Program-made: the position numbers and the translations under genes
Assembly (NCBI RefSeq): GCF_000429945.1
Contig: NZ_AUCV01000020.1
Span: 1 to 64,000 of the forward strand
DNA: 64,000 nt
Reading direction: 5' to 3'
Source of the DNA: Desulfogranum japonicum DSM 18378
Lineage (GTDB): Bacteria; Desulfobacterota; Desulfobulbia; Desulfobulbales; Desulfobulbaceae
Part shown: positions 1 to 64,000 of the stretch, one piece after another
Layout: each line of letters begins with the position of its first letter
How positions within the stretch are numbered: the first letter of the stretch is position 1
Notes under the pieces: model-generated
What the model was told of the DNA's origin: nothing
The model's input: the letters and a program-made list of their open reading frames with translations, nothing else
The model's database searches: none

Positions 1-242
1 AACATTAACCCGAGCCTGTCAAGCTTGACCGTGCTCCAAGAGTAACCTTCGACCAATTTGGCAAAGTAGTCTTCAAGCTCCGGTACGCTGATTTTGTCAG
101 GGCAGCGGCCAAAATACTGAACCAGACGGCGTACAGCCCTACCGTAAGCGTCTATGGTTTTGGGACTTTTGCCTTGCAGGGTCAGCTTTTGCAGATGGCG
201 CTCATACAGAGATTCGAATCGTTTTATTTCTGCTTTGTTCAT
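1..242 (-). CDS. Tyrosine-recombinase-type integrase, N-terminal part (cut by window edge)
   Basis: The minus strand opens with ATG at 242 and stays open to the window edge (80 codons). The protein starts MNKAEIKRFESLYERHL and carries GKSPKTIDAYGRAVRRL and a WSTVKLDRLGL stretch. This is the pattern of the N-terminal SAM-like, DNA-binding domain of phage-type integrases, in particular the short integrases that accompany IS91-type transposases. The catalytic Arg-His-Tyr domain lies outside the window, so activity cannot be judged. It sits head to head with a transporter fragment starting near 260, which suggests a mobile-element edge falls in the 240-300 interval. Family assignment is good; the link to IS91 elements is from memory of similar proteins and is less sure. 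Confidence 0.72.
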   Translation of the reverse strand, partial: MNKAEIKRFESLYERHLQKLTLQGKSPKTIDAYGRAVRRLVQYFGRCPDKISVPELEDYFAKLVEGYSWSTVKLDRLGLM

Positions 243-259
243 GGTATACTCCTTTGTAA

Positions 260-844
260 ATGATTAGAGAATCAACCTGTTACAGGAATATACACTATTT
301 TCTGCCGCATAGCGGCTTCGTCCAACAACACGCTGCAGCAGTTAGAATAGCTACCATGCGTACAGCACAAATTGTTTCCTCGCTCATTTATCTACTCTTT
401 GTCGGACTTGCCACAGTGCTCTTTCACAGTGATTTTGGCACTGATGTCACAGCAATAACCCACATGGCCGCACCAGTTGCAGTTATCCTACCGATATTAC
501 TTTCTTTTGCTGCAATAGGAAGCCAATTCAGTGCCGCTGTGGCAGACACGTCAGGTGCCGGCGGCCTTATCGAAGAACTTGTCCATCAAAAACTGCCTCC
601 TCGCTACACCTATCTCTTAATCCTCTGTATTACCATTACAATTTCGTGGGAAACAAATGTCAACAGTATTATCTCATATGCTTCACGGGCATTTGCTCTT
701 TACTACACGCTGCAGTGCCTTGTGGCAGTAATAATCACCTGGCAGAATACGGATATTCCCAGAAGAGGTATTCTACGAATTACCTATACAATTATTGCCG
801 GGGTATGTTTTGCAGTATTTCTTTTAGGACTCCCTTCTGAATAA
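260..844 (+). pseudogene. C-terminal part of a multi-spanning transporter, probably truncated
   Basis: The 194-residue reading frame is strongly hydrophobic from about residue 35, with roughly five membrane segments. A polar Gly/Ala-rich loop between them reads QFSAAVADTSGAGGLIEEL. The first 30 residues look unlike a protein start, there is no Shine-Dalgarno in front of the ATG, and the frame begins about 20 bp from a divergent integrase gene. I read it as the C-terminal half of a permease (possibly a LeuT-fold amino-acid/cation transporter) whose 5' part was lost on insertion of the neighbouring element. It could also be a real small membrane protein. The family is not certain. Confidence 0.5.
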
Positions 845-850
845 ATACTC

Positions 851-1624
851 TCATTTCATTTCAGGAAGGTATTTCCAGTACCGCTTTGGCATAAGAGAAC
901 GTTGAAGCTGTTTATTTTGTCGATCTGGATTGGATATTGAGTCATGAAAATTCCTCCAAAGGGTCTGGTAATAACGCTCCTGTTCAGTTAACTCCATACC
1001 AGCGATCTCGCCGTGTATTCCTACCTGGCTGGTAAATTCCCTGTCAATGTTCACGGGGTGTAGGTCTTCTTTGTCCCAATAGAGAGCTATATCACGGCCA
1101 ACATCATGTATAATCCATTTACGGGTTGCAAGCCGTTTCCTGAAATGCTTGGCGCAATAGCCAAGTACATTATGATCTGATTCAAAGGGAGCATATTGTA
1201 ACTCATCAGCAAGAATGCGAAACCGAATCAGACCTGCCAGGCGATGAGCCTCAAAACTTACCTTCCGGTTTAACGCGTGTAGTTGACGCACACTGTCATC
1301 ACTATGAAGTTGGATAGCATCAGGCCCAACCCTTAAACAAAGAAGAACAAAGTTGTATAAATGCAGACCAATTTCTCTATGTTCGCTGAAAAAACCATTG
1401 ATAGCAAATTGCGCTGCCGTAAAATGTAATTTATACAAATACTTAAGAAGTCTATCTGCTTGGTCAGCATCAGTAATTACATTAACCACAGTATCAAACA
1501 GGGTCGGCATATAGGTGCGCTGAGAATAAATCCCCTGCACAGCCGTACCTTGCTTGACAGCCGCAGCAACACTGTGCAGAAGGCCTTCCAGGGAACCATC
1601 ATACAGATACACCTTGCGAGACAT
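851..1624 (-). CDS. TIGR03915-family probable DNA metabolism protein (DUF4130-like)
   Basis: A 257-residue protein with the YLYDGSLEGLLHSV start typical of the TIGR03915 family. It has a central FEAHRLAGLIRFRIL segment and ends MPKRYWKYLPEMK, close to the usual MPxRYWxxLxE ending. The family is almost always encoded next to a radical SAM protein of family TIGR03916, as here: the partner ends one base before this ATG (TGA-T-ATG at 1628-1622), so the two are co-translated. The family is thought to act in DNA repair or modification together with its partner and is related to uracil-DNA-glycosylase-linked proteins; no reaction is established. Length and order match the usual pair. Confidence 0.88.
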   Translation of the reverse strand: MSRKVYLYDGSLEGLLHSVAAAVKQGTAVQGIYSQRTYMPTLFDTVVNVITDADQADRLLKYLYKLHFTAAQFAINGFFSEHREIGLHLYNFVLLCLRVGPDAIQLHSDDSVRQLHALNRKVSFEAHRLAGLIRFRILADELQYAPFESDHNVLGYCAKHFRKRLATRKWIIHDVGRDIALYWDKEDLHPVNIDREFTSQVGIHGEIAGMELTEQERYYQTLWRNFHDSISNPDRQNKQLQRSLMPKRYWKYLPEMK

Positions 1625-1625
1625 A

Positions 1626-2882
1626 TCAAAACAGCCGGAGTTGCCGGCTTTCCCGGATCAAACGCCTGGTAGAGGCAGTTTCGACCTTACACATCGCCGA
1701 TACTAATGCCGGATAGGCAGGAACAGAATCCACCAGTTTTCTGCCATTGATGGTAAGAAAATATTTGGCTCGTTTCATAACCAATCCTATTTTCTTCAAA
1801 TCCTGCTCCCTGATGGCCGCGACCCTGCGAGTGGCTACAATCCGTTTGGCTGAAATTACGCCAAGCCCAGGGACCCTCAAAAGCTCTTCATAACTTGCCC
1901 TGTTGATATCCAGTGGAAATACATCAAAATTTTTTAATGCCCAGGCAGCTTTGGGATCAAGACGTTCATCAAGAAAAGGATCTTTAACAGAAAGTATTTC
2001 ACTTGCCTGGAAGTGATAGAATCTGAGCAACCAGTCAGCCTGATATAATCGATGTTCTCGAATAAGAGGCGGAGCTGACGTACGTGCTGGCAAATCAGGG
2101 GCATCATTCACAGCAATATACGCTGAATAATAAACCCTCCTCAAATGCATGGTTTGATAGAGACTCTGGGTAAGGGTCAAAATTTGCAAATCATGCTCTG
2201 TCGAGGCGCCGACAATCATCTGGGTAGACTGGCCCGCCGGACAGAATCCCGGTACGTGCCTGCTCTTTTTCCGCTCCCTGTCATACCCACGCGCATACTC
2301 TCCTATCTGTTGCATGGGCTGTAAGATACCTTTCCTCGATTTTTGTGGAGCAAGTTGTTTCAGGGATTGGGATGAGGGGAGTTCAATGTTTACACTTAAC
2401 CTGTCTGCCAATAATCCGGCCTCTGTTACCAGTTCGCTGCTTGCACCGGGGATAATCTTGAGATGGATATATCCATTGAATTGATGTTTTTTACGAAGCA
2501 CCCGGCACACTTCAATCATATCTGCCATGGTGGTATCGGGGTGATCATACACCGCAGAACTGAGAAAAAGGCCTTCTATATAATTACGCAGGTAGAAATT
2601 GATGGTAAGGTCTACAACCTCTTCGGGGGTGAAAGTGGCTCTGGGAATAGTGTTAGAACGTCGGCTGAGGCAATATGCACAGTCATAAAGGCAATCATTA
2701 CTCAATAGCAGTTTCAGTAATGAAATACAACGACCGTCAGCAGACCAACTGTGGCAGATTCCACTGGTGGCGGCATTGCCAAGTCCTCCGGGAGTGTTCT
2801 TTCGACGACTGCCACTTGAAGCACAGGATGCATCATATTTGGCAGCATCAGCCAATATTGTCAACTTTTCAGAGACATGCAT
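1626..2882 (-). CDS. TIGR03916-family radical SAM protein, putative DNA modification/repair
   Basis: A 418-residue protein with the radical SAM CxxxCxxC motif read as CLYDCAYC near residue 60. It should bind a 4Fe-4S cluster and S-adenosylmethionine. The C-terminal 100 residues hold a helix-hairpin-helix DNA-binding motif (INRASYEELLRVPGLG, then AKRIV), so the substrate is probably DNA. The N-terminal TILADAAKYDASCASSGS stretch is also typical of the family. It is the first gene of a two-gene unit with the TIGR03915 partner at 851-1624. The exact chemistry of this pair is not known. Nothing looks broken. Confidence 0.9.
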   Translation of the reverse strand: MHVSEKLTILADAAKYDASCASSGSRRKNTPGGLGNAATSGICHSWSADGRCISLLKLLLSNDCLYDCAYCLSRRSNTIPRATFTPEEVVDLTINFYLRNYIEGLFLSSAVYDHPDTTMADMIEVCRVLRKKHQFNGYIHLKIIPGASSELVTEAGLLADRLSVNIELPSSQSLKQLAPQKSRKGILQPMQQIGEYARGYDRERKKSRHVPGFCPAGQSTQMIVGASTEHDLQILTLTQSLYQTMHLRRVYYSAYIAVNDAPDLPARTSAPPLIREHRLYQADWLLRFYHFQASEILSVKDPFLDERLDPKAAWALKNFDVFPLDINRASYEELLRVPGLGVISAKRIVATRRVAAIREQDLKKIGLVMKRAKYFLTINGRKLVDSVPAYPALVSAMCKVETASTRRLIRESRQLRLF

Positions 2883-2969
2883 AGAAACAAAAACAATAAA
2901 AGAAGAGATAGCACCTGCAAAATCTTAGTCGATTTTCAGAAAAAATACATTGGCAATGTCATCAGTGTA

Positions 2970-3958
2970 TTATTCATGGCCTTTCATTTCGCTCCTCTGC
3001 AATGTTGACTCTGCGATAATACAGGTCGGCCTGCCCTTGACTTCTTCATATGGTCGAGTCAGGTATTCTCCGATAACTCCCAAAAATAAAAGCTGAATAC
3101 CGCTGAAAAAGGAAAGAGCGACAACAAGAGAAGGAAAACCTTTGGCAGACACTCCAAAAAACAGTGTTTTCACCCCAAAAAGCATGGCATACAAACCACT
3201 GCAAGAGAAAAAAGCACACCAAGGCCGGTCGCCAATTTAAGTGGTACAGGTATAAATACAGTAAAACCATCCAGAGCAGCATTCCATAGTGTTAAGAAAG
3301 CAAACGTAGATTCTCCCTGATACGAGCATCACGGTCATAAAGGAATTCCAACTGATGAAATCCTGCCCAGGCAAAAAGGCTTTTCATTAAAACGATTTTT
3401 TTCATGAATCCCTTGGAACTCATAACAACCCGTTTCTGTAACACATGAAAATCGCCAATGTCCCGGGGAAAAGAAAATCTACTGAGTCGGCTAAATACTC
3501 TATAAAATGCTGCAGCAGTTGCTTTTTTCAGCCATTTCTCACCATCACGGGAGTTCCTTTTGCCGGCCCCCAACATCTGCTCCCTCCTGTTCAAGTTTTT
3601 CAATCATTTGTGATATAAGTTCAGGAGGGCTTTGGAGATCTGCATCGATAGTCGCGACAGCGTCAGCAGTACAATAATTGAGCCCAGCCGCCAGGGCTGC
3701 CTCTTTGCCAAAATTTCTACTGAAACTGATGTATTCGATTGCCCCATGTCTTTCTGCAAGATGTCTCATCAATATGAGAGAATAGTCAACACTTCCATCA
3801 TCTATCAGTGAGATTCTATATGTATACGAGGTTTACTCAAAAGCCAAAAAGGTTATTGACACAAATTCTTCAATACAAGTTGCCTCATTATATACAGGAA
3901 CAACAATATCAACAGTGGATACCCTTGCATGCGTGGCAGGTGGCGCTAGAAAATCCAT
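2970..3958 (-). pseudogene. Decayed family 2 glycosyltransferase (DPM/ArnC type) with several frameshifts
   Basis: Joined from minus-strand pieces in different frames. An ATG at 3958 begins a piece with the GT2 opening VSTVDIVVPVYNEATCIEEF. The frame then breaks near 3830, and 3545-3772 carries SFSRNFGKEAALAAGLNY plus the DADLQSPPEL metal-binding region. The frame breaks again near 3545, and 3292-3603 holds the middle of the enzyme. A stop and another shift follow before the C-terminal pair of membrane helices (2970-3194, with FSGIQLLFLGVIGEYLTRPY). The order of motifs matches bacterial polyprenyl-phosphate glycosyltransferases. At least three frame changes make it non-functional unless the assembly is wrong. 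Its place downstream of gspE is where gspF often lies. Confidence 0.8.
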
Positions 3959-4031
3959 AGTTTATCAATCAAGTATCCGGCTGACATAATACGGACTGAT
4001 GTCTTCTGCAGATTCTGACCATTCTCTGAAA

Positions 4032-5789
4032 TCACGTAACCCTGAATACCTCTTCCAAGGTGGTCTGACCGGCGAGTACCTTTTTCAACGCATCCTGACG
4101 AAGAGTCCGCATGCCTATATCCGGCTGAGATAATGCCATCTGTTTAATCTGGCCGGCATCAGAAGTTGTCAGCAGAAAACGCTTCACCTCATCTGTCAGC
4201 ACCAGCAGCTCAAAAATACCAAGTCGCCCTCTATACCCGGTATCAAAACACTCACTGCATCCCCTGCCTTTGTAAAAGGTTCCCTGGTCAAGTTCTTCGG
4301 GAGTCAGTCCTGTCTTTTGTATAAGCTCAGGTGAAGGAACAAAGACTTCTTTGCAGGACGGACAAATCTTACGTACAAGCCGTTGAGCCAGGATTGCGTT
4401 GACAGAAGAAGAAACCAGAAAAGACTCAACACCCATGTCAATTAAACGGGTAATTGCGCTGGCAGCATCGTTGGTATGCAGAGTGCTGAACACCAGATGA
4501 CCTGTCAAAGCTGACTGAATTGCTATTTCAGCAGTCTCAAGATCGCGGATCTCACCTACCAGAATTACATCCGGATCTTGACGGACAATGGTTCGCAAAC
4601 CACTGGCAAAAGTCAACCCTATTTTTGAGTTGACCTGCATCTGACTGACGCCATCAAGTTGATACTCAACAGGATCCTCTACTGTAATAATATTGATATC
4701 AGAGGTGTTAAGAATATTCAGGGCTGAATACAGGGTTGTGGTCTTACCGCTTCCTGTTGGTCCTGTAACAAGAACAATGCCGTAAGGCATACGGATCAAT
4801 TCCATGAAACGTGCCAGCTCAGATGTTCCAAACCCCAGATCCTGCAGATCCAGCAACACACTGCTTTTATCCAGCAAACGCATAACCACCCTTTCACCAA
4901 AAGAGGTTGGTAAAGAAGAAACTCGAATATCTATATTCTTATCAGCTATGCGGATTTCTATACGCCCATCCTGGGGTAGACGTTTTTCTGCGATGTCCAT
5001 TTTTGCCATGATTTTCACACGGGAAATCAATTTCCCCATGACATGCCGGGGTGGAGTATACATATCGTAAAGTATCCCATCCACCCTTTTACGGATTTTT
5101 ACCCGATCCTTATAGGGCTCAATGTGAATATCACTTGCATTGTCTCTCACGGCCTGGGAGAGCACCAGATTTACCAGTTTAATCACAGGTGCATCACTTG
5201 TATCGTCAAGCAGATCAGATGTTTCTTCAATCTCGTTGAAGATGCTCTCTGGATTCTCCTCGTTCATATCCTGCATGACCTGGTCTGCTGCGTCCTGGCT
5301 GGTTGTGTCATAGGCAGCATTGATAGCCACAAAAATCTCATTTTGCGGACTCAGCACCACTTCAATGCCATCCCACTCCAGTATCCGTGCTAGGTCGTCC
5401 AAAGGCTGGAAATATTGCGGCTCTGCGATGGCAATAAAGGAACGTTCGCTGGTAGCTACCGGTATCATCTTGAAACGCTTCAAGTATCCTATTGGTACAC
5501 GTTTTACAAAAAATGGCTCAATGTTAACCGGCAGGTTGGTAACAAGTCGCAACCCGCATTGCTCACTTCTGGCAACAAGCAGATCTTCTTCTGTAATAGC
5601 CCGCAGCTGTACGAGAATTTCGCCGATACGACCACCTTTTTCTTTTTGTGTTTCCAAGGCAGCATGCAGGGAATCTTCGCTCAACCCGCAGGTTCGCCGC
5701 AGAATACTCCCAAGCGGTTCCATCCTGGGAATAGCCGCTTCTGAGGGCGCCTCCACTGCCGGGAGCTTCATATCAATTTCTGAATTCAA
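4032..5789 (-). CDS. gspE: Type II secretion ATPase GspE
   Basis: Cytoplasmic AAA-type traffic ATPase that powers the T2SS pseudopilus. In the 585 residues I see an N-terminal T2SSE_N domain (about 25-160), the Walker A loop GPTGSGKTT (about 350), the Asp box region ITVEDPVEYQLDGVSQMQVN, a Walker B/His box run DPDVILVGEIRDLETAEIA with STLHTNDA, and the tetracysteine zinc site CPSCKE...CSECFDTGYRGR. Length is usual for the family. The TTG at 5789 overlaps the gspD stop (TTGA) and has an AGGAG about eight bases upstream; the first ATG (5771) has none, so TTG is favoured. Last gene of the secretion locus; gspF does not follow. Confidence 0.96.
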   Translation of the reverse strand: MNSEIDMKLPAVEAPSEAAIPRMEPLGSILRRTCGLSEDSLHAALETQKEKGGRIGEILVQLRAITEEDLLVARSEQCGLRLVTNLPVNIEPFFVKRVPIGYLKRFKMIPVATSERSFIAIAEPQYFQPLDDLARILEWDGIEVVLSPQNEIFVAINAAYDTTSQDAADQVMQDMNEENPESIFNEIEETSDLLDDTSDAPVIKLVNLVLSQAVRDNASDIHIEPYKDRVKIRKRVDGILYDMYTPPRHVMGKLISRVKIMAKMDIAEKRLPQDGRIEIRIADKNIDIRVSSLPTSFGERVVMRLLDKSSVLLDLQDLGFGTSELARFMELIRMPYGIVLVTGPTGSGKTTTLYSALNILNTSDINIITVEDPVEYQLDGVSQMQVNSKIGLTFASGLRTIVRQDPDVILVGEIRDLETAEIAIQSALTGHLVFSTLHTNDAASAITRLIDMGVESFLVSSSVNAILAQRLVRKICPSCKEVFVPSPELIQKTGLTPEELDQGTFYKGRGCSECFDTGYRGRLGIFELLVLTDEVKRFLLTTSDAGQIKQMALSQPDIGMRTLRQDALKKVLAGQTTLEEVFRVT

Positions 5790-8056
5790 GGTTTTGGCTC
5801 CTGGAGCTGTCCAAGATGCATCAGATTTTCTTTGGCCAATTGGCGAAGATCCTCATAGGGATATGCTGGAGAAGAACCTTCTTTAGCAGGCTGGGGCTGC
5901 AGTTCCAATACTCTCTCATACATCTCTTTTGCCTGTGGATACCTGCCTTCCCGCTCATACACGACACCAAGGTTAATGGTGGCATAGGGATTCTGGGGAT
6001 CGATTCGTAAAGCTTGCATGAAATAATCCTTAGCAGCTCCATTCTGTTTTTTCTGTAACCGGGCAAAACCCAAATCAGTGAGAGCGGCAGCATGATCAGT
6101 GCTGGGCTTATCATAGAAAAACTGGTCCGGGATATCACTGGAACCAGGCTGCAGATTCTCCATGATATCGCGTTTTTTATAATATATCGCAGCAAGCTCA
6201 GCAGGATTTTCAACAATATGAGGTGTAATAAAAATAAAGAGATTTGTTTTGGTTTCCGATGAAGTACGCGATTTGAACAACCAGCCTAAAAGAGGTATGT
6301 CGCCGAGCAGAGGAACCTTATATTCACCAGAACTTGTATCCTGGCCTATCATGCCACCGAGGACTACAGTCTCTTCATTGTGTACGATAACAGTTGTGTC
6401 TGCAGTACGGGTAAAAGTTGTGGGGTTACCATCATTGAGGTCCTTGAGTTTAATAACCTCCACCCCTATCTCCAGGCGTACTACATCTGCCTGGTTGATC
6501 TGGGGGGTAATTTTAAGGGAAGTGGCAACATCTTTGTATTCGTAATTGGTATAGTCCTGCTCTGAAGCTGTAGTGTTCTTACTGGTAATATACGGTACGT
6601 TTTCTCCCACCTTGATCGAGGCTTCTTTATTATCCGTTGTGAGAATCTGAGGTGTCGCTATGATATTAATATCTTCATCGTTTTTATATGCGTTGATCAC
6701 CGCACCCAGATTAGGGAAATACACACCACCGATTTCAACCCCCTCCTGAAGCACACCCAGAGCAAAGCCTGCAGGTAAGACCTGCTTATCCGCTGTCATC
6801 CCCGAAATCACATCATAAGGATTATCCTGGTTGCCGCTGAATCCACTGAAAAGGGTACCTGTTTCGTCATTATATGATCCAGCGCCACCCCACTGAACTC
6901 CAATATTAAAATCCTTATCCACCTGTACTTCCATAATCAGGGCTTCCATGTACACCATCCGTCTCGGAATATCGAGTTTCTTGATAACATCCTCAAGCAC
7001 CAGATACTCTTCACGCGGGGCTGTGATGATAATGGAATTGGTCTCTGCATCTGCAACCATTTTTACATCCGAAGAAATGGCTGGAGCCTTGACTGCCCCC
7101 TGCTTGTTGGTGGTAGTTCCTTTTTCAGGAAGATTGGTCAATACTTTGACTAACTCTTCCGCATTGGCATGTTGCAGATAGTAGACCCGTATGTTTCCTT
7201 CTCCTCTTGGAACTTCGGTATCAAGTTCTCTCAATACTTCTTCAATCTTGTCAATCTGCGCCCTGGGCGCAAAGACAATCAGTGAGTTGGTTCGCTCATA
7301 GGCGATAACTTTCACAATCTGGTTACCGCGTACACCTTTCGTCGCAGCCTGTTTGGCAAACAATTCGTTCATAGACTTGGCTACGGATTGAACATCAGCG
7401 TGCTCAAGCTGTAAAATTTTTACCTCTTCGCCAATACTGGGAACATCCACCGCATCAATGATTTCCATGAGTCGGTTGATATTAGACTGCACATCCGTAA
7501 TGATGAGCATCCCGGAGGCTGCATGAGAGATGAGTACACTGGTCTTGGAAACAAGAGGGGCAAGGATTTTTTTCAGATCATCAGCATTGGTATGAACCAA
7601 AGGAATAATCTGGGTAATGACGCGATCAGAAGGATCAGTATAGTTACTGGACATCAGAGTGGCGATGCTTTTGGAACGGGCATTCACCGCAGGTACAATT
7701 TTAGTAACCGAACCGCTTGGCACCGCAGTATATCCATTCACTTCAAGTACAGATTCAAAAACCTTATAGGCCTCCTGCTCAGAAATCTGCGTCGGGCTGA
7801 TAATGGTAACATTTCCTTTGACAGAACGGTCCACAATAAAATTTTGGCCTGTCAGCTCACTGATATATTTAATGAACAGGTTAATATCCACATCATTAAA
7901 ATCAATGGTGACAAATCGCTGGGTACTCTTGGCCGAGGCGGAGTAAGCCATAGCAAAACAGCTGCAGACAAACAACGCACATAAACACACCACTGCCAGC
8001 TTACGCCCCACAGCTCCTCTCAATATTTTATTTCTATCCTTCATAGATTGCACCAC
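5786..8056 (-). CDS. gspD: Type II secretion secretin GspD with C-terminal TPR extension
   Basis: Outer-membrane secretin forming the T2SS exit channel. The 756 residues show a signal peptide (hydrophobic core LAVVCLCALFVCSCFAMA), an N0 domain (FVTIDFNDVDINLFIKYIS), several N1-N3 KH-like repeats with the usual VxYxxHANAEEL-type motif, and the secretin core with VGENVPYIT and VVLGGMIGQDTS...KVPLLGDIPLLGWLF. After the core there are about 100 extra residues with two TPR units (ALTDLGFARLQKKQNGAAK and the next repeat). The TPR tail is uncommon in E. coli-type GspD and may replace a pilotin or recruit partners (inference). GTG at 8056 has GAGAG six bases upstream; ATG 8044 is the alternative. It overlaps gspE by four bases. 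Confidence 0.96.
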   Translation of the reverse strand: MVQSMKDRNKILRGAVGRKLAVVCLCALFVCSCFAMAYSASAKSTQRFVTIDFNDVDINLFIKYISELTGQNFIVDRSVKGNVTIISPTQISEQEAYKVFESVLEVNGYTAVPSGSVTKIVPAVNARSKSIATLMSSNYTDPSDRVITQIIPLVHTNADDLKKILAPLVSKTSVLISHAASGMLIITDVQSNINRLMEIIDAVDVPSIGEEVKILQLEHADVQSVAKSMNELFAKQAATKGVRGNQIVKVIAYERTNSLIVFAPRAQIDKIEEVLRELDTEVPRGEGNIRVYYLQHANAEELVKVLTNLPEKGTTTNKQGAVKAPAISSDVKMVADAETNSIIITAPREEYLVLEDVIKKLDIPRRMVYMEALIMEVQVDKDFNIGVQWGGAGSYNDETGTLFSGFSGNQDNPYDVISGMTADKQVLPAGFALGVLQEGVEIGGVYFPNLGAVINAYKNDEDINIIATPQILTTDNKEASIKVGENVPYITSKNTTASEQDYTNYEYKDVATSLKITPQINQADVVRLEIGVEVIKLKDLNDGNPTTFTRTADTTVIVHNEETVVLGGMIGQDTSSGEYKVPLLGDIPLLGWLFKSRTSSETKTNLFIFITPHIVENPAELAAIYYKKRDIMENLQPGSSDIPDQFFYDKPSTDHAAALTDLGFARLQKKQNGAAKDYFMQALRIDPQNPYATINLGVVYEREGRYPQAKEMYERVLELQPQPAKEGSSPAYPYEDLRQLAKENLMHLGQLQEPKP

Positions 8057-8149
8057 GTTGAACTCTCTCTACCAGCCCGTATGATTTATTTTCTTCCTGT
8101 TGACGTTCCCTTCTGCCAGGCGGTTACCAGCGCCTCCTTCTATCAGATA

Positions 8150-8959
8150 CTACTCAACCAGTTCATTAGGCGGCACAAGCTCTCCTTCTGCATTATTTTC
8201 AGGTATATTCTGCTCCTGATCAACATTGTCATCAGGTATGTCAAGAGTTCCTTCATTCTGATCCCCCCCCTCTCCTGGTTCATTCTGAAGAAGAGCAGTC
8301 TCCTGCTCGTCCTGTGGAGGAGATGGCTGCTGCTGCCTAAAAGAAATACGCCTCCTGGGACGGACAACCGGAGCTTTCACCTCGGGAGACTGGGGTTCAA
8401 TGTCGGGAAAACCCATGGGCTCTTGCTCAAGTAACCGCGTATGGGGTGATACACCTCCGGCCTTTCTCTCTTTTAAAACCAGGATTTCACGGTCTCCGTT
8501 ATGTTCAAGAACAATCTTTCCTCGTTCAATCTGAGTGATAACCGCATTTTGAATACTATCACCTACCCGGTATAAATCCTGACGTTTTTCACGTTCATCT
8601 ATGATTATGGCCCGTGCGTCCTTGTCTGATCCGGCAACAGTACCCTGCAACACCAGCTTGAGAGTTGTTTCCTCAAGATTCTCAAGCTCTATTTCGGCGT
8701 CCTTTTTTACGGGAGCAACTGATTCCAGTGTTGCCTGAAAGATATTGCGGGCAACAATAATACCATAGGAAGATTCCACTGGCTTCAACCCTGCATTTTC
8801 CCCGGCAGTATCGTCTGCACGTGTTTGCTTGCCGGCACCCGTAATATTTTCAGCCGGAATAACAGCATCAAGGCGTTCCTTGACCTCTGCGTACAATTGA
8901 GAAACCCCAAGATACAGACAGGCCGTGAGTATGGCGAGTATGATGGCGGATTTAATCAT
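8150..8959 (-). CDS. gspC: Type II secretion inner-membrane protein GspC (PDZ-less)
   Basis: A 269-residue bitopic protein. It has one N-terminal membrane anchor (SAIILAILTACLYLGV) and a periplasmic HR domain recognised by SSYGIIVARNIFQAT, LKLVLQGTVAG, ARAIIIDE and YRVGDSIQNAVITQI. This domain links the inner-membrane platform to the secretin in known T2SS. The last 90 residues are rich in Pro, Gln, Glu and Asp with no PDZ or coiled-coil domain visible. It lies between gspN and gspD, whereas C normally opens the operon, so C-D-E here form the distal end. GAGG sits eight bases before the ATG. Confidence 0.88.
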   Translation of the reverse strand: MIKSAIILAILTACLYLGVSQLYAEVKERLDAVIPAENITGAGKQTRADDTAGENAGLKPVESSYGIIVARNIFQATLESVAPVKKDAEIELENLEETTLKLVLQGTVAGSDKDARAIIIDEREKRQDLYRVGDSIQNAVITQIERGKIVLEHNGDREILVLKERKAGGVSPHTRLLEQEPMGFPDIEPQSPEVKAPVVRPRRRISFRQQQPSPPQDEQETALLQNEPGEGGDQNEGTLDIPDDNVDQEQNIPENNAEGELVPPNELVE

Positions 8960-8969
8960 ACGTTTTTCC

Positions 8970-9914
8970 TCAATTACTGTTCAATGTCTCATTTAAAAGT
9001 GAATATTCTCCCATGCTGAGATGAGGTTTGGTGACAGAGCCAGAAACAAAAAAACGTAGCGGTACATGCTGCAGTTTTTTGCGAAACAGATGTTGCACCA
9101 TAGGGCTTTGCAGGGTAGAAATAAAATCCTCTTTAGGGCTCACAGTTCCTTTCACGTTCAGCGTAGAGCGGCTCAAAGTCGTGTTCGGCCAGATCTCGCC
9201 TCCAAAATGCACATCAAACATATCAGCCTGCAGAAGGCATGATTCCATCTGTATACGATTGGCTGCTCCCTTCACTGCACAATACAAGCTGTCATAAACA
9301 ATGTTGGAAAGACCAAATACAGGAGTCTTCAGTTCGACGCTACCCTGGGTGACGGTCAGATTACCGACCAGCGATCGCACCTGACCAGCGGGAAGCCCCA
9401 CATCAATTGCCATGTCTGCCCGCACACTGCCCCGAATATTTCTATGCAGTTCATTTCTAAACCAATCCATTTGCTCCACCATTACTCCATGAGATCTTGC
9501 GTCGATGTGGATTGAATCACGGGTAAAAAGCCCGGTACCCTGCACTGTTCCATCGTACAATTCAGCATCATAGTCCAAGGAAACATCGCCTTTTTTAAAA
9601 AAATCAAGGATATGGATGTTGCTTCTCAAGTTCTGTAGTTTTACGATTTCCCTTTGCTTCACTCTGTCAAGAATAACTGCTTGTTGACATGCCAGCTGAG
9701 AAGGAAACGTATAGGCAATTTCACCCAGCACCAGTTGAATATCGGGAAAACGTGCATTAATATAGCGTTCAGGCCACTCTTTTACATATGTTGCAGGAAA
9801 AAGCAGCCAGAGCAAAACAATGAGCGTGAGCAGGCAATAGACCAGATAACCAAAATATTTGACTGCCTTCATTGCCAGTTTCATGGACTTCATCCTCAAA
9901 ACCTTCAAAGACAT
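8970..9914 (-). CDS. gspN: Type II secretion protein GspN
   Basis: A 314-residue protein with one N-terminal membrane helix (LVYCLLTLIVLLWLLFPA) followed by a beta-rich periplasmic domain of AsmA/GspN type: repeated short strands such as VSLDYDAELYDGTVQGTG and LTVTQGSVELKTPVFGLS. This fits the delta-proteobacterial GspN family. ATG at 9914 overlaps the gspM stop (TGATG), which I prefer over TTG at 9917. GspN is dispensable in many systems and its role is unclear. Identification rests partly on position between gspM and gspC. Confidence 0.8.
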   Translation of the reverse strand: MSLKVLRMKSMKLAMKAVKYFGYLVYCLLTLIVLLWLLFPATYVKEWPERYINARFPDIQLVLGEIAYTFPSQLACQQAVILDRVKQREIVKLQNLRSNIHILDFFKKGDVSLDYDAELYDGTVQGTGLFTRDSIHIDARSHGVMVEQMDWFRNELHRNIRGSVRADMAIDVGLPAGQVRSLVGNLTVTQGSVELKTPVFGLSNIVYDSLYCAVKGAANRIQMESCLLQADMFDVHFGGEIWPNTTLSRSTLNVKGTVSPKEDFISTLQSPMVQHLFRKKLQHVPLRFFVSGSVTKPHLSMGEYSLLNETLNSN

Positions 9915-10450
9915 CAATTGTCCACGTCATACATTTCATCAATACTGACTATCTGCATTACCACATCCAATGTTCCGGCTTCTTTACTGTTACGTTGAAT
10001 GGAAAGACGTTTTATAGCCACCAGGTTTTCAGGAGATTCCACCTGCTCAAGAAAGGAGACCAGTCGCTTCAAGTCAATGGCCTGCAATTTCATTTCAACC
10101 TGGCTCTGCGAAAGCGTTTCACTCCCCTTGAGCTCAGAAGGCTTCATATACACTATATGATCCTTGACCTTACTCCTGGCAGCATGCATTTCCAAAAACG
10201 AAAAAAGACTGAACCCTGAACTACGTGTGTTCAACACGGCCTGCAAAGATTGATTTTGCGCACTCAGAGATCGGTGCTCAGCCTGCCAAACTTTCATTTC
10301 TTTAATCTGGACTGCCTGTTGTTCGACTTTGAGTGACAGCCGGGATCGGGAATCAAGCAATGGCAGCAAAAGAAAATATAAAAACAGAAAAACCACCACA
10401 CTTATCCCGCATATGGTGACCATTATTCTTTCTCTTTCTGAAAGTGACAT
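9914..10450 (-). CDS. gspM: Type II secretion protein GspM-like
   Basis: A 178-residue bitopic inner-membrane protein. A short cytoplasmic start (MSLSERERIMV) is followed by one membrane helix (ICGISVVVFLFLYFLLLPLL), a coiled coil (about 40-75, SLKVEQQAVQIKEMKVWQ) and a small ferredoxin-like periplasmic domain. This is the layout of GspM/PilO proteins that partner GspL. ATG at 10450 overlaps the gspL stop as TGATG. Sequence similarity within this family is low, so the call depends on topology and its place directly after gspL. Confidence 0.82.
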   Translation of the reverse strand: MSLSERERIMVTICGISVVVFLFLYFLLLPLLDSRSRLSLKVEQQAVQIKEMKVWQAEHRSLSAQNQSLQAVLNTRSSGFSLFSFLEMHAARSKVKDHIVYMKPSELKGSETLSQSQVEMKLQAIDLKRLVSFLEQVESPENLVAIKRLSIQRNSKEAGTLDVVMQIVSIDEMYDVDN

Positions 10451-11952
10451 CACGCGTCACCCAGTTGGAGTTGAATTTCAAACCGTATCTTCTTGGTTTT
10501 CTTATCTGCTGTTGCGGAAATGATTTGAACGCCGGTATACCTGTCGGATTCTGATAGCGCATTTTTAATCGCATCAACACTGTTATACGTTGTGGTTTCT
10601 CCCCTGATCATTATCTGTTCCTGATCTATCACCATACGTGCTACCTGCAGTTCCAACTCATCTGAAATTCGGGAGGATATATCAGCGAGAAGCTCGAGGT
10701 TTCTTTTTTCATCAGAAAAAACAGGTCCTGAAGTGGCGCCTTGCTGGAATCTTTTCATGGCACTTTTCATTGGCCCATACGACTCGCGCATCACCTTGGC
10801 AGCGGGAAAGGTCTGCTTGTAAATCGCCTGCATCTGTTCTTCCTGTGCTGTATCCTTCTGTTGCAGTCGATAATTGTCAATGGCAAGATATCCTGTGCCC
10901 AAAATCAGAACCAGCGCTCCAATAAGCCCTGATGCCACCATGTGTTTTTTTGAAGAGAACAAGGCCAGTTTTTTGCTGAAGTTGGCCTGGCGCAAGTTCA
11001 GCAAAGGTTGTTTCTGCAGCCCAGCCAGAGAAAGACAAAGAGCTGTTTGAAAAATATTCCCCTGAAAGGTAACATTTTGAGCAAACTGGAGTTCAACATC
11101 AAACAACGAAGCAACATCAATGGCCTCTACCCGTGCAGCCAGATATTTGTGCAACATATGGCAAATGGTTTCATTTCCTGACATTGGCCCGGTAACAAGA
11201 ATACGTTCAACATTACCAACCGGACGACCCTTAAAATGCAAAAAATCAAGACTCTGACGGATGGAAGCCGATACCTGTTTAAAACACTGTTCGGCACGAT
11301 TCTGGTCAATAATATCAATACTTCCGTCATCAAACCGAAACGGAGACTGCACATGCATTTCTTCTGGATAAGCTATTCGCCTGCAGAAAACGCAAACCCC
11401 CTCTGAAAGCAACACAAGACTCAGGGAGGAAATATCAATCCATAACAGAAGACATAAACCAGTTGAGTGACGCCTGCCAACAGCATTTGCCAAAGCAAAA
11501 ATTCGGGGCATAACCACATCAGGATCAACATGCTGTGCCTGTAACGAAGCGAGAATTCGCAGCATATCTTCCTTGAGCAAGGTAAAAGTAAGAAGGCTGC
11601 TGCCTGTCCCGTCCACACTCACAAGGCTATAATCGAAAACCTGATCATCAATGGAATGAATGACCTGATCATCCAACTCCAGTGGCAAAGCCTGAATAAT
11701 TTTCTTTTTTTCCTGAAAAGGTAAAAAATGATTCCGCACACTCAACATGGAAAGAGGTATTCCACAAAATACTTCTTCCTTCTCCCACTGCAGATTCTCT
11801 ACCAGCTGACTCAACTGATCTTCCAGGCTTTCTTCATACCCTCGCGAGATGCTGTGCGCAGAGATGACTTCACCCTGTCTACCCTTTAGCCGGGTGACTA
11901 CGGCAGTTATGAAATCATCGCCAATGTCTATGCCAAGGGCCTTTTTTACCAT
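10450..11952 (-). CDS. gspL: Type II secretion protein GspL (PilM/PilN-like fusion)
   Basis: A 500-residue protein with an actin-like cytoplasmic domain (ALGIDIGDDFITAVV at the start, LVTGPMSGNETICHML near 260). A single membrane helix follows at about 355-375 (MVASGLIGALVLILGTGYLA), then a periplasmic PilN-like domain (ELEVARMVIDQEQIMIRGET type). GspL recruits GspE to the membrane and pairs with GspM. The sequence GGAAGTGAAGG stands before the ATG. It lies 21 bases after gspK. Confidence 0.88.
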   Translation of the reverse strand: MVKKALGIDIGDDFITAVVTRLKGRQGEVISAHSISRGYEESLEDQLSQLVENLQWEKEEVFCGIPLSMLSVRNHFLPFQEKKKIIQALPLELDDQVIHSIDDQVFDYSLVSVDGTGSSLLTFTLLKEDMLRILASLQAQHVDPDVVMPRIFALANAVGRRHSTGLCLLLWIDISSLSLVLLSEGVCVFCRRIAYPEEMHVQSPFRFDDGSIDIIDQNRAEQCFKQVSASIRQSLDFLHFKGRPVGNVERILVTGPMSGNETICHMLHKYLAARVEAIDVASLFDVELQFAQNVTFQGNIFQTALCLSLAGLQKQPLLNLRQANFSKKLALFSSKKHMVASGLIGALVLILGTGYLAIDNYRLQQKDTAQEEQMQAIYKQTFPAAKVMRESYGPMKSAMKRFQQGATSGPVFSDEKRNLELLADISSRISDELELQVARMVIDQEQIMIRGETTTYNSVDAIKNALSESDRYTGVQIISATADKKTKKIRFEIQLQLGDA

Positions 11953-11973
11953 GCCTTCACTTCCACCAAATTC

Positions 11974-12996
11974 TTATTCCACATGCCACTGTAACAGGGA
12001 TTGGGCACCTTTATCATCACGTTCCAGAAGTGCGCTGCCGCGCTGGACAACTGTTACCTCCCTGGATACGATATCCACAGAAAAATAGGTCGACTGGATT
12101 CCAATCAGGTCCTGATCCAGAGTGATATCACCAGGAAATTCATCAACCTGCTTATACCAATCAATGGAATCAAGGGCCTCATGGTTCTCCTTTTCTTCTC
12201 TGAAAGTGATCATAGCTTCGACCATATCGTCTGTAATACCATCTGCCAGAGCCATCAGAACAGGTTGCGGTGCGGTGTTTATGTTAATTTTTCCATTTGT
12301 GCCTGTGGCTGTCAGATATTTGAGTATGCCATCATGCTCCTCATCTCCGTAAAGCAACTCATTGCTCATTCCCTTTATCAAAGCTAGCTCACTCAGATGT
12401 ATGATAGAGTGATTGCCCGCTGAATAACCAGGAGAAAGTGAACCGTAAAAACTGCTTTCCGCACCATTTTCCCGAGGCTCGTCATCCTTATCAAGCCAGT
12501 CGCAAAGCGAATCCACCACGGTCCTTGCGTCCTCCTCATCTTCAATGACAAAATTGCCAGAGAGCAGAAAACGCAGCCATAACTCTCGCTGTTTTTCCAT
12601 AATTTTGGCAAGGTCTTTGGTATTTTGCTTGGTTCCCACCTGTTTTTTTTGGACAAGTGCATTAACCTGCAGCAACCCTGTCAAATCAGCAACCCGTATC
12701 TGCAGCTCAGTCCCTCCAAACAGCGTTCTCAGGGTTTCCTGGTTGATATGCGCCCACTGGTCAAGATAACTGTCTCCACGATTTTCTTGCTTATCTGCAA
12801 ACAAAGCAGTCTGTACCAGCGCCAGCGCAGACATAAGCGCTTCCTGGTTTTGCACACTGTGTATCGCACTCCTGCTCTCATGTACCTGCTGGTTGACATC
12901 TGTTATAAGTTGCACAGTCAAAACAACCATAAAACTCATGGTCAGTAAGGCCAGCAACATGGCCACACCTCGCTGATCATTCTGCAGCGATCTCAC
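11974..12996 (-). CDS. gspK: Type II secretion minor pseudopilin GspK
   Basis: A 340-residue pseudopilin, large as is usual for GspK. The leader VRSLQNDQRG is followed by a hydrophobic helix (VAMLLALLTMSFMVVLTVQ), with cleavage expected after Gly. The large soluble domain contains the T2SSK signature LCDWLDKDDEPRENGAE and GTNGKININTAPQPVL. GspK caps the pseudopilus tip with GspI and GspJ. I chose GTG at 12996, two bases after the gspJ stop with GGGGAG in front, because the longer frame adds 25 Cys-rich residues before the leader that do not fit a pseudopilin. Confidence 0.92.
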   Translation of the reverse strand: MRSLQNDQRGVAMLLALLTMSFMVVLTVQLITDVNQQVHESRSAIHSVQNQEALMSALALVQTALFADKQENRGDSYLDQWAHINQETLRTLFGGTELQIRVADLTGLLQVNALVQKKQVGTKQNTKDLAKIMEKQRELWLRFLLSGNFVIEDEEDARTVVDSLCDWLDKDDEPRENGAESSFYGSLSPGYSAGNHSIIHLSELALIKGMSNELLYGDEEHDGILKYLTATGTNGKININTAPQPVLMALADGITDDMVEAMITFREEKENHEALDSIDWYKQVDEFPGDITLDQDLIGIQSTYFSVDIVSREVTVVQRGSALLERDDKGAQSLLQWHVE

Positions 12997-12997
12997 T

Positions 12998-13681
12998 TTA
13001 CTCCCCACCTGTATCGGCCTTGAACACTGCTGTGGGCAACCATACCATTGTCTGCAGAGCAAGGTTTTCATCTTGATCCCGATTCAACGCAAACTGTAGG
13101 GAAATACGCACGGCATGGGGAAACAGCTGTGTCGTGTAATCTGCATCTTCTTCCATTTGAGAAAATGAATCCCACGAGTCAACTTCTTGACTATCCTGAT
13201 CAATAAAAGCAATTTCAAGTTGGCGTATTCCCCTGGCAAGTACAAATCCCGAAGTTTGGTCTTCATCATCTTCCTGGCCAGGTAAAATCAGTCTGTCATC
13301 ACGCACGAGTTTATACAGCCCGTCAGTGTCAGGTTCGCGGACAATCCTGTATTGAAGTTTTGTAAGGGCATTCCCTGTTTCACTGCCGTCAAACGACAGG
13401 TGGGCCAAAGATGCAAAGCTCAATACAGTGACACTTTCCGCATCATCTTTGGGAGATATGCCTTCAAAGGCGATATCCGGATGTACTATCGTGCTTTTTA
13501 AATCACTGGTAATTCTGGCTAAAGTAATCTGTGCATAGCGATAAACCTGCCGCTGATCTCGAGTGGCGGCCACTACCTGCACAGTTGAATGCAAACCGTA
13601 TCCGACCATTGCCCCCACCACAGCCAGGATGGAGAGAGCAAGGAGTATTTCAAGCAGGGTAAACCCTTTTTCATTGCTCAT
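12998..13681 (-). CDS. gspJ: Type II secretion minor pseudopilin GspJ
   Basis: A 227-residue pseudopilin with the short leader MSNEKG and the type IV pilin-like start FTLLEILLALSILAVVGAM. The +5 Glu needed for methylation and assembly is present. The body (VVAATRDQRQVYRYAQITLARITSDLKS) matches GspJ. ATG at 13681 overlaps the end of gspI by 11 bases and has GGGA upstream. A longer frame to 13792 lies inside gspI and is not credible. It forms the tip complex with GspI and GspK. Confidence 0.9.
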   Translation of the reverse strand: MSNEKGFTLLEILLALSILAVVGAMVGYGLHSTVQVVAATRDQRQVYRYAQITLARITSDLKSTIVHPDIAFEGISPKDDAESVTVLSFASLAHLSFDGSETGNALTKLQYRIVREPDTDGLYKLVRDDRLILPGQEDDEDQTSGFVLARGIRQLEIAFIDQDSQEVDSWDSFSQMEEDADYTTQLFPHAVRISLQFALNRDQDENLALQTMVWLPTAVFKADTGGE

Positions 13682-14099
13682 TGTTATTCCCATCAATGGC
13701 TCGACAAACAAGGGTGTGGACCTGACTAGATACCTTTTGGTCAGAGGAGGAAAAAACAGTAAGCAGTATTGACTTGACCATGTCGTCTGCACCTTCCATA
13801 TTCAAGTCGCCCTCAGACAAAACCTGCACCTCTGTTTTCCATTGATAATTTGCAAAATCCTCGCCAAATTCGCCATTATCGCTGTTCAAATCATCAAACT
13901 TCATCAGGTGCAATTCTGCCAGTTTTTGCTGCATGAGAAACGCGGCTGTGGTCTCAAACTGTGCTTCTGTGATCAATGAGACACACTGCGACTGACTGCC
14001 TATGAGGGTTACCCAGGTGATGGAGATAACGGCGACTGCAAGCAATACTTCAAGAAGGGCCAAACCGCCCTGTTGCATACGAAATGATTGCGTGGTCAT
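13671..14099 (-). CDS. gspI: Type II secretion minor pseudopilin GspI
   Basis: A 142-residue pseudopilin: leader MTTQSFRMQQGG, then LALLEVLLAVAVISITWVTL with the +5 Glu. First mature residue would be Leu instead of the usual Phe. The body contains TTAAFLMQQKLAELHLMK, matching the GspI T2SSI domain. ATG 14099 lies four bases after the gspH stop; a GTG at 14123 would give eight more residues and is possible. Predicted to start the pseudopilus tip with GspJ and GspK. Confidence 0.88.
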   Translation of the reverse strand: MTTQSFRMQQGGLALLEVLLAVAVISITWVTLIGSQSQCVSLITEAQFETTAAFLMQQKLAELHLMKFDDLNSDNGEFGEDFANYQWKTEVQVLSEGDLNMEGADDMVKSILLTVFSSSDQKVSSQVHTLVCRAIDGNNNEQ

Positions 14100-14103
14100 G
14101 GCA

Positions 14104-14676
14104 TTAATAAAAAAGTTCTTCACTCAAAGACACATACCCTTTCATAATGTTACTGGCCCCGAGAAAAGGTTCTATTTGCAGGGTAAGTTCACTGCCACTC
14201 CCATCCTGAAGATGGACAAGAGCAGGTTGCAGGTAACCATGCTTGTCGATGTGCAAAGAAAATGTACCTGTTGAAAATATTCCACCATTGTAGAGTTGTA
14301 CATCCTTGACAACAACATCCTGCTTCAAAGTGAGTTGTGGTAATGTCAGTTCCTCATCAACGTCTGCTCTCCATTCCAGGCCAGTGGGTTCCAGGGTAAA
14401 AGTGTGTGAAGACGGAGTATAATGAATTGTAAACGGTCTTGATTGTTTCTGGGCAAGCCGGGAAGCCTGTGAAAAATAGGCGGAAAGCTGACGGGCTGCC
14501 TTTTGCACGGAACCGGTGGGTACAACATAGCCGAGTTGTGGCATGACAAAAAACACTGTGATGGAAAGAACAACTATCACCACAATGAGTTCAACCAAAG
14601 TAAAAGCTTGATCTCCTTTCACCGTGGCATACACAGATGAAAACGCAACTGGTGTGTTGCTGTTACTGCCTGTCAT
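14104..14676 (-). CDS. gspH: Type II secretion minor pseudopilin GspH
   Basis: About 190 residues with the prepilin segment FTLVELIVVIVVLSITVFFV after the leader ending VKGDQA. Ala, not Gly, precedes the Phe, which is tolerated in some pseudopilins but unusual. The C-terminal beta domain has the GspH pattern (AYFSQASRLAQKQSRPFTIHY, GLEWRADVDEE). The start is uncertain: ATG 14676 gives a 33-residue leader, while the open frame reaches 14748. A gap of about 180 bases separates it from gspG. Confidence 0.85.
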   Translation of the reverse strand: MTGSNSNTPVAFSSVYATVKGDQAFTLVELIVVIVVLSITVFFVMPQLGYVVPTGSVQKAARQLSAYFSQASRLAQKQSRPFTIHYTPSSHTFTLEPTGLEWRADVDEELTLPQLTLKQDVVVKDVQLYNGGIFSTGTFSLHIDKHGYLQPALVHLQDGSGSELTLQIEPFLGASNIMKGYVSLSEELFY

Positions 14677-14743
14677 GAAACACTGTCTGAGAAATGAATG
14701 AGGTATACACGGCTGAAAACTGTGTCCCAGCCTAAAAGAGTCG

Positions 14744-14764
14744 GGCACCCGGACATCCGGGCAC
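14744..14764 (-). other. Small GC-rich hairpin between gspG and gspH
   Basis: The segment CCCGGACATCCGGG forms a six-base stem and is embedded in a GGGCACCC direct repeat. It lies in the only sizeable gap of the secretion locus, after gspG. No T-run follows, so it is not a strong terminator. A hairpin after the major pseudopilin gene could lower expression of downstream genes or protect the gspG message; that is inference. Confidence 0.3.
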
Positions 14765-14855
14765 CCATACCAATAGGTGTACTCCGAGTTGGAGTTGCAT
14801 TCTCAATGATACATCGTGCAGGTCCTCGCATAAAAAACCTGCTTTGAGGCAGCAA

Positions 14856-15350
14856 TTATTCCAACTCCCAGTTGTTAATATCAGCGTTCTTGTCTTCTCC
14901 ACCGGGTTCGTTATCCGGGCCATAACTGGTCAGGTCAAAGTCGCCGTGAAGACCGGGACTCAGATAGACAAAATCATTTCCCCAGGGATCGCTTGGAACT
15001 TTTCCTTTCTCCAGATATCCGCCTTCCTTCCATTTTTTAGCCAATTTCCCAACAGAAGGAGCCTCTACTAAAGCCTGTAATCCCTGCTCAGTCGTTGGAT
15101 ACTCGCCATTGTCAAGCTTGTACAACTTCAAAGCCTGTTCCATGGACTGTATTTGAATAGCGGCTTTGGTTCGTCTCGCCTCTTCCGGACGATCCATTAT
15201 CCTCGGTGCGATAAGCACTCCCAGAATACCCAGGATTACCATAACAACCATCAGCTCAATCAGCGTAAAGCCGGATTGGGAGCGTAATAGTGTGGTTTTT
15301 CTCATATTTCGACACATCTTTTGCATATTGTCTTTTCTTGCTCTTTGCAT
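14856..15350 (-). CDS. gspG: Type II secretion major pseudopilin GspG
   Basis: A pseudopilin with the near-invariant FTLIELMVVMVILGILGVLI helix after SQSG and the conserved calcium-loop region (DNGEYPTTEQGLQALVE, DPWGNDFVYLSPG, YGPDNEPGGEDKNADINNWE). It is the main subunit of the T2SS pseudopilus and the first gene of the minus-strand secretion locus. Up to 164 residues; several in-frame ATGs (15350, 15326, 15305) could start it, and the leader is 12-27 residues accordingly. No clear Shine-Dalgarno decides. Confidence 0.95.
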   Translation of the reverse strand: MQRARKDNMQKMCRNMRKTTLLRSQSGFTLIELMVVMVILGILGVLIAPRIMDRPEEARRTKAAIQIQSMEQALKLYKLDNGEYPTTEQGLQALVEAPSVGKLAKKWKEGGYLEKGKVPSDPWGNDFVYLSPGLHGDFDLTSYGPDNEPGGEDKNADINNWELE

Positions 15351-15520
15351 AGATACAACCGGTTGAATATCAATAAATAAGACTTCGCTTACTCAGAAGT
15401 CTTCTCTTTTTTCACGTAAAGATTTCCTGGCGGGCATTTTTCAGGCAAATATAGCATCGCACAAATCAACAGTTGAAATCACCTGTCGAGATCGTTCGCC
15501 AGGGAAACACCACCTTAACA

Positions 15521-18211
15521 TTACACCGCTGCCAAGTGCCTTCTTTTTCTCAGATACATCATCACACTTCCCGTCAATGCTGCAGATATAACCAATGCAG
15601 GATATAGCCCGCAATGAACAGCTAGCCAGGAAAAAGCGATTAAAGGGAGAAGAAGAACCTTCACAGCGACGCGGGCCCATCCGTGCTGTTCAATATATGC
15701 TGCTATGGATGGCGAGTGGGAGTAATACTGATCTACAAAAGCCTTTCCCAGACCGTTAGTAAGCAAATATTGATCACGAAAATCTCTGAGCACCTGCACA
15801 CATGGATGCAACAGAGACCCATATGATGCTGTTGCTATAAAACAGGCGTCAGCAGTTTTAAAGCTGTACTGCTGCCCGTAGTATACCGAGCTTCCGACCA
15901 TTGCATACGCGCGGACATAGTAGATAGTGCTGGGTTTCAGATTCGTTAATCTTGACGTGTAGATTCCGATTCCAGATCCATCGTCGGTATGGCCTTCTTC
16001 ATCAAACCTCTTATCGGATGAATTTACCCCGCTAAAAATACCGCCGCTGCTGTCGTCAGATGAATCGTCGTCTGCGGCAAGGGCATCGCCAACCAAAAAA
16101 CTTCCCATCTTCTGCAGCACATCCTGTAAGACTTGCGCACTGGCATTTTTACTAGTTGAAACAGTAAAGGAAACTGAATCGGAAGCTTCGTCCCCGTCAC
16201 TATTTTGACAGCGTACATAATACGTATAGGGATTTTCAGAAACCGGTGTTGACAAAGCTTGACTGTGAGACGTGCTGGATGTTGAAGAAAAGGTGGTCAT
16301 GGAGCTATATCCAGGATCACTACCTTTACTATATTTACATGTTGCGGTATCAGAGGTTGTAACTTCTAACGTAGGCGTAGTAGTAGTTATCGTAGAACTA
16401 TTAGGATTGGTTATAGTCGCAGTAAATGTAGTGGGGGTATCATCATCGCCATCATCTCCACTGGCATCGCTATAGATGGGATAAGGATCGATGCTGAAAA
16501 CCACACCGCGCTGGGTAACCCCACTCAAACCACTGGTGATGGTGCCACCGCTCAACGCCCCTGTTCGGTTAATATCAGTTACCTGTGTAGTCACAATGGA
16601 ACTGCTGGTTGCAGCATCGGCACTGCTTCCTGAAGTCACTTTCGCTACACTCACGGTATCGGTTGAATCATCACTGGAGGTACCGACAACAACTACATCC
16701 TCCCCATCCACCACACCAATGGAATAACTGACAGAATCTCCATCACCGACATCAATTACTGTTGCAGTCACAGTCTTTCCGGAAGACTCTTCGGCCGCAG
16801 CCGGGGCGACAAAAAAATTGCCCAGCATGGTCAACAGTTTGTTGCAAACCTCACCAAAACTCAGATGCTTGCGCTCAATTCCAAGTACATCAATGGTATA
16901 AGGACTGACGGTGTACGGAACAGCAGCACTCTCTGAAGACTGAAGAAACGACTCCAGGGAGCTTTCCATTTTCAGGCTGCGAACCTGAATATCTGGAATT
17001 GCATAAGGAGACCCGTCTTCAACCACTTGAAGCTCAGATACCTTGACAGGCTTTGTTACCTGTGTACTGCTGGATTCATTTATTTCGTGACTGCTGGAGG
17101 TGAATTCCGCCTCCTGCTCTCCGTAGCTGATCAGGAGAAATTTTTTCCTCTCATCCTCTGTGGTAAAACCGCTAGCAACAAGAGTGCCGCTGGCAAGCAC
17201 CTTCACATCATAAAGAGCATCATCACCTTCACCTGCGTGGGCAATGAGATACTGCTCACCATCAAAATAAACTCCAGGTACTCCACTTTCGCTAAATTCA
17301 AAAAGAGCCGCATCCCGCTGCTGATCTACTCCAACTGCCGCGGCAACAAAAATTTCATTTCCCGCCCCTTTTGCCAGGCCATACCCTTCACTGAACTCAA
17401 AAACAGCAGTTGGGATGGCAACCCCTTTTTCAGCAAAGGATTCATCCACGGTCCCGTTTTCCAAAAAACCGATAAGAAAAAGAGAGGTGACATCATCTTC
17501 CTGGTAGGTACCAGAAACCAGAATGCGTCCATTCTCCTGTACAAGAATGCCCTGGGCAACGGCGTCATCCCCTACCCCTACCAGGGACCACCCTTGGTCA
17601 CCAAAGGAAGTGTCCGGAGTTCCATCTTCAAAAAATCTACCTATTACCACCACACCGCCATTGGTACCTTCGGCAATGCCAGCAAGGACAAGACGGCCTT
17701 CATTATCGACGGTGACAGCTGTCAGTTCATCGTGGCCACTGCCTATTGCAGTCACAACAATACCCAGATCGCCAAATGAGGTGTCCAGGGAACCGTCAGC
17801 TTGGTAACAAACCAATGCAAAATCCCTATTCCCCTCATTCATGGTATACCCTGCAGCAACAATACGTCCGTCGCTGAGAACCGTAACGGCAAGCGCCTCA
17901 TCATCGCTTCTGCCGACTGCAGTGGTTGCCTGCCCGGTAACATTGAAGCTCGTATCCATGGAGCCATCCTGCAGCAACCGCAGTACAGCAAAATCATTAT
18001 CCGCTGCATTGGACGATGATCCGGCAATAACCAGTTTACCATCAGCCTGAACAGCCATGGCATGTCCCCGGTCGCCATACACGCCTACACCGGTATCCAG
18101 AATACCATCTTCACCGAAGTCTGAAGCTAAACGCAAGGCTGATTCTGCCTGAACCAACGATGTCAAGACGACAAGCAAAAATAGACCAGTTGCAAATGCG
18201 TACCTAAACAT
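15521..18211 (-). CDS. Secreted delta-60-repeat protein with CFI-box C-terminal tail
   Basis: An 896-residue exported protein. The start ATG at 18211 has GGGAG seven bases upstream and opens a signal peptide (FATGLFLLVVLTSLVQA). Residues about 25-370 hold repeats of the delta-60 type (DGSLDTSFGDLG, ADGKLVIAG), expected to fold as a beta-propeller. A Ser/Thr/Asp-rich middle follows, with fibronectin/Ig-like strands (TSRLTNLKPSTIYYVRAYA). The tail begins ACFIATASYGS and [20 protein letters not shown], then a hydrophobic stretch and the end YLRKRRHLAAV. This is the CFI-box tail of delta-proteobacterial surface proteins. It lies upstream of the T2SS genes and may be a substrate (inference). Binding partner and function are unknown. 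Confidence 0.88.
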   Translation of the reverse strand: MFRYAFATGLFLLVVLTSLVQAESALRLASDFGEDGILDTGVGVYGDRGHAMAVQADGKLVIAGSSSNAADNDFAVLRLLQDGSMDTSFNVTGQATTAVGRSDDEALAVTVLSDGRIVAAGYTMNEGNRDFALVCYQADGSLDTSFGDLGIVVTAIGSGHDELTAVTVDNEGRLVLAGIAEGTNGGVVVIGRFFEDGTPDTSFGDQGWSLVGVGDDAVAQGILVQENGRILVSGTYQEDDVTSLFLIGFLENGTVDESFAEKGVAIPTAVFEFSEGYGLAKGAGNEIFVAAAVGVDQQRDAALFEFSESGVPGVYFDGEQYLIAHAGEGDDALYDVKVLASGTLVASGFTTEDERKKFLLISYGEQEAEFTSSSHEINESSSTQVTKPVKVSELQVVEDGSPYAIPDIQVRSLKMESSLESFLQSSESAAVPYTVSPYTIDVLGIERKHLSFGEVCNKLLTMLGNFFVAPAAAEESSGKTVTATVIDVGDGDSVSYSIGVVDGEDVVVVGTSSDDSTDTVSVAKVTSGSSADAATSSSIVTTQVTDINRTGALSGGTITSGLSGVTQRGVVFSIDPYPIYSDASGDDGDDDTPTTFTATITNPNSSTITTTTPTLEVTTSDTATCKYSKGSDPGYSSMTTFSSTSSTSHSQALSTPVSENPYTYYVRCQNSDGDEASDSVSFTVSTSKNASAQVLQDVLQKMGSFLVGDALAADDDSSDDSSGGIFSGVNSSDKRFDEEGHTDDGSGIGIYTSRLTNLKPSTIYYVRAYAMVGSSVYYGQQYSFKTADACFIATASYGSLLHPCVQVLRDFRDQYLLTNGLGKAFVDQYYSHSPSIAAYIEQHGWARVAVKVLLLPLIAFSWLAVHCGLYPALVISAALTGSVMMYLRKRRHLAAV

Positions 18212-18648
18212 TGGTAGTCTCCCTGTAGAGAAAACGTCTTGTGCACATTGATAGTATACTACTAAAACCGAGTTGGGCAAAATTCTGCTGTGACTGATAC
18301 AATGGTGTCTGCGCCCAATATCGATCTCTCATCCTGTTCCCAAGTTATGTTCAAAATTTGACCTGCACAGGTAAGCCTAGGAGGCTGTCCATTAATTGGG
18401 AGTTTTGCTTAAGGCATGCGATACATTTTACCGCAGACATATAATCGATATTCCATGGATATTTTCCTGAGCATAACGCAAAAATTGGGTAAAAACCCAT
18501 TTAATAGACAGGCAGTAGATACGGATATCCATGATATGTCTGAGGTAAAATTCTGAGCATGCCCCGGAGTCTTGTCTCACCTGAACATGAACAGAAATTT
18601 TCCTTGCCGAACAGACATCGACCAACTGACAACGTCTTGTTTTACAAA
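18212..18648. other. Gene-free region with one inverted-repeat element
   Basis: About 440 bases between the molybdopterin-binding-domain gene and the CFI-box gene, both on the minus strand. It holds the family 3 element at 18413-18563. The remainder shows no coding pattern. The promoter of the CFI-box gene is expected in 18220-18400 but I cannot point to clear boxes. Confidence 0.6.
18413..18563. repeat. Dispersed inverted-repeat element, family 3 (best copy)
   Basis: About 150 bases with matching ends. The left side reads GGCATGCGATACATTTTACC then GCAGACATAT, and the right side in reverse complement reads GGCATGCTCAGAATTTTACC then TCAGACATAT. The centre contains CATAACGCAAAAATTGGGTA, which recurs at about 55890 and in decayed form at 63279. 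No open reading frame of note, so it looks like a non-autonomous (MITE-like) element or a large palindromic repeat. Confidence 0.72.
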
Positions 18649-19704
18649 CTATTTACCAAAACTGCAGACAGGATATTGACAGACTTTGCAGTTCCGGCAC
18701 AGGCCGCCGTGTCCAAGTTCTGCCAGTTCCTTTCTTCCTATTTTTTCTCCGGCCAGAATTCTTGGCAGTATAAGGTCAAAAACCGTAATTTTATGAAACA
18801 TGCCACAGGCAGGCAAGCCTAAAACAGGAATTTCTCCAATTTGCGCTACCATAAACATAGCACCTGGCAACACAGGCGTCCCATATTCCATATTAACCGC
18901 TCCCGCAGCCTGAATGCCTAAACGGGTAACATCATCGGGATCCACCGACATTCCACCGGAAGTGACAATAAGATCAGCCCCCTTGTCGAGAGCCTTGCCT
19001 ATTTCTGCAGCAATATGTTCAATATCGTCGGGTGCAAAGGATACACTGAGAACCTCCGACCCCAGTTGATCTAGTTTTTTGCGTAATACCGGCTCAAATT
19101 TATCCTGTATGCGTCCGGAATATACTTCAGTTCCTGTGATTACCAATCCCACCCGGGCTTTACGCAACTGTTTTACGGAAACAACAGGTTCTGACGCTTC
19201 CTTCGCAGCCTTGACAGCCTTATCTACTAGCGCACGCTGGCTGATCAACGGGATAAGTCGTGTTGCTGCCACCTGATCGCCTTTGAAAACAGGTGTATTG
19301 CTCTGCAAAGTCGCGCAAATCACTTCTCCGCTCATATTGAGTGCATACAGAGCGTCTTTATTAATTTTCAAAATTCCGTCACACAGAGCGACCAGTTCTA
19401 TCTTGCCTTCTGAAACTTCTGTCGAATACCCGACCCCCACCCCTGTGAGTGCATCAGCAAGGAGAAGTGCCGCTTCGTTTTCGTGAATTTCTTCCGGGGT
19501 CAATTCAAATACATAAATGTGTTCTTTCCCGAGACGCTTCAGATGACTTACATCTTTCTCCTGAATAATATGACCTTTTTTAAAGGCTGTGCCTTTAAAT
19601 GTGGTACCATCAATCTCAGTGATATCATGTGGAAGAACCATGCCAACTGCCTGCGCTACAGGTATACTCTTTTTGGAAAGCTTTTCATTCATTGTTTCGT
19701 ACAT
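18649..19704 (-). CDS. MoeA/MogA-type molybdopterin-binding-domain protein with Cys-rich tail
   Basis: About 351 residues if started at ATG 19704 (or 19692). Residues 1-150 resemble a MoeA-like N-terminal half. Residues about 165-310 form a MoCF-binding domain (RVGLVITGTEVYSGRIQDKF, DLIVTSGGMSVDPDDVTR, IPVLGLPACGMF). The final residues GGLCRNCKVCQYPVCSFGK carry four cysteines that could bind metal. Proteins of this kind occur beside formate dehydrogenase or other molybdoenzyme genes in anaerobes and bind the pterin cofactor or its precursor; no molybdoenzyme is next to it here. The longer frame to 19848 adds an unlikely Cys-rich start. Confidence 0.82.
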   Translation of the reverse strand: MYETMNEKLSKKSIPVAQAVGMVLPHDITEIDGTTFKGTAFKKGHIIQEKDVSHLKRLGKEHIYVFELTPEEIHENEAALLLADALTGVGVGYSTEVSEGKIELVALCDGILKINKDALYALNMSGEVICATLQSNTPVFKGDQVAATRLIPLISQRALVDKAVKAAKEASEPVVSVKQLRKARVGLVITGTEVYSGRIQDKFEPVLRKKLDQLGSEVLSVSFAPDDIEHIAAEIGKALDKGADLIVTSGGMSVDPDDVTRLGIQAAGAVNMEYGTPVLPGAMFMVAQIGEIPVLGLPACGMFHKITVFDLILPRILAGEKIGRKELAELGHGGLCRNCKVCQYPVCSFGK

Positions 19705-20121
19705 AGATGTAAATGTTCCACAGCATTGTAAATATTTCCTGCAATTCTTGTTCCCGGCTTTCCATCGCTCATGCCACCCCCTGACAGGAACGTTCAACGC
19801 AGAACATATTTCCTGAATGTCAACAAGGCAACTATACCACACATCCAATGTATATTCTTGTGCAAATTAGCCTGACCCGTTGTCAGATATGTAAAGAATC
19901 TGGTAACGCTGGTACACCATCGGAGGACATATTGATGTTCCCTATGGATAAAAACAGGAACATACCAATCCACTATTATGTGCACCCCTCTTCGGGATGT
20001 GTATCTTGGTGCCAAATATATTTTTGCTGTTCGACATAGCATTATTGACCTTGAAAAAAAGCTTCTACTGATCAATAGTACATCTGAACAGAAACGTTTG
20101 GCCTGAAAAATACACATGATC

Positions 20122-20257
20122 GGAGTCTGTCGAAAATTTCTTTCAGGATAATAACCTCTTCAGGAAACCAGGCGCAGCCATCTCACTGCTGTTGCGAACA
20201 TTGATTTGTTGAGGATAACATAAAGATCGCGGAAAAAAATACTTACCCACAGACTCC
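20122..20257. repeat. MITE-like inverted-repeat element, family 1, copy 1
   Basis: Ends GGAGTCTGTCGAAAA on the left and, in reverse complement, GGAGTCTGTGGGTAA on the right. The interior, read in reverse complement, has AAATCAATGTTCGCAA, GATGGCTGCGCC and GGTTTCCTGAAG, matching the interior of the copies at 20300 and 56598. It does not encode a protein. This is the most diverged of the three full-size copies. Confidence 0.75.
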
Positions 20258-20299
20258 TTGCACACATATTTCCAAGGGCCGCGCAAAAGAATAACTATC

Positions 20300-20443
20300 G
20301 AGGAGTCTGTCGGAGAATTGTTTTCTTTCTCAGATGAGAACATTTTCAGAAAATCAAGCACAGCCATACAGCTGATATTGTGAACATTAATCCCCTGAAA
20401 ACAACACGAATATGGGGAAGAAGAGCTTTCTCCTACAAACTCC
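20300..20443. repeat. MITE-like inverted-repeat element, family 1, copy 2
   Basis: Left end AGGAGTCTGTCGGAGAA, right end in reverse complement GGGAGTTTGTAGGAGAA. The interior is in the same orientation as copy 1 and opposite to the copy at 56598. In reverse complement it carries GTTCACAATATC and TATGGCTGTGCTTGATTTTC, close to the 56598 copy. It is separated from copy 1 by about 40 bases, forming a tandem pair. Confidence 0.8.
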
Positions 20444-20468
20444 CAGTGTCAGTCTTTAATCATTTATC

Positions 20469-21056
20469 ATGCCCTCACCTGTCGGTCACACTTTAAGTGT
20501 TTGCATTGCCCTGCCAATATTGGGTCGCGGTATTTGGCAGAAAAAAGCCAGCCCCTCCTTGTTGTTGGCAAGCATTTTTGTTGCCAACAGTCCTGATATT
20601 GATTTTCTTGCCGGATTTCTTGTGGGGGCACCCAATCAATTTCATCATCAGCTTACTCACAGCTTCTTTTTCGCACTCATCACCGGCATTCTTTTTGCTG
20701 TACTTTTTAGCGACAAAGACAAACAACAAAAAAATTCTACTCCTCAACGTACCAGACTTTTTCTTTACTTTACCTTTTTGGCCACCCTTCATCTCGTGCT
20801 AGATCTCTTTTGTACAGACACCACCGCCCCTTTTGGCCTCATGCTTCTCTGGCCGCTTTCCAACGAATATCTCATAAGTCCAATCGCCCTGTTCAGCGAT
20901 ATCAGGCGAGCTTCTGATACCAGCAGTTTTATCCCCAGTCTCTTTTCTCTCCATAATTTTCTAGCCGTACTTCAGGAAGTGGGAATACTGACAGGGCTCT
21001 GCCTCATGTCGTGGTGGGGAGAAACAAGAGTACGCATGTATTCTTCTCGTCCCTGA
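20469..21056 (+). CDS. DUF457/YdjM-type membrane-bound metal-dependent hydrolase
   Basis: A 195-residue membrane protein. It begins MPSPVGHTLSVCIALPILG and contains ANSPDIDFLAG and QFHHQLTHSFFFAL; the GH, PDxD and HRxxTH-like groups are the metal-binding pattern of the YdjM/LexA-regulated membrane hydrolase family (DUF457). A later ATLHLVLDLFCTDTTAPFG segment is also typical. Substrate is unknown. It is a single gene on the plus strand after a pair of inverted-repeat elements and has no obvious Shine-Dalgarno. Confidence 0.82.
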   Translation: MPSPVGHTLSVCIALPILGRGIWQKKASPSLLLASIFVANSPDIDFLAGFLVGAPNQFHHQLTHSFFFALITGILFAVLFSDKDKQQKNSTPQRTRLFLYFTFLATLHLVLDLFCTDTTAPFGLMLLWPLSNEYLISPIALFSDIRRASDTSSFIPSLFSLHNFLAVLQEVGILTGLCLMSWWGETRVRMYSSRP

Positions 21057-21403
21057 ATAGACTTTCTTGTGCTTTTGTAGCGTCTTACATGATGCACTCC
21101 AGTAAAACACTACAACATATTGTTTTTTTTAATTTTCCTGGAAAATTCATTTTTTTCAAGAATTCCAGATAAACAGTATTATTTCGATCAGCTAAATATT
21201 TATAAAAAAAACACAGGAAATGTGGGTTAGTATTTGCAAAGTTATCAGCTTGATGGCAATTTATCCCAGCTTACTCATTACATGAAGCCCGTCTCTAAAA
21301 AAAGCCATAAAACTCCGGGAACATTCACATCTGTGTTCTCCTGAAGTTACAGTAATCTTTTGGCTGGACGTTTCAACATAACTTTTTGCATACACAAAAC
21401 CCT
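21057..21403. other. AT-rich gap upstream of the GT39-like gene
   Basis: About 350 AT-rich bases with no coding pattern. It should contain the promoter of the following gene. I see no convincing -35/-10 pair or repeat in it. Confidence 0.4.
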
Positions 21404-23209
21404 ATGAACAAGGACTCCATACTAACCAAAGATATTCTCCCACTCTTCCTGCTTATTGCTGTGTATCTGGCCATTATACTGCCAACCATCTCGGTACAAG
21501 GCATTTCCAACGACGAATTTATAGATCACTCCATCAGTCAGACGTTATTTTCTTCCCTGAAAGGCTGGTGGAACGGGTCTGATGTTGATCCTACCCAAGC
21601 CAGGTTGCCCATGTTTCTCAGCGGCCTTTTCGGCACATTGTTTGAAAATCCGACAGTTTATACGGCACGCTTTTTTAGCTGCATCATCAGCGTGTTCACA
21701 TTGGCAGGCATCTATCTTTTTGGTCGTATGGAGTTTAACAGAAGAACCGCCCTGCTTGCCACGGGGATGGCTGCCGTAAGTCCCTATTTTCTTGCTTTTT
21801 CAAGAACAGCCATGACGGAAGGTGATGCATTTCTTGCCTGTTCCAGTATCTGGCTCATGCTGACAATCGCATATTGGCGGCGCACTCCTGATCTTGGACG
21901 AACCGGTCTGCTGGCCTTTGCAACAGGCATCATGGTCTCCACCAAAGTCATAGCCGCCGTATGGATTCCCTTTTTATGTATTCCCTTTATTTTTCTGCGA
22001 CCTCGAGCCAGTAAAGACAGCCTGTCAAGCATAAGCCCGTTGCTGGTCGTGCTCCTTCTTCTCTGTGGTATTTTTTTTATAGTCAAAGGATACTATACCT
22101 GCGGTGCACAGCATGTTGCAAATATGAACAAGTACTACGATCATCATGTGCTTAGCTTCAAAATCGAACACTATAAATCGGTTGCCGTGTTTTGGGTTGC
22201 GGCAGCAAGTGTCATCCTTATACGTTGCAAACAATCTATATCTCTTTTTTGGACTCTTGCTATCATTTCTACGGGATCACTGCTAACCTTCTTTGTCTTC
22301 CCACCGACAAACCTCACAAACGGTAACCTGCTTCAAGGGCTCTACAGAGAATTTTTCAGCAACGGAAGTGGACTAAGCATAATGCAAATATATTCCGCGG
22401 CAGGATTGAATATTCTTTCTCTGGTCATCAAATCCGGACTTAGCGTAGGCATTTTCATACTGGTCGCAGTCCTTATTTCTCCATTTTGCATATCCCGAAA
22501 GCCAATTCTTATCCTACCGGTTACCATGGCGCTGGTGTACCCTATATCTTTGATCTTCATAGGCAGAGCCCAGACCTTTTATATGATGGCCATTCTTCCT
22601 CAATGCGCGCTCCTGGCAGCTTGCCTGTTAGATCGCATCTGGAACGCTTCAAAGATAACAGGATATGCTCTAACGTTTCTTTTTTGTGGCCACTGCCTCT
22701 ATGACATACAACTTACTTACCCGAATTTTCATCTGAACGGCTACCAGTGGCTTGGTAAAAGATATATAGCAGGAAGAAGCAGCATTGGATATAAAGGCAT
22801 AGTCCAGATTCCATCGGATGGCACAACCCAGGTGCTGAAATGGGCTGTTGCCAATATCCCTCCAGAGCAGAATGTGGTTGCCTACCTCAATTACAGGATG
22901 ATGGCACACGCTTTTATTCAGGCCCCCTTTTATTGGCATTACGGCCTGGACATTCCATGGTCACCTGAAAACGCCAACTATGTGCTCATTCACTTTAATT
23001 ATATTGTGGACACAAACTATACGAGAAGGGATCCTCGAGAAAGTATTTTTGACTACCCCTTTAACAAAGAACAACTGGAAAGGGACTTTGAAAAAGTATA
23101 TGCGGTCAAGAGAAATTTCGATATTGAGGTAGCCAGTATCTGGAAACGAAAGCAACCCATTGCGGTGGACCAGGCAACGGGAAAAATTTTCCCGCTTCCA
23201 GCAGAGTAG
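21404..23209 (+). CDS. GT39-family (ArnT/PMT-like) membrane glycosyltransferase
   Basis: A protein of about 600 residues with some eleven membrane segments. After the first helix it has ISNDEFIDHSISQTL, an acidic (Asp-Glu) loop placed where ArnT/PMT enzymes hold their catalytic acidic residue. RLPMFLSGL and FGRMEFNRRTALLATGMAAV are further family features. Such enzymes move a sugar from a polyprenyl phosphate carrier to lipid A, protein or glycan at the periplasmic face. A polyprenyl-phosphate GT2 that could supply the donor lies convergently at 23331-24287. ATG 21404 is preferred to TTG 21386; neither has a strong Shine-Dalgarno. Acceptor unknown. Confidence 0.83.
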   Translation: MNKDSILTKDILPLFLLIAVYLAIILPTISVQGISNDEFIDHSISQTLFSSLKGWWNGSDVDPTQARLPMFLSGLFGTLFENPTVYTARFFSCIISVFTLAGIYLFGRMEFNRRTALLATGMAAVSPYFLAFSRTAMTEGDAFLACSSIWLMLTIAYWRRTPDLGRTGLLAFATGIMVSTKVIAAVWIPFLCIPFIFLRPRASKDSLSSISPLLVVLLLLCGIFFIVKGYYTCGAQHVANMNKYYDHHVLSFKIEHYKSVAVFWVAAASVILIRCKQSISLFWTLAIISTGSLLTFFVFPPTNLTNGNLLQGLYREFFSNGSGLSIMQIYSAAGLNILSLVIKSGLSVGIFILVAVLISPFCISRKPILILPVTMALVYPISLIFIGRAQTFYMMAILPQCALLAACLLDRIWNASKITGYALTFLFCGHCLYDIQLTYPNFHLNGYQWLGKRYIAGRSSIGYKGIVQIPSDGTTQVLKWAVANIPPEQNVVAYLNYRMMAHAFIQAPFYWHYGLDIPWSPENANYVLIHFNYIVDTNYTRRDPRESIFDYPFNKEQLERDFEKVYAVKRNFDIEVASIWKRKQPIAVDQATGKIFPLPAE

Positions 23210-23224
23210 AGTTTCATCTAGCTT

Positions 23225-23263
23225 CCGACACATCTGTCAGTACTACAGTGACAGATGTGTCGG
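23225..23263. terminator. Perfect 15-bp hairpin between convergent genes
   Basis: CCGACACATCTGTCA is followed nine bases later by its exact complement TGACAGATGTGTCGG. It lies 15 bases after the GT39-like stop and before the convergent GT2 stop. The T content after the stem is modest (TATTATCTC), so it may terminate weakly from both sides. Confidence 0.6.
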
Positions 23264-23330
23264 TATTATCTCACGTTTAACCCAGATTGGACGCTTAAAG
23301 CCTGGTAGGTTAAGGTTACGTTAAAAATGA

Positions 23331-24287
23331 CTACTTATCTTGCTGCTCTCTACCCAATACTTTGCGCACATAATAAATAGGTTTTTTTTGGGACTCATGA
23401 TAGGTCCTGACTATTAATTCTGCCACCAGGCCAATGGTGATAAACTGGAACCCGATGAAGATCAGAAGAATAGCCAGCAGAAGAAGAGGACGGCTTCCCA
23501 GAGGAATTCCCATAAACTGACGCTGGAAAGTCATTACCAGTGCCATAAGAATACCAATGGCTGAACTGAGAAACCCTATCCCACCAAAAACATGCAAGGG
23601 TTTTGTTGCATAGCTCAGCAAAAACTTTACAGTTATGAGATCCAGAACCACGCGAATGGTTCTGGAAATGCCATACTTAGAGGTTCCATACTGGCGAGCA
23701 CGATGATTAACCTTGATCTCTGTAAAACTGATCCCCATCCCGCTGGCAATTGCGGGAATAAAGCGATGCATTTCGCCATACAGCTTAATGTTTTGGGTAA
23801 CCTCTTTACGAAAAGCCTTCAATGTGCAGCCATAATCGTTAAGTTGGACACCTGTTATCCATGAAATGAGACGATTGGCAAGCATGGAAGGAAGTTTTCT
23901 GGAAATAAAGGGATCTTTGCGATCATGGCGCCATCCGGTTACCACGTCGTACCCTTCCTCGACCTTGGCGATCAGTGCAGGGATATCCCGGGGATCATTT
24001 TGCAGGTCTCCATCCATAGTAATACAGATATCCCCTCTGGCATGGTCAAATCCTGCCGACATGGCAGCTGTCTGCCCGAAGTTTCTTCTGAAACTGACCA
24101 CAACCACATGCTCATCTTCCTGCTGAATCTTCTGCAGTATCTCCATACTGCTATCCTTTGAACCATCATCAACAAAAAGCAGCTCATAAGTACGGTTTAC
24201 ATTTTGCAAAACATCTGTCACTTCTTTGTACAGATGGGGAATGCTTTCTTCCTCATTATAAATAGGGACAATAATAGATATATCCAC
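23331..24287 (-). CDS. Polyprenyl-phosphate-type family 2 glycosyltransferase
   Basis: About 318 residues. GT-A fold motifs in order are ISIIVPIYNEEESIPHLY, LLFVDDGSKDSS, SFRRNFGQTAAMSAGFDHA and the metal-binding ITMDGDLQNDP. Two C-terminal membrane helices close the protein. This is the ArnC/DPM/GtrB layout: sugar transfer from a nucleotide donor to undecaprenyl phosphate. GTG at 24287 has GAGG nine bases upstream; TTG at 24302 is the alternative. It is the last gene of a minus-strand run beginning at 29216 and faces the GT39-like enzyme that may use its product. Confidence 0.88.
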   Translation of the reverse strand: MDISIIVPIYNEEESIPHLYKEVTDVLQNVNRTYELLFVDDGSKDSSMEILQKIQQEDEHVVVVSFRRNFGQTAAMSAGFDHARGDICITMDGDLQNDPRDIPALIAKVEEGYDVVTGWRHDRKDPFISRKLPSMLANRLISWITGVQLNDYGCTLKAFRKEVTQNIKLYGEMHRFIPAIASGMGISFTEIKVNHRARQYGTSKYGISRTIRVVLDLITVKFLLSYATKPLHVFGGIGFLSSAIGILMALVMTFQRQFMGIPLGSRPLLLLAILLIFIGFQFITIGLVAELIVRTYHESQKKPIYYVRKVLGREQQDK

Positions 24288-24320
24288 TGTGGATTTCCTC
24301 AAAGGGTAATTCTTACCGGT

Positions 24321-25649
24321 TTACTCCATACCAGGTTCAGTGTATGGCATAAAAATACATTTTGTCGTGGTCTGGCCCAAAAAACTGCCATTCTCTCCAT
24401 AACTCTCAAGTTGAAATGTGCAGGCACCAGTCATGTTTTTTCCCAGGTGGGCGGACAGACGAAAACCCATGGGTTGATGACGGAAAGTGGCAAACACTTC
24501 CTCCACATCAGGACGTAAGTCTGTTGGCACAACTTCTCCCAGTTTTTCTCCATCAAGATACAGTAAAATCCGCTTCACGGGTTCCGTGGCAGCGGTCCAT
24601 CCTCTCAATTGGAGAAGATTTCCAGGAAAAAGCAGGGCTTCATCGAGTTGTGCCCGGTATTGTTTCCTCAACTTGTTTTTAATAGCCTGCAAAATTGGAA
24701 AACGTAACACTCCCTGCTGAACACCATCAAAAAAAGAAGGATGTGCATTAGTAGCAACCTGCGGAATAATGATGGGTAGTTTCGCCAACTCCTCCATTGG
24801 GTAACGCCGGGAATGAAACTCGGAATGGGTTACCACAAAAAGCAGCGAATCCACACCAATTTCCTGGGCTTTGTGCTGGGCATCGATCAACTCATCATTG
24901 CTGTCATTAAACTCAAAAAGAATATATTTCCAGATAACCAGAGGTTTTCCCAGTTGTTTGTCCGCCACAGCATCGGCCATAAAGCGGAGGACCTTGTCAA
25001 CCTGCCCCTGCACTCTGTATTGCTCATAACTGCGCTGCCATACGCCATCTCCGGCAACCATGACCTCATCAACGGGTGTCCCTTGCAGGGTTTTACTGTA
25101 GGAGACGTTGCCATTTGTAATAACACGTTGCCAGGCGTTGGGGTATACTTCATGGGTTATGCGCAGCAATTCTCCAATCTTTGGATGCAACAGAGGCTCT
25201 CCCTGGCCGCAGTATTCCAGATTGTCAATACGAAACCCAGCCCCATGCAAAGCCCTGAGAAATCGCTCATAGGTTTCCGGAGCCATTATGTGAGGTTTCT
25301 TTCTGGTCTGTATCTGCACATCATTACTGCAGCACCGACAGTTAAGATTGCAAAGCAGTGTTGGCTCCAACTGCAATTTGATAATATGTTTGTGCGCTAT
25401 ATGATCTGTAAACTCGTCATTGCGGCGCAAAAAAGCACAGTGTTCACAAATATCCGGCCAGGGAACCACACCTTGCAAAAAACTATCGCGGATATGCGTG
25501 TACTGTTCATTGCAGAAAAGGGTCGAGACATCATCCGCTGTCTGTACAGTATCTACATGCCCTAATACAATACGCTCTCCAAAGTCATCGTTGCAGAGTA
25601 TTTCCCCATTACTCTTAACGTAGAGGATATGTAGGATTTCACAATTCAT
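24321..25649 (-). CDS. Radical SAM protein with N-terminal SPASM-like cysteines
   Basis: A 442-residue protein. The radical SAM CxxxCxxC is read as CNLNCRCC near residue 100 in LQLEPTLLCNLNCRCC, followed by GQGEPLLHPKIGELL (the GGEPLL-type SAM site). Before it lie GEILCNDDFG and DICEHCAFL, which look like SPASM-type auxiliary cluster ligands, here placed N-terminally. The last 100 residues are a non-catalytic beta region. Its neighbours are two glycosyltransferases and a flavoprotein, so it may modify a sugar or a small peptide linked to glycan assembly; no substrate can be named. ATG 25649 has no clear Shine-Dalgarno. Confidence 0.82.
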   Translation of the reverse strand: MNCEILHILYVKSNGEILCNDDFGERIVLGHVDTVQTADDVSTLFCNEQYTHIRDSFLQGVVPWPDICEHCAFLRRNDEFTDHIAHKHIIKLQLEPTLLCNLNCRCCSNDVQIQTRKKPHIMAPETYERFLRALHGAGFRIDNLEYCGQGEPLLHPKIGELLRITHEVYPNAWQRVITNGNVSYSKTLQGTPVDEVMVAGDGVWQRSYEQYRVQGQVDKVLRFMADAVADKQLGKPLVIWKYILFEFNDSNDELIDAQHKAQEIGVDSLLFVVTHSEFHSRRYPMEELAKLPIIIPQVATNAHPSFFDGVQQGVLRFPILQAIKNKLRKQYRAQLDEALLFPGNLLQLRGWTAATEPVKRILLYLDGEKLGEVVPTDLRPDVEEVFATFRHQPMGFRLSAHLGKNMTGACTFQLESYGENGSFLGQTTTKCIFMPYTEPGME

Positions 25650-25719
25650 AATATTTTGCCCAGACTGGATTTACAGGTGAAGTACCTGCCCGTAAAAATT
25701 TCCTGTTACCCAGCATTTT

Positions 25720-26739
25720 TCATATCTTCTTTGAAAAACTCTTATAAGGCCCTTCAATACCCTGCAGCCCATGCATAAGACCTTTAACAAATAACATCAA
25801 CCGTTCACGACGGTTGCCTGCAAAAACAAGCTGCGCTAAAAACCGACATAACACCCGACGTAAAAAATAATGGCAGAGCAGCATTGGGGAGGCGCAGCGG
25901 CCACGCATAAGCAGAACAATGTTACGGACCTGATAATACCCGCGTAACGGCGCGTGTACACTCAATTGTGGCATTTTTTTCAGAGATAAGGGACGATATA
26001 CCTCACCGACCTGATGCTGCAACAGTGCCCTACAGAGGCCAAAACAGAGATATCCCTGCTTTCTTGCACGAAAACACCATTCCATATCCACCATGTCAAT
26101 AAACAGGTTCTCTGCCAGGAGCCCCACGCGGCTAAAAATCCTTGTACAGACAAGAGTTCCGGAAGCATGGAGATAAGCAACCTCAACCTGATCCTTTGGG
26201 CTACAGCAGTGCCGACTTCCCAAGCCCCATCTGGAGGTGGTATAAAATGGTTCAAGTGTATCAGGGCTCTGCATATAGGTGGCAGGTCCAACTGCAGCAA
26301 CGGGCAATCCCTGCTTCATCAAAGCGTGGTAGCCATCCACAAGTGCCTTTACCATCCCTCTGGTCGGTCTGCTGTCCTGATCAAGAAAAAGAACAAAGTC
26401 AAACCCCTGCTTTTCTGCATACTGCACACCTTTATTTTGAGCGGCAGCAATACCAACGTTTGTTCCGAGCACTTCTACACTTATCTTTGCCGCGGTAAGC
26501 TCATGCAGCCATGCCTGGTTGAACGTGGAGTTATCAACCAACAAAATATGATCGACCTGCTCTGCGATATCAGTGCAGAGCAGGCCAAGATGCTCCCGCT
26601 GGGGTAAATACGTTGGTATAACGGCAAGGACTCGAGCACTCATACTTCGGCTAAACGCCACATCCTCTGCTGCAAGATCATGATATATTTCCTGTTCGTT
26701 ACCGGCAGACCAGCTCCATCGTTCACTACTGCATACCAC
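25720..26739 (-). CDS. Rhamnosyltransferase-like family 2 glycosyltransferase
   Basis: GT-A enzyme of the RfbF/rhamnosyltransferase type. It has VLAVIPTYLPQREHLGLL, HILLVDNSTF, VGIAAAQNKGVQYAEKQG and the metal motif FVLFLDQDSRP, then FIDMVDMEWCFRARKQG (the acidic catalytic region). The C-terminal part is basic and amphipathic, consistent with membrane association. Up to 339 residues; ATG 26643 (before SARVLAVIPTY) would give 307 and may be the true start, since the additional N-terminus has no GT features. It follows the FAD gene by nine bases in the longer form. Sugar specificity is not known. Confidence 0.85.
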   Translation of the reverse strand: MVCSSERWSWSAGNEQEIYHDLAAEDVAFSRSMSARVLAVIPTYLPQREHLGLLCTDIAEQVDHILLVDNSTFNQAWLHELTAAKISVEVLGTNVGIAAAQNKGVQYAEKQGFDFVLFLDQDSRPTRGMVKALVDGYHALMKQGLPVAAVGPATYMQSPDTLEPFYTTSRWGLGSRHCCSPKDQVEVAYLHASGTLVCTRIFSRVGLLAENLFIDMVDMEWCFRARKQGYLCFGLCRALLQHQVGEVYRPLSLKKMPQLSVHAPLRGYYQVRNIVLLMRGRCASPMLLCHYFLRRVLCRFLAQLVFAGNRRERLMLFVKGLMHGLQGIEGPYKSFSKKI

Positions 26740-26748
26740 CGTTTTCAG

Positions 26749-28398
26749 TCAGGCCTGCTCTTCCTGCATGTTTTCCAAAGGGTGAAAGTGATGTGTAACC
26801 CGCCCTCGTTCGGCTAAACAGGTCGCATCATCCCATCCAAGCAGTGCCCCCATTTCTACGCAGGCTTTTTGTAGAATATCCTCTTCAGGCAGACCAATGG
26901 TTGCCAGGCCCGTCCTACGAAATAGCAGGTCATCAAGATGCAATGCCATTTCTTCTTCCACGGCATATTTGATTTCTTCTGTGGTGAGAACATGTCCTGC
27001 ATTGACGTCTTCCAAGATCTCGCGCGGAAGCCTGCGAGCGACCTCGGTTGCAGATCTTCCCCATCGAAGTACCAGCCACTCAGGAATCTGCTCAAGAGAC
27101 CCGCCTTCACCGGAGAGTACGAATTCTGACCTGCTTCGATCCTTCCATATCTGTTTCGAAATTTTATCTTTTGCCTGTAACCTCTGCAAAAAATCCCGAC
27201 AGAGTGTATAGGCAGTGGTAAACTTTACAGTCTTTATGCTGTACAGCCCCTCAACACCGCCTTCTGCGCCGTGATCAAGAACTGTTTCCCGTTTATCCAA
27301 CTGCACATCAAAATGCCCCTGATGCCGGCCTTTTATACAGGGAACAAAGCCGGCATGATAGTTTATGACATCACGGAGCTGCAACTGAGCCGCAGGGTAA
27401 ATCTGATTTATCTCGGAAAGTATTGCCTCAATTTCTTCACGAGACAAATCCGCACCTTTGTCAACGTTTTCCACATGGGTATACACGGTACCCACCATGG
27501 TCTTCTCTCTCCAGGGCACAAAGAAAAATAACCGTTTCCCTTTCTGAACCAGAGCATCCTTGTCAACAAAGCTGCTGGTTCCTTCAAGGCCTACAGCATA
27601 TTTTCCAAAAAAGCGACGATTTAAAACCAGGTTTACAGCCTTACTCCACCCGGAAATACTTTCCTGCGGTATTTTGTCTTCCGCATACTGGGCGACACCG
27701 GCTCCAGTAGCATTGACCACCATGTCGGCCTGAATTTCAATATCTTGATGAGCCTGGTGATCATGGCAGAGAACCCCGGTTACCTTGCCATGCGGACAGA
27801 GAATACGCTTCACTTCCACATAATTAGCCGCTGCACCTCCACCATCAACCAGGTTATGTATAAGGGTCAGAACAACACGCTCGGTGTTGGTAGCAAGTGC
27901 ATCGAACCATAAAGCTCCACCGGTCCAATGATCCCGGGCAAGCCCGGGTATAATTTGTTGACACTTCTCAAAAGGGAGTGTGCGACCACGTCCCAGATGT
28001 TTATCAAGGCGCACACCACGATTCCTGAACAAGCTGAACAAATCATTCACCGCCAGCCCAACAGCCATCCCCTGTTTGCTGCGAAAACCATGTCCTGAAG
28101 TAAGAAGAATGCATTCTAGCGGCTCAACAATTTCTGGAAAATTTGCCATTACCCAGCGACGACTGGCAATGGAATCCAGAATTCTCGGTACATCGAGATG
28201 TTGGAGGTATCGCAAACCACCATGCAAAATCTTTAAACTGTTGGCCGAGGTACGACTGCAGAAATCCCCCTTTTCAAGAAGAACAACCGAAAGACCGCAA
28301 CTTGCCGCCATGGCCGCTATGGCGGCACCATGTATCCCAGCGCCAATAACAGCGAGGTCATACCTTTGATTTGAGAGTTCAGAGAGTTGTCTTTTCAT
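26749..28398 (-). CDS. FAD-dependent glycerol-3-phosphate dehydrogenase-like protein
   Basis: A 549-residue flavoprotein. The N-terminal dinucleotide motif is YDLAVIGAGIHGAAIA; then SLKILHGGLRYLQHLD (the HGGLRYL hallmark of GlpA/GlpD), FFFVPWREKTMVGTVYTH and a C-terminal helical domain. Aerobic or anaerobic GlpA/D enzymes oxidise glycerol 3-phosphate to dihydroxyacetone phosphate at the membrane. No GlpB/GlpC partners are present and the gene overlaps a PHP/TatD-like hydrolase by four bases and sits among glycosyltransferases. The substrate might therefore be a glycerol-phosphate decoration or polyol, which is inference. Confidence 0.87.
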   Translation of the reverse strand: MKRQLSELSNQRYDLAVIGAGIHGAAIAAMAASCGLSVVLLEKGDFCSRTSANSLKILHGGLRYLQHLDVPRILDSIASRRWVMANFPEIVEPLECILLTSGHGFRSKQGMAVGLAVNDLFSLFRNRGVRLDKHLGRGRTLPFEKCQQIIPGLARDHWTGGALWFDALATNTERVVLTLIHNLVDGGGAAANYVEVKRILCPHGKVTGVLCHDHQAHQDIEIQADMVVNATGAGVAQYAEDKIPQESISGWSKAVNLVLNRRFFGKYAVGLEGTSSFVDKDALVQKGKRLFFFVPWREKTMVGTVYTHVENVDKGADLSREEIEAILSEINQIYPAAQLQLRDVINYHAGFVPCIKGRHQGHFDVQLDKRETVLDHGAEGGVEGLYSIKTVKFTTAYTLCRDFLQRLQAKDKISKQIWKDRSRSEFVLSGEGGSLEQIPEWLVLRWGRSATEVARRLPREILEDVNAGHVLTTEEIKYAVEEEMALHLDDLLFRRTGLATIGLPEEDILQKACVEMGALLGWDDATCLAERGRVTHHFHPLENMQEEQA

Positions 28399-29216
28399 GA
28401 AATACGTTTTGCTCCTCGCAGAGCTATCTGACTACGAATAAAGGATAAAATCCCCTGCAGGTTACCGCAGGGCAGTATATGTGCGGGCCAATTCAAGATA
28501 TGGCGGCACAAGCTTTGTAATGGATACTTCTGATCAAGCACCTGTTCAATGAGGTGTCCATACGTTCCTACCCGCGACAGTTGACCGGAAATAAACAAAG
28601 GATCGCTTCCACGCAAAACCGGAAGGTTATTCTGCTGAGCAAAGGTGAATTGAGGCACACGTTTCCACCATTGGGGTCTATTGCCGTTATCTCCAAGAAC
28701 AAACAATGGGGTATCTTCCTGGCGCAATACTTCACTGATAAGTTTCCCCCGTTGGCCAAGCCACTTTCCCACCCCCCAGGGAAGGATTGTCAGCTGACCT
28801 GCCTCGTCGCGCTTCTTTGGAAGGTAATCTCTCAAAGGAAGATTGGACTCTACAGATTGGCGTCCAAAAAGTAATACTTCCACTTTTTCAAGGGTATTGA
28901 CCTGGGTTCCCATAACACAGTACAAACTGTCTCCGTGCTGATTTGTACAGCATATGCTTCCAGGTTCGGAAGTTTCGCTGAAACACCATTGACTCTCTGT
29001 TTGCAAAGATTGCCCTTGCCGCCCCAAAGTGAGGATGGGATCCACAATATCCTGCCCATAAATCTCCGCCAAAAGCATAAGACCGGTTAGTTTTGCATTT
29101 TTTCCACACTGCGCCTGCTGAACAAATCGCATATTCCGCGCACAATTATCAAGCAACACGGGAAAATTCTTTACTTTATCTAAATGAGTATGAGCATCTA
29201 CAACATACACGGGCAC
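28395..29216 (-). CDS. Metal-dependent hydrolase, PHP/TatD/amidohydrolase-like
   Basis: A 273-residue protein that opens PVYVVDAHTHLDKVKNFP: an HxH metal motif straight after the first strand, as in TatD and PHP-type phosphoesterases. A later GTYGHLIEQVL carries a candidate second histidine. It starts at GTG 29216 and its stop overlaps the ATG of the flavoprotein gene (ATGA), so the two are translationally coupled. It is the first gene of a minus-strand run of five. Function unknown beyond metal-dependent hydrolysis; it does not match TatD closely. Confidence 0.6.
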   Translation of the reverse strand: MPVYVVDAHTHLDKVKNFPVLLDNCARNMRFVQQAQCGKNAKLTGLMLLAEIYGQDIVDPILTLGRQGQSLQTESQWCFSETSEPGSICCTNQHGDSLYCVMGTQVNTLEKVEVLLFGRQSVESNLPLRDYLPKKRDEAGQLTILPWGVGKWLGQRGKLISEVLRQEDTPLFVLGDNGNRPQWWKRVPQFTFAQQNNLPVLRGSDPLFISGQLSRVGTYGHLIEQVLDQKYPLQSLCRHILNWPAHILPCGNLQGILSFIRSQIALRGAKRIS

Positions 29217-29320
29217 AACCTATGGGATATAACGCATTAATAGATTAACAATTAGCCCGCCTTTCTCATGACTTTTTTGAATAAATGCTCAACTCACTCA
29301 AATGAAAGCGTTTGCTACCC

Positions 29321-29347
29321 CCCTGAAAAACAGACTGTTTTTCAGGG
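29321..29347. other. Perfect 12-bp hairpin upstream of the hydrolase operon
   Basis: CCCTGAAAAACA is followed by a three-base loop and TGTTTTTCAGGG. It lies about 110 bases upstream of the first gene of the 29216-23331 run and has no T-run, so it may be an operator or leader hairpin and not a terminator. Confidence 0.4.
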
Positions 29348-29508
29348 AGATTCAAAAAAGTCCCCAATGGGACGAGCAGATTTTACAGTACCTGCCTTGT
29401 TACCGAACATTTGCAGGTAAGCGCAGAGACTCCGCGAGTTCACTACAGTTTCATTTCCGGTGCCTCGCATCTCCTGCAAAATATACTCGTTTGAAATCCG
29501 GGCTAGGT

Positions 29509-29551
29509 GCACAAACAAAGAGCAGGAAAGAGGCATCCCCTTTCCTGCTCT
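29509..29551 (-). terminator. Rho-independent terminator of the SGNH hydrolase gene
   Basis: On the minus strand AGAGCAGGAAAG pairs exactly with CTTTCCTGCTCT around a nine-base loop, followed by TTTGTTTG. It lies about 120 bases after the SGNH gene stop. Confidence 0.75.
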
Positions 29552-29672
29552 GATGAAATGTCTGCCACGACAGGGTGTGACTATGTAAGTAACATATTCA
29601 TGTTGTTTTCATATACCCTAACAGATTTGATCTGACGACCAGACTCCTGGGTAGCTGTCAGGAACAAACAGG

Positions 29673-30644
29673 CTAAGCGCAAAGTACAGATGCTCGCCTT
29701 TTTCGCAATCTTATCAGGGTCGTCAACACAACCAACGTTACCAGCATGGCGCCTAACTTGTGCCAGATAGTACCTTTTACCAAAATATAACTTAAGCCAA
29801 CAAGGGGATAGAGGGCAATCCGAACAAAGGTGCGCAACCCATCGTGATCAGCAATAAAGTCAGCCATTGGTGGAGAATAGGTATAATACAGATGAACAAA
29901 AGCTGTTCCCGGTTTATTGGTCAGCAAATACTGATCACGAAACTGGGTAAGTAATTGCACATGCTTTTCCAGCGAAGAACCAAAAGCAGCGGTTGCGATA
30001 AAACAGCCGCCACCGCCACCGCCACCGTCGCTGCCTCCTCCACCTCCCGACGAGACGGCACCTGACCACATATTTGCAATGATCTGATAACCGCTGTCAT
30101 TGGGATGCAGTCCATCGGAATTCAGAGACCCCCAGTCAGCGGCCACTGCACCATACATATCTACGACGGCAACACCTTTACTTGAACCGATGGATTGAAT
30201 CATGGGATTATAGGATCCTGATATATCCTTTTCTTCATGGCCTTCGCGGGTATCAGGAGTCAGGGTGGCAAGTACCGGGGTCACACCATGGTTACGGCTT
30301 TTATCAACCATGGTTTCCAGATGATACTGTGTCGAACTCAATGACTGCCCATAATACAAATCATTGGTACCTTCCATAATCAAAATAAACGAGGCACCGG
30401 AATTTTCTGAAAGGGGAGTATCGATCCGTGACGAGCCTGCGGCCGTATTTTCACTACCCACTCCGTAATTCAAAACGTTATCGCCTGTCAGAGCAGCCAG
30501 CTTGGGGGGATATCCTCCTGTTGAACTTCCCCTGCCTGCGGTTATACTATCTCCAAAAGCGATAATAACTCCGGCCTGCACGCCCTGTACCAGCGCAAAG
30601 AATCCGATGAGTCCTGCCAGACACTTGAGACAAATCTTATTCAT
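29673..30644 (-). CDS. Secreted SGNH/GDSL hydrolase with CFI-box C-terminal tail
   Basis: A 323-residue exported esterase-type protein. ATG 30644 has AAGGTG six bases upstream and opens a signal peptide ([16 protein letters not shown]). SGNH blocks are clear: [13 protein letters not shown] (catalytic Ser), NYGVGSEN (Gly), [11 protein letters not shown] (Asn) and [11 protein letters not shown] (Asp/His). A Gly/Ser-rich linker leads to [19 protein letters not shown] and [20 protein letters not shown], a hydrophobic stretch and [12 protein letters not shown]. The tail matches the one at 15521. It may remove acyl groups from surface glycan, since O-acetylation genes lie at 37-40 kb; that is inference. 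Confidence 0.9.
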
Positions 30645-30682
30645 GACCTTCACCTTTGTCTTATTCACACCACTGTTCCCTT

Positions 30683-31561
30683 TCATTTTGTCTCGTTTGT
30701 CCCACCCTGTAAATACTCCTCAACCATACGATAAGGGATTGATTGCACCTGTTTTCCCGGGATATAAAATGAAGCTGTCTTAGGCTTTTCTATAAAACCG
30801 GGAACATCAAAGCTTGAAACCTGATCAGAGGATTTGTCGTCAGAGGATTTCAAGGTCATGGCCTTTTTCAGAGGAACGTCGTTTTCCTCTTCTTCCTGGG
30901 TGGAGATCACCCACTCTGATTTATCAGGATTCCAGGTTGCGTAACGGGGAACATAGCCGTCATTACCATAGAATTGCCACTGCACCCAGGGAATTCCCTC
31001 ATCGGTCAATCCGAGTACAGGCTGAACATCGGGAACCTCATTGTCTGTGATTCTGGAAGGGGGTTCAAAATTGGCGCCATTCCAGCGGGAAAAGTAGATG
31101 TCGTCATCCTGCCCGTCATCTCCGGCCCAAACCAGCCAAAGCACATTATCTGCGTCAAAAATTAAAGAAGGAGCAATGCTGGAGGCCTGACCGGTTTCAA
31201 TTTTTTCTTCTTTGCTCCAGGCTCCATTACTATATTGTTTCATGTACAGGCTGGTTTCCCCTTTGTGGAAAACCGCCCAGACAACCCAGATTTCTCCCTT
31301 GTCATTGACAGCCAGGGAAGGAACGATATTCAGGTAATCGTTGTCAGAAAGTACTACCGGTGTTTGCCAGGCCCCATTTTTCTGTATTGTCAGAAAAATG
31401 GAATAACGGCTTTCATCTTCTTGTGAATATACGGATATCGCATCATAATCACTTAGGCCTGCGGCAGCCGCGACGATTTCCTGTCCAGACAGGATTACAC
31501 ACACACCGAAAAAAAGGCACTGGCCGCAATATCTCCACAGGGTTTGGAGTCGTTTTCTCAT
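30683..31561 (-). CDS. Secreted beta-propeller-like protein of unknown function
   Basis: A 292-residue exported protein. ATG 31561 has GAGG nine bases upstream; TTG 31576 is an alternative. The signal peptide ([20 protein letters not shown]) is followed by repeated blades of the form [37 protein letters not shown] and [15 protein letters not shown]. These resemble BNR/sialidase-type or WD-like propeller units. The last 70 residues are charged and end [13 protein letters not shown]. It lies 38 bases upstream of the SGNH hydrolase gene, so the pair is probably one operon. No catalytic residues can be assigned. Confidence 0.72.
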
Positions 31562-31666
31562 TGTTATATTCCTCAAAGGCTCAAACAGAAAAGTAAGCTC
31601 AACAGCACCATTAACCTTTTGTTACAACCGTATGACAAAAATGCTACAGAGCCATCTCTTATCGTT

Positions 31667-32710
31667 TTATAGCGCTTTGCGAATAATTCGCCAGTAAAAA
31701 AAGAGAGCTTTGTTCAAAAAATTGTACCCGAGTTGAAGTATCTTGGATGACATATCATCTGTATATACAAAAATATCACCGCACCCCATAAGTTCTCTAT
31801 CGGCAACTCTCCTGTGAAACTGTATTTTTTTTCGCTCACGTAAAATGCCAGGCAACCGTGTCGTCATATGCCACATGCCCCTGAAATAATCGCCAGGCCG
31901 CTTTTTCATAACCAGAAAAAGAAACAGGGGAATTTCGTAAAAAATCAAGGCAGGGGAAATGAGAACCAGGGTTTTCACTGAATACATTTCCAGAAGAAAC
32001 CGCCACCGGTTACTGACGCTGCCCATATACCGTTTTGAGGCGCTATGCCGTTTATGAATCACCACAGACTTGGGAATATGATAGCAGTTGAGTCCGGCCA
32101 TATTCAATTTGTGATTAAATTCACCGTCATCTCCCCAACCCATGGGATACGCTTCATTGAACCAACCAAGTGGTTCGCAGCGTTTGGTATTTATCAACTG
32201 TACTCCCCAGCCAATACTGAGTCTGGGTTCTGCATCAACCTCCTGAATGGATGCTTCCCGGTTAATATTCGGAGATGCACCTATGTAATGCAGCATCTGA
32301 CCATCCTGGTAGATAATGTCAGGACGATCATCATAAACAGCACGGGTCATGCAGACGGCAGCATCCGGTAAGGTGTTGAGGCCATGTAATGCTTCCCGAA
32401 GACAATCCGGTAAAAGAACCACATCGTTATCCACAATTAATACCAACGGTTTTCTCGCCTCGCGCAGTGCTCTGTTTCGCACAATATTGAGCATTCCGCC
32501 TGAATTTTCTGTAAAACGAATAACTCGCACATCAGGCCAATGTGCTTCAACCCAATCAGGGCTGCCGTCGTTTGATCCGTCATCAACCATAATGACCTCA
32601 CCTGGAGGTTCCACAAGGTTGAGAATGGATTCAAACAAATCTGGGATCTTCGTTCTGCCGTTATAGTTTATGACAGCGATGGTTACGTCAGCTGCTGAAA
32701 AATGTTCCAC
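31667..32710 (-). CDS. Family 2 glycosyltransferase
   Basis: A 347-residue GT-A enzyme. GTG 32710 has CAGGAG six bases upstream; the frame extends to a TTG at 32785 without a binding site. Motifs: VTIAVINYNGRTKIPDLF, VIMVDDGSNDGSPDWV, ENSGGMLNIVRNRALREA, LVLIVDNDVVLLPD (metal site) and PMGWGDDGEFNHKLNMAG (catalytic acidic loop). The C-terminus has one or two hydrophobic segments. It ends a minus-strand operon of five. Sugar and acceptor unknown. Confidence 0.88.
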   Translation of the reverse strand: MEHFSAADVTIAVINYNGRTKIPDLFESILNLVEPPGEVIMVDDGSNDGSPDWVEAHWPDVRVIRFTENSGGMLNIVRNRALREARKPLVLIVDNDVVLLPDCLREALHGLNTLPDAAVCMTRAVYDDRPDIIYQDGQMLHYIGASPNINREASIQEVDAEPRLSIGWGVQLINTKRCEPLGWFNEAYPMGWGDDGEFNHKLNMAGLNCYHIPKSVVIHKRHSASKRYMGSVSNRWRFLLEMYSVKTLVLISPALIFYEIPLFLFLVMKKRPGDYFRGMWHMTTRLPGILRERKKIQFHRRVADRELMGCGDIFVYTDDMSSKILQLGYNFLNKALFFYWRIIRKAL

Positions 32711-32791
32711 TCTGCTCTCCTGGTTTATATCTATCCAGAAATAATAATTGTTGTTCGAATTGAGCCTCTGATACCTGACCAGCAAAACAGT

Positions 32792-33763
32792 TCATTGCTT
32801 AACCTGTCCATATTCGGCTGGTACCTTGTTTTTATAGGCTATATAGAAAATTCCCCCCATCAAACCGATGAGGGTAACCATTACGGAATTAGTCCCTGAA
32901 ATCACAAAAGATTCATTGACGCCGATACCTACAAGCCCGAAGAGACTGACAAAGGCTCCTTCTCTTACTCCGAGCCCACCCACAGAAACGGGGATCATAA
33001 TCACGATCACTGTAATGGGCACCACAATAAAAAAGGTCACTATATCGGCGTCAATGCCAAAGGCACACGCAGTAACATACATAGTGATGACCCTGATGAA
33101 TTGCAGTACCAGGGAAAATATGAACGATATTAACAGGATACGGGGAAATTTCTTGAATTGAAGGAAAGCTCTGTGCATGCTGATCAATTTTTTACCCAGA
33201 CTATGCTGGGCAAAAAATGGGATCTTTTTTTCCAACACATCAGAAACCCAATCCAGATGTACCAGGACAGCCAGAAGAATAAAAAACAGACTGCTCAGCA
33301 CCACATGTTCAATAACCGAGGTTTGTAATTTGGAGCTATACACGCCTATACTTACAAGGCAGAGAAAAAGCAGAGAAAAGAGCCCCATCATCCTATCTAC
33401 AACAACAGAAGCTGCAGATAACTCCATATTTCTGGTATTTTTAGATAGATAATACCCTCTGACCACATCAGTGCTCAGGCTGGAGGGAAGAAACAAGCCC
33501 CAGAAAGCGCCTATGTTGTAAATTCCGAACAAGGTCCACCAGGAGATAGCCACCCCCTGAGTTCGCAGGAGAAAATGCCATTTGACCACAGCCCAGCCAC
33601 GCTCAACCCACAAGAGCAGAAACGCTGCACTCAGCAGCATAATGTCACCGCTGCGCAGTGTATGGAGAAAAGTCTGCCAGTCAATCTGGGTTAAAATAAT
33701 CCCGAGTATGGACAAACTTATACATAATTTGAGCCAATACGAGATCCTGGGCAAAATTTTCAC
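32792..33763 (-). CDS. UPF0104/LPG-synthase-TM flippase-like protein (first copy)
   Basis: A 323-residue protein with about eight membrane helices. Family features include DVVRGYYLSKNTRNMELSAA, VVDRMMGLFSLLFLC and VPITVIVIMIPVSVGGLGVREGA, the last being the GGLGxRE signature of the lysylphosphatidylglycerol synthase transmembrane / UPF0104 family. No soluble aminoacyl transferase domain follows. Proteins of this size often sit beside glycosyltransferases and are thought to move lipid-linked sugars or lipids. GTG start with GGGGG in front; overlaps the acyltransferase stop by four bases. Confidence 0.85.
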   Translation of the reverse strand: MKILPRISYWLKLCISLSILGIILTQIDWQTFLHTLRSGDIMLLSAAFLLLWVERGWAVVKWHFLLRTQGVAISWWTLFGIYNIGAFWGLFLPSSLSTDVVRGYYLSKNTRNMELSAASVVVDRMMGLFSLLFLCLVSIGVYSSKLQTSVIEHVVLSSLFFILLAVLVHLDWVSDVLEKKIPFFAQHSLGKKLISMHRAFLQFKKFPRILLISFIFSLVLQFIRVITMYVTACAFGIDADIVTFFIVVPITVIVIMIPVSVGGLGVREGAFVSLFGLVGIGVNESFVISGTNSVMVTLIGLMGGIFYIAYKNKVPAEYGQVKQ

Positions 33764-34563
33764 TCAGCCCCCTTCTCTTTCCGGGATTTTAGTATTCGGG
33801 CAGGAACACCTGCAGCAATGCTGTATGCAGGAATATGGCCTCGCACCACAGCGCCGCTACCGACAATGGAATCGCGCTCTATCTCTGCCCCGTCCTGGAC
33901 AAGCACACCGCCACCGAGCCAGCAATTCTTATCGATACGGATACCACGAACTATCTGTCCCTGGCTGATAATAGGGATATCTATTCTGTCAAACTGATGG
34001 TCACCACCGCCGATGACATAACAGTACGCGCCAAACAGAACAAAATCTCCGATATGTACATTGCCTGCAGACTGGATAAAGCAGTTCATGGCAATATTGG
34101 TATTATCACCTATGGTGATGTCGCCATTTTTACAACTCACCACCGTTGATCTGCCAATCATGACATTACTGCCAATTCTGATTCCCCTGTTATTCTCACC
34201 TTTGGCATCCAGTACTGCATAGTCGTCAATGACAGTATGATCTCCAATATGGATTTTATGGGGGTGACGAATGGTCATGGAACGACCAAACACAACTTTC
34301 TTACCAATGGAGCCAAAAATCAAGGGATAGATCTTACTGCGTAGTAAAAGTCCCAGAGCACCCGGCATGGGAGTAATAAACAATGTAATCAGTTCCAGAA
34401 ACAGGAGTTTCATCAGGCCAGGTCGTCCGATTACAACCTGTTGATATTTTTTCAACGCCGAGGTTTTCTTATCTGTCAAAGCTGACTGAAGCGCTGTTTT
34501 TCCTTCTGCCGCCTGCTCAGCGGAAAAAATTTCCTGTTGGTCTCTGCTGTTGTCAGCACTCAT
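33760..34563 (-). CDS. Hexapeptide-repeat (LbH) acyltransferase
   Basis: About 267 residues with left-handed beta-helix hexapeptide repeats from about 110 on: VVFGRSMTIRHPHKIHIGDH, DDYAVLDAKG, RIGSNVMIGRSTVVSC and DITIGDNTNIAMNCFIQ. A late IRGIRIDKNCWLGGGVLVQDG is typical of galactoside/maltose O-acetyltransferase-like enzymes. It probably adds acetyl or another acyl group to a sugar. ATG 34563 has GGGAGG seven bases upstream and overlaps the epimerase stop as ATGA. Confidence 0.85.
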   Translation of the reverse strand: MSADNSRDQQEIFSAEQAAEGKTALQSALTDKKTSALKKYQQVVIGRPGLMKLLFLELITLFITPMPGALGLLLRSKIYPLIFGSIGKKVVFGRSMTIRHPHKIHIGDHTVIDDYAVLDAKGENNRGIRIGSNVMIGRSTVVSCKNGDITIGDNTNIAMNCFIQSAGNVHIGDFVLFGAYCYVIGGGDHQFDRIDIPIISQGQIVRGIRIDKNCWLGGGVLVQDGAEIERDSIVGSGAVVRGHIPAYSIAAGVPARILKSRKEKGAE

Positions 34564-35537
34564 AACCATCCCTCCCGGCGATACCAGTCAATGGTTTTCC
34601 TGATTGCATCACGTAAGGAGACAGCGGGCCTATATCCCAGTTTCTCTTTGGCTTTAGATATGTCAAACGCCCGGTTATTCTGGTAAAAACTAACTCGACG
34701 TCTGTGCAATGGCGGCTCCAGATGTAAAGGCACGCATATAGTTTCACAGAGTGAGGCCATCCAGAGAACCGGGGTCAAAGGAATACGAATTTTAGGTGGG
34801 GTTACTCCCAATTCATCAGCGATAATCTGGAACAGCTCTTCCAGTGGAACATACTCCTCACCACCGACAATAAAGACCTCCCCCAGGGCCTTTTCATTAC
34901 CCAGACAGGTAACAAATCCTTCAACCACATCGTCTATATACGCAGGTTGAAAATATGCAGTACAGGGACCTACCTTGAAAAATTTCCCTTTCTGAATCAT
35001 ACGAAACAGCTTAAGCATTCGCATATCACCAGGCCCGATAAGAGAAATTGGCCGGATTACAGTTGTAGGCAATTTTTTATCTTCAGCGAATTTACGGACA
35101 GCAAGCTCTGCTTCCAGCTTGGTTTCCTGGTAAAGGTCTCCTGGATTGTAAGGTGTGGTTTCAGTTGCCGGTATCTCCTTGACACTTCCATGTACACCTA
35201 TGGTAGAGCAGTGAATAAGCTGTTTCACCTTAAATTCACTACATGCCTCCAGAACGTTATTGGTACCTTCCACGTTAATGGCATGAGCTTCATCTTTATC
35301 TGATCCACCTTTACGAAAATTTGAAACAGTGTGAATCACACGGTCCATGCCCTGAACAGCTGTACGGACAGCTTCCTTGTCACGGATGTCACCCCAGACT
35401 GTGTCAAACTCTTCCCGTACGGCTTGCTGTCCATGACGGCGTGCAAAAATACGAACTCGGTATCCAAGAGTCTGTAACCGGTTAGCAATATGGGAACCGA
35501 GAAATCCATTCCCACCAGTGACTAGTATTGATTCCAT
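34560..35537 (-). CDS. NAD-dependent epimerase/dehydratase (extended SDR)
   Basis: About 325 residues. N-terminal NAD motif ILVTGGNGFLGSHIANRL; catalytic YQETK in NPGDLYQETKLEAELAV with upstream Ser/Thr in HCSTIGVHGS; PxxxxGP region RPISLIGPGDMRML. It acts on a nucleotide sugar or similar substrate (epimerase, dehydratase or reductase). ATG 35537 with GAGAG six bases upstream is preferred to 35555. Middle gene of the operon beginning with the GT4 gene. Exact substrate unknown. Confidence 0.86.
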   Translation of the reverse strand: MESILVTGGNGFLGSHIANRLQTLGYRVRIFARRHGQQAVREEFDTVWGDIRDKEAVRTAVQGMDRVIHTVSNFRKGGSDKDEAHAINVEGTNNVLEACSEFKVKQLIHCSTIGVHGSVKEIPATETTPYNPGDLYQETKLEAELAVRKFAEDKKLPTTVIRPISLIGPGDMRMLKLFRMIQKGKFFKVGPCTAYFQPAYIDDVVEGFVTCLGNEKALGEVFIVGGEEYVPLEELFQIIADELGVTPPKIRIPLTPVLWMASLCETICVPLHLEPPLHRRRVSFYQNNRAFDISKAKEKLGYRPAVSLRDAIRKTIDWYRREGWL

Positions 35538-35612
35538 TATATTCTCTCTTCTCATATTCCACTGATACGAGTGGATTTTCGATTACGCGCTTCTTTGTTT
35601 TCCTGCAGATCA

Positions 35613-36866
35613 TTACCCCAAAATGTTTCTATCACTTCTTTTCTTGACCAATTCAGCATACGCTGCAAGAAGTTTTGCAGAAAAAACTTCATATCCAAAA
35701 CGGGACGCCACATCCTGCCTTGCGGCCATTCCCTTTGCAGCCATGTCATCGGCATTCTGAACAACCTGGATAAAGGCCTTGCCCATAACGTCAGCTTCAG
35801 GAGCCACCATAACTGCTGTTGCATCGCTCAATACCTGGGTATGGGAGACGATATTGGTAGCAATAACAGGCTTTCCTGAAGACATGTAGCTATAGATTTT
35901 CAAAGGTGTATTTTCACCTTCTGCCCTGGGAGAAAGCAGGCAATACGCATGCTGCATCCAGGCTCCCATCTCTTCTGCCGGTCGCTGACCAACAAACAAT
36001 ACACCTTCCAACCCTTGCTGTTCCTTTATTTTTCTCCTATAAGCGTCAACCGCGCCTTCCGCGCCTCCAACGATTACGAGCCTGGCGTCACTCATATTCT
36101 CTGACTTGAGGCATGCCTGTTGCCATGCCTCAAGCATGAGATCTATCCCCTGGTATGATTCAAGATTTCCGGTATAGACAAACAGTTGCTTATCGAGTAA
36201 TTGTCTGTCTTTCAAGTACGTTGTCACAGTCTGCATACTTGCCATTTTCTTTTCTTCAGAGAGTGGAAATGCAAAATCCAGAGGGATATCTTCGATCTGC
36301 ACTATCTGTCCACCGGGCTGCAAGTTTCCGGCATGAACGGATAAAGATTCGCACACCGTTAAAACCAGCGACGCTTTGCGAATAGCCAGCTTTTCAACCA
36401 AGGAAATAAAACGTTGAAAAACGCCAGCAAGACCATGGGTGGAAAACTGGGCTGATATAACCGAATCCATATCATAAACACTTTTGCAGGCAAAAAGTTT
36501 GCCAAGGGCAACCGCGACCACTCCGCCTTCTTCTATACCATGAACAACATGGTATCTGTTTCGCAGGCATAGAAAAACGGCATACGGAATAAGAACAGCA
36601 TCCATCATAAGTTTGATCATGGAAAAGCCGATGGCAATCCGTTTGAGTCTGAACACATTGGGCACGCGAAAAATACGTACGCCAGGTATTTCAAGACTGC
36701 TGCCTGTAGGGAACACTAACAGATCCACCTTGTATCCGGCTTTTCCGAGAATGGTGCACATAAGGCGAACATTCATGGGAGTTCCCCGTTCCTGATAAAA
36801 AGGTTGCGGGGCAAGCAGAAGAACGCGATTTTCCTTCTGATCCTGTTTTCTTGCATTGAGCTCCAA
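35613..36866 (-). CDS. Family 4 glycosyltransferase (GT-B)
   Basis: A 417-residue GT-B enzyme. The N-terminal half starts VLLLAPQPFYQERGTPMNVRL, and the C-terminal half holds FVYTGNLESYQGIDLMLEAW, DARLVIVGGAEG and the donor-binding ENTPLKIYSYMSSGKPVIATN with the catalytic-site Glu region PRAEGENTPLK. It is the first gene of the minus-strand operon to 31667. TTG at 36866 is preceded by AAGGAG eight bases upstream, so an unusual start is well supported. Sugar specificity cannot be read. Confidence 0.9.
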   Translation of the reverse strand: MELNARKQDQKENRVLLLAPQPFYQERGTPMNVRLMCTILGKAGYKVDLLVFPTGSSLEIPGVRIFRVPNVFRLKRIAIGFSMIKLMMDAVLIPYAVFLCLRNRYHVVHGIEEGGVVAVALGKLFACKSVYDMDSVISAQFSTHGLAGVFQRFISLVEKLAIRKASLVLTVCESLSVHAGNLQPGGQIVQIEDIPLDFAFPLSEEKKMASMQTVTTYLKDRQLLDKQLFVYTGNLESYQGIDLMLEAWQQACLKSENMSDARLVIVGGAEGAVDAYRRKIKEQQGLEGVLFVGQRPAEEMGAWMQHAYCLLSPRAEGENTPLKIYSYMSSGKPVIATNIVSHTQVLSDATAVMVAPEADVMGKAFIQVVQNADDMAAKGMAARQDVASRFGYEVFSAKLLAAYAELVKKRSDRNILG

Positions 36867-37443
36867 ACTAACGACTCCTTATGTAATTGCCCGTTCAGAA
36901 CGAATTCAGCAGGCATCCTTCATCTGCATTATTTTTTTGGGTAACGATTTCTAGAAGAGACGATCATTCTTAAGGGTAACGGAAAATAATCACTACCAAA
37001 AACTGCCAGAACATCGGCTCATTCTCATGAATGTCGCAATGGTTCCATGCAGGCCGTATTGATCCAGTGAAACAGTCGTGAAAATGAGTTGATAGACCAA
37101 CAAGATTGGATCATTTAATTTCCGCTGCCCTAAATTTTTCCCGTAGCTGTAATTACAGGGCGACTGACTTTTTAAAAGGATACATGCCCTGTGTGGATAA
37201 ATCGTCTCATTTACAGAAGATTCTCATAGTACCTAAAGCCGGTGTTAATCCAATGGCTTTCGTTGGGTATTACCCGTTAATTTTGCTTGCATAACTAATA
37301 TTTTTCATGCACCTTGTATATCTTCAGTTATATTGACACAGCAAGAAAAAAATAACGCCAAAAAATCTCTCTACCCTTGTATTCTTCGGCAGGATACGGA
37401 GTAGAGACAACAAGGATTTTGTGCCTCAGCGGACAGTATTCCA
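36867..37443. other. Divergent promoter region between glycosyltransferase and MBOAT operons
   Basis: About 580 bases between two divergent operons. A short open stretch on the plus strand (37106-37294) has no start signal or recognisable similarity. Promoters for both sides must lie here; TTGACA at 37333 lacks a clear -10 partner. No long repeat seen. Confidence 0.45.
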
Positions 37444-38880
37444 GTGATATTCAGCTCAACGGTTTTTCTCTTTCTCTTTCTTCCGATTGTTCTCACAGGT
37501 TACTACTGCATTCCTGGTATCCGGTTACGCAACCTCTGCCTGCTGCTTGCCAGCCTGTTTTTCTATGCATGGGGGGAGGGAATCTATCTCATCCTCATGC
37601 TTTTCTCCATCTTTTTTAATTACGGAATAGGATTACTCCTGGCCGCAAACAACTCTCCTTTCCGGGCCAAGCTATTCCTGACACTTGCAATCACAATAGA
37701 TCTTGGAATGCTGGGAGCATTCAAATACGCTAATTTTTTAGTTGAAAGTCTCAACATGCTTCTTCACCAGCTAGAAATTGCTCCTCTTGAGCTTGCTCCA
37801 ATCCATTTGCCCATCGGTATTTCTTTCTTTACCTTCCAGGCTCTCTCCTATGTAATTGATGTTTTTCGAAAACAGACCCGTGTTCAACGAAATGTACTGG
37901 ATTGCGGGCTCTACATAGCCCTTTTTCCTCAACTGATTGCCGGCCCGATAGTTCGTTACCACGATATAGCCCTACAACTACGAAACAGGCAGCATACACC
38001 AGTAAAATTCCATAGCGGTATAATCCTTTTCATCATAGGTCTGAGTAAGAAAATGCTGCTGGCAAACCCCATGGGAAGTGTTGCTGACCAGATTTTTGCA
38101 CTGCCCGTTGAAGAACTTTCCCTGGTTCTCTCCTGGAGTGGCGCCATAGCCTACACCCTGCAGATATATTTTGATTTTTCCGGATACTCCGACATGGCCA
38201 TCGGCCTAGGCCGCATGTTTGGCTTTGAATTTCTCATTAATTTCAACTATCCATACACGGCACGATCCTTCCGTGAATTCTGGCAACGCTGGCATATATC
38301 ACTCAGTCGCTGGTTTCGGGATTATCTCTACATCCCCCTTGGCGGCAACCGCTATTCACCCTGGCGAACAGGAATCAACCTGTGGATAGTTTTCCTGCTC
38401 TGCGGACTCTGGCACGGAGCAAGTTGGAATTTTGTACTCTGGGGAACCCTGCACGGCTGTTTCCTCATAGGCGAACGTTTCTTGTGGGGCACTCTGCTCA
38501 GTACACTCCCAAACATTCTGCGCCATATGTATCTTCTATTCGGGGTTCTTGTAACCTGGGTATTTTTCAGAGCTGATTCCATACAAACAGGCTTGCATTT
38601 TATTGCAGCAATGTTTGGTGGTCACCGTATATCCTCACAGATATATCCTTTAGACCTTGTCTGGAACAGTCACTCCGTCTTCGTTCTCATCCTGGCCTGT
38701 GCCGGTGCCACCCCTCTTTTTCTGAAAGGTCAGCAAACTCTTTTCGTGCCTGGTTCAGCATCTACAAATACCATGTTCTGGTGCATAATGAGCTTTCTCT
38801 TTTTTGCAGTGCTTTTTATCTTATGTGCCATGGAACTGGCGGCAGGAACACACAACCCTTTTATTTATTTCAGGTTTTGA
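37444..38880 (+). CDS. MBOAT-family polysaccharide O-acyltransferase (AlgI-like)
   Basis: A 478-residue membrane protein with about ten helices. It has the MBOAT hallmarks YSDMAIGLGRMFGFEF, NYPYTARSFREFWQRWHISLS and LWHGASWNFVLWGTLHG with the catalytic His (in LCGLWHGASW). AlgI-type proteins take acetyl groups across the membrane for periplasmic O-acetylation of exopolysaccharide or peptidoglycan. The next gene is AlgJ/AlgX-like, the usual periplasmic partner. GTG at 37444 has no good binding site. Confidence 0.93.
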   Translation: MIFSSTVFLFLFLPIVLTGYYCIPGIRLRNLCLLLASLFFYAWGEGIYLILMLFSIFFNYGIGLLLAANNSPFRAKLFLTLAITIDLGMLGAFKYANFLVESLNMLLHQLEIAPLELAPIHLPIGISFFTFQALSYVIDVFRKQTRVQRNVLDCGLYIALFPQLIAGPIVRYHDIALQLRNRQHTPVKFHSGIILFIIGLSKKMLLANPMGSVADQIFALPVEELSLVLSWSGAIAYTLQIYFDFSGYSDMAIGLGRMFGFEFLINFNYPYTARSFREFWQRWHISLSRWFRDYLYIPLGGNRYSPWRTGINLWIVFLLCGLWHGASWNFVLWGTLHGCFLIGERFLWGTLLSTLPNILRHMYLLFGVLVTWVFFRADSIQTGLHFIAAMFGGHRISSQIYPLDLVWNSHSVFVLILACAGATPLFLKGQQTLFVPGSASTNTMFWCIMSFLFFAVLFILCAMELAAGTHNPFIYFRF

Positions 38881-38881
38881 C

Positions 38882-40003
38882 ATGCATTGTCCCAAACCTT
38901 TACATCTTATCTTCATTTCTACATTTTTTGTAGCCCTCTGGATTCCGGTATCTCTTCTTCTCATATCAGGAGGAAAAGAAATATCCATACATGAAAAACG
39001 AAAACTGGCTTCCCTACCCTCTCTGAAAGAAACCGGAGTAAGCGGCTACCCTAAACAGTTTGAAAAATATTTCAACGATCAGTTTGGCCTCAGAGAACCC
39101 CTTCTCAAAACACATGCCCTGTATCAGTTTGCGCTTTTCAATGTATCATCTTCAGAAAAAGTTATAGTTGGCAAAAACGGCTGGCTGTTTCAAAATGGCC
39201 AGCCGCACTTCAAAGACATGCGAAACCAATGGCCATTTTCTGAAGCAGAACTACGACACTGGGCCAACGTACTTATAGAAAAACAACGCTGGCTGCAACA
39301 GAGAAACGTTCAGTACATGTTCGTCATAACACCGAGCAAACATATTGTATACGGAGAAAACCTTCCAGATGCTTTCCAACCTGTCAGTCCGGAAAGCAGG
39401 GCCGACCAGTTGACAACATATCTACAGCGCCATACAAACGTTACCGTAGTAGATATGAGAAAGGCACTGCAACAAGCTAAAAAAAACGGACAGATTTACC
39501 ATAAAACAGACACTCACTGGAACAGTCTTGGAGCCTACTATGGATATCGTGCTCTGTTGCAGGAAATCAACCGTGTTCTCCCACAGGTACAACCAATACA
39601 CCTTTCTGTGCAGGATTTCATAGCAGTACAAGAGGAAGGTGGAGATCTGGCGGAATCACTCAACCTGGGAGACAGCTTACGGGAAACAGCTTTCATACCA
39701 CAAAACTGGCAGTCGGAATGTTTCAATCGAGCCATTAATGAACAGAACCTTCCCACATCAGCAGCACGCAACCGTGCATGGTTTACCACAACATGTACAG
39801 GTAAACCATATTCTGTTCTTATGTTCAGAGACTCCTATTCCCTGGCCCTGATGCCATACCTCACAGAAACGTTTGGGACAGTTACCTATATCCCACACAG
39901 TCCTGTACGTAGAGTCAACATGCAGGAACTTACCCTTAAACATAACCCGGAGCTGGTCATAGAGCAACGCACCACTCGCTGGCTCCGCACACCAGAAGGA
40001 TGA
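38882..40003 (+). CDS. AlgJ/AlgX-like SGNH acetyltransferase-domain protein
   Basis: A 373-residue protein. It has an N-terminal membrane anchor (LHLIFISTFFVALWIPVSLL) and a periplasmic SGNH-type domain typical of AlgJ/AlgX/DHHW proteins: VGKNGWLFQNGQPHF, YHKTDTHWNSLGAYYGYRAL (catalytic Asp-His) and SVLMFRDSYSLALMPYL (Ser motif GDSF-like). It probably transfers the acetyl groups delivered by the MBOAT protein to a polysaccharide. ATG 38882 follows the MBOAT stop by one base with AGG upstream. Confidence 0.9.
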   Translation: MHCPKPLHLIFISTFFVALWIPVSLLLISGGKEISIHEKRKLASLPSLKETGVSGYPKQFEKYFNDQFGLREPLLKTHALYQFALFNVSSSEKVIVGKNGWLFQNGQPHFKDMRNQWPFSEAELRHWANVLIEKQRWLQQRNVQYMFVITPSKHIVYGENLPDAFQPVSPESRADQLTTYLQRHTNVTVVDMRKALQQAKKNGQIYHKTDTHWNSLGAYYGYRALLQEINRVLPQVQPIHLSVQDFIAVQEEGGDLAESLNLGDSLRETAFIPQNWQSECFNRAINEQNLPTSAARNRAWFTTTCTGKPYSVLMFRDSYSLALMPYLTETFGTVTYIPHSPVRRVNMQELTLKHNPELVIEQRTTRWLRTPEG

Positions 40004-40005
40004 CG

Positions 40006-40656
40006 ATGTCCCGATTTCAAAACCACTATCTTCCTTGTATTCTGGCCCTGATCCTAGCTGTCATCTCTACCTGGTTTCACGACCAGGCAGAAAAGCAGAT
40101 AATTTTCAAAGCTACCGTAACACTTACCCCGACAACACTGCCCACAGAAGATACTCCCCTCATATTTCAGCTGTTTTATGATATAGGGGGGGGATACGGA
40201 GAAGATGACTCAACAAGTTTTGTTATTACACCAGAAGTAGAAACACCGCTTTACCTGACCATTGCCGCCAGCAAAATTCATGGAATACGTTTGGATGTGA
40301 TGAACATGGCAGGTTCAGCTGTCATGAAGGAGGCGGGATTGTACAACGTGCGAGGTAAACAACTCGTTGATCTGCTCCGTGTCACCCCTACGCTCAGCAA
40401 TCAAATTACAGCCTTCAATACAATAGGTTCGAATACCATGGGTATACAAACCGAAGATGCGGCTGTTGACCCCTACTATGTATATACGTTTTCCCCACCC
40501 CTTGAAGCACAGCAGAAAGGGAATTTAGCCACAGAGCTGCTGTTTGGGGTTAAAGTATTTTTTATGCTCTTTACCGGCATGTGGATAATGCTCTGGGTGG
40601 TTCGTTTCAGTGAACCAAAGAAAAATGAACCATTGACCAAAATACAAAAGCCGTGA
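40006..40656 (+). CDS. Small bitopic protein of unknown function in acetylation operon
   Basis: About 216 residues with an N-terminal hydrophobic segment (YLPCILALILAVISTWF), a beta-rich middle (VTLTPTTLPTEDTPLIFQLF) and a second membrane helix near the end (FFMLFTGMWIMLWVVRF). ATG 40006 has AGAAGG six bases upstream; ATG 40000 overlaps the previous stop. I do not recognise the family. Its position as third gene of the MBOAT/AlgJ-like operon suggests a role in the same acetylation or its export. Confidence 0.7.
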   Translation: MSRFQNHYLPCILALILAVISTWFHDQAEKQIIFKATVTLTPTTLPTEDTPLIFQLFYDIGGGYGEDDSTSFVITPEVETPLYLTIAASKIHGIRLDVMNMAGSAVMKEAGLYNVRGKQLVDLLRVTPTLSNQITAFNTIGSNTMGIQTEDAAVDPYYVYTFSPPLEAQQKGNLATELLFGVKVFFMLFTGMWIMLWVVRFSEPKKNEPLTKIQKP

Positions 40657-40672
40657 CAAGTCACCTTGATTA

Positions 40673-40696
40673 TGGTCGGGCAATCTTGCCCGACCA
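40673..40696. terminator. Strong 11-bp hairpin after acetylation operon
   Basis: TGGTCGGGCAA is followed two bases later by TTGCCCGACCA, 17 bases after the stop of the third gene. No T-run on either side, so termination efficiency is uncertain; it separates two convergent transcription units. Confidence 0.5.
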
Positions 40697-40744
40697 CACT
40701 GCTAACAAAGAATGGCAGATAACGTGCTGATAACCTCCACAGAC

Positions 40745-40799
40745 AGGAGAGGGTTGTCCGAGAAGAGACATTTAGAGGCATTTTCGAACAAACTCCTCC
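40745..40799. repeat. Very short inverted-repeat derivative of family 1 element
   Basis: About 55 bases. Left end AGGAGAGGGTTGTCCGAGAA, right end in reverse complement GGAGGAGTTTGTTCGAAAA. The ends resemble the termini of the family 1 elements but the interior is lost. It lies between the convergent genes ending at 40656 and 40824. Confidence 0.5.
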
Positions 40800-40823
40800 A
40801 CCCTTCTTCTTTCATGCTTGTTA

Positions 40824-42860
40824 TTACAACGTGTGCTGTGAACTGATAACATCCTTTAATGTATCTGCAATCCCTCTTGTATGACTGGCTGTTTCTGAAG
40901 TCTGATCACTTGCCTCCTTAATGACATCCAACAGCGATGAAAGATTGAGAACACTCTCGTTCTGTGATTCAATTTCAGTGGCCACATTGCCGATTTCGGA
41001 AGCCAATGAAACAATACTGTTTCGTATTTCAAGAGCACTGGTTCGGGATCGTTCCGCCAGACCACGGACTTCATCGGCTACAACCGCAAAACCACGGCCG
41101 CTCTCACCAGCCCGAGCCGCCTCAATGGTTGCATTAAGTGACAACAGGTTGGTCTGGTCAGCAATCTGCTCAATTATTTCAACTACTTTCTGAATACGTC
41201 GACTGGCATCGGCTAAATCGTGCGCACTGGCTGCGGTTGTTGTCGCCTGTTCTGCCAGCTCTGATACATTGCCTCCCAGCTCTTCAATAGCCTTTATCTG
41301 CCGATCGATATGTGAAACCAGATTATCAACAGATCCATAAATATCCGTGGAACAATCCTCTATCCTTCCAGACATGTCCCGACGCTGCTCGTTAACAGCC
41401 TGGAGTGTATTTCCCAGATCATTGAGACCCGCAAATACCCTTGCCATGGTCGGATCCATTCCAACTGCATCAAGATGGCTCTCATAATCATGCTGCTTGA
41501 AATCAGATATCTGCCTGACAACAACCTGGGCCAGCCCATTGAGCTTAGCAATCTGCCTTTTCAAAAAAAACGCCTTAAATTCACCATAATGGGAAACGAA
41601 TCCATCTACATACCCATCCCTGAACTGCTGTCCGTCACCCACCCTGAAGAAAAACACTGCTGTCAGGGTCTGATTAAGATTCAGTCCCAAAATCTCCCCA
41701 AAGGTAGAAAAACCTGCCATACCAGGCCCATGCAATACTTTTCCCATACCTGCTAGTTCCCGTTCATTGAGCAGACGTCTCAAAATACAGTCGTTTAAAA
41801 TTCCAGCAATGGGAGGGGCAGGTTTTCCCTCCATGAAACGCTCAAAATCCCTCCGCGTATTTTGAGTAAGATCGCCTCTTTTAACCAACAAAATCTGCTC
41901 TCCTGGAGAGATATCACAATAAAAATGTACGTTACCGGTTTCCAGATTTATCTGTGATATGGATCTAACAAACAGTTCCTTGCCCACATGAATTGCAAAG
42001 GAATACCCCGAGAGCTTTCCTTCCAACCCTGTCGGTGAACAATGTAAAGTATCGCACAATGCTTCGACGAGAGTGCTGATCCTCCCCTGCTTATCTATCA
42101 CCTGGCTAACGTATCGCTGCTCCACAGAAGCTGAGAGAACGGAGTATACATGAGCAGTCGGCTCAAAATTCTGACTTTTCATAATGCCGAAGCGTACTCC
42201 AGGAGCAGTCTTTATAAAGGCGATCAAGGCATGGTTTTCATATTTCTTCTTTCCATCATGCAGCCAGGTGTGTTGGAAATCAAGCTTCCCACCAGCAGAT
42301 CCTCCAACAAACAGGCAGGGAAAGCGTCCCGAATCGTATAGTGCCTCCATGAAAAATGATTCAGATGCTGATAACCCATCGAAAAGAATGTAAGCAAACG
42401 TATCACGGTAATCCAAAGGCATGGAGACTTTCAGACTTTCAATCCCTCTCTTGATTCTTGCAATACGGTCATTAAGAGGCATTTCAACATTACCTCTACG
42501 CAGGTCTTCGCAGGCAAGGGGAAGGCTCACTATTTCGGCTTTGGAAACAACCGAGGCGTCGAAACAATGCACCACCACTCTGTCCCAGCTGTTCCCTGTC
42601 TGGCAATAAAGCTTTTCGTCAGTTGAACAAAGTTCTCCGGCTGTGGAGCAAAGGGTCATGGGAACCTTGGGAAATCTGGCGGTAATGATTTTGGCTGCTT
42701 GTTCAATATCCACATAAGGAGAAACATAGGCTGATATAAACGTTGGCTCCAGAGACACCGCATTGAGCTTTGTTGACAAACGGTCAACACTACTTTCAAC
42801 GACAACAGCCCCCACGTGAAGGTCATTTTTCAGTTTTTTCTTGAAATCAAACAACCCCAT
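40824..42860 (-). CDS. Soluble chemoreceptor with FIST sensor domains
   Basis: About 678 residues with no membrane helix and no HAMP domain. ATG 42860 has AAGGAG six bases upstream. Residues about 15-200 form a FIST_N domain ([14 protein letters not shown] is typical) and about 220-370 a FIST_C domain ([37 protein letters not shown]). Residues about 450-678 are a methyl-accepting signalling domain with the CheA/CheW contact tip [21 protein letters not shown] domains are thought to bind small ligands such as amino acids. The protein probably senses a cytoplasmic ligand and controls CheA. No che genes are nearby. Confidence 0.93.
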
Positions 42861-43301
42861 GGCAATCTCCTTTATGTATTCTTTTCCTGTGCTTATAGCC
42901 AATACAGGCGCGCTTCAAAAAGGATGCATTTTATATGCAACACTACATAATGATCATTCACCAGAATGACACCGTCTGCCAATACAACAAATGTGTATAA
43001 TCTGCTCCCCCTGCAATACGAACGTTTAAATTTCCCTGGAAGCACAATGTCTTCCAAGAACACCCGACAAATGCAATCATTTCAGAATGACTGTACCTTT
43101 ATCCAAAGAAGTCACGAGAAATGCGGGTTAATACGCAAACAAAAAGTACAAACAGCAGGGATACAAACAATAGCATGACGCGCTAATATTCTATAAGATA
43201 AGAAAAATTCTAGCACACGGGAGATAATTGTCAAATTGTGGAACGAGTTGCCGCAAAGGGAATACAGATGTGCTATCAAGCAGATACAACGTTGAGATGG
43301 A
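42861..43301. other. Gene-free gap, nothing identified
   Basis: About 440 AT-rich bases upstream of the chemoreceptor gene. No coding pattern, repeat or clear terminator found; it should hold the chemoreceptor promoter. Confidence 0.4.
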
Positions 43302-45155
43302 CTAGGAATCAAGTTTTATCAATTTTTTTATCGTCATCTCACATTGCCTGCAACAAAATTCAAGCAGATATTTTCCTGTCCTGTCAGCTAGAATAAGCGG
43401 TTCTGCAGATATTTCCTGTGGACCTTTCCGCAAACACATGCCTAACTGATAGCGAACACAATACCTGGTTGTCATCAGAGCTCCTTTATCTTGAAACTCA
43501 GCACGTAACTCCTTCCAGGAAAAGGGGGGGACACCATGACGCAGATAAAAGGCTGCTGCCCTGCTATTGGTTATATTGTCAAAAAACGACACCGTTTGAG
43601 CCACCCACGGGTATGTGTTACGATTCAGTGAAACTTTCTTCTGCTGGTAATGCTCCAATCGTCTCTCCAGATGGAGGTCCAGGGCTTTTCTACGCAATGC
43701 ATTGATAACTGCCGTTGGAACAAAAAGATCCTCATCGAGTTCAGTGTTGATTGTTCCAATGGAAAAAACAGTTTCTCCACTTTTCTGCAACTGCCTGCAA
43801 GCCACTGCTTCCAAGGTACCTGGTTTGCGGGCTTTCTCCCTTGTAATAGGGATGGAGGCAACGGATTCAATGGCATCTTCATCCACACATTGCAATTGGA
43901 GAAAATTTCCCTTGTCCTGCAATGTCAACGCTACGGTTATCCGTCGACACAGGATGCTGTTTTGCAACTGCCTGGAAAACTCAACATCCAGATTTCGATA
44001 TACATTCAGTCCGCTACGCAATCCTGCTTTCGTCACACCGTCCCAGGGAAATATAGTAGTACCCTCGGCCCTGTTTACCCTGATTCCAACCAATTGATGC
44101 TGATCATTAAAAAAACAAAGACCATCTCCGTTGACGACAGTCTCCTTGGTATTGAGCGTAAAAGAGCGTGATTGTATTTCGTTTACCTGTCCCAGCATTT
44201 TCCCTAAAGACTTGGGCGTCTCTACCTGGGCCACCCGATTTCTCTTACCTTTTACAAAATAAGAACAGTAGCCACGGTTGAATACTCGGTCAGGATCAGG
44301 AACGAACGTAAAATTACAGATGCCGCTGGAGGAAGGTACCAAATCTTTCCGCTCCAATATCAGGGCATCGAGCAACTGTCGGTAATATGCAGTAATATTT
44401 TTAACATAGTTCTCATTTTTCAAACGACCTTCTATCTTAAACGAATCAATACCTGCATCAATCAACGCGTTGAGGTAGTGAGAGAGATTGAGATCCTTCA
44501 GGCTCAATAAATACTTCTCCTGAGCCAGAGTGTTACCCTGCAGATCGCAAAGATCATAGGCATGACGACAAAACTGAGCACAATTTCCCCGGTTAGCGCT
44601 CCTGCCGGCAACCGACTCACTGATATAGCACTGCCCGCTGTATGAGACACACAATGCCCCATGAATAAAACATTCCAGGGGAACCGTCGTTGCTGCGCGG
44701 ATAGATCGAATCTGGTCCAGACTTAATTCCCGGGCCAGAACAACCTGGGAAAAACCAACCTCTTCAAGGAACCGTACTTTTTCAGGGGTACGATTATTCA
44801 TCTGGGTTGAACTATGTAGGGGAATGGGGGGAATATCAGATTCCAGCAGTCCAACGTCCTGTACAATAAGAGCGTCAGCACCGATTTCATACATTTGCCA
44901 GGTAAGATCCACAGCCTGTTCTATCTCCCTGTCTGTAAACAGGGTATTGAGTGCCACATACACTCTTGCATTGAACTGGTGGCTGTAACGAACCAATTGT
45001 TCAATATCGGCCAGACTGTTTGAAGCTGCAGCGCGTGCGCTGAAAGCAGGTCCGCCTATATAAACAGCATCTGCACCGTGATTAATGGCAGCTATCCCGC
45101 TACGGAGATTACCTGCAGGTGCGAGTAACTCTATTTTTCTTTTTTCTCTATTCAT
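43302..45155 (-). CDS. U32 peptidase-family protein, RlhA/TrhP-like RNA hydroxylation
   Basis: A 617-residue protein. It begins IELLAPAGNLRSGIAAINHGADAVYIGGP and carries the U32 signature ECFIHGALCVSYSGQCYIS followed by SVAGRSANRGNCAQFCR, whose cysteines may bind an Fe-S cluster. Members of this size with a C-terminal extension (DUF3656-like, about 380-600) include RlhA, which hydroxylates 23S rRNA; shorter TrhP acts on tRNA wobble uridine. The length favours the RlhA type, but the substrate cannot be fixed. Cys-rich end (CCRQCEMTIKKL) is of interest. Single gene unit. Confidence 0.88.
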   Translation of the reverse strand: MNREKRKIELLAPAGNLRSGIAAINHGADAVYIGGPAFSARAAASNSLADIEQLVRYSHQFNARVYVALNTLFTDREIEQAVDLTWQMYEIGADALIVQDVGLLESDIPPIPLHSSTQMNNRTPEKVRFLEEVGFSQVVLARELSLDQIRSIRAATTVPLECFIHGALCVSYSGQCYISESVAGRSANRGNCAQFCRHAYDLCDLQGNTLAQEKYLLSLKDLNLSHYLNALIDAGIDSFKIEGRLKNENYVKNITAYYRQLLDALILERKDLVPSSSGICNFTFVPDPDRVFNRGYCSYFVKGKRNRVAQVETPKSLGKMLGQVNEIQSRSFTLNTKETVVNGDGLCFFNDQHQLVGIRVNRAEGTTIFPWDGVTKAGLRSGLNVYRNLDVEFSRQLQNSILCRRITVALTLQDKGNFLQLQCVDEDAIESVASIPITREKARKPGTLEAVACRQLQKSGETVFSIGTINTELDEDLFVPTAVINALRRKALDLHLERRLEHYQQKKVSLNRNTYPWVAQTVSFFDNITNSRAAAFYLRHGVPPFSWKELRAEFQDKGALMTTRYCVRYQLGMCLRKGPQEISAEPLILADRTGKYLLEFCCRQCEMTIKKLIKLDS

Positions 45156-45191
45156 ACTGCAAAAAATAGTATCAGCTTTTTACATTGCAAA

Positions 45192-45220
45192 CAAAAAAAG
45201 CAGAGCCCCAATGGCTCTGC
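45192..45220 (-). terminator. Rho-independent terminator of the FAD oxidoreductase operon
   Basis: On the minus strand GCAGAGCC pairs with GGCTCTGC around ATTGG and is followed directly by TTTTTTTG. It lies 35 bases after the stop of the oxidoreductase gene at 45256. Confidence 0.9.
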
Positions 45221-45255
45221 CTATTCACTTGAGTATTGTTCGATCCTCTCTATTT

Positions 45256-46686
45256 TTAATCCTCAACCACGTGAGTTTTAAAAATTTCACGGTATCTTTG
45301 CCACTGCGAGGAATCGAATTGTCCTTCCTCATCCAGACAGCGGGCTGCACTATACCCCATAAACAAGGCATGATGGGTGTTATCATGGGCAAACACCCCC
45401 TGTCGACCGAAAGTCAGCAGACCATCCACGCCACCCAACCATTTGTCAAGCTGATCAAAATATTCATCATATCCGTTTGTATAAATGGGATAGGCCTGTG
45501 GCAGGCGTCTGGTAACGACCTCCAGAACAGTTGTCTGAATAGGTATTCCCGCAGCGGCAAGGCTCTCGCAGACCAGGGTCCCAAGCTCTTCATCACTCTG
45601 TGTCCAGACATCATCGTCTTTAGAACAAGGTAATTCTGCACAGAGTATGGTTTTCCCCTCAGGCTGAATGGATGCATTATAGTTTTTAGGTTCCGAGAGA
45701 CGTGAAATACCTATTGCTGTTTCAGGAAAATAATGAGCGTCATATTCCGTAAACTGATTCTGCTCCAGTATCAGGTAGACAAGAATCATTGATCGGTATG
45801 CAAGATTTTCTGCTGCCTCCAGGACTTTCATGGGAACAGATGGCATAAGCAACCTGGCAAGCACGGTAATGGGGATGGTTGACCAGACGTTATCTGTTTC
45901 TATGGTTTTCTCTTGACCATCTTGCAAAAAGGACACTGACCTGCTGGCACCCTGCATATTTACACTGGTAAGAGACGTGTTAAAATGAAACTGTACACCT
46001 GCCTGAACAGCAGCTTGATAATACGCCTCTGAAATTTGTCCGAACCCTTTAACGGGATAAAAAAACCGTCCACTACCCTCCGGCTTTAATCCTGGAATAG
46101 CGGCAAGTACTTTCCGAACTATCTTCGCGAGAGAACCTGCGGAAACTCTTCTATGAGCCTGAATTGCAGATAATGATTCCGGCTCTGTGCCCCATAACTT
46201 GCGTGCATAAGGAAAATAAAAATCCCTGCAAATTGTCCTGCCAAGTCCAGCCTGCAGTACAGACGCAAAAGTTTCTTTACCGCATCCAGAGTTATCGTTC
46301 CCCCCGGGAAATTGTTTCCGCAGAATATCTCCAAAAGTACCGATCGCAAAAGCTGGTGGGAGTTTAAGGGCAAGATCCAGGGGCTTAAGAGGAAAATGAA
46401 TCCATCGCCTTCGTAGACGGATACGCCCATGGCGAGGCCGATCAAGGAGATCAGCTTTGAGTAGAGATCGAATATCTCGTAACACCTCAGGATCACATGC
46501 CGGATGCAGCCTGTGGCTACCATAATCCAAGTGTATGCCATTCAGTTCAAAACTTCCTGCATTTCCTCCGACGTAACTGTTTTGCTCCAGAACGGTAACT
46601 TCTGCAGATTGCTGACGAGCTAACTGAAATGCCGCACCAAGACCAGCAGGTCCTGCACCTAAAATCGCCACACGTGGCTTACACAT
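45256..46686 (-). CDS. FAD-dependent amine-oxidase/protoporphyrinogen-oxidase-like protein
   Basis: About 476 residues. ATG 46686 has GGAG seven bases upstream; 25 residues upstream to 46761 are dismissed. The N-terminal FAD motif is [20 protein letters not shown] with [16 protein letters not shown], and the late motif is [19 protein letters not shown]. The fold is that of flavin amine oxidases, as in UDP-galactopyranose mutase-like and desaturase-like proteins. It is the last gene of a GT2/flippase-like/FAD set, so it may act on a lipid or sugar intermediate of that pathway. Reaction unknown. Confidence 0.78.
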
Positions 46687-46859
46687 TAATATGCTCCATA
46701 GGTCGTTATTTTGTCGTTGTTCTGAACATGAATCCGTGAAGACGTTGCGCTCAGCCTGCAAGACAGATACGAACAGCGGCTCAACGGAACAACTCTGTAC
46801 CTCTCGCTCTCCAGGACGCTTACGGGTTCAGTTAATGAAAATGCCTGGTGTATCCACAT

Positions 46860-47861
46860 TCAGGCATCCTCATGCTTTTCTTTGGTTGCAACACCTAATT
46901 CTTGAGCGGTTGGTAACTGATGACTGGCTATAATATAATATATACCTCCGAGTCCCCCCCCACAGATTAAAACAGCTTGCCACATAAGCCCCAGGCTTAC
47001 AGCAGCCACCATACTGACGCCAAATTTTCCAAGGAAAATGGAAAGAGCTGCCTCTCGAACGCCAAGTCCTCCGAGACTGATAGGTAAAGTTGCCGTAAGT
47101 TTTGCCAGAGGCCAGGCTAAAAACCATACTGCCAGGGGCAGGTCCAGCCCGATATGCTTTGCCAGAAAAGCGTTGATCACCACAAACGTACCTTGTATCA
47201 AAAGAGCCAAGAATAGCCCAAGAATCGCCTTTTGGGGACGTAGAAACAATTGTCTGAGAATGGATCGAACACGCTCAATAATTGCCAATACTTTTGCTGG
47301 CGTACTGGAAGGGATTGGAACCACGACAAACAGAAGAACACCTATAAAAAGAGAGGCAAGGAGTATGCACACCCACAAGATTCTCCATCGATCTTCTACA
47401 CCTAAGCCAAGTGGAGAAAAAAGAGCCCCGAACATAATGAGCAAAGCCAGAGCAACCATGTCAAGAAAGCGATCAAGCAGGCTCCCCAAAACAACCGCTT
47501 CTTTCTCCATACTGTTTTGACGAATTGCCAGCCCAGCGCGAACCACGTCTCCCCCTGCAATTGAAGGTAAAAAAAGATTGGCAAAGAGACCAGCAAAATA
47601 ATAACGAACTGTGGGCAGGTACGAAAAACCACCTTGACCAATATTTATCAGCACATTCCATTTCGCAGCGCCGACCAGGTGACCTAAAATAAACACAGTC
47701 ACCACCAATCCCCAGAGAGTGAAAGAAATTTTTGAGAACGTCTGACCGAACTCTGCAATCGGTAACTGCGTAAACAACACACCCAAGATGAGTATGCTGG
47801 TCAAGGCCCTGGCCAATGGTTTCTGCCAGAGAGATTTGAACACCCCCAGAAGGTATTGCAT
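46860..47861 (-). CDS. UPF0104/LPG-synthase-TM flippase-like protein (second copy)
   Basis: A 333-residue protein with about eight membrane helices. It shows NLFLPSIAGGDVVRAGLAIRQ, VLGSLLDRFLDMVALALL and TLPISLGGLGVREAALSIF. These match the family of the copy at 32792 but the two differ widely in sequence, so they are not a recent duplication. It lies two bases after the GT2 gene at 47864 and probably moves the lipid-linked product of that enzyme (inference). Confidence 0.86.
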   Translation of the reverse strand: MQYLLGVFKSLWQKPLARALTSILILGVLFTQLPIAEFGQTFSKISFTLWGLVVTVFILGHLVGAAKWNVLINIGQGGFSYLPTVRYYFAGLFANLFLPSIAGGDVVRAGLAIRQNSMEKEAVVLGSLLDRFLDMVALALLIMFGALFSPLGLGVEDRWRILWVCILLASLFIGVLLFVVVPIPSSTPAKVLAIIERVRSILRQLFLRPQKAILGLFLALLIQGTFVVINAFLAKHIGLDLPLAVWFLAWPLAKLTATLPISLGGLGVREAALSIFLGKFGVSMVAAVSLGLMWQAVLICGGGLGGIYYIIASHQLPTAQELGVATKEKHEDA

Positions 47862-47863
47862 GC

Positions 47864-48742
47864 TTATTCCCTGTGCAAACTCATACCGACTTTGGCAATT
47901 TGATCGGAGAGAAGCCCCATTCCCCAGAAAAGAAAGGCTGCCAATAATCCCAGGACTGCTGTTTCAGACATATTTCCCAGAAAAAGGTCATAGATGAACT
48001 TCCCAAGGCCTGTCGCGAAAAATATCGCGCCAATAGGTAAAAACACTTTCAGGGGATTGAAATAAACGATTGTGCGAAGAATAAGGAGAAAAAAATAATA
48101 GGCATCTACTGGTTTAATTTTAGATTTTCCCACACGTTGGAAATAATCAATTGGGTGATAATGTACCAGGTAATCATTACATAGCATGGAAAGCGTAATG
48201 GTGGTGGTAAAAGAAAAACCCGATGGCAGAAGGTATTCAAAACGTTTCACCACTGATTTTTTCATGACCCGCAATCCGGAGTTGAGATCCGGAATGACCC
48301 GACCGGCCAGGTAACTCGCCAGAATACGCAAAAACCACTTGGCTGGTTTACGGATAGTGGGAATCTGTGCATTGGGCCCGACCCTGGCTCCTACGACCAT
48401 ATCGTAATCTGCTCCCAACTTCAGCATTGCAGGCAATGCCTCTGCTGGATATGTCCCATCGGCATCAGTGATGGCTATATGGTCATATTGGGCGGCATTA
48501 ATACCTGTTTTTAACGATGCTCCATATCCTCTGTTTCTAACATGCCTGAGAACCTGCACACCTGTACCAATAGCCTCTTCCGCCGTCCTGTCCTTTGAGC
48601 CATCGTCAACAACGATAATTTCATAAGTAATATCGCACACATCCAATACTTTCTTGAGATTCATGATCTCTTGCGCGACTGCGTTTTCCTCGTTATAGGC
48701 TGGAATTACCACAGATATTTCTTTTAAGCTGCTCTCTGGCAT
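47864..48742 (-). CDS. DPM1-like family 2 glycosyltransferase
   Basis: A 292-residue protein with GT-A motifs ISVVIPAYNEENAVAQEI, EIIVVDDGSKDRTAEEA, HVRNRGYGASLKTGI and the metal-binding ITDADGTYPAEALP. A C-terminal pair of membrane helices follows (FLPIGAIFFATGLGKF, LLAAFLFWGMGLLS). This is the layout of enzymes that put a sugar on a polyprenyl phosphate. AGGAG lies nine bases before the ATG. First gene of a three-gene operon to 45256. Confidence 0.88.
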   Translation of the reverse strand: MPESSLKEISVVIPAYNEENAVAQEIMNLKKVLDVCDITYEIIVVDDGSKDRTAEEAIGTGVQVLRHVRNRGYGASLKTGINAAQYDHIAITDADGTYPAEALPAMLKLGADYDMVVGARVGPNAQIPTIRKPAKWFLRILASYLAGRVIPDLNSGLRVMKKSVVKRFEYLLPSGFSFTTTITLSMLCNDYLVHYHPIDYFQRVGKSKIKPVDAYYFFLLILRTIVYFNPLKVFLPIGAIFFATGLGKFIYDLFLGNMSETAVLGLLAAFLFWGMGLLSDQIAKVGMSLHRE

Positions 48743-49425
48743 TGTGTATTACTCCTAAAAAATTAGAGTGAATATCCAAGATATTCTGGCTATCTATCAT
48801 ATACGCCAAACTGGAACATAAATCTTATCTCACTACATTATCCGATATCACATCGCATGGATAGTCGTGTCCAATGTCAGAAATTCGCAGAATTCCTCCA
48901 GCAAACGTTCCGTACAAGAACACATCCCGAAATAATAGAGGTTGTCACCTGAGGGTCCACAGGATCTGAGGCCAAGATAATCGGCCGGGAAGGTAAGTAA
49001 TCACCAAAATACAGCGCTAAAGGCTGCTCTACCAACGGTTCAAAACAAATGCCGTTGTACACACAACGGTTGCAGATGTTCTTTCACATGAAATGTGTGA
49101 CGATAATACTCTTGACAAAAAGCAATTGTCCACAAGAATTTGAATTGCAAGGTAGAAATCTGAATATACACGGAAGACTCAGTGGCGGAATACGGTATCG
49201 CAAACTATCCTGCGAAAAAAAGCGGAAGTTTGCAAATGAAGCACTAAACAAACATTCTCATCACCAGAAATAACTTATAAAATTAAATAGTTATCCAGCT
49301 CCTTAAACAAATCGTGAAATTTCTCCATAAAATCGCACTTGTGTGTTGTCAAAAACTGACATATTATACATTCAAAGATGACTTAATCAAAAAAACAACC
49401 AATATTAACTTAATACTACAAACAC
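48743..49425. other. Long gene-free gap, nothing identified
   Basis: About 680 bases upstream of two divergent genes. Short open stretches exist at 48877-49062 (minus) and 49049-49273 (plus) but they overlap each other, have no binding sites and show no family pattern. It probably holds promoters for both sides. No repeat copy recognised. Confidence 0.45.
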
Positions 49426-49689
49426 GTGCACACAGTAAAATTAGAACATAACCAGGCTGCACTCCTACTGACCCTTGATGAAAATGGTGAGATGGTCGTT
49501 GATGTCATTGGCCAGGACTACCCTTCTCTCTCAAAAGAAATATGTGAAATCATAGCCTTGAAGCTGATCAATGAAGCCGACTTCCAGGAAGAGATCCTGG
49601 CCTGGACTTCAGAAGCTTCAAGCGAAAGCAGCCCAGCCCGCAACACGTTGGACGCTGACACAATGCAAGAGCAACTTAAATGCACATAG
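49426..49689 (+). CDS. Small acidic protein of unknown function
   Basis: An 87-residue protein beginning at GTG 49426. It has a beta-strand-like start (TVKLEHNQAALLLTLDENGE) and a helical middle (LSKEICEIIALKLINEADFQEEI), then a polar tail. It is acidic and has no membrane segment or signal peptide. No Shine-Dalgarno is evident and the family is not recognised. It is convergent with the HdrA-MvhD gene. The regular amphipathic pattern supports a real gene more than chance, but this is not certain. Confidence 0.5.
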   Translation: MHTVKLEHNQAALLLTLDENGEMVVDVIGQDYPSLSKEICEIIALKLINEADFQEEILAWTSEASSESSPARNTLDADTMQEQLKCT

Positions 49690-49737
49690 GGTTTGTTTCT
49701 CCGGGCAGGAAGGATGCCGCAAGCTCATGCCATTCAA

Positions 49738-52161
49738 TCACAACACTTCTTCAGCTGTTGCCATGCCCAACATAGACTGCAATGCTTCTCTGGTGAGTGC
49801 AATCTCCTCTGAACTGACCGTTTTCCGGATACCTTCCATTTTTTGCATGGCTTCTTGAAAGCGAATGCCTTCTGCGGCACTGATCCATTCCAATTGAAGC
49901 CGCTCCTGCCGAACACCCAATTTTTCCATTTTCCGCCACATACGATGAATGCGTTTTTCCGTCCAGTGATTGGCATCAATGTAATGGCAGTCACTGAGGT
50001 GGCACCCTGATACCAAAATGGCGGGCACACCTAAGGCAAAAGCCTTCCATAGAAATTTTTCATCGACCCGGCCGGAACACATGGTTCTGATTAAGCGAGT
50101 GCTTGCCGGATATTCAAGCCTTGAAACCCCTGCAAAATCAGCACCTGCATACGAACACCAGTTACAGGCAAAAACCAGTACGCGCTCTTCCGCCCTATCC
50201 CCTAATACAGCTTCTATCTGTGCCTCTATCTGAGGGTCGGTGAAATGATGCATCTCTATGGCGTTTTCAGGGCATTCAGCCGAGCAAGTTCCGCAGCCGG
50301 AACAGGCTGCTGTGGTTACGTGAGCCCCGGATTTGGCTATTCTATCAACAGTAATTGCCTTATATGGACATACTTTTGCACACAATCCACAAGAAGAGCA
50401 CAGTTCAGGATTTACCTCAGCTGTAATACCTTCAACAGAAAGCATGCCTTTGCTCATTAATATACTGGCTCGCATGGCCGCTGCAGAGGCCTGGGTTACA
50501 CTATCCTTTACATCCTTGGGACCTTCACTGCATCCTGCAAAGAAGATTCCTCTGGTGGCGGCATCAACCGGTTGTAATTTAGGATGTGCTTCGAGAAAAA
50601 AACCATCTGGATTACGTTGCAGAGCTAGCATTTCCTGCAGGTGCTTCAGCCCAGATGGTGGTCTTACGCCTACTGCCAGAACCAACATTTCCAATTCATG
50701 ACGTTCAACAATCCTGGTTTCCGGATTTTCTACAAATACCGTTAGGTTCCCGTTGTCTGTATTTTCTTCAACGGTTCCTGGCAAACCACGTATGTACTGC
50801 ACTCCCATTCGTTTGGTCCGTCGATACTGGTCTTCAAAGCCCTTACCAAATGCTCTAATATCAATGTAAAACACTTTGACTTCAATATCAGGATAATGCT
50901 CTTTCAACATAAAAGCGCATTTGATTGTATTCATACAGCAGACATTGGAACAATATGAACTTCCCTTATGCAGAGATCTGGACCCCACACACTGAATAAA
51001 AGCAACCGATCGTGGTCGCTTACGATCGGTCATGCGCACCACTTCACCGCCTGTCGGTCCGCCTGCATTAATCAAGCGCTCGAATTCCATACTCGTCAGC
51101 ACATTGTCAAACCGCGTGTAGCCATACTCATCGAGCCGTGTCGGATCATAAATGTCCATCCCGGTTGCCATGATGATCGTACCGACTTCAAAAGATAACT
51201 CTTCATCACTCATGTGGAAATCAATACACTGCTTTTCACATTGATCGACACACTTACCGCATACAGTGGGATTCTGCCCCAGACACCTCTCCATCTCTAT
51301 GAGATAGGAAGAAGGAACAGCTTGGGGAAAAGGAGAATAAATGGCTCTTCTGGAAGATAAGCCTTGATCAAATTCGTCTGGTAGCACAACAGGACAAACC
51401 TTGGCACATTCACCACAGGCTGTACACATATCTTCATGCACATATCTGGCTTTCTTTAAAACCCTGACAGTAAAATTACCAACAAACCCCTTAATTTCTT
51501 TCACTTCACTCAATGTCAGTAAAGTGATATTTGGGTGACGTCCCACATCCGTCATCTTTGGACCCAATATACAGATAGAGCAGTCCATGGTTGGAAACGT
51601 CTTGTCCAAGGCCGCCATTATCCCACCAATGCTGGGTTTCTTTTCAACCAGAATGACTTTGGTGCCAGCGTTTGCCAAGTCCAATGCAGCCTGAATTCCT
51701 GCTACCCCTCCACCTACTACCAGAGTGGTGGGAGTCACTGCTATCTGGGCCTCGTGGCATTCCTGGAGTAAGCGGGTACGAGCCACAGATGCTCGTACAA
51801 GATCACATGCCTTCTGTGTAGCTCCCTGCTTATCATTACAGTGCACCCAGGAGCAGTGTTCCCTCAAATTAGCCATATCGAGGAGATATGGGTTTAATCC
51901 TGCCTCAGCCACACATTGCCGAAAGGTAGGCTCATGAAGTCTGGGAGAACAGGATGCCACAACCACCCGATTGAGTTTATGATCTGCAATATCCTGCTTT
52001 ATCTGATTCTGACCTGGCTCTGAGCAAGTATAAGCATTATGACGAGATAGCACGACATCAGGCAGAGTTGCCGCATATTCCGATACAGCACCACAGTCAA
52101 CCACCCCAGCTATATTCAACCCACAATGGCAAACATACACACCTATCCGCAAATCAGTCAT
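49738..52161 (-). CDS. HdrA-type flavoprotein fused to an MvhD-like domain (QmoB-like)
   Basis: About 807 residues. ATG 52161 is favoured over GTG 52179. The N-terminal HdrA domain starts RIGVYVCHCGLNIAGVVDC. FAD motif TTLVVGGGVAGIQAALDLA near 150; Fe-S ligands CTACGECAKVCP, CGKCVDQCEKQC, then CSSCGLCAKVCPYKAI and CSGCGTCSAECPENAI. After about 670 comes FACNWCSYAGADFAGVS and SGCHLSDCHY, the MvhD 2Fe-2S type. Such fusions (QmoB and related) handle electron bifurcation or transfer between thiols, ferredoxin and quinone or H2 partners. No qmoA/C, hdrBC or hydrogenase genes lie near, so it is an orphan here. Partner unknown. Confidence 0.9.
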   Translation of the reverse strand: MTDLRIGVYVCHCGLNIAGVVDCGAVSEYAATLPDVVLSRHNAYTCSEPGQNQIKQDIADHKLNRVVVASCSPRLHEPTFRQCVAEAGLNPYLLDMANLREHCSWVHCNDKQGATQKACDLVRASVARTRLLQECHEAQIAVTPTTLVVGGGVAGIQAALDLANAGTKVILVEKKPSIGGIMAALDKTFPTMDCSICILGPKMTDVGRHPNITLLTLSEVKEIKGFVGNFTVRVLKKARYVHEDMCTACGECAKVCPVVLPDEFDQGLSSRRAIYSPFPQAVPSSYLIEMERCLGQNPTVCGKCVDQCEKQCIDFHMSDEELSFEVGTIIMATGMDIYDPTRLDEYGYTRFDNVLTSMEFERLINAGGPTGGEVVRMTDRKRPRSVAFIQCVGSRSLHKGSSYCSNVCCMNTIKCAFMLKEHYPDIEVKVFYIDIRAFGKGFEDQYRRTKRMGVQYIRGLPGTVEENTDNGNLTVFVENPETRIVERHELEMLVLAVGVRPPSGLKHLQEMLALQRNPDGFFLEAHPKLQPVDAATRGIFFAGCSEGPKDVKDSVTQASAAAMRASILMSKGMLSVEGITAEVNPELCSSCGLCAKVCPYKAITVDRIAKSGAHVTTAACSGCGTCSAECPENAIEMHHFTDPQIEAQIEAVLGDRAEERVLVFACNWCSYAGADFAGVSRLEYPASTRLIRTMCSGRVDEKFLWKAFALGVPAILVSGCHLSDCHYIDANHWTEKRIHRMWRKMEKLGVRQERLQLEWISAAEGIRFQEAMQKMEGIRKTVSSEEIALTREALQSMLGMATAEEVL

Positions 52162-52607
52162 TTGTTTCTCTTGCATCACTCAGCTACCAGTTTTGTCTTC
52201 AATAGAATTATGTATCAGATAATAAAAACACAGTTTATTACCACAATGTTTTCAATGTGTCAAATAGGTAAAACCTATCACAAAATATATTACTATACGC
52301 AAACGGCAACTACTCATAAGAAAACGGGCAAACGTGACTCCCCCTGTATTTATAACTGGTTACAGGGTGCCTGAGATCTGCGCAAGCAGGCTGGTGCTGC
52401 GCATTGGATCATACGTAAACAGGGCTGATTGCGGAAAGATCAGGTACACTGTGAGCAATTATCTTCTATAAACGCAATGAAAAGCTCAAGCGGAAGGGCG
52501 CAAATTAAAAGACGTTTATGTTATTTCATCAGATATGCCGGAATGGTATACTTCACTCAAATCAGACGAACCTTACTCGTCCGCTCAGAATACGGACTGA
52601 ATGAATC
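52162..52607. other. Gap holding left arm of a 58-bp perfect inverted repeat
   Basis: About 450 bases between the divergent HdrA-MvhD and radical SAM genes. From 52331 to 52453 lies a family 2 repeat. The remainder is AT-rich without coding signal. Confidence 0.55.
52331..52453 (+). repeat. Dispersed repeat family 2, copy A (left arm around radical SAM gene)
   Basis: About 120 bases, beginning near ACGTGACTCCCCCTG and ending CAGGTACACTGTGAGCA. Bases 52379-52436 are an exact inverse match to 53686-53743 (58 of 58 by eye). A diverged direct copy lies at 55976-56106. No protein coding. Confidence 0.85.
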
Positions 52608-53657
52608 ATGACAACAGACAATATAGAAAAACAAATCAAAACAGGTTCTCTTGCCGGGGGAAAAACATACGCATTTAACGAGGAGCACGATCAAAAAACT
52701 CCCGCCCAGATGTGGTTTCAGAATAGCGTTGACGGCCTCACTCTTTTTATTGTTTTTTATACCCAAGCCTGCCGATGGTCGAGATGCATGGGATGTAATC
52801 TTCCAAGTAAATCTTCATATCACCATGTGGGATATAAAGATATTATTGCCCAGATTGACCATGTTTTCTCCCTGCCCGAGGTTCTCACAAAACGCCATGT
52901 AATCAGAAAGTTGATAATCAGCAACAATGGCTCCATTCTTGACCAGGATACTTTTTCATCCACAGCCCTGCTGTATCTAATGGCCAAAATAAACCTCAAC
53001 TTTACCAATCTGGATATTCTCACCTTGGAGACCAGGCCAGAATTTGTAGAGATTGAAGAACTTGAATTCCTCTCAAGAACCCTTGCCGAGGGAGATACTC
53101 CTACCCTGCTGGAACTGGGTATAGGCTTTGAGGCATTTGATGAAACAATCCGAAATGATACCTTCAACAAAGGGTTAACACTTGAAACCTTCGAAAGGTT
53201 TATTGGACAGGTGTCACCATTCAACTGCCGGGTGAAATGCTATTTTATGCAGAAACCCATACCCAATTTTTCTGATAGCGATGCTTTGGCTGATATTATC
53301 CATGCCATAGACTACCTGAATGACATGTCCATACGATATAATGTAAGAATCAACATGCACCTTAATCCCACCTATGCAGCATACGGTACGCCATTGGAAC
53401 AATCCTTTTACGAAGGCACGTTCGTGCCTCCAAAGCTGGTTGATGTGGTACAGGCAGTTCTATATGCAGAGGATTCCTCCCTCACCCTCTTTGTCGGATT
53501 GTTTGATGAAGGTCTGGCCGTGGAGGGAGGCTCTTTTATCCGCGAAGGCGATGAACATTTGATTAAGGCCCTTGAAACCTTCAATAGGACACAGAATTTT
53601 AAACAGTTACAACAAGCCGTTTCCCCACGTACCTTTTGCTCCAACACAACAGGGTAA
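52608..53657 (+). CDS. Radical SAM protein with CX4CX2C cluster motif (RaSEA/Elp3-like)
   Basis: A 349-residue protein. The cluster site reads ACRWSRCMGCNLPSKSS: Cys-X4-Cys-X2-Cys in place of the usual CX3CX2C. This, the KLIISNNGSILD stretch and the LTLETRPEFV motif recall the TIGR01210/RaSEA branch related to Elp3 (RaSEA works on archaeosine tRNA), but the acetyltransferase or other extra domains are missing. A true target is not known. ATG 52608 has no strong binding site. It lies alone between inverted repeat arms 1.25 kb apart and in front of a CNT transporter gene, so lateral transfer is possible. Confidence 0.75.
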   Translation: MTTDNIEKQIKTGSLAGGKTYAFNEEHDQKTPAQMWFQNSVDGLTLFIVFYTQACRWSRCMGCNLPSKSSYHHVGYKDIIAQIDHVFSLPEVLTKRHVIRKLIISNNGSILDQDTFSSTALLYLMAKINLNFTNLDILTLETRPEFVEIEELEFLSRTLAEGDTPTLLELGIGFEAFDETIRNDTFNKGLTLETFERFIGQVSPFNCRVKCYFMQKPIPNFSDSDALADIIHAIDYLNDMSIRYNVRINMHLNPTYAAYGTPLEQSFYEGTFVPPKLVDVVQAVLYAEDSSLTLFVGLFDEGLAVEGGSFIREGDEHLIKALETFNRTQNFKQLQQAVSPRTFCSNTTG

Positions 53658-53671
53658 AACGTACCTGTTCA

Positions 53672-53770
53672 CGGTGGCCCTGATATTCCGCAATCAGCCC
53701 TGTTTACGTATGATCCAATGCGCAGCACCAGCCTGCTTGCGCAAAGCTCAGACAGCCTGTAACCAGGTTC
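53672..53770 (-). repeat. Dispersed repeat family 2, copy B (right arm around radical SAM gene)
   Basis: About 100 bases on the opposite strand to copy A. Bases 53686-53743 are the exact reverse complement of 52379-52436. It lies between the radical SAM stop and the CNT gene. Confidence 0.85.
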
Positions 53771-53857
53771 AGATACATGGAAGTTGTCAAGTTGAGTTAC
53801 TTCAATTAGCTGATTATGATAAATGAGCAGAGTTATGGAAAGAGATAAGGAGAAGTT

Positions 53858-55096
53858 ATGATTCAGAGTCTTTTGGGCCTGCTTGCCTTTATTGCCATCG
53901 CTTTTCTACTGAGTGAAAACAAAAAAGGAGTCTCGGTAAAACTGATTGTGGCAGCCATGGGAATGCAACTCTTCCTGGGCCTCTTACTGCTGAAACTTAC
54001 ATGGGTGCGCCAGTTTTTTTTATACCTCAACGACCTGGTAATGGCCATATCCAGGGCTACGGGGGATGGTACAGCCCTGGTTTTCGGCTACCTTGGAGGC
54101 GGCCCCTTGCCTTTCACAGAATCATACCCCGGTGCGGCCTTCGTGTTGGCTTTTCAGTCCCTTCCGCTGGTACTGGTAATGAGTGCTCTTTCGGCTCTGT
54201 TGTTCTACTGGAAAATTATTCCGGCCATGGTGCATTTCTTCAGCATGATTCTTAAAAAGACGCTGGGGACAGGAGGAGCCGAAGGCATTGGCATTTCTGC
54301 AAATATTTTTCTAGGCATGGTGGAATCGCCCCTGTTGATAAAACCCTATCTTGCATCCATGACTCGGAGTGAACTTTTTACTCTGATGACCTGTGGCATG
54401 GCAACCATTGCCGGAACAGTCATGGTACTGTATGCAACTATTTTAAACGAAGCCATCCCGGAAATTCTGGGCCATATTCTGACCGCTTCAATTATCAGTG
54501 CCCCTGCGGCTGTGTTGATTTCCAAAATCATGCTGCCGGAAACCCAAAACGTAACAGAAGGAAAACTCTCTTTAAACCTGGAATACAAGAGCTCCATGGA
54601 TGCCATAACCAAAGGAACAGTCTCCGGCATCGAGCTTCTGTTAAGCATAGTGGCTATGATTATCGTGCTGGTTGCGTTGGTCAGCCTGCTCAATATGATC
54701 CTGACACTTCTGCCTCTGGTTCAGGACCAGGAATTGACCTTACAGCGTATTCTTGGATGGGTTATGGCTCCCATATCATGGCTTATGGGGATTCCCTGGA
54801 CCGAATCACTGACAACCGGCTCACTCATGGGGACCAAAACTGTTCTCAATGAGTTTATCGCATACCTGGATCTCAGCCGGATTCCTGAAGGAGACCTGAC
54901 AGAGCGCAGTCGCATCATTATATCCTATGCACTGTGCGGCTTTGCCAACCCCGGAAGCCTGGGAATCATGATAGGAGGGCTGGGAACCATGGCGCCGGAA
55001 AGACGAGACGAAATAGTTGCTCTGGGCTTTCGCTCCATTGTAGCGGGAACCCTTGCAACATGCATGACAGGGGCTGTCGCAGGAATATTTTTGTAA
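53858..55096 (+). CDS. CNT-family nucleoside transporter (NupC-like)
   Basis: A 412-residue membrane protein with about ten segments. It begins LLGLLAFIAIAFLLSENKK and has the CNT pattern GTGGAEGIGISANIFLGMVESPLLIKPYL, and later TKTVLNEFIAYLDLS and CGFANPGSLGIMIGGLGTMAPER. It imports nucleosides by sodium or proton symport. AAGGAG lies five bases before the ATG. It stands alone after the radical SAM gene and may have its own promoter. Confidence 0.95.
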   Translation: MIQSLLGLLAFIAIAFLLSENKKGVSVKLIVAAMGMQLFLGLLLLKLTWVRQFFLYLNDLVMAISRATGDGTALVFGYLGGGPLPFTESYPGAAFVLAFQSLPLVLVMSALSALLFYWKIIPAMVHFFSMILKKTLGTGGAEGIGISANIFLGMVESPLLIKPYLASMTRSELFTLMTCGMATIAGTVMVLYATILNEAIPEILGHILTASIISAPAAVLISKIMLPETQNVTEGKLSLNLEYKSSMDAITKGTVSGIELLLSIVAMIIVLVALVSLLNMILTLLPLVQDQELTLQRILGWVMAPISWLMGIPWTESLTTGSLMGTKTVLNEFIAYLDLSRIPEGDLTERSRIIISYALCGFANPGSLGIMIGGLGTMAPERRDEIVALGFRSIVAGTLATCMTGAVAGIFL

Positions 55097-55164
55097 CACT
55101 TATCGATACTGCTCACAGTGCTTCTGATTTTTTTCGTGATCAACCTGTGTGCGTTCAAACACAC

Positions 55165-55200
55165 TGTAACCAGTTACAAAAATACGGGGGAGTTGGTACT
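55165..55200 (-). repeat. Fragment of dispersed repeat family 2
   Basis: CTGTAACCAGTTACAAAAAT and the following CGGGGGAG match, in reverse complement, the start of copy A (CCCCCTGTATTTATAACTGG, TTACAG). Only the end of the element is present, in the gap after the CNT gene. Confidence 0.5.
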
Positions 55201-55230
55201 GTAACCGTTTCTTCTATGAAGGGTTGTCAC

Positions 55231-55509
55231 TTATCTTCTTTTCCATATATTTGCTACAGCTCTATCACTCCCTAAAAAAGCGACAATTTCGCTAACAAAT
55301 GCTATCAGGAAAAAAACTGTTGCCGGTAGAACACCACCAAGCACAGAGGCTTTAATAGAAGCATAGATAGAACCAATGGAAAGGATAAAGAACAACAAGC
55401 CAAATATTTTAAGTATGCTTCTATGTGATTCTCGGTAAATATATTCGTTTTCACCAGACTCAAATGGCTTAAGAATTGGGGCGAAGATTTTTTTCAATTT
55501 TTCTTTCAT
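55231..55509 (-). CDS. Small two-helix membrane protein of unknown function
   Basis: About 92 residues. ATG 55509 has AAGGTG five bases upstream. A basic start (MKEKLKKIFAPILKPF) is followed by ILKIFGLLFFILSIGSIYAS and VLPATVFFLIAFVSEIVAFL, two membrane segments, and a basic end (AVANIWKRR). Family not recognised. It is convergent with the CNT gene. Confidence 0.68.
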   Translation of the reverse strand: MKEKLKKIFAPILKPFESGENEYIYRESHRSILKIFGLLFFILSIGSIYASIKASVLGGVLPATVFFLIAFVSEIVAFLGSDRAVANIWKRR

Positions 55510-55825
55510 GCAAACACCTTTCAAAAAGCCTTCCTAAAACCGGTCGGAGAATTACTTTTTTCCTTAGAATACAAACTTTTCCAAAAATATGCACACTCAT
55601 GTTGATAGACAAGGAAAGCTTTGAACTTCTCAAAAAACACAACTACAGCAAAAAAAGCTTTTTCCGTCAATATTCCGGCTCAGATTTTTGGTTAATACCA
55701 GCAGCACAGTGCAGGAAAATAATTCCCTTGTTTACAGATAACCCATTCTACCTGGAAAAACCTTCGATGTAGAGTTTGTATTTGTCCAGCAATGAAGATT
55801 TTTGCTCACATTTAAGCTATACAAT

Positions 55826-55930
55826 AAAATGTCCGCAGACATATAGTTGATATCAGAGGTTACGCTTACCTTCAAAGGCAGAAGTCTGAACATAACGCAA
55901 AAATTGGGTAGCAAGGCCATTTATGGACAA
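55826..55930. repeat. Dispersed element family 3, decayed copy
   Basis: CCGCAGACATATAGTTGATAT and GAACATAACGCAAAAATTGG with following GTA match the copy at 18413. The left end is worn and the right end is not clear. Confidence 0.6.
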
Positions 55931-55975
55931 ACACTAACGAGATCACTGCACAGAGTGTCAGAGGGAAGACTATTA

Positions 55976-56106
55976 CACGTGAAAGCCTTCCCTCTTTATA
56001 AGTGGTTATAAGGCACCTGAGATTCTCACAAACAGACTGGTGCAGCGTCTTTGGCCCGTCAGCCACGCTGACCTGGGAAAAATCAGGTACACTGTGAACA
56101 GTTACC
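55976..56106 (+). repeat. Dispersed repeat family 2, copy C
   Basis: Direct orientation relative to copy A. Shared blocks: TATAAGTGGTTATAAGGCAC, CCTGAGAT and AATCAGGTACACTGTGAACA. The interior is diverged, so it is an older copy. Confidence 0.65.
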
Positions 56107-56180
56107 CCAAAGGGGGATATTCCTCTTTAAAATAGCAAGCTGCCGATTGTGGAGCGCGCCATAATGGCGTCTCCATAACT

Positions 56181-56477
56181 TCAATCGACGACGTCTCCGT
56201 TTACTTTTTCCCGCAATTTCACTGAAGAGTGAAAAGTTACTACTCTTCTTGGGTCAAGCAACAAGGCATCTCCTGTCTGTGGGTTTCTTCCACGCCTTTG
56301 CCGTTTATCCCTGACGACAAATTTGCCGAACCCTGAAATCAAGAGGTCGTTACCGGCTACGATATCCTGTTTCACAATAGCAAGAAATGTTTCTACATAT
56401 TTACTTGCCTCTTTTGTGGAAACCTTATTGTTTGCCTTGCGAATTTCGTTGGCTATGATGGCCTTGGTCAGTTTCAT
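56181..56477 (-). CDS. HU/IHF-family DNA-binding protein
   Basis: A 98-residue protein with the complete bacterial histone-like fold. It starts MKLTKAIIANEIRKAN, has LLISGFGKFVVRDKRQRRGRNPQTG in the DNA-contacting arm, and ends RRVVTFHSSVKLREKVNG. The RRVVTF ending recalls IHF alpha more than HU. It bends DNA and may support recombination, replication or transcription. Single gene, no operon partner seen; AAGAG lies five bases before the ATG. Confidence 0.92.
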   Translation of the reverse strand: MKLTKAIIANEIRKANNKVSTKEASKYVETFLAIVKQDIVAGNDLLISGFGKFVVRDKRQRRGRNPQTGDALLLDPRRVVTFHSSVKLREKVNGDVVD

Positions 56478-57078
56478 TGTGTCTCTTTACTGGTAGTTTA
56501 TTAACAAAAACTTCAACCAGTCCGGATTTCTCATGAGAATAGTAGTTGATACGATGCACCAAATATGCAGCAGCAGTCAACTTCTTTGATTTTTTCCAGG
56601 AGCCTGTCGGAGAAAGCTCTTTTTCCCATATTTGTGTTATTTCCAGAAAATCAATGCTCGCAATATCAAGTATATGGCTGTGCTAGATTTCCTGAAAATA
56701 CCTTAATCTGAGATACATAGCAATTCTCTGACAGACTCCTAGAAACGCTACGTTTTCAAAACCGAATCATGTCTATTCACAAATGAGAATTTTTACTCAA
56801 GTTTAGGTAAACACAGACTCCGAGGCATACGATAAATACTATTCATTCTGTACCTCAAATAGGTCTTCAAAAAAATCATGAGAAACACAGACTAGCACCA
56901 CAAAGTGGTAACAAAGATATCTTATGGCATGTGTTTTTTCAAATGTCAAACTGACTCAAGCATTTTTATAAAAAAATCCATTGAGAAAACTCAATCAGGC
57001 TGAATGGTATCTGAACGGCATAGCATTCTGGTGGGAATTGGCGGCAGTGCGTCATACTGTCTGTACGATTTTGTACAA
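56478..57078. other. Gene-free region with an inverted-repeat element
   Basis: About 600 bases upstream of the HU/IHF gene, up to the tRNA terminator. The family 1 copy at 56598-56740 lies here; the HU/IHF promoter is expected in the 56480-56590 part. The rest shows nothing supportable. Confidence 0.5.
56598..56740. repeat. MITE-like inverted-repeat element, family 1, copy 3
   Basis: Left end AGGAGCCTGTCGGAGAA, right end in reverse complement AGGAGTCTGTCAGAGAA: 15 of 17 bases match. The interior AGAAAATCAATGCTCGCAAT, ATGGCTGTGCTAGATTTCC recurs in the two copies near 20 kb. No coding capacity. Confidence 0.82.
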
Positions 57079-57116
57079 ACAAAAAAAGGAGTTAAGCCAG
57101 ACTGACTTAACTCCTT
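57079..57116 (-). terminator. Rho-independent terminator of initiator tRNA-Met
   Basis: On the minus strand AAGGAGTTAAG pairs with CTTAACTCCTT around a nine-base loop and is followed by a T-run. It lies about ten bases after the tRNA 3' end. Confidence 0.9.
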
Positions 57117-57125
57117 GAATAAGCT

Positions 57126-57202
<77 letters not shown>

Positions 57203-57214
57203 TTGCGAGATATG

Positions 57215-57243
57215 TATATACCACATTAAAAAAAATGTGTCAA
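57215..57243 (-). promoter_or_regulatory. Sigma-70-type promoter of initiator tRNA-Met
   Basis: On the minus strand TTGACA (57243-57238) and TATATA (57220-57215) are separated by exactly 17 bases. The expected start point is about 57208, six bases before the tRNA. This is the best promoter match I see in the window. Confidence 0.82.
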
Positions 57244-57270
57244 CAAATAATATAAGTTTCCATTACTGTT

Positions 57271-57726
57271 CTATTTTGCATTTCCAAGCAAAGGAGTGAT
57301 CATTTCTACCACCTCCCGAGGAAAAGCCGTAAGCTTGCCAGCCATATCTACGCACGCATGGGTGGTGAATCCTTTTACCAATAAGGTTTCTTTTTCGTTT
57401 TCTTCTTGCCTGGTAATAGCATAATGAAAACGGCAGGAAACGTTTTTTAGTTCTACCAATGAAGTTGCTATGGTGATCAGATCATCGTACCTGGCAGGAG
57501 CTTTAAAGCGGATATAGCTTTCAGTCACAGGAAGAATACATCCAAGCTTTTCAATGGCGGTGTAGGGCATAGCCCAGGCGCGCATCATCTCTGTTCGACC
57601 AATTTCAAAATACCGAAGATAATTGGCATTATACACTATAGCTGCAGCATCGGTATCTCCATAGATAACCCGATACTGCGTGTGAAAGACCTTTTCTCCA
57701 AGGGAGACTGACAGTTGCCTTGCCAT
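57271..57726 (-). CDS. Hot-dog-fold acyl-CoA thioesterase (YbgC/4-HBT type)
   Basis: A 151-residue hot-dog protein. The motif VIYGDTDAAAIVYNANYLRYFEIGR carries the catalytic Asp of the 4-hydroxybenzoyl-CoA thioesterase class, and ESYIRFKAPARYDDLITI follows. It probably cleaves an acyl-CoA; the natural substrate is unknown. GGGG lies eight bases before the ATG. The gene lies three bases after the candidate homoserine kinase gene, so it is likely co-transcribed with threonine pathway genes. Confidence 0.88.
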   Translation of the reverse strand: MARQLSVSLGEKVFHTQYRVIYGDTDAAAIVYNANYLRYFEIGRTEMMRAWAMPYTAIEKLGCILPVTESYIRFKAPARYDDLITIATSLVELKNVSCRFHYAITRQEENEKETLLVKGFTTHACVDMAGKLTAFPREVVEMITPLLGNAK

Positions 57727-57729
57727 GTA

Positions 57730-58953
57730 TTATCCCCTTTCAAGAAAATACCGAAAAAAGTCTGTACCAGACACAAATTCCTTTCCTCCATTGGCCATGG
57801 CACCAAGGACATTCTTTTCACTATAAAGTATGCCATCAGGATTGGGATTCTTCCGTGAATCATACAAAAAAAGCGGCACAGGCCAGCCTTCATGTGTTCG
57901 ACGGTGTATGGGGGTGTAATGGTCCATGGTAACGACAACTCGGAATTCTTCTCCCTGATCTTCCAGAGATTCCACTATCGGCCGGACAATTTTCTCGTCA
58001 AAATCTTCAATGGCCTGCACTTTTTCCGCTGCAAGGCCCTGGTGACCGGTTTCATCCGGAGCTTCAACATGTACAACTACCAGATCTCTGTTTTTCAGTA
58101 CACCAATTGCGGCTTCGGCCTTTCCAGCATAATTGGTATCCAGGTAACCGGTTGCCCCCTCTACCTTGACGACCTCCAACCCACTCAGGACTCCAAGGCC
58201 CATGAGCAAATCCACCGCCGAGATCATTCCTCCATGCACACCATACAGTTGCGGTATGGTTTCCATTGCAGGTCGTTTGCCCTCTCCCCAAAGCCAGATG
58301 GCATTGGCCGGAAGTTTGCCGTCTATAACCCTCTGTCTGTTGACAGGGTGATCAGCCAGGACGATACGGGCCTTTTCCATCAAGGCAAAAAGATGTGAGT
58401 CATTTTTATAGCGATGATAATGAGCTGTAACCTCCTGCTCCGAGTAGTCATGGGGAGGCACAGTGTCCACCCCTGCTGCAGGTGTGCCTGAATACACCAG
58501 CAGGTGCCTGTAGCTGATGCCCGGGTGGAGACGAATCACACTATTTCCACATTGCTCCTGAATACTGTTAATCAGCTGGGTACTCTCTTTCGTGGTGATG
58601 TGCCCGGCGCTGTAATCTTTCATCAACAGGCATTCATCGGCTTGCTGTTGAATATTCACGAGATTGCAGCGAAAAGCGACCTCATCGGAGGCGAGTTCAA
58701 CTCCCATGCTGGCTGCTTCAAGCGGAGCACGACCGGTATAATACCGTTCCGGTGCATAGCCAAGAAGTGAAAGGTTGGCCACATCGCTTCCAGGTGGGTA
58801 CCCCTCGGGAACAGTGTGTAAAAGTAGCTTTTCAGCCTCTACTGACAACCTGTCCATGGTTGGAGTTCTGGCAGCCTCCAGAGGGGTCTGGTCGTTCAAT
58901 TGTGGTACAGGAACATCACCCATACCATCTCCAATAAGCAGAACATATTTCAT
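57730..58953 (-). CDS. Candidate homoserine kinase of the iPGM/alkaline phosphatase superfamily (TIGR02535)
   Basis: A 407-residue protein that resembles archaeal-type cofactor-independent phosphoglycerate mutase. It has KYVLLIGDGMGDVPVPQL, VVVHVEAPDETGHQG and VVTMDHYTPIHRRTHEGWPVP, the metal-binding residues of the superfamily. Members lying next to hom and lacking a ThrB partner are proposed to be homoserine kinases; hom starts 16 bases before this gene here. The alternative is a phosphoglycerate mutase. GGGAG is present upstream of the ATG. Confidence 0.88.
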   Translation of the reverse strand: MKYVLLIGDGMGDVPVPQLNDQTPLEAARTPTMDRLSVEAEKLLLHTVPEGYPPGSDVANLSLLGYAPERYYTGRAPLEAASMGVELASDEVAFRCNLVNIQQQADECLLMKDYSAGHITTKESTQLINSIQEQCGNSVIRLHPGISYRHLLVYSGTPAAGVDTVPPHDYSEQEVTAHYHRYKNDSHLFALMEKARIVLADHPVNRQRVIDGKLPANAIWLWGEGKRPAMETIPQLYGVHGGMISAVDLLMGLGVLSGLEVVKVEGATGYLDTNYAGKAEAAIGVLKNRDLVVVHVEAPDETGHQGLAAEKVQAIEDFDEKIVRPIVESLEDQGEEFRVVVTMDHYTPIHRRTHEGWPVPLFLYDSRKNPNPDGILYSEKNVLGAMANGGKEFVSGTDFFRYFLERG

Positions 58954-58968
58954 AGCACTCCCTCTTTT

Positions 58969-60276
58969 TCACGCCTCATCGCCTAAAAGTCGTATTTTGA
59001 CCACAGGGGCGAGTACCGTATCGAGCTTACTGATTTCTTTGAGTGCTTCACTCACAGACGACTCACGTGCATCGTGGGTTAGCATCACAAGGGGAACTGA
59101 TCCGGTTTTCTTTCGCCCTTTCTGCACAACAGACTCCAGGCTTATGTCATGCTGGCCTAATATCCCGGCTATTTCCGCAAGAACACCGGGCTCATCCTTA
59201 ACAGTAAATCTGAAATAATAGGGACCGTAAAGCTCGTCCATGGGGGTTACCCGTAGAGCCTGAATATGCTCTGGCAGATATGACAATGGCGGTACACGAC
59301 CAATAGACTGCGCCTTAATATTTCTGGCGATATCGATTACATCCGCGGCAACGGCACTGCCCGTAGGAACCATACCTGCTCCGAGTCCATAGAGCAGAAC
59401 GTTACCTACGGTATCGCCTGTAAAATGGATAGCGTTATACGCTCCGTTTATGGAGGCCAGCAGGTGCGATTCCGGTACCATGGTTGGATGCACGCGTGCT
59501 TCCACATGATCACCATGGTTACGGCTGATGGCCAATAATTTTATACGGCACCCGAACTCATGGGCCAACTGGATATCCAGAGGCTCTATCTGAGAAATTC
59601 CCTCTGTGACAATTTCGTTATGGGTAATGTTCATTCCATATGCCATACTCATAAGGATCGCAAGCTTGTGTGCGGTGTCGATACCCTCAATATCATAGGT
59701 TGGATCCGCTTCAGCAAAGCCTTTATCCTGAGCTTCCTTGAGTACTTCGTCAAAAGGCACCCCTTCCTCGGTCATCTTGGTCAGTATATAGTTGGCAGTA
59801 CCATTCATAATCCCCATAATAGAAAGAATCTTATTGGCTACCAGGCCTTCACGCAGGGACTTGATCACAGGAATACCTCCCCCTACGCTGGCTTCAAACC
59901 CCACTTCCACTCCCTTCTTCGAAGCAGCTGCAAAAATATCTTTGCCTTCCTGGGAGAGAAGCGCCTTATTTGCAGTCACCACATGTTTTCCTGCATTGAT
60001 TGCATCAATAACGAAGGTCTTGGCCGGTTCTATGCCGCCAATGAGCTCAACAACAATATCGATATCAGCATCATGAATTATCTCCTGGGCGTCACGAACC
60101 AGAGTCACACCCTGAAATTTATCAGGTAATTCAGGCAGGTTCAGGTCAGCAACTTTACTCAGGGTAATGGACATACCAGTTCGTTTGGTCATCCTCTCTT
60201 TTTGAGAATAAAGGACCTCAGCGAGTCCGCTGCCAACAGTGCCAAAACCTATGATACCTATTTTGATCTGTTTCAT
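58969..60276 (-). CDS. hom: Homoserine dehydrogenase with ACT domain
   Basis: About 435 residues. N-terminal NAD(P)-binding motif IKIGIIGFGTVGSGLAEVL; middle domain GGIPVIKSLREGLVANKILSIMGIMNGT and YDIEGIDTAHKLAILMSMAYG; C-terminal ACT domain (YFRFTVKDEPGVLAEIAGIL) that usually confers feedback control by threonine. It reduces aspartate semialdehyde to homoserine. ATG 60276 gives the normal length; the open frame continues upstream to 60495 but the extra residues are not family-like. The next gene is the candidate homoserine kinase, so the two steps may be consecutive. Confidence 0.95.
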   Translation of the reverse strand: MKQIKIGIIGFGTVGSGLAEVLYSQKERMTKRTGMSITLSKVADLNLPELPDKFQGVTLVRDAQEIIHDADIDIVVELIGGIEPAKTFVIDAINAGKHVVTANKALLSQEGKDIFAAASKKGVEVGFEASVGGGIPVIKSLREGLVANKILSIMGIMNGTANYILTKMTEEGVPFDEVLKEAQDKGFAEADPTYDIEGIDTAHKLAILMSMAYGMNITHNEIVTEGISQIEPLDIQLAHEFGCRIKLLAISRNHGDHVEARVHPTMVPESHLLASINGAYNAIHFTGDTVGNVLLYGLGAGMVPTGSAVAADVIDIARNIKAQSIGRVPPLSYLPEHIQALRVTPMDELYGPYYFRFTVKDEPGVLAEIAGILGQHDISLESVVQKGRKKTGSVPLVMLTHDARESSVSEALKEISKLDTVLAPVVKIRLLGDEA

Positions 60277-60743
60277 AATGTGCATAATCCGTGGTATTTT
60301 ATTGTGATTGTGTCTGGCCGACATACTGGAAATTAAAGGTTTTTCTGCACGGAAAAATGTTCCCATGTCAATTATACAACCGGAAAAGATGTTACAATCC
60401 CAGACAGCCTTATGAGGTGCCCCCAGGACATTTCCGGCAAGACACCAGATCAGCCTTGTATGGGCCTTTGTACCCACTTTACCGACGCTTGTCAAAAAGT
60501 ATAGATTGTGGAATCCCCCTTCTGTTCCTTAAACGCTGAAAAGCTGACCATAGCATATCTATATAACTGTATTGCCGTATCCGTATCAGAGGACCAGCTA
60601 TCATTTTCATAGCCAAACCGGAAAAGTTACTGTATACTCGCCCGATTAATGAGAAGTCATTCATTTTTCTCACCTTAATTTTAACTGAAAATATAAGGTG
60701 TTATACGACTTTCCCGTTTGAATCAATTACAAAGGAGAACGGC
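60277..60743. other. Divergent promoter region between hom and adk
   Basis: About 465 bases upstream of two divergent genes. No coding pattern or known riboswitch fold recognised; promoter boxes cannot be fixed. Confidence 0.4.
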
Positions 60744-61418
60744 ATGAACATTCTTACCTTCGGCCCCAATGGTAGTGGCAAAGGCACCCAAGGCGCTATC
60801 ATCAAAGAGAAATATGGCATTGACCATATTGAGTCCGGTGCAATTTTCCGTGAACACATCAAAGGCGGTACAGATCTTGGTAAAAAAGCCAAGGAGTATA
60901 TTGATCGCGGAGACCTGGTTCCCGATGAGATCACCATCCCCATGGTTTTAGAAACCCTTGATAAATCAAAAGAAAAAGGATGGCTGCTTGACGGTTTCCC
61001 TCGCTCCCTGGCCCAGGCTGAGGCTCTTGACAAAGCGCTCAAAGAAGCTGATATGAAGCTTGACTGCGTAGTTGAAATCGTTCTTGATCGCGAAATTGCA
61101 AAAGAGCGTATCATGGGTCGCAGATTGTGCGCCAATGACAACAACCACCCTAACCATATTGCCTTTGAAGCCATCAAACCTGTAGAAAAAGACGGCAAGC
61201 TCGTATGTCGCGTCTGTGGCGGTGAACTTTCCACACGCGCAGATGACCAGGATGAAGATGCCATCAACAAACGTCACAATATCTACTACGATGACAACAC
61301 CGGCACCATGGCTGCTGTGAATTACTTCAAAAATCTGGACGGCATTCCCGTCATCTCTGTTGACGGTTCCCTGCCGATCAAAGAAGTATCTGAATCCATC
61401 ATAAAGGATCTGCCCTGA
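60744..61418 (+). CDS. adk: Adenylate kinase with zinc-lid-type cysteines
   Basis: A 224-residue enzyme interconverting AMP, ADP and ATP. P-loop GPNGSGKGTQ (Asn replaces the usual Pro or Ala), AMP-binding DHIESGAIFREHIKGGTDLG and LLDGFPRSLAQAEAL, and an unusual lid RRLCANDNNHPNHIAFEAIK with VCRVCGGEL whose cysteines could bind zinc. AAAGGAG lies six bases before ATG 60744. A strong terminator follows at 61443. The lid and P-loop differ from standard Adk, so this may be a divergent subfamily, but the function call is firm. Confidence 0.93.
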   Translation: MNILTFGPNGSGKGTQGAIIKEKYGIDHIESGAIFREHIKGGTDLGKKAKEYIDRGDLVPDEITIPMVLETLDKSKEKGWLLDGFPRSLAQAEALDKALKEADMKLDCVVEIVLDREIAKERIMGRRLCANDNNHPNHIAFEAIKPVEKDGKLVCRVCGGELSTRADDQDEDAINKRHNIYYDDNTGTMAAVNYFKNLDGIPVISVDGSLPIKEVSESIIKDLP

Positions 61419-61442
61419 TTGGTCTGTTCCTTGTTTTTGTAT

Positions 61443-61480
61443 AAAACGTTTTCGCATCCAGGATGCGAAAACGTTTTTTT
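61443..61480 (+). terminator. Rho-independent terminator of adk
   Basis: AAACGTTTTCGCATCC pairs perfectly with GGATGCGAAAACGTTT around one base and is followed by four to five T. It begins 25 bases after the adk stop and rules out the TTG at 61483 as a likely start for gmhA. Confidence 0.93.
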
Positions 61481-61518
61481 ATTTGACACACCGAGATTTT
61501 TTCTTCATTGTGAAGAGT

Positions 61519-62103
61519 ATGAAAACACGTATCTCAAACAGCCTTGTTCAGTCTATTATGGCCAAGGAGTCCTTTGCGCATCAATCCATCGACGATATCA
61601 TTCTTCTCTGTTCCTGGATTAAGGAAACCTTTGAAGATGGTGGAAAGCTGCTGATCTTTGGTAACGGCGGCAGTGCCGCGGATGCACAGCACCTGGCTGC
61701 TGAATTTGTCAATCGCTTTCTAATCAACCGGAGACCTTTACCTGCTCTGGCATTGACTACAGACACATCCATCCTCACCGCAGTGGGAAACGATTTTTCC
61801 TATGACCTGATTTTTGTCAAACAAATTCAGGCGCTGGCTAAACCTGAAGACCTGGCACTGGGAATATCAACATCCGGCACCTCGGTCAATGTGGTTAAAG
61901 GTTTGGAGACAGCTAAAGATATGGGCTTGCGAACGGTTGCATTCACAGGTGGCACCAAACGGCCCGGTGGAGATCTCAAGGCACTCTGTGACCTTACACT
62001 TAATGTCCCCTCTGACTCCACACCCCATATCCAGGAAACCCACCTTTGGCTGGAACATATTGTCTGCGAAATTGTAGAACAGGAAATGTTTCCTCCCTGT
62101 TAG
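61519..62103 (+). CDS. gmhA: Phosphoheptose isomerase GmhA
   Basis: About 194 residues: SIS-domain protein with GKLLIFGNGGSAADAQHLAAEFVNRF (phosphate-binding loop), ALTTDTSILTAVGND and LALGISTSGTSVNVVKGLE. It converts sedoheptulose 7-phosphate to D-glycero-D-manno-heptose 7-phosphate, the first step of heptose for LPS core. ATG 61519 lies after the adk terminator and is preferred to TTG 61483. The next gene starts 38 bases after its stop. Confidence 0.93.
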   Translation: MKTRISNSLVQSIMAKESFAHQSIDDIILLCSWIKETFEDGGKLLIFGNGGSAADAQHLAAEFVNRFLINRRPLPALALTTDTSILTAVGNDFSYDLIFVKQIQALAKPEDLALGISTSGTSVNVVKGLETAKDMGLRTVAFTGGTKRPGGDLKALCDLTLNVPSDSTPHIQETHLWLEHIVCEIVEQEMFPPC

Positions 62104-62141
62104 CAGACCTTCTCTTTTCAAGATTATCATTTCTTCTGATC

Positions 62142-63098
62142 ATGTCTCATTATTCCATATCGCCCCTTACCTTTGGCAACCTCAACACCTATTCCATCCA
62201 TGATCGTCATTCAAAGGTGACTGTGGACGACTTTGCCACACCGTTGCGCCCTGGAATGCTTGTCAGTGAATTAGTGAAGTGCCTGCCAGGACAACTCATG
62301 GGCATTGATTTTCCTGAGTTTATCTGCAGGACAGCCGAGGCATTTAAGGCTGATAAGCCTATCCTGCTGGGTATGGGCGCCCACGTCATAAAAGTGGGTT
62401 TGAATCCTATCCTCATTGGCCTTATGCAACGGGGCATATTGAGCGGTATAGCCCTTAATGGAGCAGGAATAATCCACGACGCAGAAATCGCCATGGCAGG
62501 AAGGACATCGGAAGAAGTGGCTGATGTGCTTGGCGCCGGAGCTTTCGGTGCAGCCAGGGAAACTGGAGAGATCCTGAACCAGGCCATTGTTATGGGAGCA
62601 AATGAAGGATTGGGAATTGGTGAATCAGTAGGGAAAGTGCTGAACGACAACAACTTTCCCCATAATGACCAAAGTCTCCTTGCAATGGCGTACCGTTTAC
62701 ACATTCCTGTTACTGTACATGTTGCCATGGGCACAGATATTATTCATATTCATCCGGGAGCTGACGGAGCTGCAATAGGAAAAGCCGGCCACCAGGATTT
62801 CCGTCTTTTCTGCACCCTGGTCAGCAGCTTACAGCAAGGGGTTTATCTGAATGTCGGTTCCGCGGTTCTGTTGCCGGAGGTCTTTTTAAAGGCTTTGACT
62901 GTAGTTCGTAACCTTGGATTTGAAGTGAAACAGTTCACCACGGCAAATTTTGACTTTATCCGACATTATCGGCCAGCGACAAACGTGGTACACCGGCCAA
63001 ATCTTGAAGGAGGAAAGGGATATAATTTCACAGGACATCATGAATTGATGCTGCCTCTAATGGCTGCCGCGCTTTTAGATGCAATCGATAAGGCTTAG
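62142..63098 (+). CDS. Conserved protein of unknown function, DHS-like
   Basis: About 318 residues from ATG 62142 (the frame reaches back to 62046 inside gmhA). It has KPILLGMGAHVIKVGLNPIL, SGIALNGAGIIHDAEIAMAG, NVGSAVLLPEVFLKALTV and TANFDFIRHYRPATNVVHRP. The alternating Gly-rich loops recall deoxyhypusine synthase or other NAD-binding folds, but bacteria of this type do not have eIF5A, so the function is open. The position after gmhA suggests a link to heptose or envelope metabolism. The family is conserved in anaerobes from memory; no reaction is assigned. Confidence 0.68.
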   Translation: MSHYSISPLTFGNLNTYSIHDRHSKVTVDDFATPLRPGMLVSELVKCLPGQLMGIDFPEFICRTAEAFKADKPILLGMGAHVIKVGLNPILIGLMQRGILSGIALNGAGIIHDAEIAMAGRTSEEVADVLGAGAFGAARETGEILNQAIVMGANEGLGIGESVGKVLNDNNFPHNDQSLLAMAYRLHIPVTVHVAMGTDIIHIHPGADGAAIGKAGHQDFRLFCTLVSSLQQGVYLNVGSAVLLPEVFLKALTVVRNLGFEVKQFTTANFDFIRHYRPATNVVHRPNLEGGKGYNFTGHHELMLPLMAAALLDAIDKA

Positions 63099-63399
63099 TA
63101 CCCTAGAACTGAAATACCCTCTTTGACCCTGGCGTTTCCAATGCCAGTGCTGATGGCTGCCCGGAAACAATTGTATTGTTCAGTTTCAGGCAGACGCAGA
63201 CGTCCGGAACGTGCACCAAACTTCAACACAGACACATTCCCGCTACAGGGATTACACGCTCCCTAAAGGCTATTTTTTGAGCACAACACAAAAATTGACG
63301 AAAAAAGACTATTTCAGGATAGACACTGAATACTGGAACCAGTATAAGGGAACTTCGCTTTTCCAATAAATAAATGGTAACTTAAGTTGATTTAATCTC
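63099..63399. other. Gap upstream of hemC with a decayed repeat
   Basis: About 300 bases. At 63279-63315 GAGCACAACACAAAAATTGA and the following CGAAAAAAG recall the family 3 element (GAGCATAACGCAAAAATTGG at 18474). The promoter of hemC should be here. Confidence 0.4.
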
Positions 63400-64000
63400 A
63401 TGAAATCTCTTTTACGTATCGGTACACGGGCCAGTGAACTGGCTGTTACCCAGTCCGAATGGGTGGGTAAACAAATCACTGCCGCTTATCCTGAAATCTC
63501 CATTGAATTGGTCAAAATCAAAACCAAAGGAGATAAGATTCTAGATGTGCCTCTGGCAAAAGTTGGCGGCAAAGGGTTGTTTGTCAAAGAAATTGAAGAT
63601 GCCATGCTCGCAGGAGAAGTTGACCTTGCCGTTCATTCGATGAAGGACGTCCCGACAGAATTGCCCGACGGACTCCATGTACCTATCGTCCCTGTGCGTG
63701 AAATCCCCCAAGATGCTTTTGTTTCAGACAAATATAATTCCCTTGCTGAACTCCCGGAAGGCAGCACAGTTGGAACATCCAGTCTGCGGCGAAAAGCACA
63801 GCTTACAGCTCTGCGTCCAGACCTTGTCATTACTGACCTGAGAGGGAACCTGCAGACCCGGTTGAAAAAAATGGAAGATGGCCTGTATGACGCTATTATC
63901 CTTGCCGGTGCGGGACTCCAAAGGATGGGCATGCAAGCTCACATCCGTACGTTGTTCTCACCGGAACAAATGTTACCAGCCATAGGTCAGGGAGCACTGG
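63400..64000 (+). CDS. hemC: Hydroxymethylbilane synthase (porphobilinogen deaminase), N-terminal part
   Basis: The first 200 residues of HemC, cut by the window edge: LRIGTRASELAVTQSEWV, IKTKGDKILDVPLAKVGGKGLF, DLAVHSMKDVPTELPDGL, VGTSSLRRKAQL and DLRGNLQTRLKKM. All are family signatures. It polymerises four porphobilinogens to hydroxymethylbilane for heme, siroheme and cobalamin. The cofactor-binding Cys lies beyond the window. ATG 63400 is the expected start; no operon partner is visible upstream. Confidence 0.96.
   Translation, partial: MKSLLRIGTRASELAVTQSEWVGKQITAAYPEISIELVKIKTKGDKILDVPLAKVGGKGLFVKEIEDAMLAGEVDLAVHSMKDVPTELPDGLHVPIVPVREIPQDAFVSDKYNSLAELPEGSTVGTSSLRRKAQLTALRPDLVITDLRGNLQTRLKKMEDGLYDAIILAGAGLQRMGMQAHIRTLFSPEQMLPAIGQGAL

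Follow-up and report, generated by a model that had tools for sequence, protein, structure and literature searches.

A perfect inverted repeat around a radical SAM gene in Desulfogranum japonicum lies within two copies of a dispersed, IS66-like MITE

Mobile insertion cassettes (MICs) carry passenger genes between IS ends. They belong to the non-autonomous elements that an IS mobilises (PMC3281130), and a MITE-like composite that moves a resistance gene has also been mentioned (PMC3189936). The latter source presents MITEPsy1 as one of the short bacterial elements that have terminal inverted repeats and are believed to depend for their movement on a transposase supplied in trans by a parental IS; it is 100 nt long, tentatively of IS5 type, flanked by 4-nt duplications and present in six copies in strain 1448A (PMC3189936). 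For the IS66 family, ISDge4 of Deinococcus geothermalis, a member of the ISBst12 group, is given the ends GTGACTACTCAGCA / GTAACTGCTCAGCA with an 8-bp repeat, and that group is characterised by a single ORF (PMC12898284). For Frankia, 8-bp direct repeats at IS66-type insertions are reported, with classical IS66 ends that begin GTAAGCG (PMC11946415). Inverted arms kept alike by conversion are described for the palindromes of the human Y chromosome (PMC3723533).

In this work, we compare with these systems a locus of Desulfogranum japonicum DSM 18378, situated in a stretch of 64,000 nucleotides (the window), where two oppositely oriented copies of a dispersed element of about 159 bp stand on either side of a radical SAM gene. 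Like MITEPsy1, the element is short and has terminal inverted repeats, but it differs from it in its IS66-type ends, its 8-bp duplications and its roughly one hundred copies. Its ends (GTAACTACTCA.../GTAACTGCTCA...) and 8-bp direct repeats resemble those of ISDge4, and its end motif also terminates two IS66 transposase remnants of this genome, whereas the element itself measures about 159 bp and has no transposase gene. With MICs and composite MITEs it would share being a non-autonomous element mobilised by an IS; unlike them, the present locus has a MITE copy on each side without a common target duplication, and its gene occurs without the MITE in relatives. As in the Y palindromes, inverted arms appear to have become alike by conversion, but here this concerns one short tract in a dispersed element, other close pairs of which are not clearly homogenised.

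The dispersed element and its IS66-like ends

A blastn search of the host's own genome (5.8 Mb in 124 contigs) returned 170 candidates for the element, 40 of which were scored and all 40 matched. Searching with a 22-base pattern for one element end, allowing up to 3 mismatches, gave 126 genome sites compared to 0 for the reversed control; some elements matched at both ends, and the 100 sites listed of these 126 merge to 96. The genome thus holds roughly a hundred copies, with the 96 merged listed sites scaling to about 120. For family-level statistics we assembled 52 copies from the loci of the best blastn and end-pattern matches (from the 126 pattern sites) and the window, a set that drops matches below 40 bits, including the one at 55105-55227 of the window, and therefore favours well-preserved copies. 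Copies were extended to the ends of the model even where the match was partial, and 47 of the 52 then measure 156-162 bp.

The 8 bp flanking the copies are identical on both sides in 13 of the 52 and match at seven positions in a further 11 (24/52 at 7-8; 29/52 at six or more), whereas unrelated flanks, compared among 51 of the 52 copies, match at 7/8 or better in 0.24% of 2,550 comparisons. No copy among the 52 is contained in an ORF of at least 150 aa: five overlap such an ORF partly and 47 are free of overlap, compared to 1,016 of 1,934 random places in the same loci that fall inside one. The element is therefore short (below ~300 bp), non-coding and high in copy number, it has terminal inverted repeats (ends GTAACTACTCATAGGGG and GTAACTGCTCACAGTGC in the copy at C57:25117-25275), and as a family it shows an 8-bp target site duplication, although the two copies at the locus retain only 2/8 matching positions. 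It is a MITE, a new family of a known kind. We detected it in 8 of 59 genomes of the taxonomic family, this one included, with one match in a congener (G003) and seven in another genome (G052), and a literature search on MITEs and transposases in the Desulfobulbaceae found no paper.

The same genome contains four fragments of the IS66 transposase family on three contigs. Two remnants, on C59 and C78 and each at a contig end, run to a common CTGTGATCAGTTAC and diverge beyond it, which maps the end of the IS; Pfam confirms the C59 fragment as an IS66 transposase, and no such end was found near the fragments on C58. Both sides of a well-preserved MITE copy agree with the mapped end at 14/17 positions, and over 51 copies the mean match is 11.2/17 on the 5' side and 13.4/17 on the 3' side, compared to 12/17 for the best of 20,000 random 17-mers. 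Both the ends and the 8-bp direct repeats are characteristic of IS66 elements of the ISBst12 group, and the ISBst12 type fits the element better than the classical type, given how classical ends begin. The transposase gene (DDE_Tnp_IS66) is absent from the element, and because 159 bp leaves no room for one, it is a derivative rather than a member IS. Judged by its ends and its 8-bp duplications, it is best classed as an IS66-type MITE with ISBst12-like ends that was probably mobilised in trans by an IS66-family, ISBst12-like transposase. Neither an intact IS66 transposase nor TnpB was found in the assembly, which an intact IS66 copy appears to interrupt at C59 and C78; the missing TnpB match fits the single-ORF ISBst12 group, to which the IS66 remnants of this genome probably belong.

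The window contains further repeats of other kinds. At 56598-56742 lies a member of a second short palindromic family, with ends like AGGAGnCTGTCnGAGAA, that has at least about 30 copies in this genome, mostly 84-91% identical, and more in two congeners, G002 and G003. A dispersed stretch at 55825-55936 matches, at 69-84%, several places in G003 and a few in its own genome.

The two copies at the locus

An earlier note on this DNA had described 52379-52436 and 53686-53743 as exact reverse complements enclosing one complete gene, with strongly diverged copies of the same repeat elsewhere in the window, and our analysis bears out all three points. The two segments agree at 58 of 58 bases and are separated by 1,249; the match extends imperfectly to 95 nt at 91% identity without gaps and to 116 nt at 87%. 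Between them lies a single complete ORF, at 52608-53657 on the forward strand (349 aa). Allowing up to 3 mismatches, the 58-mer occurs in the 5.8-Mb draft genome only at these two places, and its reversed control nowhere, so the match between the arms is not a matter of chance.

The arms are the centres of two MITE copies, delimited by nhmmer and alignment. The left copy (157 bp, 52306-52462, forward strand), with its core at 52379-52436, sits between the divergent starts of an hdrA2 gene (52179, reverse strand; assigned by NCBIfam) and of the radical SAM gene (52608, forward strand). The right copy (53661-53819, reverse strand), with its core at 53686-53743, measures 159 bp as extrapolated, its outermost ~19 bases (53801-53819) being unaligned by the profile; it starts 3 bases past the stop of the radical SAM gene and extends to 38 bases short of the start of a nucleoside transporter gene assigned by Pfam. 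The left copy is flanked by CGCAAACG and CTTCTATA, which agree at 2 of 8 positions, as do the flanks of the right copy. A third copy, at 55105-55227 on the reverse strand, is strongly decayed (nhmmer 29.3 bits), and a fourth, at 55945-56105 on the forward strand, is diverged (61.2 bits; flanks matching at 3/8), with a core 59-60% identical to the arms.

Between 52100 and 53950 we counted 4 promoter-like sites compared to 4.3 in shuffled sequences, and 0 terminator-like sites compared to 1.6, and Rfam at gathering scores has no family at the arms, its only match being a tRNA at 57129-57202. RNA folding z-scores are -2.4 for the left arm, -0.4 for the right arm, -3.4 for a well-preserved copy (L004) and -1.2 for a partial consensus; as a palindromic MITE folds by construction, these scores are no sign of a functional RNA, and folding gave none at the arms. 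The perfect inverted repeat has the look of something ordinary in a genome rich in repeats, not of a gene cassette.

Identity of the core

Whereas the cores of the two copies are identical, their outer 102 alignment columns are only 59% identical; the single core mismatch in the multi-copy alignment is the aligner's gap at the last core bases. Within the core, both arms depart together from the consensus of the 52 copies at 8 positions, and from that of the other 50 at 9, and six of the eight are carried by only 0-3 of the other 50 copies. Outside it, they share 2 departures from the other-50 consensus and differ from each other at 42 columns. The contrast in common departures (9 compared to 2) has a Fisher P of about 1e-7, and zero core mismatches would have a probability of about 1e-10 if the 42 differences were spread at random over 160 columns, both values applying to one pair that was chosen for its perfect match.

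When columns were permuted 2,000 times, the observed run score was never reached, either by the window pair or by the highest score among all 1,326 pairs, in a test that ignores the better general conservation of the core (median departures 0.103, compared to 0.149 in the outer part). Two pairs outrank the window pair in run score, each with one member whose match to the model is partial. When core identity is regressed on outer identity, the window pair comes first, with a residual of only 1.7 SD, and no clear homogenisation was found in other close MITE pairs. We also considered that another copy had acted as donor, or that the arms belong to a subfamily with their core, and rejected both, as the genome holds no third match within 3 mismatches; a young subfamily, accordingly, does not explain the pair.

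An identity confined to the core, shared rare variants and 59% identity outside support gene conversion between the arms, one of the readings that the earlier note had proposed. The tract, bounded by the outermost common departures, measures 51 to 58 bp, so that the 58-bp core in each copy would correspond to the converted segment. Departure rates are 0.155 in the core, 0.167 in the left outer part and 0.333 in the right outer part (P about 0.002); in its outer part the right copy belongs to the 8 most decayed of the 52. The rates point weakly to transfer from left to right, weakly because core rates no higher than 0.19 also occur in 6 of the 8 copies whose outer departures exceed 0.25, the right arm being one of these six. 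A local mis-assembly at the repeat is possible in a draft genome of 124 contigs.

The account that we favour builds on what is observed, namely the repeat family with its copy number and duplications, the match of its ends to IS66, and the patchy identity with its shared rare variants. Two old, independent insertions in opposite orientation would have placed, by chance, one copy of a non-autonomous ~159-bp element on each side of the radical SAM gene, with an IS66-family, ISBst12-like transposase acting in trans. The arms would first have diverged, and a later local homologous exchange, by gene conversion or by template switching between the inverted copies, would have transferred 51 to 58 bp of core sequence from arm to arm and so produced the perfect match, with the radical SAM gene a bystander. 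Taken together, we hold this combination of old insertions, local core conversion and a bystander gene to be correct with good confidence; conversion is the mechanism that we infer for it, and the pair itself probably has no function.

The radical SAM gene and other possible histories of the locus

The intact gene at 52608-53657 encodes a protein that scores 113.3 bits against the RaSEA model TIGR01210, below its cut-off of 212.15 bits, and that we would consider a relative of the archaeosine-biosynthesis protein RaSEA without filing it as RaSEA. It has no Pfam match at 1e-3, and a search of its sequence profile against solved structures found no relative. C55, C60 and C63 are invariant in 6 of 6 aligned homologues, which are 52-56% identical to the window protein.

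Of 257 genomes of the class that were searched, 8 have the gene, counting this one. Neither it nor the adjoining nucleoside transporter was found in the six congeners, among them four genomes that are less than 95% complete. With an alignment as query, 53 loci from many phyla in named genomes encode relatives, among them Candidatus Electrothrix aarhusensis and Desulfobulbaceae bacterium BRH_c16a; a single-protein query of named-genome contigs found none. Among the loci with full-length homologues (L036 and L090-L093), four have no inverted repeats of at least 22 nt around the gene, and L036 has two inverted-repeat pairs at 73-74%, one of which spans the gene and by eye is no better than chance. 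Nothing was found that ties the radical SAM gene to the repeats.

Some of these loci have features of their own. The homologue at L094 and L095 (G064 and G060) matches only query residues 4-172 and has a stop, which suggests that it is truncated or decayed there. Upstream of the homologue in L090 (G049, a genome without a MITE match), the ORF at 37-1290 matches an IS66-family transposase (PF03050, 44.5 bits). In L092 and L093 (G156 and G148, both of genus g41) the homologue adjoins, in each genome, an ORF that resembles an RluA-type pseudouridine synthase.

This distribution bears on the possibility that both copies and the gene moved as one MITE-bounded cassette by means of IS66-recognised outer ends, a transposable unit of the kind that the earlier note had envisaged. 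The same MITE end does lie at both outer ends, and absence from 6/6 congeners together with the patchy occurrence in the class is what a mobile gene would leave. Yet the outer flanks match each other at only 2 of 8 positions, so that no common target duplication surrounds the unit as delimited with an extrapolated right outer boundary, and the inner flanks likewise match at 2/8. The genome has no further occurrence of the core, no viral-contig relative of the gene was confirmed, and the only plasmid matches are two at 42% coverage and 30% identity. Five other carriers in the family (G022, G049, G060, G064 and G067) have no MITE match, which makes the patchy history of the gene independent of the MITE. 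We therefore find no support for a cassette and rate it as very improbable.

Among the 96 merged listed sites there are 5 pairs less than 2 kb apart, with 3.1-4.9 expected for 96 to 120 copies in 5.8 Mb; the count derives from the 100 listed of 126 sites and does not include the window pair, whose right copy is not among them. Close MITE pairs are thus about as frequent as chance predicts. In a search for an empty site, three congeners (G002, G003 and G006) matched both sides of the locus, but in each the 57-60 kb block lies on another contig than the hdrA2-like match; some of these matches may be paralogues, and no comparable locus emerged. Given its absence from all six congeners, the radical SAM gene may be a recent arrival.

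Recombination between the arms could instead flip the gene, and such exchange would keep the cores identical. The geometry allows it, as the earlier note had pointed out, with 58 identical inverted bases 1,249 bases apart; a 58-bp match is, however, short for efficient RecA-mediated exchange, which we count against inversion. Had the segment inverted in the past, the target duplications would be expected to have been swapped, and we compared flanks across the two copies: the right outer flank matches the left inner one at 5/8, a level reached or exceeded by 6.7% of unrelated flank pairs, and the left outer matches the right inner at only 2/8, in a comparison with little power because both window duplications are decayed. 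Nor did any pair among 51 copies have both crosses at 7/8 or better. Active inversion thus goes unsupported, and we judge an invertible segment very improbable; slimmer still is the chance of a live unit in which the gene flips with respect to the nucleoside transporter gene and to hdrA2, which diverges from it, so that its expression is switched and repeated exchange keeps the cores identical.

That both arms were inserted recently and derive from one source copy, with assembly error or rapid decay behind their outer differences, is hardly credible unless the assembly is wrong: apart from the perfect core, which would agree with the recent insertion proposed earlier, the window flanks match at 2/8 where 24 of 52 copies reach 7-8, the right copy is much decayed, no source copy with the core of the arms was found in the genome, and all 42 differing columns lie outside the core (about 1e-10 if evenly spread).

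On the favoured account, ordinary parts suffice for a conspicuous perfect inverted repeat around a gene, namely two old insertions, placed by chance, from an abundant MITE family and a single later conversion of the local core. The window pair is a compact natural candidate for bacterial conversion over a tract of 51-58 bp, and the MITE family, with roughly a hundred copies, readable 8-bp duplications and IS66/ISBst12-type ends, provides a usable repeat set for this lineage.
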